Shown in pieces: positions 1 through 22,697 of a DNA stretch of 22,697 nucleotides. The stretch spans positions 1 through 22,697 of IMG/VR virus record IMGVR_UViG_3300045117_000396. The stretch is one strand, 5' to 3'. The notes under the pieces were generated by a model, which was not told the origin of the DNA, did not search any database, and worked only from the letters and a program-made list of their open reading frames with translations. The first letter of the stretch is position 1, and the number at the start of each line of letters is the position of its first letter. The stretch is from a virus. The position numbers were made by a program, and so were the translations under genes.

Positions 1-627
1 ACCTCGGTGGATGTGCTCAATGCCGATGGCCTGGTGGAAACTTTGGCTGATGTGAGTGTGACCATTGACCTTACCACTACTGGCGCCAACGGCATGGATA
101 CCGGCTCCCTGGCTGCTGATACCCTGTACTATATCTGGACTATCATGCACGGCCTCACCCGGGCTGCGGCTGGACTGGTCAGCCTGAGCAATTCCGCTCC
201 CACCATGCCCGACGGCTACACTTATAAGAGGTTGGTGGGAGTTTGTTACACGGATGCCTCGGCGGACCTCAAAGAGTTTACCCAAACCGGCAATGAGTGG
301 TTCTATGGCAGCATGGAGGAGATTTCTACGGGCACCACCGCTCAGGCGTGGACGGATCAGGATGCCTCGGCTTACCTGCCGCCGGAAGCCGGCTCAGGGT
401 GGTTCATTATTTTGGTGGAAGCCGACGTGGACAACGTCACCATGAAGCTGCGCAAAAACGGCGCCGTGGGCACCGGCGGCCAGCTAAACGGTTTTGTGCT
501 GGCGGGGACTGCGGGCAACGTGGTGGGCTGGTGCCTGGCAGATGCCAGTCAGTTGGTGGAACTTTACACTGACGAGGATGCCGTCGGTTGGACTCTGTAT
601 GTGGGCGGCTTCAAATTGAGTTTGTAG
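1..627 (+). CDS. Tail fibre / receptor-binding protein, C-terminal part (5' end outside window)
   Basis: The reading frame is open from the first base and has no convincing start or ribosome site inside the window, so this is the C-terminal ~208 residues of a longer protein. It contains the pattern DTGSLAADTLYYIW followed by APTMPDGYTYKRLVG, which I know from C-terminal domains of phage tail fibres and related structural proteins. The rest is Gly/Thr/Ala-rich and beta-strand-like, with no enzyme motif. It ends 11 bases before the tail-spike gene, which fits a tail-fibre module read rightwards. The role in host recognition is inferred from pattern and position; no receptor can be named. Confidence 0.65.
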   Translation, partial: TSVDVLNADGLVETLADVSVTIDLTTTGANGMDTGSLAADTLYYIWTIMHGLTRAAAGLVSLSNSAPTMPDGYTYKRLVGVCYTDASADLKEFTQTGNEWFYGSMEEISTGTTAQAWTDQDASAYLPPEAGSGWFIILVEADVDNVTMKLRKNGAVGTGGQLNGFVLAGTAGNVVGWCLADASQLVELYTDEDAVGWTLYVGGFKLSL

Positions 628-638
628 GAGTGCAAAAA

Positions 639-3287
639 ATGAGCGATCGCTACCAGTCAATTAGCTACCATCAGCAGTTGTGGCATGTTCCGGCCAACGC
701 CAATTTTTCGGCGATTGGCGATGATGTTGACGCCCTGTACACATCCCAATCAAGTCTGAACGCCTTAGTGACCAACTGGGCAGTGGTAGAAAACATTATG
801 CTGGCTATCGCTACGGCGCCCACCTATAGCGATGCTGACACTTTCACCTTGCCTGGAAACTGGACTGACTATTTTGGGGTTAATAAGTTGGTAGTAGGTT
901 ACTGTGGCACTGATGGCGTCAAGGCCTCGACGGTTTTGAGCAGTTCTTATGGTGCCGGCATCACTACCATCAACCTTAACGACGCTGTATTAACCGCCAA
1001 CCTGGAGCGGGTTAGTGTGGAGGCAGTGCGAGATGGACTTTGGCCGCATGGAACCGGGGTGGTTAATGCGTTGGATTATAAGCAGGCTGGGTACACCGGC
1101 CGAGAGACCCTGGAAGATGCCATTGCTGCCATCGGCGTCCTTAATCGTATCCTGACTGTTGCTCCAGACCCTGATGGCGATTGGGAAATCGACGATGATT
1201 TGGAATTTCCTCAGAATGTAACTCCCAAAATATTGCGGGGGGCTGTTCTTGAGGTAGCCGATACGAAGAGCTTAACCTTCAACGCTGCCATTGACGCCGG
1301 CCCATATCACTGGTTGACCCTCGTCGGTTCTGCGACCGTAACGATGGAAAATCAGGCGGAAGCCTGGCTAAACTGGCTTTGTGATGGTGGGATTGGCACC
1401 TCGGGTAATCCTTGGGCGTCGTTTGATGATACCGCTGGTATCAGTTCTCTTTTGGACGCCGGGGTTGGTAAGTTGCGGATGGTTGAAGGGTATTACTTGG
1501 TAGAACCGTTTTCAAAATCAAGCGTCAATAACTTCTGCCTGTCGGGGGCCGGACGGGGTAGGTCATATCTAACCTATACCGCTTCAACCGGGGATGTAAT
1601 AGACCTGGATTGTCTTGGAGTGTACCTGGATAATTTCTCCATCTTGGGGCCGGGCACTACGGGCGACGAAGTGGCGTTGAATTTCCAGACCCCCCCAGAC
1701 AGCGGCTACCACTATTTCGACAATTTAGGTGCTGACGACGTCGGTGGCAGCGTCATAACCACCAAGGCTTTCATCGTCCGCCTGGAGAACTCGGTATTAC
1801 ACAACAGCGGTGGCAACTTACTGCACTTCGTCAATTCCGGCGGATTCCTGTCGGTGGAAGGCTGCTACCTTACCACGGCGGGCACTCATGGCATTGAGAT
1901 GGGCGGCTCGTTGATCGAGGGCAAGGCTTCTCACACTGATGGCAGCCCCACCATCCACCTAATTAAGGCCAACTATAACTTTTCGGCGGCGGGCGCGAGC
2001 ATTGGCAACACAGTTTACAACTTGACCCAGAACGCCACCGGCACCATTTCGGGATTTCTTAACCACACCGGCACTAACGACCTGGTGGTTCATAGTGCCC
2101 TGTCCGGCGGCAAGTCGTGGGCGGTTGGGGATGTGTTCACCATTGCTGATGTAAGCGGAGGCCTTACTCATGTGTCGGTGTCCAATAGCAACATCGAAAG
2201 CTGCGAGTTATGGGGCATCTATTCGGCCAATAGTGGGGCTTACGTTCTCAACCTGGACCAGGTGCATTTTGAGTACAACGGCACCATCGAACCGGGTCTA
2301 GTCGGGGGCATTCTGGGCGATGTGCGAATCGGCACTTATACCAAGTCCATGACCGCCAGGGCGTGCCGCTTCGGTAGCAGCATCACCGGGACCGCCACTC
2401 ATATTGACGGCAGCCCCACCCTACACCTAATCAAGTCCGGGTACGACTTCGCTGCGGCTGGCGTCAAGGCCGGGCACAAGGTGTTCAACATTGTGGGGGG
2501 CGTGATCATTGCGACTGCCACTGTGTCGTCCGTTACCGACTATACCCCAGGCGGCAACGACATGGTGGTGCACGACGCCCTGACCGGTGGAAACTCCTGG
2601 GCCGTCGGCGAAACCTTCTACATCAGCGTGGGAGGGATCCCTATCTACGCCGCCGGTGCTGCCTATAATCACCTGGTGCTGGACTCCAACACGTTTAACG
2701 GTGGAGATCTTGACAACGTCATCGACACCGGCAGCGGCATCGGCTCTATAGCCTTCCTTGGGAACAACATATCCCCAAGGGGCGTTTCGTTCAACGAAAC
2801 AATGATCGATAACGGGGCCACGTCTACCCCACTAACATTTGTTAAGAATCTGCCGATAAGCTCGTCTGGCGATATCACGCCCAGGCATGTGCGGGCCACC
2901 GGGTCTATCGAACATGGCCTTGATAAGTTTAAGTCCTTTGCGGTTTACAAAGCTGTTCCGAATAATACCGCTCAGAACTTCATGACCATAACAGCCGCGT
3001 CAGCTTTGTCAGTAAGTGGCATCGCTACGGTGTCCGCCAAAAGTAATTCTGGTGAGCACGCGACGCATATCTACGCCTTTAAGGCAATGCAAGCCGTGTC
3101 CCCAGCGGTGCTCACCGAATTGGGTACTGGGTATAATAGTCTAGCAGCCATAACCCTGTCCGGCACGGTGGCCGGTAACACCCTAACACTGACGGCTACC
3201 ACAGATGCAAACTGGGCGGCCACGGCTGCCGTCACGGTCAGTGTGATTATTACGGCCCCAACCGGGATTACGATAGTTGAGGTATAA
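639..3287 (+). CDS. Tail spike-like protein with right-handed beta-helix type central region
   Basis: An 882-residue protein. The chosen ATG follows TAGGAG at a good distance; the frame is open further upstream, but no better start is seen. The N-terminal ~200 residues resemble a virion-attachment/connector part. The centre (roughly 260-720) has the short, Gly/Asn/Asp-rich strand-turn rungs of pectate-lyase-like beta-helices, as in phage tail spikes (for example runs such as LDNFSILGPG and VLDSNTFNGG). Two copies of an ~80-residue module interrupt the helix at about 429-505 and 585-664. The last ~130 residues form a separate Ser/Thr/Ala-rich beta domain, probably for trimerisation or receptor contact. 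No catalytic residues can be assigned by eye, so depolymerase activity is possible but unproven. The 71-residue gene 3290-3505 follows after 2 bases. Confidence 0.7.
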   Translation: MSDRYQSISYHQQLWHVPANANFSAIGDDVDALYTSQSSLNALVTNWAVVENIMLAIATAPTYSDADTFTLPGNWTDYFGVNKLVVGYCGTDGVKASTVLSSSYGAGITTINLNDAVLTANLERVSVEAVRDGLWPHGTGVVNALDYKQAGYTGRETLEDAIAAIGVLNRILTVAPDPDGDWEIDDDLEFPQNVTPKILRGAVLEVADTKSLTFNAAIDAGPYHWLTLVGSATVTMENQAEAWLNWLCDGGIGTSGNPWASFDDTAGISSLLDAGVGKLRMVEGYYLVEPFSKSSVNNFCLSGAGRGRSYLTYTASTGDVIDLDCLGVYLDNFSILGPGTTGDEVALNFQTPPDSGYHYFDNLGADDVGGSVITTKAFIVRLENSVLHNSGGNLLHFVNSGGFLSVEGCYLTTAGTHGIEMGGSLIEGKASHTDGSPTIHLIKANYNFSAAGASIGNTVYNLTQNATGTISGFLNHTGTNDLVVHSALSGGKSWAVGDVFTIADVSGGLTHVSVSNSNIESCELWGIYSANSGAYVLNLDQVHFEYNGTIEPGLVGGILGDVRIGTYTKSMTARACRFGSSITGTATHIDGSPTLHLIKSGYDFAAAGVKAGHKVFNIVGGVIIATATVSSVTDYTPGGNDMVVHDALTGGNSWAVGETFYISVGGIPIYAAGAAYNHLVLDSNTFNGGDLDNVIDTGSGIGSIAFLGNNISPRGVSFNETMIDNGATSTPLTFVKNLPISSSGDITPRHVRATGSIEHGLDKFKSFAVYKAVPNNTAQNFMTITAASALSVSGIATVSAKSNSGEHATHIYAFKAMQAVSPAVLTELGTGYNSLAAITLSGTVAGNTLTLTATTDANWAATAAVTVSVIITAPTGITIVEV
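1924..2155 (+). repeat. Internal module copy 1 in tail spike
   Basis: Encodes a module beginning ASHTDGSPTIHLIKANYNF and ending near SWAVGDVFTIAD. It is the first of two homologous insertions in the spike; key shared features are DGSP, HLIK, AAGxxxG, VxN, NDxVVH, ALxGGxSWAVG and the closing F-x-I. DNA identity is high over the first ~45 bases. Confidence 0.8.
2392..2632 (+). repeat. Internal module copy 2 in tail spike
   Basis: The second copy begins ATHIDGSPTLHLIKSGYDF and ends near SWAVGETFYIS. It has a few extra residues in its middle loop relative to copy 1. The pair is diverged, so the duplication is old or under diversifying selection. Similar modules inserted in phage beta-helix spikes are thought to form side domains; that role is inferred here. 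Confidence 0.8.
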
Positions 3288-3289
3288 AC

Positions 3290-3505
3290 ATGTTAGAGAG
3301 ACTTGTGCGTGATGTGGAATCCGGCAAGGCGGTTGTAAAGTCTGTCAAGAAAGATGGCGACTTGATAACCATAACGGTCGTTCGCGAGGAGACCTATGAG
3401 CTTTATGGGCTGGACGTGGACGCCAAAGTCGAAATACTGACGCAGCGGGCCGACCGAATTCGCAACTTTGTGTCGGCCCAGAAAGACGCCGCACGCTTAG
3501 GCTAG
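3290..3505 (+). CDS. Small protein following the tail spike
   Basis: 71 residues, not recognised. It starts 2 bases after the spike stop, with a GAGG sequence inside the end of the spike gene as ribosome site, so it is probably translated together with it. The protein is charged and predicted mixed alpha/beta: a beta-rich centre (DLITITVVREETYELYG) and a helical end (EILTQRADRIRNFVSAQKD). There are no cysteines, membrane segment or signal peptide. The position suggests a tail-fibre accessory or assembly role, which is inference only. Confidence 0.7.
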   Translation: MLERLVRDVESGKAVVKSVKKDGDLITITVVREETYELYGLDVDAKVEILTQRADRIRNFVSAQKDAARLG

Positions 3506-3515
3506 GAACGTATGG

Positions 3516-3914
3516 ATGCCACAGACACAGACCCCGCTCGGCTCCACCATGCAGGTGATGGGCTTCATGCTGGCGGCCCCGGTGCCAGAGCCGGATCGGT
3601 GCGAACTGATTCTGCGGGGCCTGGTAGAGCACGTTGGTATGAGAACCGGGGGACTGAAGGCACAGGTGTGGTTGTACCCGACTCCGGATGGTGGTGGGGG
3701 GCAGGGGGCGACGGTGGTACAGCCTCTGCTAGAGAGTTTTGCGGTCTTTACAGGCATAGATACCTGGCCGTGCATCGGCCACTGGTATCTGTTCTTGTGC
3801 ACCTGTCGGCCAGTGGCGATCGACTTTGTAAGTTCCTTCCTGACAGAGGAACTGGGGTTTGGGCTACTGGCCAGCGGCGAGTTTAGACTGTCTGAAGCTG
3901 AGAAGGAACCCTGA
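3516..3914 (+). CDS. SpeD-like (AdoMet decarboxylase family) protein, copy 1
   Basis: 132 residues; start chosen with TAGGAA 7 bases upstream. The layout matches small prokaryotic-type S-adenosylmethionine decarboxylases: an N-terminal strand and helix (MQVMGFMLAAPVPEPDRCE), a second strand (KAQVWLYPTP), a Gly-rich turn, then QPLLES, IDTWP, GHWYLFLCTC and a helix (VSSFLTEEL). In bacterial SpeD the core reads E-S-H-x-x-I-H-T-W-P followed by a cysteine; the Ser forms the pyruvoyl group. Here E73-S74 and Cys95/Cys97 are present, but the His of IHTW is Asp82, and the Ser lies 8 residues before it instead of 5. It is homologous to 5548-5958 at the other end of the small-gene block. Fold assignment is moderately secure; activity is doubtful or altered. 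Confidence 0.55.
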   Translation: MPQTQTPLGSTMQVMGFMLAAPVPEPDRCELILRGLVEHVGMRTGGLKAQVWLYPTPDGGGGQGATVVQPLLESFAVFTGIDTWPCIGHWYLFLCTCRPVAIDFVSSFLTEELGFGLLASGEFRLSEAEKEP

Positions 3915-3930
3915 CGGGGCTTTGGCGACT

Positions 3931-4047
3931 ATGGATGAGTTTAGAATATTTGCGGAGAGTCTTCTGCTAATTATTAGTACTGGATGGGCGGTATTTGGTC
4001 TATTGTGCTTAGTGGCCGGTTCTCTTATGAACCCGCCTCCTTGGTAA
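3931..4047 (+). CDS. Small single-pass membrane protein
   Basis: 38 residues with one hydrophobic helix (about residues 9-31, LLLIISTGWAVFGLLCLVAG) and a short polar N-terminus. The frame is open upstream to 3859 inside the previous gene, but the ATG here removes that overlap; an in-frame TTG at 3922 is an alternative. No ribosome site is strong, so expression may depend on the upstream gene. No function recognised; small phage membrane peptides may act in lysis timing or exclusion. Confidence 0.45.
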   Translation: MDEFRIFAESLLLIISTGWAVFGLLCLVAGSLMNPPPW

Positions 4048-4091
4048 AGGTTGAGTATGGCATTATATACTGAAAGTCGGATGAGGTTCTA

Positions 4092-4277
4092 GTGAACTCT
4101 ATATCATTTGGTTTGTGTCCTGTTAAAAGTCTTGACAGGGATATTGTAGTCCGTAAGCGTGGGGAAGTTTTGTTAAAGATTCCCTATGACGTTGGCAAAG
4201 AAAAGCGGCGTTCTGAAAATACTGAACTAAACAGACCGCAGCCAAGTTGTTTTACTGGCGATGAGGTTGGTTGGTAG
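4092..4277 (+). CDS. Hypothetical small protein, GTG start
   Basis: 61 residues beginning at a GTG preceded by GATGAGG at 5 bases. The protein is basic, with a beta-like stretch (DIVVRKRGEVLLKIPYDVG) and a polar tail. Not recognised. It overlaps the next start region slightly if the earlier ATG at 4261 is used there. Base composition is more AT-rich than the structural genes, as in the rest of this block. Confidence 0.4.
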   Translation: MNSISFGLCPVKSLDRDIVVRKRGEVLLKIPYDVGKEKRRSENTELNRPQPSCFTGDEVGW

Positions 4278-4281
4278 CGTT

Positions 4282-4446
4282 ATGGGTGACCTCATCCCTT
4301 CACGGCGGTTGATTGATAAGCAGGTAGAAAGGGACGAGATTAAGTATATGAAGGAACTGTGCCGCCGTACGGCTAACTGGGCGGACCCGGAGCCGCCAAC
4401 GCCGGAGCAGCGGCAGATGCAGGAAGAAGGGGCGATGGAATTATGA
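4282..4446 (+). CDS. Hypothetical small charged protein
   Basis: 54 residues from the ATG chosen here; an in-frame ATG at 4261 would add 7 residues and overlap the gene before. The protein is strongly charged and mostly helical, with one Cys and a Pro/Glu-rich C-terminus (ADPEPPTPEQRQMQEEG). It overlaps the next gene by 4 bases (ATGA), a sign of coupled translation. No function recognised. Confidence 0.5.
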   Translation: MGDLIPSRRLIDKQVERDEIKYMKELCRRTANWADPEPPTPEQRQMQEEGAMEL

Positions 4447-4730
4447 ACTTACGGGAGACAAAGGAAATGTATGGCATCGACATGTATTGTCCTGTGGAAA
4501 ACTGTAAGAGTAAGAAGGAAAAGGGAGGCGAAGCATTGGCGATGCTTCTGGAAAAGTTTGTGCTCCCTGTTTGCCGCTCGTGCTTGCACGACTGGAAGGA
4601 ATGTAAGCACGAAGCATTTGCCAGGCTTAGAAGAGGCGAGTGTCGATTCTTTGCGCCTCTTAATCCAAGAGTTGAGAGTACAAAAGTTGACGATGTTGGC
4701 AGCCATTTATCACGTCCTATTAAGGACTGA
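4443..4730 (+). CDS. Cysteine-rich small protein, probable zinc binder
   Basis: 95 residues with six cysteines (C16, C21, C44, C47, C54, C67) and a CxxC pair at 44-47 followed by His, which suggests a zinc site. A purine-rich GGAAGAAGGGG precedes the start. The C-terminal end (VDDVGSHLSRPIKD) resembles the C-terminal end of the protein encoded at 5112-5309 (VDDVAHHLSRTAAVD), because the two genes share a repeated DNA stretch. Not assignable to a named family. Confidence 0.6.
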   Translation: MNLRETKEMYGIDMYCPVENCKSKKEKGGEALAMLLEKFVLPVCRSCLHDWKECKHEAFARLRRGECRFFAPLNPRVESTKVDDVGSHLSRPIKD

Positions 4731-4755
4731 AGTAGTTGGGAAGGAGAAGGTATGA
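4693..4755 (+). pseudogene. Possible truncated relative of the 5266 zinc-ribbon gene
   Basis: A 20-codon frame (MLAAIYHVLL...) starts in the repeated stretch shared with 5266-5295, where the intact small zinc-ribbon gene starts (MMWHTIYPEP...). Both begin at the same relative point inside the tail of an upstream gene and share IY at matching positions. Here the zinc-ribbon part is absent and the frame stops at an ATGA overlap with the next gene. It may be a remnant after duplication and deletion, or a short leader peptide for 4752. Confidence 0.3.
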
Positions 4756-4940
4756 CAAATAAGCGCTGTTTCACCTGCACCTTCCTTTTCCGGGACTTTT
4801 CGGGCCGACCACGCAACTACTGCGAGTTTTGGCATAAGTGGGTATGGAACTGGCGGACGTGCCCAAAGTGGTTGGGTGAGCGCCTATCATTCAGGAAAAA
4901 CAAGGCAGAGCATGACCTTTTTAAACAAGACTTGTGTTAA
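4752..4940 (+). CDS. Small Cys-rich protein (CxxC...C...C type)
   Basis: 62 residues, with the strong ribosome site GGGAAGGAGAAGG. Cysteines at 6, 9, 24 and 37 with many aromatic residues between (FWHKWVWNW) follow the layout CxxC-x14-C-x12-C. The same broad layout occurs in the products at 14822 and 10498, so these may be one family of small phage zinc-finger proteins. Its last ~29 bases overlap the next gene. Function unknown. Confidence 0.65.
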   Translation: MTNKRCFTCTFLFRDFSGRPRNYCEFWHKWVWNWRTCPKWLGERLSFRKNKAEHDLFKQDLC

Positions 4941-5115
4941 CTGTGGTGATAAGTTTCATTATTGCAGATACCGTGATATCAACTGGAGTTCTGCGTGGCT
5001 CGCATATGGCTTCTGCTCTGAAGAGTGCGCCAGGGGTAGTAATTGGGTGGATCCCTGGGCTGATGAGATACTTGAGCCAGGTATAGTGCAGGGCGAGTAC
5101 GGGGGTGAGGTATGA
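4912..5115 (+). CDS. Small FCS-like zinc-finger protein
   Basis: 67 residues from the ATG preceded by AAGGCAGAG; an in-frame ATG at 4876 lies deeper in the previous gene and is less likely. CVNCG at 8-12 and FCSEEC at 34-39 are typical of FCS/treble-clef type zinc fingers (CxxCG...FCSxxC). The C-terminal half is acidic. It overlaps the next start by ATGA. Binding of nucleic acid or protein is plausible but not shown. Confidence 0.65.
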   Translation: MTFLNKTCVNCGDKFHYCRYRDINWSSAWLAYGFCSEECARGSNWVDPWADEILEPGIVQGEYGGEV

Positions 5116-5309
5116 GAAGACCGTGGCTCCTGACGACAAAAGAAAGAAAAGAAAGGGAGGAGCTACTTTGCAAGGTCTATCTCGCAAGGGAGTTTTTCTT
5201 GAAACCCGGTGTCATACGGCCCCGAGGCGGCTTAGCGAGAATCGGAAGCGAGAAAGTAGAGGTTGATGATGTGGCACACCATTTATCCCGAACCGCCGCT
5301 GTGGATTGA
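5112..5309 (+). CDS. Small basic hypothetical protein
   Basis: 65 residues. The start overlaps the previous stop (ATGA) and follows GGGGGTGAGG. The N-terminal half is a basic, amphipathic helix (TTKERKEREELLCKVYLAREFF). The C-terminal 17 residues come from a DNA segment repeated in 4443-4730, and the same bases also carry the start of the zinc-ribbon gene 5266-5409, which overlaps by 44 bases. Not recognised. Confidence 0.5.
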   Translation: MRRPWLLTTKERKEREELLCKVYLAREFFLKPGVIRPRGGLARIGSEKVEVDDVAHHLSRTAAVD

Positions 5310-5409
5310 AAAGCGCTATGTCGCTAACTACGGCTGGGAGTGCCCCAAGTGTGGCACGGTGTACGCGCCTTTTATCCAGGAGTGCAAGAATTGCCGTAAA
5401 AGAGCTTAA
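5266..5409 (+). CDS. Tiny zinc-ribbon protein
   Basis: 47 residues with AGAGG a few bases before the start; the second ATG (5269) is an equal choice. It has a clean zinc ribbon, C26-P-K-C29-G and C40-K-N-C43, preceded by an aromatic, Pro-rich N-terminus (MMWHTIYPEPPLW). Four correctly spaced cysteines in so short a frame make it very likely real despite overlapping the gene before it. Role unknown; such ribbons often bind nucleic acids or proteins. Confidence 0.7.
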   Translation: MMWHTIYPEPPLWIEKRYVANYGWECPKCGTVYAPFIQECKNCRKRA

Positions 5410-5416
5410 AGTTTGT

Positions 5417-5527
5417 ATGCTGGCATCCCAGAAGGAGATCAACCAGATCGTGGTCACCGTTACGGGCGCCGCTGATAACAACATCACCTGGCACGTCACC
5501 GCTCAGGTGATGAAGCTGTCATCCTGA
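5417..5527 (+). CDS. Very small hypothetical protein
   Basis: 36 residues (MLASQKEINQIVVTVTGAAD...), starting 7 bases after the zinc-ribbon stop with a weak AAAG ribosome site. The sequence alternates hydrophobic and polar residues and is probably two or three beta strands. The frame is open upstream inside the preceding gene. Not recognised; moderate to low confidence because of its size. Confidence 0.4.
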   Translation: MLASQKEINQIVVTVTGAADNNITWHVTAQVMKLSS

Positions 5528-5547
5528 TAAGCAAGGAGGGTCTATGG

Positions 5548-5958
5548 ATGCCGGTGCCGAATCAGCTCGGGAAGGAACTCATCACTCTGGTGGTCATGGT
5601 TGAAGGGCCTCTAATGCCTGCCCAGGCCGGAAAATACGCTCAGGAGATTATTGCAAAGATCGGCATGACTTTGTTGGGTGAGCCGGTTTACCGGGAAGTG
5701 CGAGGTGAGGCCGGGTGGGGCTTCACTTACTTTCAACAACTAAAAGAATCAGCTTTGCTCATCGACACTTGGGAATATCCGGACGAACCTGGCGATCCGG
5801 GGCATTGGTATCTGACCGTGCAATCGTGCCGGCGGTTTGCCTGCTGGCTGATATTACGTTATTTGCGAAAAAAACATCATGCCATATTGGCTTATGATGC
5901 TACCTATCTGCCTCGATTAACCCGTTGGCAGCGGTTGCGATTATGGTTCGGATTCTGA
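5548..5958 (+). CDS. SpeD-like (AdoMet decarboxylase family) protein, copy 2
   Basis: 136 residues; AAGGAGGG lies 7 bases before the start, while another ATG 4 bases earlier is out of frame and soon stops. The order of elements matches bacterial SpeD: strand LITLVVMVEG, helix AQAGKYAQEIIAKIG, strand, a Gly-rich GWGFTYFQQL, then KES68ALLID73TW75, GHWYLTVQSC94, and the helix ACWLILRYLRKKH. Ser68 sits exactly where the pyruvoyl-forming Ser is, Cys94 where the catalytic Cys is expected, but the processing His, five residues after Ser, is Asp73. The C-terminus is Arg/Trp-rich. Viral SpeD homologues, some with changed substrates, are known in general; whether this one self-cleaves or decarboxylates anything is open. 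Confidence 0.6.
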   Translation: MPVPNQLGKELITLVVMVEGPLMPAQAGKYAQEIIAKIGMTLLGEPVYREVRGEAGWGFTYFQQLKESALLIDTWEYPDEPGDPGHWYLTVQSCRRFACWLILRYLRKKHHAILAYDATYLPRLTRWQRLRLWFGF

Positions 5959-5965
5959 GGAGGAA

Positions 5966-6145
5966 ATGGGTATCCTGGCAAATATCCTGGAACATCTGGT
6001 ATTGTTGCCGGAAATGATGCGTAAGCTGGAAGCCGTGCATGACCGGTTGGCCCGGCTGGAGCATATCCTGCGGGCTCATGGCGGCCTTTTGGTGAGCCTG
6101 GATGAGCCGGCAAAATATACCGTCCGGGATGATATGAAAAAGTGA
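5966..6145 (+). CDS. Small amphipathic, probably coiled-coil protein
   Basis: 59 residues preceded by GAGGAGG immediately before the start. A hydrophobic N-terminal helix (ILANILEHLVLLPEMM) runs into a charged helix with heptad-like spacing (KLEAVHDRLARLEHILRAHG). No cysteines. It lies at the head of the lysis region. It could be a membrane-associated helper of lysis or of virion assembly; not recognised. Confidence 0.6.
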   Translation: MGILANILEHLVLLPEMMRKLEAVHDRLARLEHILRAHGGLLVSLDEPAKYTVRDDMKK

Positions 6146-6162
6146 CCGTCGGAGATCTCCAG

Positions 6163-6438
6163 ATGCAGGACTTAGTCGAACACGTTGACACCCTGGCCTC
6201 CCTGATAGCTACCGCTGGGGGTATCATCGGCCTGCTGATCTGGCGTCTCCTGAACCGCATGGAAAAAAAATTGGAGGAGCTCTGCCATCATCATCATCAA
6301 TGCCGAGAGAAATTGCCCGAACGGTTTGTGAACCGGCCGGAATTCGAGAATTGGAAAAAATCCCGGGGCGAGCTCTGGAAACGCATCAACCGCCACCGGC
6401 ATGATGACAATGGCGCGGTGGTGATTACTGAGGGTTGA
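6163..6438 (+). CDS. Single-pass membrane protein with coiled coil, holin-like
   Basis: 91 residues from the ATG with GGAG 8 bases upstream; a GTG at 6142 overlapping the previous stop would add 7 residues. One membrane helix near the N-terminus (about 14-31, LIATAGGIIGLLIWRLL), then a charged helix (NRMEKKLEELCHHHHQC) and a basic C-terminal region. Small proteins of this shape are common in phage lysis regions and are often labelled holin-like, but a single helix plus long cytoplasmic tail also suits a spanin-independent accessory. Neighbour context supports lysis. Confidence 0.55.
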   Translation: MQDLVEHVDTLASLIATAGGIIGLLIWRLLNRMEKKLEELCHHHHQCREKLPERFVNRPEFENWKKSRGELWKRINRHRHDDNGAVVITEG

Positions 6439-6439
6439 T

Positions 6440-6658
6440 ATGCCGGATTTGCCCCTGGTGCACGTTCTGACCCTGCATCACCCCGATTATGGAGTCTGGG
6501 GGGATCTGCGCCTCTGCCGTCAGCGCTGGACTGACTGGCAGGCCGCGGAGTTGGCGGATTTGCTCAAGGACGTGCTGGAGACGTTTTACAACTGCCACCA
6601 TGGACAGATTGAGGATTTGCGGCGGATCTTCCACCCGACGGAAGGCGGTCATGAGTGA
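6440..6658 (+). CDS. Hypothetical protein in lysis region
   Basis: 72 residues, starting 1 base after the preceding stop (TGATATG). Rich in Leu, His and Trp, mostly helical (QAAELADLLKDVLETFYNC); no membrane segment or catalytic motif. Overlaps the next start by 8 bases. Not recognised. Confidence 0.55.
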   Translation: MPDLPLVHVLTLHHPDYGVWGDLRLCRQRWTDWQAAELADLLKDVLETFYNCHHGQIEDLRRIFHPTEGGHE

Positions 6659-6896
6659 GGAAAAATGTTTGCTGTGCGGCCAGATTAACGCGCCGGTTTG
6701 GGTCAGCCAGTTCCACCTGGCAGCCCCGGGAATAGCCCTTCTGGTGGTTGCCAAACAGGAGTTGCTCAACCTGGCGGCTTTTAAGGATCTGTGTCAGGAA
6801 TTGTTCCGGACCGGGGTTAATTTTCTAAGGGTTGAAGCCGGGTTGGAATTGACCGGACAGGAGGTGGAGGGGCCGAAACTCCACCTGGTCAAATAA
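6651..6896 (+). CDS. Hypothetical protein with N-terminal CxxC
   Basis: 81 residues; GGAAGG precedes the start, which overlaps the upstream stop. The N-terminus has C6LLC9G, then an apparent beta-strand core (IALLVVAKQELLNL) and a helix (AFKDLCQELFRTG). It lies between two unknowns and the holin-like gene. There is no amidase, lysozyme or peptidase motif, so it is not an obvious endolysin. Confidence 0.55.
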   Translation: MSEEKCLLCGQINAPVWVSQFHLAAPGIALLVVAKQELLNLAAFKDLCQELFRTGVNFLRVEAGLELTGQEVEGPKLHLVK

Positions 6897-6907
6897 CCGG
6901 GGGCAAT

Positions 6908-7129
6908 ATGTGGCGGGAGATATTTTCTGAGGATAACGGGCGATTGTCGGCCATGCGGCTGTTTGCCGGGCTGATCATTTTTGTGGTTTTGGTCAACTGG
7001 ACCATGGTCTGCTGGCGCAACGGCAACCTGGCACCATTGGATTGGGGGGCGGTGATTGTGCTTCTGGGCGCCCTGGGAGGCAAGATCGCTCAGAAGTTCG
7101 CCGAGAATCGCCCCACGGAGCCATCATGA
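6908..7129 (+). CDS. Holin-like two-helix membrane protein
   Basis: 73 residues. The N-terminus (MWREIFSEDNGRLSAMR) and two hydrophobic helices (about 17-34 and 45-60, the second ending GALGGKIAQKFAEN) match a common class of small phage proteins located just before the spanins and taken to be holins. Holins make lesions in the inner membrane at lysis time. It overlaps the i-spanin start by ATGA. Assignment rests on topology and context, not on a conserved active site. Confidence 0.6.
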   Translation: MWREIFSEDNGRLSAMRLFAGLIIFVVLVNWTMVCWRNGNLAPLDWGAVIVLLGALGGKIAQKFAENRPTEPS

Positions 7130-7416
7130 TTGCCTGGCTGTTGACCACTACTTTGGGCCGGGGACTCGCTGGAGGGGTGCTGCTGCTCCTTTTGGCCGGC
7201 GGTGGCTGGTGGTATATTTCGCACCTGCGCGCCCAAAACCAGGCCCTGCAGGACCAAGTGCGGCAAAAAGAGCGGGCCGCGGAGATTTATCGCCATGACC
7301 GGGAGGTGGATCGTGATACGCAAACACAGCAGGATCGCCTGGATCGGGCTGGCCCTGACGAGCTCAATGCTGAGTTTGAGCGCCTGCGGCGCAAAGCCCG
7401 GGGCGGTCAGGACTGA
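7126..7416 (+). CDS. Rz: i-spanin (Rz-like inner-membrane spanin)
   Basis: 96 residues: an N-terminal membrane helix (about 10-30, LGRGLAGGVLLLLLAGGGWW) followed by a long charged periplasmic coiled coil (LRAQNQALQDQVRQKERAAE...), the standard architecture of Rz-type spanins. The start overlaps the holin-like stop. The o-spanin gene begins inside it in the +1 frame and runs past its end, the classical Rz/Rz1 overlap. Together they fuse inner and outer membranes in the last step of lysis, which implies a Gram-negative host. Confidence 0.85.
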   Translation: MIAWLLTTTLGRGLAGGVLLLLLAGGGWWYISHLRAQNQALQDQVRQKERAAEIYRHDREVDRDTQTQQDRLDRAGPDELNAEFERLRRKARGGQD

Positions 7417-7555
7417 ATTGCCGGTCCGCCCGATAATTTCTTCGGGTTTTGAAACCCTGTTGAAAAATGCCGGGCCAGAAACTGAACGAGCTGCCCTGCA
7501 GCACGAATGGGACTGGCATGGCTGGGCTGATAAAATGACCGAGCGCCTCCGATAA
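7313..7555 (+). CDS. Rz1: o-spanin (Rz1-like outer-membrane lipoprotein)
   Basis: 80 residues from a GTG start with GGAGG 5 bases upstream, lying in the +1 frame relative to the i-spanin gene. It has a basic N-terminus (MIRKHSRIAW), a hydrophobic stretch and a lipobox L22-S-A-C25, so the mature protein should be a lipoprotein attached through Cys25. The mature part is longer and less Pro-rich than lambda Rz1. Position, overlap and lipobox together make the call firm. Confidence 0.85.
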   Translation: MIRKHSRIAWIGLALTSSMLSLSACGAKPGAVRTELPVRPIISSGFETLLKNAGPETERAALQHEWDWHGWADKMTERLR

Positions 7556-7566
7556 TCCCACAAATA

Positions 7567-7629
7567 TTTGCCGCGAATTTGCCGCGATGACGCGGCAAAA
7601 CTGCCCCAAAATGAGCAATTTTGAGCAAT
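7567..7629. repeat. Direct and inverted repeats beside attP, candidate integrase arm sites
   Basis: TTTGCCGCGA occurs at 7567-7576 and 7578-7587; the second copy forms a perfect 9-bp inverted repeat with CGCGGCAAA at 7591-7599 around a 4-base loop. TGAGCAAT repeats at 7612-7619 and 7622-7629, one helical turn apart. Tyrosine integrases bind such short arm repeats beside the core site. The inverted repeat could instead end the lysis transcript, but it lacks a following T-run. Confidence 0.5.
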
Positions 7630-7639
7630 CGTGAAACCC

Positions 7640-7668
7640 TTGACGAATCCCCGCAAACGTAGTATCTA
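7640..7668 (+). promoter_or_regulatory. Promoter directed into the tRNA-Arg fragment
   Basis: TTGACG (7640-7645), 17-base spacer, TATCTA (7663-7668), with the tRNA 5' end 18 bases further on. Both hexamers match sigma-70 consensus at four or five of six positions. Placement just ahead of the tRNA half suggests the phage brings a promoter that would drive the tRNA after integration. Confidence 0.6.
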
Positions 7669-7686
7669 TAGGCATTATTCGCCTTT

Positions 7687-7728
7687 GCGCCTGTAGCTCA
7701 GGTGGACAGAGCATCTGACTTCTAATCA
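7687..7728 (+). other. attP: attP core: 5' half of a tRNA-Arg(TCT) gene
   Basis: The bases fold as the first half of a tRNA: acceptor strand GCGCCTG (7687-7693), D stem GCTC/GAGC (7696-7699, 7709-7712) with loop AGGTGGACA, anticodon stem TCTGA (7714-7718), loop CTTCTAA (7719-7725, anticodon TCT) and TCA of the 3' anticodon strand. After 7728 the match ends: the next base breaks the stem and no T-arm or acceptor 3' strand follows. A truncated tRNA beside integrase is the mark of a phage attachment site with crossover in the anticodon loop. Identity with the 5' half, not the usual 3' half, is uncommon. Confidence 0.75.
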
Positions 7729-7748
7729 TAAGTGAATATCAATAAAAT

Positions 7749-7769
7749 AAGGGGCTTAAGTAGCCCCTT
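7749..7769. terminator. Intrinsic terminator, probably bidirectional
   Basis: AAGGGGCT (7749-7756) pairs with AGCCCCTT (7762-7769) around a 5-base loop. On the minus strand the stem is followed by ATTTTATT, so it should end the leftward operon after 7816; on the plus strand a T-run begins 5 bases further on. Confidence 0.75.
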
Positions 7770-7815
7770 GTCGCATTTTTGCCGCAGTGCTTATTTAATT
7801 TGCAGTGAAGTCTGG

Positions 7816-8007
7816 TCAGTGCGTAGTTGCATCCAGACAACTAATAAATTTAATCGCCCATTCGGGTACCGGGCTCTCAGCCTGCTCCCAGGCTTCAATG
7901 CGCCTGACGTTCACTCCCAACAGTTCAGCCAGGGCCTTTTGCGTGAGGCCCTGGCTCTGCCGGTATTGTTTCAGCCAATCAGATTTGTTCTGTAAGTCCG
8001 GCTTCAT
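7816..8007 (-). CDS. XRE-family helix-turn-helix regulator
   Basis: 63 residues from the ATG at 8007; a TTG at 8034 would add 9. It contains a full XRE/Cro-type HTH: WLKQYRQSQGLTQKALAELLG...VRRIEAWEQ, with the typical Gln-Lys-Ala-Leu-Ala and Arg-Arg-Ile-Glu-x-Trp-Glu. It overlaps the end of 7979-8374 by 29 bases, so the two are co-expressed. Single-domain XRE proteins as last gene of a small operon often autoregulate it, as in antitoxins. The palindrome at 9043-9057 in the operon promoter is a candidate target. Confidence 0.75.
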   Translation of the reverse strand: MKPDLQNKSDWLKQYRQSQGLTQKALAELLGVNVRRIEAWEQAESPVPEWAIKFISCLDATTH

Positions 8008-8374
8008 CGAATATTTGGCTGATTTGCATCTCAAACCGGCGCCGGATCCAATTAATTAAATTAGCCTGGCGTTCCTGGTATTGAGGATGAGGCGGAAAAC
8101 CCATGATATGCTCGGTCGGTTCATAGTAAGATAGCTGATCTTTGAGCTCCTCGATATTGTCGGCAACCCCAGCCCAATAATTATCCAATTCGCCCTCCCA
8201 AATTGTTTTATATTCGATGGCCAAAAGGTATTTTCCTTCTGCGGTTTGGAAGAGCCTGAGATTATGCCAGCGGTTCTGCTCCTTGCCGCTGGCCCATTTG
8301 CCGTCAGATTCGGCCAACAATTCTCCTTCAAAACGCAAGCCTGGTTGTCCGGTGCGCTTGACGATTTGTTCCAT
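7979..8374 (-). CDS. Conserved-looking hypothetical protein in attP-int cassette
   Basis: 131 residues, start preceded by AGGAGAGGAG. The pattern FEGELLAES...NRWHNLRLFQTAEGKYLLAIEYKTIWEGELD followed by a Pro-rich stretch and a basic helix (RQANLINWIRRRFEM) looks like a compact beta-sheet domain with a helical end. I recall similar bacterial proteins of unknown function but cannot name a family. No membrane segment or signal. It is sandwiched between the 9002 gene and the XRE regulator; a role as toxin, exclusion or other lysogeny-expressed protein is possible but unproven. Confidence 0.65.
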   Translation of the reverse strand: MEQIVKRTGQPGLRFEGELLAESDGKWASGKEQNRWHNLRLFQTAEGKYLLAIEYKTIWEGELDNYWAGVADNIEELKDQLSYYEPTEHIMGFPPHPQYQERQANLINWIRRRFEMQISQIFDEAGLTEQI

Positions 8375-8407
8375 AGTCTTGTCTCCTCTCCTGTCTCTGT
8401 ATTTTAT

Positions 8408-8432
8408 GGGGCCACCTGTGATGGGTGGCCCC
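8408..8432. terminator. Strong hairpin between two leftward genes
   Basis: GGGGCCACC (8408-8416) and GGTGGCCCC (8424-8432) form a perfect 9-bp stem with a 7-base loop. On the minus strand it is followed by ATAAAAT, not a T-run, so it may be a partial terminator or an mRNA-stabilising hairpin between 8445-9002 and 7979-8374. Confidence 0.5.
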
Positions 8433-8444
8433 GATTTGCCCTAT

Positions 8445-9002
8445 CTAAAACCCAGCTTCCCGCAGTTCCAGGGCGATGGCTCCCAGGGGGCGGCCGACAA
8501 ATTTTGCCAGTTCCGGATGGGCAGCGACTCCGGCCTGGGTAATTTCTTCAGTGGAATCTGCCACCAATTCAAGATTTTGCGCCTTGATTTTCTGGTAACC
8601 ATATTCCAGGTCAATTTGGGCGCCATTTTTTACTCTGGCCAGGAGATATAGATCGGTTCTGTTCTTCCAGCTCCCGCCCCGTCCGCAAATCACCAGGAAA
8701 TTCCCCTCCGGCAGAGCACCTTCATAGCGATACGTGTCGGTTTTGGGTTTAGGCCCGGCGGAATCCCGCCAGAAATCTCCCAGCAGGGCATAGCCATTGG
8801 TTTTGGTTAGATCAAGACCAGTAAGGCGTTTAGCCCAGGCTTTAGCCCCGGCGCGGGTATTGCCGGGGATGATTGTGGCCGCAAAACAGATAGGGGCTGC
8901 TGCGATTTGACGGTTGGCGATCTCGGCTATAACTGAGGCCTTGATCTCTTCAAGATCCTGAATGGATAATTCAGGCAGGCTGGTGAGGATTTGTTTTTTC
9001 AT
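8445..9002 (-). CDS. Hypothetical protein, first gene of attP-int cassette
   Basis: 185 residues; the chosen ATG follows CAGGAGACAAGAGAC. An ATG at 9023 would add 7 residues without a ribosome site. N-terminal helices (LPELSIQDLEEIKASVIAEIANRQ) precede a Gly/Asp-rich domain containing GYALLGDFW and LVICGRGGSWKNRTDLYLLARV, then a C-terminal helix. No known catalytic motif. The ribosome-site region (GAGACAGGAGACAAGAGAC) is nearly repeated ahead of the next gene, suggesting similar translation levels. It has its own promoter-operator just upstream. Confidence 0.65.
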   Translation of the reverse strand: MKKQILTSLPELSIQDLEEIKASVIAEIANRQIAAAPICFAATIIPGNTRAGAKAWAKRLTGLDLTKTNGYALLGDFWRDSAGPKPKTDTYRYEGALPEGNFLVICGRGGSWKNRTDLYLLARVKNGAQIDLEYGYQKIKAQNLELVADSTEEITQAGVAAHPELAKFVGRPLGAIALELREAGF

Positions 9003-9035
9003 GTCTCTTGTCTCCTGTCTCATTAAGTTGATTAT

Positions 9036-9064
9036 AATTTAATCCCGATTTTCGGGAATGTCAA
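9036..9064 (-). promoter_or_regulatory. Promoter with palindromic operator for the leftward cassette
   Basis: On the minus strand TTGACA (9064-9059) is followed 16-17 bases later by TTAAAT/TAAATT, a weak -10; a perfect TATAAT lies further on at 22 bases. The spacer holds the palindrome TCCCGA-N3-TCGGGA (9043-9057), well placed for a repressor, perhaps the XRE protein of the same operon. Confidence 0.55.
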
Positions 9065-9107
9065 GAAAAAAATGCATAAAAAATAAAAAAAAATGTTGAT
9101 CCTGTTT

Positions 9108-10136
9108 TTATATTTTTAGTTTTCCGGCAGCTTCTCTTAGGTGGCTTTCGGAGAGATGGGCATAAATCTGAGTGGCTTTGATATCCTCGTGGCCCAGGAG
9201 GGCCTGGATGGTCTGCAGGGCGACGCCGGCCATGGCCAGGTGGGAGGCGAAGGTGTGGCGCAGATCATGGAGGCGGACGTGGGCGAGGCCGGCCCGCCGG
9301 GCGATTTTGGCGAACCGGTGGGAAGCGGCATCGGGCTGCCAGGGCCAGAGGCGCCCTACCTGGGGCAGGTCCCGGAGCAGTTCGGCCAGGGCTGAGGTGA
9401 TGGGGAGCAGCTTTTCCCGGCGGGCTTTAGTGCGGCGGACATGGATCACCTGGCGGGGCCAGTCGATATCCCGGGCCTGGAGCTGCAGGGCCTCAGAGCG
9501 GCGGCAGCCGGTGAGGACCAGGAAACGCCACAACCGGGCATAACGGGGATCGGTTTCGGCGGCCAGGAGGCGCTGGATGTCCTCCCGCTCCAGGTAGCGG
9601 GGGAGGTGGCGGTGGTCTTTGATCTGCTTGAGGCCCTGGCCGGGATTGCTCCTGAGATAGCCCCAGGCCACAGCCCGGGCGAAGGCGGCTTTGAGGTGGC
9701 GCAGATAGGTGTTCCGGGAAATAATGCTGACCGGCAGATCGGCCAGGAAGATTTCCAGGGTGCGCCGGTCGATCTGGGCGAGGCGGGCCCGGGCCCCCAG
9801 GACCGTCAGGAGATGACCTAGAGCGGTGCGGTTATTTTGCCAGGTGGAGCGGGCCTGGGTCTTGCGGGAGAATTCCAGATATTCCTCCGCAAAATCCGCC
9901 AGGTTTTTATCCGGGAGCCGGCCCTGCAGGGCGGCCAGGCGCCCGTCCAGGACGGCTTTTTTCAATTTGCGGTAAAGGGCCTGGGCCTGGGCGCGATCCC
10001 GGGTTTTCAGGGACACCCGCTTCTGGCGGGAAATCTCGGCGTACCAGATGCCGTTTCGATGGCGGAAGAGCCGCATGAGGAGATTCATGTTATGGGAGTC
10101 CAGTTTTTCTGTCAAGAGAAAACCTTGCCCAGCCAT
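9108..10136 (-). CDS. int: Tyrosine-type site-specific integrase
   Basis: 342 residues with a full tyrosine recombinase: N-terminal arm-binding/SAM-like domain (LADFAEEYLEFSRKTQARSTWQ), then catalytic R212 or R213 (LTGCRRSEAL), a probable Lys at 237, H290-x-x-R293 (LHDLRHTFASHLA), H316 (LLGHEDI) and nucleophile Y325 (ATQIYAHL). All catalytic positions are present. It should recombine attP at 7687-7728 with a host tRNA-Arg gene. The start is uncertain: the ATG at 10136 has a weak AAGG; ATGs at 10088 and 10076 are in frame. It is unusual that three genes separate it from attP. Its last bases are followed by an AT-rich gap. Confidence 0.93.
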   Translation of the reverse strand: MAGQGFLLTEKLDSHNMNLLMRLFRHRNGIWYAEISRQKRVSLKTRDRAQAQALYRKLKKAVLDGRLAALQGRLPDKNLADFAEEYLEFSRKTQARSTWQNNRTALGHLLTVLGARARLAQIDRRTLEIFLADLPVSIISRNTYLRHLKAAFARAVAWGYLRSNPGQGLKQIKDHRHLPRYLEREDIQRLLAAETDPRYARLWRFLVLTGCRRSEALQLQARDIDWPRQVIHVRRTKARREKLLPITSALAELLRDLPQVGRLWPWQPDAASHRFAKIARRAGLAHVRLHDLRHTFASHLAMAGVALQTIQALLGHEDIKATQIYAHLSESHLREAAGKLKI

Positions 10137-10258
10137 GCCTTTTTCTGGATTTCATGCGGAATATAAATCGGGTCAATCAAAATAGCTGATTTCACCAAGT
10201 CCTTATAGGTTTTTTTGCCTTTGCCGGTAATCTGAAAATTTCCGGCAGCCTTAATCAG
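10112..10258 (-). CDS. Possible small ORF with non-standard start, overlapping int
   Basis: A 48-codon frame (LIKAAGNFQITGKGKKTYKD...) lies just downstream of a perfect AAGGAGG (10276-10270) and ends 25 bases inside int. The only start-like codon is a CTG 11 bases after the ribosome site; no ATG, GTG or TTG is in frame. The amino acid composition looks protein-like. It may be a real gene with a CTG start, or a decayed gene that lost its start. Confidence 0.3.
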   Translation of the reverse strand: MIKAAGNFQITGKGKKTYKDLVKSAILIDPIYIPHEIQKKAWLGKVFS

Positions 10259-10282
10259 ACTGTGCCAAACCTCCTTTTGATT

Positions 10283-10501
10283 TTATTTTCGAGCTCGCGC
10301 CAGGAGCTCGTAAAATTGTAATTCCTGTTCGGGATTCGGGTCTGCCAGGCTGGCTAGGTCGATGCGCCAGGTGGGCTTGCGGGCGCCGGGGCGGCGTAGG
10401 TCCAGGGCCCGGACGCGGCCCTCCCGGATCATGGCCCGGAGGGTGTTCCGGCACACCTGCAGAACCCGGCAGGCCTGGGCGATGGTCAGGAAGGTCGTCA
10501 A
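10283..10501 (-). CDS. Excisionase-like small HTH protein
   Basis: 72 residues from a TTG start overlapping the preceding stop (TTGA), with GAGGGA just before. The domain TIAQACRVLQVCRNTLRAMIREGRVRALDLRRPGARKPTWRI is the winged-HTH type of helix_turn_helix_17/excisionase proteins: a helix pair, then a wing with basic residues. Lying directly upstream of int in the same transcript, it is the best candidate for the directionality factor. The longer ATG frame upstream lies on top of the zinc-finger gene and is not credible. Confidence 0.7.
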   Translation of the reverse strand: MTTFLTIAQACRVLQVCRNTLRAMIREGRVRALDLRRPGARKPTWRIDLASLADPNPEQELQFYELLARARK

Positions 10502-10710
10502 TCCCTCACCGTGTGCGGCTCGCAATGGCCACCGGGGCGAATGCATTTGCCAGAGGCAAATTTCAATGAGCGGTATTCCCGGCCGTATTCCAGCTCCCAG
10601 GGAGTGTTTTTCCGAACGGGATGAGGAATGCGGACGCCGGGTTGTCGGTTGGCCAGGCCGCGCCAATAAGGGCATGTATTACAATCCCGTGTGGCTTCGT
10701 TCCTATTCAT
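10498..10710 (-). CDS. Small CxxC...C...C zinc-finger-like protein
   Basis: 70 residues with C10-NT-C13-PYWRG, then C56 and C63 near the end (GKCIRPGGHC). The layout resembles that of 14822-15058, a family of short phage proteins with CxxCxxW/F at the start and a Gly-x-Cys-x-Arg stretch later. No good ribosome site is visible, so translation may be weak. It overlaps the excisionase-like gene by 4 bases. Confidence 0.6.
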   Translation of the reverse strand: MNRNEATRDCNTCPYWRGLANRQPGVRIPHPVRKNTPWELEYGREYRSLKFASGKCIRPGGHCEPHTVRD

Positions 10711-10900
10711 ATATGGGGATATCCGGTTGACTTTCCCTATCTTTTACCTGCTTTCACACTTTCACAAGAAGGCCCCCATCTTCACCCGGTGATCAAGCAC
10801 CTGGGGCGGCACCGGGCTACTCTATCGGCCAGGGGGCGGGAGCCCCAGTTTACGCCGCCCCTTTTACCGGGCAGGGCCAAGCGCAAGCCCGGCAAAATTG
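10711..10900. other. 190-base gap with tandem and inverted repeats
   Basis: No supported gene. CTTTCACA occurs twice in tandem (10751-10766). GGGGCGGC (10803-10810) pairs with GCCGCCCC (10854-10861), while CTGGGGC (10801-10807) pairs with GCCCCAG (10842-10848); the two pairings exclude each other. CCGGGC/GCCCGG (10867-10872, 10887-10892) forms a third stem. Possibly an RNA control region ahead of the excisionase-integrase genes. Confidence 0.45.
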
Positions 10901-11089
10901 TTAATCCAGGATCGCTGCCCCCAGGCAGATCAGCCCATAAATCAGGATCAGGATGACGGCCAGACCCAGGGCCTCTTGGGCCAGGCGGCGGCGGTCGTCG
11001 GGCCGAGACAGATGCTCCCGGTTAAATTCCGCCCAGGCGTCAAGCCAGGGGGCAGTCAGGGATTCCTTTCTGGATTTGTCTTTAGTCAT
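10901..11089 (-). CDS. Small single-pass membrane protein
   Basis: 62 residues: a charged N-terminal part (TKDKSRKESL..., DDRRRLAQEA) and one C-terminal membrane helix (about 42-61, LGLAVILILIYGLICLGAAIL), so it is tail-anchored in type. It starts 3 bases after the previous stop. Not recognised; membrane proteins in the leftward lysogeny-side operon can act in superinfection exclusion, which is only a possibility here. Confidence 0.55.
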   Translation of the reverse strand: MTKDKSRKESLTAPWLDAWAEFNREHLSRPDDRRRLAQEALGLAVILILIYGLICLGAAILD

Positions 11090-11092
11090 ATA

Positions 11093-11290
11093 TCACCGGC
11101 TCTGTAACTTGATGATGCGTCTTTCCAAGGCACGCTTGACTGTTTTTTGGAGCTGTTCGGTTGCGAGAGCCGCCCAGCATTGCTGGAGATTGAAACGCTT
11201 TACCATGTCTAGCTTGGTTTGAACATCGAAGGCCCGTATAGGACGGCCATCATAAAAACCAGTGATAAACGGGTCGTAATCGTTCGTCAT
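11093..11290 (-). CDS. Hypothetical small protein
   Basis: 65 residues, start 1 base after the preceding stop (TGATATG). N-terminal YDPFITGFYDGRPIRAFDV, then an amphipathic basic helix (LATEQLQKTVKRALERRIIKLQ). No motif recognised. Part of a tightly packed leftward operon. Confidence 0.6.
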   Translation of the reverse strand: MTNDYDPFITGFYDGRPIRAFDVQTKLDMVKRFNLQQCWAALATEQLQKTVKRALERRIIKLQSR

Positions 11291-11291
11291 A

Positions 11292-11483
11292 TCATGCCAA
11301 TCCTTTCTCCCTGGCCAACCAGAGGGGCAGGGTGATCTCCACGCCGTCGGGGACGAGAACCACAGCGATTTGGGAGCGTGGCAGCCAGACGCTCATGGAT
11401 TTGGTGACCAGGGTGTGCTCCTGGAACAGAATGGCCATGTCGGTCTGGCGCAGGATGGAGCCGGTGATGGTGATATCTATCAT
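11292..11483 (-). CDS. Hypothetical small beta-rich protein
   Basis: 63 residues, mostly beta (IDITITGSILRQTDMAILF..., MSVWLPRSQIAVVLV). The start overlaps the upstream stop by ATGA. No Cys, signal or membrane segment. Could be a small DNA-mimic-free OB-like or barrel protein; not recognised. Confidence 0.6.
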   Translation of the reverse strand: MIDITITGSILRQTDMAILFQEHTLVTKSMSVWLPRSQIAVVLVPDGVEITLPLWLAREKGLA

Positions 11484-11662
11484 TCTTTTTTCTTGGCGAA
11501 TCTCGATCTAGCTCCCGGACAATTGGCCCAATGGGGCGGATAGCCGATGACTATCTGGCCGGTGATGGTGACCACGGTGACGCGGGTCACCTCCACCGGC
11601 ATTTTTTTACCTTTCGGGGTGGTGATGAATTTGATCTCGGCGCCGCAGACGGTGCATTTCAT
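11480..11662 (-). CDS. Small zinc-ribbon-like protein
   Basis: 60 residues starting MKCTVCGAEIKF (C3, C6), with a lone Cys late (HWANCPG), so it resembles half a zinc ribbon or one completed by His. The middle is beta-rich (TRVTVVTITGQIVIGY) and the tail basic. ATGA overlaps at both ends show coupled translation with its neighbours. Function unknown. Confidence 0.6.
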   Translation of the reverse strand: MKCTVCGAEIKFITTPKGKKMPVEVTRVTVVTITGQIVIGYPPHWANCPGARSRFAKKKE

Positions 11663-11865
11663 AACTGGATATGGCGGGCCTCTCGGGGATAAGGTTTTAT
11701 TGAGATTTTCTGGTTTCGGGGGGCCGGGCGCCCGCTGGTGGGGCAGACCGGTTCGCCCAGGGCGCTGGGGCCGTGCCAGGAAAAGCGGCCTCCGTTCAGC
11801 CAGACCCACTGGCTGCACTTGGGGCAATAGGCGGTGTCAGGGATGGTTCGGAAGATTCTCGACAT
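11659..11865 (-). CDS. Small Cys-containing hypothetical protein
   Basis: 68 residues from the ATG MSRIFRTIPDTAYC; the frame is open upstream, but that part covers the preceding gene. CPKC at 14-17 followed by W-rich QWVWLNGGRFSWHG and a later Cys suggests a partial zinc site. The C-terminal third is Pro/Arg-rich. It overlaps the upstream gene by 29 bases and the downstream gene by ATGA. Confidence 0.55.
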   Translation of the reverse strand: MSRIFRTIPDTAYCPKCSQWVWLNGGRFSWHGPSALGEPVCPTSGRPAPRNQKISIKPYPREARHIQL

Positions 11866-12034
11866 GGATTTGTTCCCGGTATTTAACTCGCTTTCTGGCG
11901 GCCATGAGCCAGTTGAGGCCGCAAGGGCACTTGTAAGAATGCCGCTGGCCCAGGCGGAGATCATCAGGGGCAAAGGAGATGCTGATTTCCTGGCCACAAC
12001 AGCAGGTGACAAGGGCTATCTGTTTTTTTCTCAT
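11837..12034 (-). CDS. Small zinc-ribbon-like protein
   Basis: 65 residues; GGGAGG lies 8 bases before the start. CCCG at 11-14 and CPCG at 37-40 form two cysteine knuckles around a beta hairpin (QEISISFAPDDLRLGQRHSYK), followed by a basic helix (LMAARKRVKYREQ). A zinc ribbon with a basic tail suggests nucleic-acid contact. Start overlaps the preceding stop (ATGA). Confidence 0.6.
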   Translation of the reverse strand: MRKKQIALVTCCCGQEISISFAPDDLRLGQRHSYKCPCGLNWLMAARKRVKYREQIHVENLPNHP

Positions 12035-12399
12035 AGCGGCAGCCTCCCGCAGCAGTGGCGGCGAATGAAAGACAATAGGATTTCCCCTTGGGGATTGGGC
12101 CGAGAGCCCAAACCCTGACAGGCCGGGCAGGGAAGTTCTTCCGCCTCTTGAGGTTCGATAAGCGGGGCCTCGCCGGATTTGCGGCGGTTCCAATATTCTG
12201 CCCAGGCAGGGCTATAAATTACCCCGGCGCCCCGGCAATCGGGGCAGGTTTCCTCCAAGCCAGGGGCGCCCGGATGATCTGCCGGATCCTCGTCTGGCGC
12301 TCCGTCCTGATGGCGGTGGCAATAATGGGTGTAGTAACCGGTATGGATATCGTACCGGCAGCCGCAATTTTCCGAAGCTATTCTTTCTTCAACGGCCAT
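12031..12399 (-). CDS. DnaJ-type CxxCxGxG zinc-finger protein
   Basis: 122 residues with C52-PD-C55-RGAG and C91-PA-C94-QGLG, the CxxCxGxG repeats of DnaJ cysteine-rich domains, and an N-terminal NCGCRYDIHTGYYTHYCHRH which may be another metal site. There is no J domain, so it is not a co-chaperone in the normal sense; such isolated domains occur as small phage proteins. Its ribosome site (GGGAGGGGG) lies in a palindrome at 12402-12419 that could block it. Long intergenic space to the nuclease gene contains two hairpins. Confidence 0.65.
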   Translation of the reverse strand: MAVEERIASENCGCRYDIHTGYYTHYCHRHQDGAPDEDPADHPGAPGLEETCPDCRGAGVIYSPAWAEYWNRRKSGEAPLIEPQEAEELPCPACQGLGSRPNPQGEILLSFIRRHCCGRLPL

Positions 12400-12401
12400 A
12401 A

Positions 12402-12419
12402 CCCCCTCCCGGGGGAGGG
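12402..12419 (-). promoter_or_regulatory. Palindrome covering the ribosome site of 12031-12399
   Basis: CCCCTCCC next to GGGAGGGG forms a near-perfect palindrome immediately ahead of the ATG at 12399. The purine arm is the Shine-Dalgarno sequence, so folding would hide it. A 2-base centre means the innermost pairs must open to form the loop. Confidence 0.4.
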
Positions 12420-12463
12420 GCCAGTTATCCGGCCCCGGTCAGAGTTAGGGTGGCGGGAAAAGG

Positions 12464-12485
12464 CCCCGGCCATCCCTGGCCGGGG
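12464..12485. terminator. GC-rich hairpin after the nuclease gene
   Basis: CCCCGGCCA (12464-12472) and TGGCCGGGG (12477-12485) pair perfectly over 9 bp with loop TCCC, starting 9 bases past the nuclease stop on the leftward transcript. No T-run follows, so it could be a weak terminator or 3'-end stabiliser, lowering expression of the zinc-finger genes downstream. Confidence 0.45.
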
Positions 12486-12493
12486 GTTCAAGG

Positions 12494-12979
12494 TTACCGC
12501 CTATGCTCCCAGGGGGGTTGGGGGTGGGGTTCGGCCCACAGGCCGTGGCGGGCAGCCCGGGCCTCTTCTTCCAGATGTGCCAGGGTTTTATCTTGGGGGG
12601 CGTAACGCCGGAACCACCAGGCCAGTCCGGCCCGCACCATTTCCTGGTTAAGGCTGGCACCACTAGTTAGGATCACTTCCGCCACTAAGCGCCCGTAGCG
12701 GTCCCGGCTTTTAATTACTCGCACTGTAACTTCACGGTAGAGGGTCAATTGGGTGGCATATTGTTTGGCGGCAATGCCGTAGGGTTGCGAGAGCTCCGGG
12801 GCGTCGATCCCGGCCAGGCGGACCACTTGGCGGCCCACGCCCAGAGAGTTTTCCACGGTGAGAGTGTCGCCGTCGGCCACGGCCACCACCACCGCGGCAA
12901 ATTCCGGGGAGGCGGCCAGGGCCATAGATGCCAGAACCAGCACCAAGAAGATCGGGAATAATTTTTTCAAGCTGTTCAT
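12494..12979 (-). CDS. Secreted staphylococcal-nuclease-type thermonuclease
   Basis: 161 residues: signal peptide 1-22 (LKKLFPIFLVLVLASMALA) and an SNase domain. Active-site features are visible: VVAVADGDTLTV (D36/D38), VVRLAGIDAPE with R54, D59 and E62, and RDRYGRLVAEV with R97, matching Arg35, Asp40, Glu43 and Arg87 of the classic enzyme, then LNQEMVRAGLAWW and ARAARHGLW. It cleaves DNA and RNA with calcium, outside the cytoplasm. The promoter (12987-13016) carries two copies of the phage operator, so it should be repressed in the lysogen, and its transcript probably starts at the ATG (leaderless). Phages rarely place a secreted nuclease under immunity control. Confidence 0.88.
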   Translation of the reverse strand: MNSLKKLFPIFLVLVLASMALAASPEFAAVVVAVADGDTLTVENSLGVGRQVVRLAGIDAPELSQPYGIAAKQYATQLTLYREVTVRVIKSRDRYGRLVAEVILTSGASLNQEMVRAGLAWWFRRYAPQDKTLAHLEEEARAARHGLWAEPHPQPPWEHRR

Positions 12980-12986
12980 GGTGCCC

Positions 12987-13016
12987 TTAATACCACACGG
13001 TATCTTTATGTGTCAA
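12987..13016 (-). promoter_or_regulatory. Nuclease promoter, probably leaderless
   Basis: On the minus strand TTGACA (13016-13011), 18-base spacer, TATTAA (12992-12987), then 7 bases to the ATG at 12979. The expected transcription start falls on or next to the ATG. Operator 12990-13003 overlaps the -10 and spacer. Confidence 0.65.
12990..13003. promoter_or_regulatory. Phage operator 1
   Basis: ATACCACACGGTAT: perfect ATACC/GGTAT half sites around 4 bases. It overlaps the nuclease promoter. Confidence 0.7.
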
Positions 13017-13024
13017 GAAAATTT

Positions 13025-13038
13025 TTACCACACGGTAT
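13025..13038. promoter_or_regulatory. Phage operator 2
   Basis: TTACCACACGGTAT: one base differs from operator 1. It lies just upstream of the nuclease -35, 35 bases from operator 1. Confidence 0.7.
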
Positions 13039-13092
13039 TTTTTTCAAAAAATTATTAGCCCTGTCAGGACTGCAAATAAATAAAAGGGGTTA

Positions 13093-13500
13093 TCAGGAGA
13101 ATTTACGGCCACATTTAGCGCAGTAGGCGGACCGGGGGTGATTGAGGTGGGCGCAGGCGGAGCAGCGTTTGGCATCTGCGCCGTCATAGCGGGGGCTGAC
13201 GATGCTGGCGCTCAAGGGGTGGATGGGGCTGCCGCAGTGGCGGCATTTGTGGGCCTCCTGGCGCACGGCTTCGCCGCAATGGGGGCACTTGCGATATTCC
13301 TGGGAATAGCCGTGGCGGACGGCGCGTCTTTCATCCAACCGGGTGGCAGAAGGGAGGAAGGCAACAATAAGGCTAAAGGGCCCCAGCACCAGGCCCAGAA
13401 TAAACCAGGCGGCGGCGCTGCGGCCCTTGCCGGCGGCAATGAGACTGCCCGCCAGGCCAAAGAGTAAACAAAGAATCAGCACCAATAAAATCATGGGCAT
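13093..13500 (-). CDS. Membrane protein with two zinc ribbons
   Basis: 135 residues: two membrane helices (about 4-22 and 31-50) with a short basic loop (AAGKGRSAAAW), then two cytoplasmic zinc ribbons, C72-x2-C75...C86-x2-C89 and C113-x2-C116...C127-x2-C130, each CPHCG- or CAKCG-like. It is the second gene after the repressor-position gene 13504-14019 (3-base gap), so it is likely expressed in the lysogen. A superinfection-exclusion or membrane-sensing role is possible but unproven. Confidence 0.7.
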   Translation of the reverse strand: MPMILLVLILCLLFGLAGSLIAAGKGRSAAAWFILGLVLGPFSLIVAFLPSATRLDERRAVRHGYSQEYRKCPHCGEAVRQEAHKCRHCGSPIHPLSASIVSPRYDGADAKRCSACAHLNHPRSAYCAKCGRKFS

Positions 13501-13503
13501 TCT

Positions 13504-14019
13504 TTATTCAAGTTTTTCCAGGGGCATCAATTTTTCGATGAGGGTTTCATCCGGTTCAATTTTGTTGTTCAGGCAATGTTCGTAAATCCTGGCGATGACG
13601 TTGGCCCTCCAGAAGGGCGGTGATTTTTTAATGCGCCTGACCAGCCTGGCAGACACACGTTCCACCCCGTCAATGACCAGGAAGAGCAAATGTTTGTCAA
13701 GGGGCGGGGGCGGTTCGTGGTTAAATGAGGCCTCCAGGAAAGCCTGGGAAAAAAAGGCGCCATGTACCCCGCGGCCCATGACTTTCATGACCTTATAGAC
13801 CGTGCGGAATTGCGGTTCGGGGAATCTGCCTTCTTCGGCTTCTTTGGCATAGCGCTTCAAATCAGAAAGATTTTTGGTGGTGGGGAAACCGCATTCTGCC
13901 GCCAATTTAGTCAATTCTCCGGCAGTTTGTGACAGCCGCTCCAAGAAATCGCCGATCAACAGCAAGATTTCATTAACTTCCCGGGCGGCTTTGATCCCGG
14001 TGTGCTTTTTATAAGTCAT
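13504..14019 (-). CDS. Unrecognised protein in the repressor position
   Basis: 171 residues from ATG 14019. It is divergent from the Cro-like gene across five-operator-type DNA, exactly where a CI-type repressor is expected, but has no XRE domain of usual form and no LexA/CI peptidase tail (no Ala-Gly site or Ser-Lys dyad seen). The N-terminal half is helical (AREVNEILLLIGDFLERLSQTAGELTKLAAECG), possibly hiding an HTH at about 30-60; the C-terminal part (LLFLVIDGVERVSARLVRRIKK) is mixed. It may be a new repressor type or an accessory lysogeny protein. Its transcript too would start within ~7 bases of the ATG if the TATATT at 14038-14033 is the -10. Confidence 0.6.
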   Translation of the reverse strand: MTYKKHTGIKAAREVNEILLLIGDFLERLSQTAGELTKLAAECGFPTTKNLSDLKRYAKEAEEGRFPEPQFRTVYKVMKVMGRGVHGAFFSQAFLEASFNHEPPPPLDKHLLFLVIDGVERVSARLVRRIKKSPPFWRANVIARIYEHCLNNKIEPDETLIEKLMPLEKLE

Positions 14020-14020
14020 A

Positions 14021-14034
14021 ATACCGAAGGGTAA
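14021..14034. promoter_or_regulatory. Phage operator 3
   Basis: ATACCGAAGGGTAA: one half site perfect, the other off by one. It lies between the probable -10 and the ATG of the repressor-position gene, suggesting autorepression. Confidence 0.5.
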
Positions 14035-14045
14035 TATATTTTGCA

Positions 14046-14059
14046 ATACCGCATGGTAT
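14046..14059. promoter_or_regulatory. Phage operator 4
   Basis: ATACCGCATGGTAT: perfect half sites. It lies in the divergent region upstream of the Cro-side -35, 35 bases from operator 5, the same spacing as operators 1 and 2. Confidence 0.7.
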
Positions 14060-14068
14060 ATTTTTATC

Positions 14069-14097
14069 TTGACATGACAGACACCGTGTGGTACGAA
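14069..14097 (+). promoter_or_regulatory. Early rightward promoter (Cro side), probably leaderless
   Basis: TTGACA (14069-14074), 17-base spacer, TACGAA (14092-14097, weak -10), then 7 bases to the ATG at 14105. Spacer and -10 are covered by operator 5. The arrangement copies that of the nuclease promoter. Confidence 0.55.
14081..14094. promoter_or_regulatory. Phage operator 5
   Basis: ACACCGTGTGGTAC: matches the consensus with one change in each outer half. It covers the spacer and -10 of the early promoter. Confidence 0.65.
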
Positions 14098-14104
14098 GTG
14101 CGCC

Positions 14105-14374
14105 ATGACTCTGAAAAAATTTATCGCCAATCAAGATCTGAAACCTACCGCCTGGGCCGAGCAGCATGGCTTTCCGGGACCTGTAATAACCCGATTCCTG
14201 AAGGGGACCCGGGGATTGTCATTGGAAACTGCCGTTAAGATTTTTCGTATTACTGAAGGGACGGTGCCCCTAAGCCATCTTTGCCCGGCGTTGGCGCATG
14301 TATGTCAAAACTGCCTTGATAAAAATAATAACGTACAAATCAGAGACGACAATCCAGAAATAATTCATCAATAA
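14105..14374 (+). CDS. cro: Cro-like HTH regulator
   Basis: 89 residues with an N-terminal HTH: KKFIANQDLKPTAWAEQHGFPGPVITRFLKGTRGLSLETAVKIFRITEG, in which the second helix (VITRFLKG) is the recognition helix and Gly-Leu-Ser-Leu-Glu-Thr-Ala is typical of XRE/Cro domains. First gene of the rightward early operon, divergent from 13504-14019 over the operators. No ribosome site precedes the start and the promoter places the 5' end at the ATG, so a leaderless mRNA is likely. It is expected to bind the 14-bp operators and favour lytic growth. Confidence 0.75.
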   Translation: MTLKKFIANQDLKPTAWAEQHGFPGPVITRFLKGTRGLSLETAVKIFRITEGTVPLSHLCPALAHVCQNCLDKNNNVQIRDDNPEIIHQ

Positions 14375-14390
14375 CGGTTGGTTATGGGTT

Positions 14391-14420
14391 ACTGGACAAA
14401 AATCCGGTTTTTTGTCCAGT
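14391..14420. terminator. Long inverted repeat between Cro-like and CII-like genes
   Basis: ACTGGACAAAAA (14391-14402) pairs perfectly with TTTTTGTCCAGT (14409-14420) around a 6-base loop: a 12-bp stem without trailing T-run. The place corresponds to tR1 of lambda. It could be a terminator, antiterminator target or regulator site. Confidence 0.45.
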
Positions 14421-14450
14421 GGCCTGTCCGGAAAATTTTTAAGGAAATTT

Positions 14451-14825
14451 ATGGACGAATTCTGGGATTTTCCTGAAGAGGCGGCGGCGCAGCTCGTGGC
14501 CGAAACTCTGGCGGGAGTGGCCACGGCGAACGTGGCGGCGCACTTGGGCAAAACCGATTCTCTCCTCCATAAGTGGCGGGAACCCACCGCCCCGCAATTT
14601 CCCAACCTGATTCAATTCATTCAAATCATTCGCTACACCGGCAATGTCGATGGCGTGCGCCTGTTGGCCGAGGCCTGCGGGTTCGTGTGCCTGGCCCGGG
14701 AGGGGACGGCGCCGGAATTGTTGCGGGGGTTGGCGGAGGCGTTGGCCAATCCGCCGAAATATAAACGGCCCCGGGGCAAACGGGTGTTTCGCCTGCCGCT
14801 GTTCCGTGACCAGGAGAATCGATGA
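14451..14825 (+). CDS. CII-like phage regulatory protein
   Basis: 124 residues, AAGGAA upstream of the chosen ATG. LAGVATANVAAHLGKTDSLLHKWRE is an HTH, followed by PNLIQFIQIIRYTGNVDGVRLLAEACGF, a pattern I associate with phage CII/CP76-type regulators (Thr-Gly-x-x-x-x-x-x-Leu-Ala-x-x-x-Gly). The C-terminus is basic (KYKRPRGKRVF). Second in the early operon, where CII sits in lambda. It probably controls the lysis-lysogeny decision, though its target is not visible here. Confidence 0.65.
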   Translation: MDEFWDFPEEAAAQLVAETLAGVATANVAAHLGKTDSLLHKWREPTAPQFPNLIQFIQIIRYTGNVDGVRLLAEACGFVCLAREGTAPELLRGLAEALANPPKYKRPRGKRVFRLPLFRDQENR

Positions 14826-15058
14826 GTCAGGGACAAATCTGTGAAACTTGCCGGTTTTTTCAGTCCCGGCATGGCGGAGAGTGCCGGCGCTTTCCGCCCA
14901 TGGTGCGGGACTGGCGGCATCAGGACCGTTTCCCGGCGGTGGATAAATTGGATTGGTGTGGGGAGTGGCGGCCTCTGGCAGACACTCCGCCACCTGGCCG
15001 CCGCCAGTCGGTGCAATACCGGTTTCCCCAGGGAGGGGGAGAGGATGAGGCCGAATGA
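14822..15058 (+). CDS. Small CxxC...C...C zinc-finger-like protein
   Basis: 78 residues: C7-ET-C10-RFF, G-E-C21-RRFPP, then W45-C46-GEW. The pattern CxxCxFF...CRRFPP...DWCGEW is a recurrent small phage and mobile-element protein type; four Cys positions suit one zinc ion. Start overlaps the CII-like stop (ATGA). C-terminus acidic and disordered. Confidence 0.7.
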   Translation: MSQGQICETCRFFQSRHGGECRRFPPMVRDWRHQDRFPAVDKLDWCGEWRPLADTPPPGRRQSVQYRFPQGGGEDEAE

Positions 15059-15179
15059 AAAATTGACCCTGGTAGAGACGCTGCTGGTGATTGCCAGTCC
15101 GGTGTTATTTCTGGGCGGGATGCTGCTGGCGGCGCTGGTGTTTTTAGGGGGGCGGCTCCATGCCCGGGAAGACTGGTGA
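15045..15179 (+). CDS. Small single-pass membrane protein
   Basis: 44 residues, strong ribosome site GGGAGGGGGAGAGG. One membrane helix (about 12-34, LLVIASPVLFLGGMLLAALVFLG) with a short polar start. Overlaps the preceding gene by 14 bases. Function unknown. Confidence 0.55.
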   Translation: MRPNEKLTLVETLLVIASPVLFLGGMLLAALVFLGGRLHAREDW

Positions 15180-15210
15180 CGGATTCTGCGGCGGCGATGC
15201 CGGGGAGATC

Positions 15211-15384
15211 ATGCTTTGTTTTCTCGAAAAGTGTGATCTGTGTGGCCGAAATTTTATTGACGAAGAGGAGTTTTTTCTACTGTGGCGGCTGAGGCGGCTG
15301 AAGAATTCCGGAACCTGCGAAATCCTGGGAGAGCAAGCCTTTTGCGTGCGGGAATGCGGCGGAGTAAAAACGGTGCGGTTATGA
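15211..15384 (+). CDS. Small Cys-rich hypothetical protein
   Basis: 57 residues from the ATG preceded by GGGGAG; an in-frame ATG at 15160 would add an unlikely Gly-rich leader. CDLCG at 8-12 and CVRECGG near the end form a zinc-ribbon-like pair separated by a charged helix (DEEEFFLLWRLRRLK). Overlaps dNMP kinase by ATGA. Confidence 0.55.
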   Translation: MLCFLEKCDLCGRNFIDEEEFFLLWRLRRLKNSGTCEILGEQAFCVRECGGVKTVRL

Positions 15385-15959
15385 AGGTCTTTAAACTGAT
15401 TGGCCTGGGCGGCAAGGCCGGCAGCGGCAAGAGCAGCGTCGGGGCATATCTGTGCGCCCGGTATGGGGCCCGGGCTTATGCTTTTGCGGATGAGTTGAAG
15501 GAATTGGTACGTGGTGCTTTTCGGTTTTCGGAAGACCAGATGGAAGGGTTCACCAAGGAGTATCCGGACCCCCGCTTCGGGGCATCGCCCCGCTGGTGTC
15601 TGCAGCGCATGGGAGACGTGTGCCGGGAAATCTGGCCGGATATCTGGATCTGGCACCTGCGTCGAAAAATCATGGATTTTTTGAGTTGCTACGGGGCGCA
15701 GCCCCTGGTGGTTACGGACGTGCGGTTTGTAAATGAGGCTGAAGCGCTGCGGCGGCTGGGGGCGGTGCTGATCCGCCTGGAGCGCCCCGGCCTGGCGGGG
15801 GCCGTGGGCGGGCAGCCCGGGCATGCCTCGGAGACCTCCCTGGACGGTTGGACCGGATGGGATCATGTGGTGATCAATGACCAGGGTCTGGCGGAGTTGT
15901 TTGCCCGGGTGGATGGAGTATTGGGTGGGCATACTGGCCCACTGTTATCGACGTTGTGA
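15381..15959 (+). CDS. Phage deoxynucleoside monophosphate kinase
   Basis: 192 residues. P-loop GLGGKAGSGKSS (9-19), FADELKELV (substrate/lid part), a middle WCLQRMGDVCREIWPDIWI, VVTDVRFVNEAEAL (strand with Asp, Walker-B-like), and HASETSLDGW, the His-x-Ser-Glu motif usual in phage dNMP kinases. It phosphorylates dNMPs to supply dNTPs for phage replication. Directly upstream of primase-helicase with a GTGA/TGA overlap, fitting a replication operon. Confidence 0.8.
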   Translation: MKVFKLIGLGGKAGSGKSSVGAYLCARYGARAYAFADELKELVRGAFRFSEDQMEGFTKEYPDPRFGASPRWCLQRMGDVCREIWPDIWIWHLRRKIMDFLSCYGAQPLVVTDVRFVNEAEALRRLGAVLIRLERPGLAGAVGGQPGHASETSLDGWTGWDHVVINDQGLAELFARVDGVLGGHTGPLLSTL

Positions 15960-18226
15960 TTATGGGGCGCCGGGACGAAATTTTGGCCCGCCTGGATATT
16001 GCCGCCTTTTACCGGCGGGAGTTGCAGGGCGAGGAGATGCGGGGGCATGGGGATGAGGTGCAGGTCTTGTGTCCGTTTCATGAGGACCGCAACCCGAGTC
16101 TGTCCATTAATTTGAAAACGGGGTTGTATAACTGTTTCGGGTGCGGGGCGTCCGGGGACGTATTCAGTTTTTATCAACGCCTCAGGGCCTGTGATTTCCG
16201 GGAGGCCATGGAGGAATTAGGGCGGCAGGCCGGGGTGATGGAGGGCGGCGGCGGTCAGAGCATCAGCGGCTATTTGAGTTTGACCTTGAAGGAATTTGCC
16301 CTGGCCAAGAGGCTGCCCGACGATTTTTTGCGCAAGCAGGGAGTGGGGGAAGGCCGGTTTCCCGATGGGGTAGTGGCTACGGATTTTCAATATCGGGATG
16401 TAAGCGGTGAAGTGCTGGCGGTGCGGCATCGGTTCGCCAACCGGGGGGAGAAAAAGTTTCGGTGGCGTAAAGGGGATAAGGTCAATCTCTATGGCCTGTG
16501 GCACTGGCCAAGAATTATGGAGCTGGGCTGGCTGCTGCTGGTGGAGGGGGAAACGGATTGCCTGACCTGCTGGCTGCATCGGGTGCCGGCGTTGGGGCTG
16601 CCGGGGAAGAAGACCTGGAAGCGCTGCCGGATGGCGTTGGGGCCGGAGCGCCTGGCGGAGTTGGCCGGGCTGCAGGTGTTTTTATGGCAGGAGCCGGATG
16701 CCAGAGATTTGCCGGGAGAGGTGGCGGCGGATCTGCCGGGGTTGCAGGTGATTCCGGCGCCGGATGGCATTAAGGATTTGAGTGAGGCTCACTGCCAGGG
16801 GCAGGATATCAAGGCCCTGGTGGAAGAGCTAAAAAAAAAAGCCAGGCGCCCGGCGCCGCCCAAGCCGGTGGCCAGCGGCGGCTTATCGCTGTCGGATCTG
16901 GGCAACGCTCGGCGGTTGGTGGCGCAGCATGGGCAGGACCTGCGCTATAATTTTCTGGCGAAAAAATGGCTGTACTGGACGGGGAATCATTGGTGTATAG
17001 ATAATTGCGGGGAAACCGAGCGCCGGGCGAAGTTGACTGTGGCTAAGATTTATGAGGAGGCGGCGGGGGCGGTGGAGTTGGACGACCGCAAGCGCCTGGC
17101 GCAGTGGGGGTTGCGCAGTGAAGGGAGCCAGCGGCTTTTGAGCATGGTGCGGTTGGCTCAGAGTGAGCCGGGGATCCCAGTGCTGCCGGGGCAGTTGGAC
17201 GCCAACCCCTGGCGGCTGAACTGTCAGAACGGCACGATTGATTTGACCACCGGGGAGTTGGGGCCCCATGTGCGGGAAGATCTGATTACCCGGCTGGTGC
17301 CTTGCGATTATGATCCGGCGGCGGAGTGCGAGCAGTGGGAACAGTTTCTGGACCGGATTCAGGCAAAAAACTGGGGAGTGATCTGGTTCTTGCAGCGGGC
17401 GTTGGGGTATGCCCTGACGGGGAGCACCAGGGAGCAATGCTTGTTTATTTTATGGGGCAGCGGGGCGAATGGCAAGAGCACGCTGCTCAACCAGGTGCGG
17501 GAGATCCTCGGGAATTATGCGGTGCATACGCCTACGGAAACGCTCTTGGCGAAGCAGCGGAGCGGGGAGATTCCCACCGATGTGGCTCGGTTGGATGGGC
17601 CGCGGTTTGTCACGGCCTCAGAGATAGATCGGGGGCGGCGGTTGGCGGAGTCTTTGATTAAGGAGTTGACCGGGCGGGACACAGTGTCGGCCCGGTTTTT
17701 ATATGGCGAGTATTTTGATTTTGTGCCGCAATTCAAATTGTTCTTGAGTACAAACAATAAGCCGGTGATCAAAGGCGTTGATAATGCCATCTGGCGCCGG
17801 ATCAATCTGGTGGCCTTTCCGGTGCAGATCCCGGAGGGGGAACGGGATCGGGATTTGCCGGAGAAGCTGCGGGAGGAAGCGCCAGGGATATTGGCCTGGC
17901 TGGTCCGGGGCTGCATGGATTGGTATCGGGGGGGATTGGGGACGCCACCGGAAGTACTGCAGGCCACGGCGGACTATCGGGCCGAAATGGATATGCTGGC
18001 GGAGTTTCTTGAGGAGAAATGTTTGGTGAAGCCGAATTTATCGGCGACGGCCAAGGAACTATATGAGGAATATTGTTCCTGGGCTGAGGCAAACGGACTG
18101 AAGGACCGGGAAGTAATGAAGCAAAGAACGTTTGGGATTCATCTGGCGGAGCGTGGGTTTCGTAAAGACAAGGGCACTAGCGGCCAGCGGTTGTGGTGTG
18201 GGCTTGGGCTTCGTTTGATTCAATAG
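15956..18226 (+). CDS. Primase-helicase (CHC2 zinc finger, Toprim, SF3/D5 helicase)
   Basis: 756 residues from GTG 15956; ATG 15962 is an equal choice. In order: CHC2-type zinc finger C39/H42/C60/C63 (LCPFHEDRNPSLSIN, YNCFGCGASGDVFSF), Toprim motif LLLVEGETD (193-201) with a later EPDA, a linker, D5-type N-terminal region (NPWRLNCQNGTIDLTTGEL), Walker A GSGANGKST (501-509), Walker B/sensor LDGPRFVTASEID, and a C-terminal D5-like end with a poxvirus D5/P4 character (WAEANGLKDREVMKQRTFG). It primes and unwinds DNA at the phage origin, probably the iteron region directly downstream. Full-length, no break. Confidence 0.9.
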   Translation: MIMGRRDEILARLDIAAFYRRELQGEEMRGHGDEVQVLCPFHEDRNPSLSINLKTGLYNCFGCGASGDVFSFYQRLRACDFREAMEELGRQAGVMEGGGGQSISGYLSLTLKEFALAKRLPDDFLRKQGVGEGRFPDGVVATDFQYRDVSGEVLAVRHRFANRGEKKFRWRKGDKVNLYGLWHWPRIMELGWLLLVEGETDCLTCWLHRVPALGLPGKKTWKRCRMALGPERLAELAGLQVFLWQEPDARDLPGEVAADLPGLQVIPAPDGIKDLSEAHCQGQDIKALVEELKKKARRPAPPKPVASGGLSLSDLGNARRLVAQHGQDLRYNFLAKKWLYWTGNHWCIDNCGETERRAKLTVAKIYEEAAGAVELDDRKRLAQWGLRSEGSQRLLSMVRLAQSEPGIPVLPGQLDANPWRLNCQNGTIDLTTGELGPHVREDLITRLVPCDYDPAAECEQWEQFLDRIQAKNWGVIWFLQRALGYALTGSTREQCLFILWGSGANGKSTLLNQVREILGNYAVHTPTETLLAKQRSGEIPTDVARLDGPRFVTASEIDRGRRLAESLIKELTGRDTVSARFLYGEYFDFVPQFKLFLSTNNKPVIKGVDNAIWRRINLVAFPVQIPEGERDRDLPEKLREEAPGILAWLVRGCMDWYRGGLGTPPEVLQATADYRAEMDMLAEFLEEKCLVKPNLSATAKELYEEYCSWAEANGLKDREVMKQRTFGIHLAERGFRKDKGTSGQRLWCGLGLRLIQ

Positions 18227-18227
18227 A

Positions 18228-18455
18228 TACGCCACTTTAGCCATTTCCAATAGGCAATCCGCCACTGAATAACAAATTGATAATTAAGCATTTTTAGAAC
18301 AGATGGCGCAAGTGGCGTAGAAAAACGGAAAGTTTACGCGAGGTTTTAAAATTACTTTTTACTTAGGGAAAATTGCGCCACTATGCGCCACTATCAAATA
18401 AAAGAAAAGATATCAATACACTATAGAGTGGCGCAATGCTGGCGGATGGTGGCGG
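18228..18455. other. Candidate replication origin with CGCCACT iterons
   Basis: In the 364-base gap 18227-18590, CGCCACT occurs directly at 18230, 18260 and in the exact tandem GCGCCACTAT pair 18375-18384/18385-18394, and reversed (AGTGGCG) at 18311 and 18427, with related GGTGGCGG at 18448. AT-rich tracts lie between (18267-18300, 18318-18373, 18395-18426). Iterons plus AT-rich DNA right after the primase-helicase gene suit an origin; a packaging (cos) role next to terminase is the main alternative. The remaining ~130 bases to the terminase gene show nothing clear. Confidence 0.6.
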
Positions 18456-18590
18456 ATATTGTGATTTTGTATCTTTGTGGGTCCTTCCTCTACTCTCATT
18501 TTATAGAGTTCGCAGCACGCCGGGGATTTTTTGCGTATGAGGGAAAAAACGGGTGTCCAGTTTTGGCCAGGTTGACGGTATTTTGGACAT

Positions 18591-19205
18591 ATGGGACGTC
18601 CTGGGATGAATGACAGTATTGTGACCGGGATCCAGGCGGTGGCGGAGCATTTCGGGAAATCCGAACGCCAGGTGCGGCGTTGGATCCGGGCCGGCATGCC
18701 GCGGCTTTCCGGGAAGCGGTTCGATCTTTTGCAGGTGCAAGCCTGGCTGGACCGGAAGCAGGGCATCGGTGTTTCTGATTCGGCAGAAACTCCAGGGCTT
18801 CGAGGTGAACGTCAACGTGAACGTCAACTCACTTTTGCTGACCATCGTGGGAAAGATTTTTGGGATGGTCAAGCAAAACAGTATCAGGCCAAGCTGAGGG
18901 AACTGGAATATCGCCAGCGCCAGGGAGAGCTGGTGGAACTACAGGAAGTGGAGGCCATGTTTGTGGCCCGGATCATGGCGGTGAAACAGGGCCTTCTGGC
19001 TCTGTCCCGAGTGCTGCCGCCGCAGTTGTCACACTGCCGGGATGAACGGGACATGGAAATCTTGATTGCCAGGGCAGTGCGAAGTCTCCTGGAGGTATTT
19101 TCCAGGCCGCTCCAGGTGGGCCGGAAAGAGATGGTGCCGCCGTTGTCGGCAGGAATAGAGAGTCTGGAAGTGGCGGAAGTGGCAGGTGATACTAACCATA
19201 GTTGA
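18591..19205 (+). CDS. terS: Terminase small subunit
   Basis: 204 residues; an internal ATG at 18606 is an alternative start. N-terminal HTH (AVAEHFGKSERQVRRWIRAGMPRLSGKRFDLLQVQAWLDRK) is the Nu1-type DNA-recognition domain, followed by a coiled coil (YQAKLRELEYRQRQGELVELQEVEAMF) and a helical C-terminus that should contact the large subunit. It recognises the packaging site, expected nearby. Overlaps the large subunit by 20 bases. Confidence 0.85.
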   Translation: MGRPGMNDSIVTGIQAVAEHFGKSERQVRRWIRAGMPRLSGKRFDLLQVQAWLDRKQGIGVSDSAETPGLRGERQRERQLTFADHRGKDFWDGQAKQYQAKLRELEYRQRQGELVELQEVEAMFVARIMAVKQGLLALSRVLPPQLSHCRDERDMEILIARAVRSLLEVFSRPLQVGRKEMVPPLSAGIESLEVAEVAGDTNHS

Positions 19206-21120
19206 AATTAAAAAAAATATCAGGCCAGAAGGATATGAAATAGATTGGCTTTCTTCTGGGCGTCTGGCCTGGGCGCCGCCAGAAAATATTACGGTGTCGC
19301 AGTGGGCCGAGCGCTATCGGATACTGCCGAAGGAGTCGGCTATTCCCGGACCGTGGAGCAACCGGCTGGGGCCGTATGCGGTGGGGGTTATGGATGCGTT
19401 TACAGATCCGAGGGTGGAACGCATCACGATCATGGCCAGTGTTCAGAGTATGAAAACCGAAGCGGTTTATAATATGTTGGGCTACGCCATTTCCCAGGAC
19501 CCGGCGCCGGCGCTGGTGGTTATGCCGACGCTAAAGACCCTGCGCCGGGTCAATCGTCGGTTCAGGGAGATGATTTTTGCCAGTCCGGAGTTATCCAGGC
19601 ATTTGACTGGCAATCCGGATGATTTGAAGCTGGAAAGTTTGCTGCTGGATCGCATGGAGATATATTTTGCCACAGCAGGTTCGCCGGCGGAGTTGCAGAA
19701 CGTTGAAGCGCGCTATGTGATCCTGGATGAAACGGATGAATATCCCCTGGGTGAGGGCGGCTCACCCATTGAAATGGCTGAAGATCGGGCCACCACGTAC
19801 TGGAACCGCAAGGTTATTTGTCTGAGTCGGCCCACAGCGCCGGATGGTTTCATAAATCTGGAATATGAGCGCTCAGACCGTCGCAAATACTGGGTTCCCT
19901 GCCCAAAATGCGGTGGTTATCAAGTATTGTCATTTTGGCAGATCAAGCACGTGGGGGAGCGCCTGGGGGAATGGCCCAAAGATAAGCGCAATCCGGAATA
20001 CATCAAAGCCGGTCGAGTAGCCCGCTATCAGTGCCTGCATTGTCAGGCGGAAATTGATGACCGGGACAAGCCCGGAATGTTGGCGGCGGGAAAATGGGTG
20101 CCGGATGGCCATAAAATCGGCCCAGACGGGGCCATGGCGCCGCTGCCGCCTACGGCGCACGTGGGTTTTTGGTGGAACGTGCTCTATTCGCCCTTCAAGA
20201 ATTTTTCGGAGGTGGCGGCGCAGTTTTTCGCCACCAAAGATGACCGGGAAAAATACCGGGTATTTTATACGCAATGGCTGGCGGAACCGTGGCGGGAGTT
20301 GGTGCGGGTGCGCCAGAGCGCCGAAATTCTGGAATTGCGCACGGAACTGCCGCCTCTGACGGTGCCGGACAACACCGTTGCTCTGACTGCGGGCATTGAT
20401 TCTCAGAAATATGGGTTTTGGGTGGTGATCCGGGCCTGGCTCATGGAGCCGGAGCCGGCCTCGCATCTGGTGCGCTACGGTTTTGTGGAAGATTTCGTCG
20501 AACTGGAGCGCTGGCTATTCCAGGACGTGTATCATACGCCGACCGGGATGGCCTATCCGGTCTGGCGGGCCGGAATCGACATTGCCGGCGGTGAAATCGA
20601 GCCTGGGGAGCATACCATTACGGAGCGGGTCTATGAATGGCTGCGGATTTCCGGACAGGGCCGGGTATTTGGGGTGAAGGGCAGCTCGCGGCCTCTGCCG
20701 GGTGGCAAAAAGCTGCAAATGTCAGTGATTGACAAAATGCCGGGCACCAAGGGGCGGCCGATTCCGGGAGGTATCCGGCTCTGGCACCTGAACACCGGCA
20801 TGTTGAAGGACAGCATCTGGGCCCGGATTGAGGGCAAACGGTTTTGGCTGCACGCCGCCGCGGACGAAATTTATGCCAGTCATTTGACCGCAGAAGCTAA
20901 GGAGCGTGACAGATACGGGCGGCAGGTGTGGGTTATCCAGGGGCGGCGGGCCAACCACCTGTTGGATTGCGAGGTTTACGCCGCGGCCATGGCCGATCCA
21001 GAGTGCTGGGGCGGGGTGCTGGTGCTGCCCCGGCCTGGCGGCGGGCAGGTTGAGGCGACGCGGGAGGCGCCGATGAACCCCTTGACCGGCAGGGAGCGGG
21101 GGGCCTGGTGGAGGAGATAG
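19186..21120 (+). CDS. terL: Terminase large subunit, GpA family
   Basis: 644 residues from a GTG. GpA-type features: SQWAERYRILPKESAIPGPW near the N-terminus, a degenerate Walker A MASVQSMKTE (K90, T91), motif MPTLKTLRRVNRRF, Walker B VILDETDEYP (178-187), a zinc ribbon C239-PK-C242...C283-LH-C286, and a C-terminal nuclease beginning ALTAGIDSQKYGFWVVIRAW. It cuts concatemers and pumps DNA into proheads. Full length for the family. Lambda gpA makes cohesive ends, so cos packaging is likely but unproven here. Confidence 0.92.
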   Translation: MILTIVEIKKNIRPEGYEIDWLSSGRLAWAPPENITVSQWAERYRILPKESAIPGPWSNRLGPYAVGVMDAFTDPRVERITIMASVQSMKTEAVYNMLGYAISQDPAPALVVMPTLKTLRRVNRRFREMIFASPELSRHLTGNPDDLKLESLLLDRMEIYFATAGSPAELQNVEARYVILDETDEYPLGEGGSPIEMAEDRATTYWNRKVICLSRPTAPDGFINLEYERSDRRKYWVPCPKCGGYQVLSFWQIKHVGERLGEWPKDKRNPEYIKAGRVARYQCLHCQAEIDDRDKPGMLAAGKWVPDGHKIGPDGAMAPLPPTAHVGFWWNVLYSPFKNFSEVAAQFFATKDDREKYRVFYTQWLAEPWRELVRVRQSAEILELRTELPPLTVPDNTVALTAGIDSQKYGFWVVIRAWLMEPEPASHLVRYGFVEDFVELERWLFQDVYHTPTGMAYPVWRAGIDIAGGEIEPGEHTITERVYEWLRISGQGRVFGVKGSSRPLPGGKKLQMSVIDKMPGTKGRPIPGGIRLWHLNTGMLKDSIWARIEGKRFWLHAAADEIYASHLTAEAKERDRYGRQVWVIQGRRANHLLDCEVYAAAMADPECWGGVLVLPRPGGGQVEATREAPMNPLTGRERGAWWRR

Positions 21121-21965
21121 ACCTGGAGCAATTGGCAGAGGCCATTGACGCGGCCGATTTTGCTTTTCTGCCTATGCGGATTTCTCTGGGCCGGATTGCC
21201 AGCCGAAAGGCCAGATCAAAAGATGATTCCGGCGCTATAGCCTATGGCCAGGCGGTGGCGCACCTGCGGAGTCCCTGTCCGGCCTGCGATCCAGACGGGG
21301 CTATTCGGACAACGGGGAAGTGTGTGGATAACTGCGAGAAAATCCGGGCGCAGATTGATGCGCTCCGGCAGGATACGCGCTTTGCGGATGCGATTATAAC
21401 AAAAAATTTTGTCAATCAGGAGATCATTATGCCGGAATTGTCTGGAATGGGCAATGAAGAGGAAATTCCCAGGCGAATAGAGTCGAAACCATGGCCGGAT
21501 GGCGTCAAAGCCTGCAATCATCATCCGGACCGGCCCCAACACAAGGGCCGGGGATTGTGCCTGGAATGTTTGCAGGAGGGAGGCAGAGCGGCGGCAAAGA
21601 GAAGAATGGCTAAGAAGGAAAGTGAAAAGCTGAAAGAGGTAACACCAGCTGTGAGAAAGGCCCCCGGTAATGAATCTGTTGTGCTCGAAGCCGGTCCGTC
21701 ATGTAAAAATCATCCGGACCGGGCCGCGCAGTTGGATGTTAGAGGAATATCCACCGGATCATGTCCGGAGTGTCTGTCGGCGCGGGGGAAAAAAGCTGGT
21801 GAAAATTTACAGGAAATGGGCCGAAAAAATGTCGTCCTGCCTCTGGCGAAGCCGCGGTTGGCCGATTTGCGGCAGTGGCTGGCGGAACAGGCCGAAAATA
21901 ATGAACGCACCCTGGCGCAGGAGATAATTTTTATTTTGAGGCAGGCTCAGAAGACAATAATATAA
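21108..21965 (+). CDS. Hypothetical protein with repeated zinc knuckles
   Basis: 285 residues from a GTG overlapping terL. Part 1 has CPAC (57-60) and CVDNC (72-76) plus a coiled helix. Part 2 repeats a C-x-x-H-P-D-R...G-x-C-x-E-C-L unit at 136-154 (CNHHPDRPQ...GLCLECL) and 199-222 (CKNHPDRAA...GSCPECL). The C-terminus (LADLRQWLAEQAENNERTLAQEI) resembles a ribbon-helix-helix domain. An internal ATG at 21429 has a better ribosome site (AGGAGATC) than the annotated start, so two proteins may be made or two genes fused. Position between terminase and gpW suggests a packaging or host-control role; not recognised. Confidence 0.6.
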   Translation: MEEIDLEQLAEAIDAADFAFLPMRISLGRIASRKARSKDDSGAIAYGQAVAHLRSPCPACDPDGAIRTTGKCVDNCEKIRAQIDALRQDTRFADAIITKNFVNQEIIMPELSGMGNEEEIPRRIESKPWPDGVKACNHHPDRPQHKGRGLCLECLQEGGRAAAKRRMAKKESEKLKEVTPAVRKAPGNESVVLEAGPSCKNHPDRAAQLDVRGISTGSCPECLSARGKKAGENLQEMGRKNVVLPLAKPRLADLRQWLAEQAENNERTLAQEIIFILRQAQKTII

Positions 21966-21994
21966 AAATAACTTTAAGATTAACGGACTAAAAC

Positions 21995-22081
21995 GTGGTC
22001 ACCGTCAACCTGGAATTGCGCCGCCAGGCGCGCCGGCTGATGCTGCTGTTGTCGCTGTTCAAGGCCGCGATGGGTAATTGA
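21995..22081 (+). CDS. Possible 28-residue peptide gene
   Basis: GTG frame encoding MVTVNLELRRQARRLMLLLSLFKAAMGN: basic, amphipathic and hydrophobic at the end. No ribosome site upstream. It may be a remnant rather than a gene. Confidence 0.25.
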   Translation: MVTVNLELRRQARRLMLLLSLFKAAMGN

Positions 22082-22094
22082 AAAAGGAGCTTAT

Positions 22095-22295
22095 ATGATA
22101 AAATCCCCTGGCCTGCTGCATGTGCATCATGTGGCCGAGATACTGGCCTGCAGTCCCAGGCATGTGCGCAACCTAGTAAAAGCCGGAGAATTGCAGGCGG
22201 TGCGGATCGGGACGCGGGATTACCGGATTTTCAGGGATTCGGTGATGAGATTTCTGGAAAACGGCCGAGTGCAGACTGAAAAATTTTATGAGTGA
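22095..22295 (+). CDS. Excisionase-family HTH protein in terminase-head interval
   Basis: 66 residues, AAAAGGAGC 8 bases before the ATG. Helix_turn_helix_17 domain: LHVHHVAEILACSPRHVRNLVKAGELQAVRIGTRDYRIFRDSVMRFLEN, with a clear winged-HTH ending (R-I-G-x-x-x-Y-R-I). Different from the excisionase-like protein at 10283 and placed in late genes before a strong terminator, so regulation of head genes or a packaging role is as likely as excision. Confidence 0.75.
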   Translation: MIKSPGLLHVHHVAEILACSPRHVRNLVKAGELQAVRIGTRDYRIFRDSVMRFLENGRVQTEKFYE

Positions 22296-22342
22296 GAGAA
22301 AATTAACGGAATAGAGAGTCATAAACGGAACAGAGGGAACTG

Positions 22343-22365
22343 AGGGCCTTGCGGCCCTTTTTTTT
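22343..22365 (+). terminator. Strong intrinsic terminator before gpW
   Basis: AGGGCC (22343-22348), loop TTGC, GGCCCT (22353-22358), then a run of eight T. A textbook rho-independent terminator inside the late operon, 20 bases ahead of gpW. Confidence 0.85.
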
Positions 22366-22385
22366 GTGGCCGTATTATAGGGGGC

Positions 22386-22622
22386 ATGACTGGCTATACT
22401 CAAGCGGAACTAGAAACCATGTTGGCGGAGGTCAAGAGCGCTATCAGCAAGGTGCTCACGGCCCAGGAATACGACGCCGGGGCCGGCATGTCGGTGCGCC
22501 GAGCGCTGCTCAAGGATTTGAACGAGCGGGAAAAATGGCTCCTATCCGAATTGGCCAAATTCGGCGAAGTGGGAGCCGGATTTAATCCGATAAATTTAGT
22601 GGAATTTGGAGAGCCGTTATGA
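22386..22622 (+). CDS. gpW: Head-tail joining protein, gpW family
   Basis: 78 residues; GGGGG before the ATG. Two helices (TQAELETMLAEVKSAISKVLT and RRALLKDLNEREKWLLSEL) flank a short beta hairpin region (AQEYDAGAGMSV), matching the gpW fold and its usual ~70-residue size. It plugs the head-tail connector after packaging. It sits between terminase and portal as in lambda and overlaps the portal start by ATGA. Confidence 0.85.
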   Translation: MTGYTQAELETMLAEVKSAISKVLTAQEYDAGAGMSVRRALLKDLNEREKWLLSELAKFGEVGAGFNPINLVEFGEPL

Positions 22623-22697
22623 GCGAGGGCGGCTCTTTTACTTTTTTGGACCGGGTGATCAATTATTTTGCTCCCATCCGGGGGGCGCGGCGCCAGG
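22619..22697 (+). CDS. Portal protein, N-terminus (runs off the right end)
   Basis: 26 residues visible: MSEGGSFTFLDRVINYFAPIRGARRQ. LDRxIxxFxPxxGxRR is the N-terminal signature of lambda-type portal proteins, and the position after gpW agrees. The remainder lies outside the window. Confidence 0.75.
   Translation, partial: MSEGGSFTFLDRVINYFAPIRGARRQ

Follow-up and report, generated by a model that had tools for sequence, protein, structure and literature searches.

A putative lambda-type immunity region in an uncultivated phage, with a nuclease gene behind the leftward early promoter

In the record of phage lambda, the immunity region and its neighbours are arranged in the order N, OL1-3, rexB, rexA, cI, OR3-1, cro and cII. 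In switches of this kind, the repressor and Cro normally act on common operators, as established for lambda. Extracellular DNases are encoded by prophages of S. pyogenes, where their expression need not depend on induction, and direct control of cargo genes by a phage repressor is also a known pattern (PMC3629212). SNIPE, a membrane nuclease of the GIY-YIG type that faces the cytoplasm, cuts phage DNA during injection (PMC13190303). A literature search for an SNase acting in phage exclusion or placed under pL returned no papers.

The DNA described here, referred to as the window, is the whole stretch of 22,697 nucleotides of the IMG/VR record IMGVR_UViG_3300045117_000396. It probably contains the immunity region of a lambda-type temperate phage, in which a nuclease gene belongs to the pL operon and is placed under the OL/OR switch. 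From left to right the order is int (-), an excisionase-like gene (-), small genes (-), an Anti-TRAP-like zinc protein gene (-), the SNase gene (-), pL with OL, a weak possible terminator, a zinc-ribbon membrane gene (-), the gene in repressor position (-), OR with pR, cro (+), a CII-like gene (+), small genes (+), primase (+) and terminase (+), the last being named from its own sequence and the synteny of relatives and not by a family search. The coordinates are detailed in Table 1.

Table 1. Operators, promoters and genes of the putative switch and of the leftward block; sites are assigned to OL and OR according to their best reading.
Feature	Position	Strand	Sequence or family match	Remarks
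Operator, OL	12990..13003		ATACCACACGGTAT	0 mismatches; covers spacer and -10 of pL
Operator, OL	13025..13038		TTACCACACGGTAT	1 mismatch; upstream of pL -35
Operator, OR, repressor-gene-proximal	14021..14034		ATACCGAAGGGTAA	1 mismatch; covers spacer and -10 of candidate repressor promoter
Operator, OR, middle	14046..14059		ATACCGCATGGTAT	0 mismatches; upstream of -35 of pR and of candidate pRM
Operator, OR, cro-proximal	14081..14094		ACACCGTGTGGTAC	2 mismatches; covers spacer and -10 of pR
pL	12987..13016	-	TTGACA (13016-13011), 18-base spacer, TATTAA (12992-12987)	nuclease ATG 7 bases downstream
Candidate pRM	14018..14046	-	TTGCAA-17-TATTAT	-10 overlaps ATG at 14019
pR	14069..14097	+	TTGACA-17-TACGAA	ATG of Cro-like gene 7 bases downstream
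Tyrosine integrase	9108-10136	-	family matches	far end of leftward block (9108..10675)
Excisionase-like HTH	10283-10675	-	family matches	far end of leftward block
Anti-TRAP/DnaJ-type zinc protein	12031..12399	-	PF15777 E=9.5e-12; phrog_6060 E=1.7e-4	next leftward gene after the nuclease
SNase/thermonuclease homologue, 161 aa	12494..12979	-	PF00565 E=1.1e-24, 87.4 bits (cut-off 21)	
Possible repressor-operon terminator	13057..13071	-	AGTCCTGACAGGGCT then AATAATTTTT	weak
Membrane protein with double zinc ribbon	13093..13500	-	DZR, Zn_ribbon_3	rexA/rexB position
Gene in repressor (cI) position, 171 aa	13504..14019	-		assigned by position; start codon uncertain
Cro-like HTH protein, 89 aa	14105..14374	+	phrog_2339 HTH E=0.005	
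CII-like regulator	14412..14825	+	phrog_101 E=1.8e-6; Phage_CP76 E=0.0012, under its cut-off	after cro

Operators and promoters

The initial annotation had listed five copies of ATACC-N4-GGTAT in this region. All five sites were confirmed at their positions (12990, 13025, 14021, 14046 and 14081), and with a symmetric matrix built from them the same five rank 1 to 5 among all positions of the 22.7-kb record; the full motif is perfect in two of them only, at 12990 and 14046. When each site was left out of the matrix in turn, it still ranked first or second, rank 2 being that of the 14081 site. Three of the sites lie between the repressor-position gene and cro (14021-14094) and two at pL (12987-13038). 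In these two intergenic gaps, of 113 and 85 bases, four sites are found at up to one mismatch and five at up to two, while the maximum in 20,000 Markov shuffles of both gaps was two and three sites, respectively. Over the whole window, 13 sites at up to two mismatches compare with 5.95 expected, a number as high being reached in none of 100 shuffles. Chance palindromes in AT-rich intergenic DNA would agree with the three imperfect sites and with a two-mismatch background of about six per window, but the shuffles, the leave-one-out ranks, the geometry common to both promoters and the occurrence of the motif in the otherwise unrelated phage L104 (see below) speak against this explanation, whose probability is negligible. 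The five sites are best read as the OR (three sites) and the OL (two sites) of a lambda-type immunity region.

The 35-base spacing ascribed to the pairs at pL and pR is exact in both. Read outwards, pR is ATACCGCATGGTAT-21-ACACCGTGTGGTAC and pL is ATACCGTGTGGTAA-21-ATACCGTGTGGTAT, and in both cassettes the gene-proximal site lies over the spacer and the start of the -10, with the other site upstream of the -35. An equal placement relative to TTGACA, also proposed at first, does not hold, since this hexamer is one base out of register between pR (spacer 17) and pL (spacer 18); instead, the distances from the proximal site to the ATG and from the -10 to the ATG (7 bases) are identical. Aligned without gaps, the two cassettes share 41 of 62 positions, and no other stretch of the window matches the pR cassette at more than 31/62. 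A -10-to-ATG distance of exactly 7 bases suggests that the cro and nuclease mRNAs would be near-leaderless. With the same operator and the same geometry at both promoters, one regulator should control the nuclease and the early lytic genes together, as had been supposed; that supposition stands at the level of the DNA, and the link is not a special one to an outlying gene but the OL/pL half of the switch.

The third OR site (14021) covers in the same way a promoter candidate from which the leftward repressor-position gene could be read. As the -10 of this promoter overlaps the ATG at 14019, either the start codon or the promoter is uncertain: the gene may start further downstream, or it may be read from elsewhere, for instance from a CII-dependent promoter. 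At the start of the integrase frame, the sequence TTGACA-17-TAACAT was also observed (10087-10115, -), and the integrase may have an internal start near 10088 with its own promoter.

Genes of the switch and of the leftward block

The first gene on the predicted rightward transcript encodes a Cro-like HTH protein. Its product matched by tblastn a Cro-like protein of Paracoccus phage Pkon1 (E=7e-4) and is 37% identical over 46 aa to the Cro of L104, a protein that matches Pfam HTH_3 at 1e-5; the run PVITRFL is common to both. Relatives of the Cro-like protein were also sought by a pattern scan, and none was confirmed. The product of the repressor-position gene is a candidate repressor by its position. 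No Pfam or PHROG match and no recognisable HTH/DNA-binding or peptidase domain (peptidase S24 included) was detected in it, no relatives were found in viral contigs, genome contigs, phage records, eight related or motif-sharing records or the PDB, and its single-sequence fold is unreliable (pLDDT 47). With neither peptidase S24 nor any other domain recognised in 13504-14019, SOS-type induction through a RecA-cleavable repressor cannot be assumed.

A relative of the zinc-ribbon membrane protein, about 51% identical, is encoded next to the repressor in L012, and another is present in L099. Such a gene follows the repressor gene directly in these three phages (window 13093-13500, L012 4462-4806, L099 4950-5234), which is the rex position of lambda. 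The possible terminator behind it in the window folds no better than shuffles. At 7816-8374 (-) in the window, a small HTH protein gene overlaps an upstream 131-aa gene without family matches, in a toxin-antitoxin-like or similar pair arrangement.

The active-site motifs of the nuclease (DGDT, RLAGIDAPE and YGR) are kept, and all three, the second as the pattern RL..ID.PE, aligned with solved structures of S. aureus thermonuclease. The N-terminus, MNSLKKLFPIFLVLVLASMALA/ASPEF, has a basic start, a hydrophobic stretch at 7-22 and A-L-A/A at 20-23, from which export through a putative Sec signal peptide is predicted. GC-rich hairpins occupy the 94-base gap directly after the gene (fold -49.4 kcal/mol, z -1.26), where they might cause termination or pausing of transcription. 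The gaps between the leftward genes measure 94, 168, 225 and 194 bases; in view of these and of the strong hairpin after the nuclease, a single transcript reaching int is only inferred. The second gene behind pL (12031-12399, -) is weakly similar to a Q-like antitermination family and is a candidate antiterminator.

Related phages and other phage nucleases

Relatives of the primase (59-66% identical) were found in five viral contigs and one deltaproteobacterial MAG, together with fragment L011, identical to this phage. Several of the related records are fragmentary and break off close to the immunity region, which three relatives do reach (L012, L093 and L094; primases 59-64% identical). They resemble the window in their terminase and CII-like genes and in having outward pL and pR with common operators on both sides of a leftward two-gene repressor operon, but they differ from it in their operator sequences and repressors, in the absence of an SNase and in start codons that do not follow the -10 directly. 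In L012, whose repressor is of the HTH_3 type, the repressor and zinc-ribbon genes are flanked by pL and pR, which together make up an inverted repeat of 36 nt with one mismatch (97% complementary). In L093 and L094, both promoters share AGAATAATACACATAT over the -10 and flank the repressor-position gene and a second, exported-looking gene. Differing operators and repressors within a conserved layout are as expected of immunity types. No SNase was found in any of the nine related or motif-sharing records searched. Since pL occupies the same position in relatives that do not have the nuclease, the promoter position is group-wide and the nuclease is cargo that now stands behind pL; it appears to be an accessory gene at the head of the leftward early operon. 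Two further features were observed in L012: a gene of about ten 45-bp tandem repeats (7067-7684; 15-residue units, EANKEKVAE...) and a gene with a cluster of 10-bp GCCTTGCC-type repeats on each side, the two clusters being separated by about 750 bases (2942-3948).

Eight stretches of viral contigs were returned by a scan for TACC-N4-GGTA sites paired around TTGACA. One is L104, where the perfect form of TACC-N4-GGTA occurs just three times in 11 kb, once at pR and twice at pL. It is like the window in having the motif at pR and pL at the same place over the -10, in the PVITRFL run of Cro and in a cro ATG 6 bases after the -10; it is unlike the window in its RNase_T/DnaQ-type exonuclease gene between repressor and pL, its unrelated leftward genes and its one full OR site. 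By comparison only, L104 would link the TACC-N4-GGTA motif to Cro proteins of the PVITRFL kind. The operator motif was not found in phages with more distant Cro-like proteins (Pkon1 and AbIPP1). Of the other stretches from the scan, L105 and L106 were discarded for looking like repeats; L101 and L107 adjoin apparent structural genes. In L102 (454-501) and L108 (1023-1070), pairs of TTACCTTCTGGTAT lie 34 bases apart around TTGACA, ahead of a zinc/HTH-like gene, in the same promoter design.

SNase genes beside the repressor-position gene, or one gene away from it, were also observed in four unrelated temperate phages or contigs (L112 4920-5639, L113 4959-5381, L111 4791-5372 and L007 485-928), most of them with an N-terminal hydrophobic segment; the strand is that of the repressor-position gene in three and the two genes face each other in L007. 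This small sample is suggestive of a recurring association. In Moraxella phage Mcat8, Curvibacter phage TJ1 and Microcystis phage Mae-JY22, as in the window, an SNase whose N-terminus includes a hydrophobic segment is encoded close to the repressor-position gene, on the same strand. In these three phages, a comparison of the repressor region with the sequence ahead of the SNase gene, or ahead of the gene that precedes it, detected no common 9-mers.

Control and possible use of the nuclease

In the proposed model, OR (14021, 14046 and 14081) lies between the repressor-position gene and cro, and OL (13025 and 12990), beyond the leftward repressor operon, would control pL. The repressor, the Cro-like protein or both would recognise one 14-bp palindrome in all three promoters, pR, pL and that of the repressor. 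Both pL and pR would be off in the lysogen and would fire together after induction or infection, with a pL transcript encoding the exported SNase first, then the zinc protein, the small genes, the excisionase-like gene and the integrase. The nuclease is thus predicted to be silent in the lysogen and switched on early after induction or infection. The model is supported by the clear excess of sites over chance and their restriction to these promoters, together with the matching cassettes and the layout of the relatives. Against it stand a repressor-position protein with no HTH or homologue, which makes the repressor a candidate, an OL of two sites, spacings of 35 and 25 bases unlike those of lambda and a candidate repressor promoter that overlaps the annotated repressor ATG.

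The nuclease could instead be self-standing cargo, with its own short transcript under a phage operator, and not the head of the pL operon. The hairpins behind it could end a one-gene transcript, and the gene is missing from relatives; however, in relatives a pL with the same operator as pR stands at exactly this map position without the nuclease, so that the promoter is older than the cargo, and same-strand genes run on leftward to int. We regard this alternative as somewhat unlikely. It is unlikely, too, that only the Cro-like protein acts at the nuclease operators, for late lytic shut-off, with pL unrepressed and the nuclease made in the lysogen. A recognisable HTH is present in the Cro-like product only, and the exported SNase of Mcat8 suggests expression in a lysogen, but repressor and Cro normally have operators in common, the inner OR site falls within the candidate promoter of the repressor and the Mcat8 gene belongs to the repressor operon and is not behind pL.

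As to the use of the enzyme, the initial annotation coupled a secreted nuclease with induction and named scavenging, biofilm or competitor DNA as possible uses. The co-regulation geometry, the signal-peptide-like N-terminus and the intact active-site motifs agree with this proposal, and extracellular DNases of S. pyogenes prophages are known, with an expression not necessarily dependent on induction (PMC3629212). The sequence itself gives no indication of any of these uses, and blocking DNA entry or clearing DNA at lysis would fit equally; the proposal is given a low probability. Under the lambda-type model, our tentative guess is that the enzyme is exported early in the lytic cycle and cuts DNA that is outside the cytoplasm, for example DNA entering from competing phages. 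It is improbable, in a narrower form of this guess, that the exported DNase, with its promoter copying the geometry of that of cro, destroys incoming DNA of competitor phages before it reaches the cytoplasm, as an exclusion that would operate in the lytic cycle and not in the lysogen, with a timing opposite to that of phages that seemingly keep such nucleases in the repressor operon. The observations do not discriminate among the cutting of incoming DNA, the clearing of DNA at lysis, nutrient release and no selected role.

If binding and export hold, the enzyme would be produced only on exit from lysogeny or after a new infection, and this predicted timing separates uses in the lytic cycle from benefits to the lysogen. 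An exported nuclease would here be placed under direct lytic control. The same kind of enzyme is found near repressor-position genes in several unrelated temperate phages, where its control seems to differ, and this allows a clean comparison. In Mcat8, unlike in the window, the SNase starts 14 bases behind the repressor-position gene on the same strand, within the repressor operon and not behind pL, and this suggests expression with the repressor in the lysogen, the opposite timing to that predicted for the window.

The phage lineage to which the window belongs is uncultivated, and each of its relatives carries an operator and a repressor of its own; the window presents a putative two-operator switch of the lambda type. 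In it, the repressor-position gene and cro are divergent, with several copies of one operator between them, and the same operator is present at a second, leftward promoter. Lambda and the window are alike in gene order and directions, in operators common to the two outward promoters and the repressor promoter, in an extra gene behind the repressor, in a CII-like gene after cro and in the position of xis/int on the leftward side. The window differs from lambda in its two OL sites instead of three, in 14-bp TACC-N4-GGTA palindromes 35 and 25 bases apart (17-bp sites 20-24 apart in lambda) and in a repressor-position protein without detected similarity to any repressor. No N-type antiterminator was detected as first gene behind pL, where the predicted exported SNase is followed by the Anti-TRAP-like gene as second. 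The design of the switch is ordinary; the enzyme at the head of its leftward operon is unusual.
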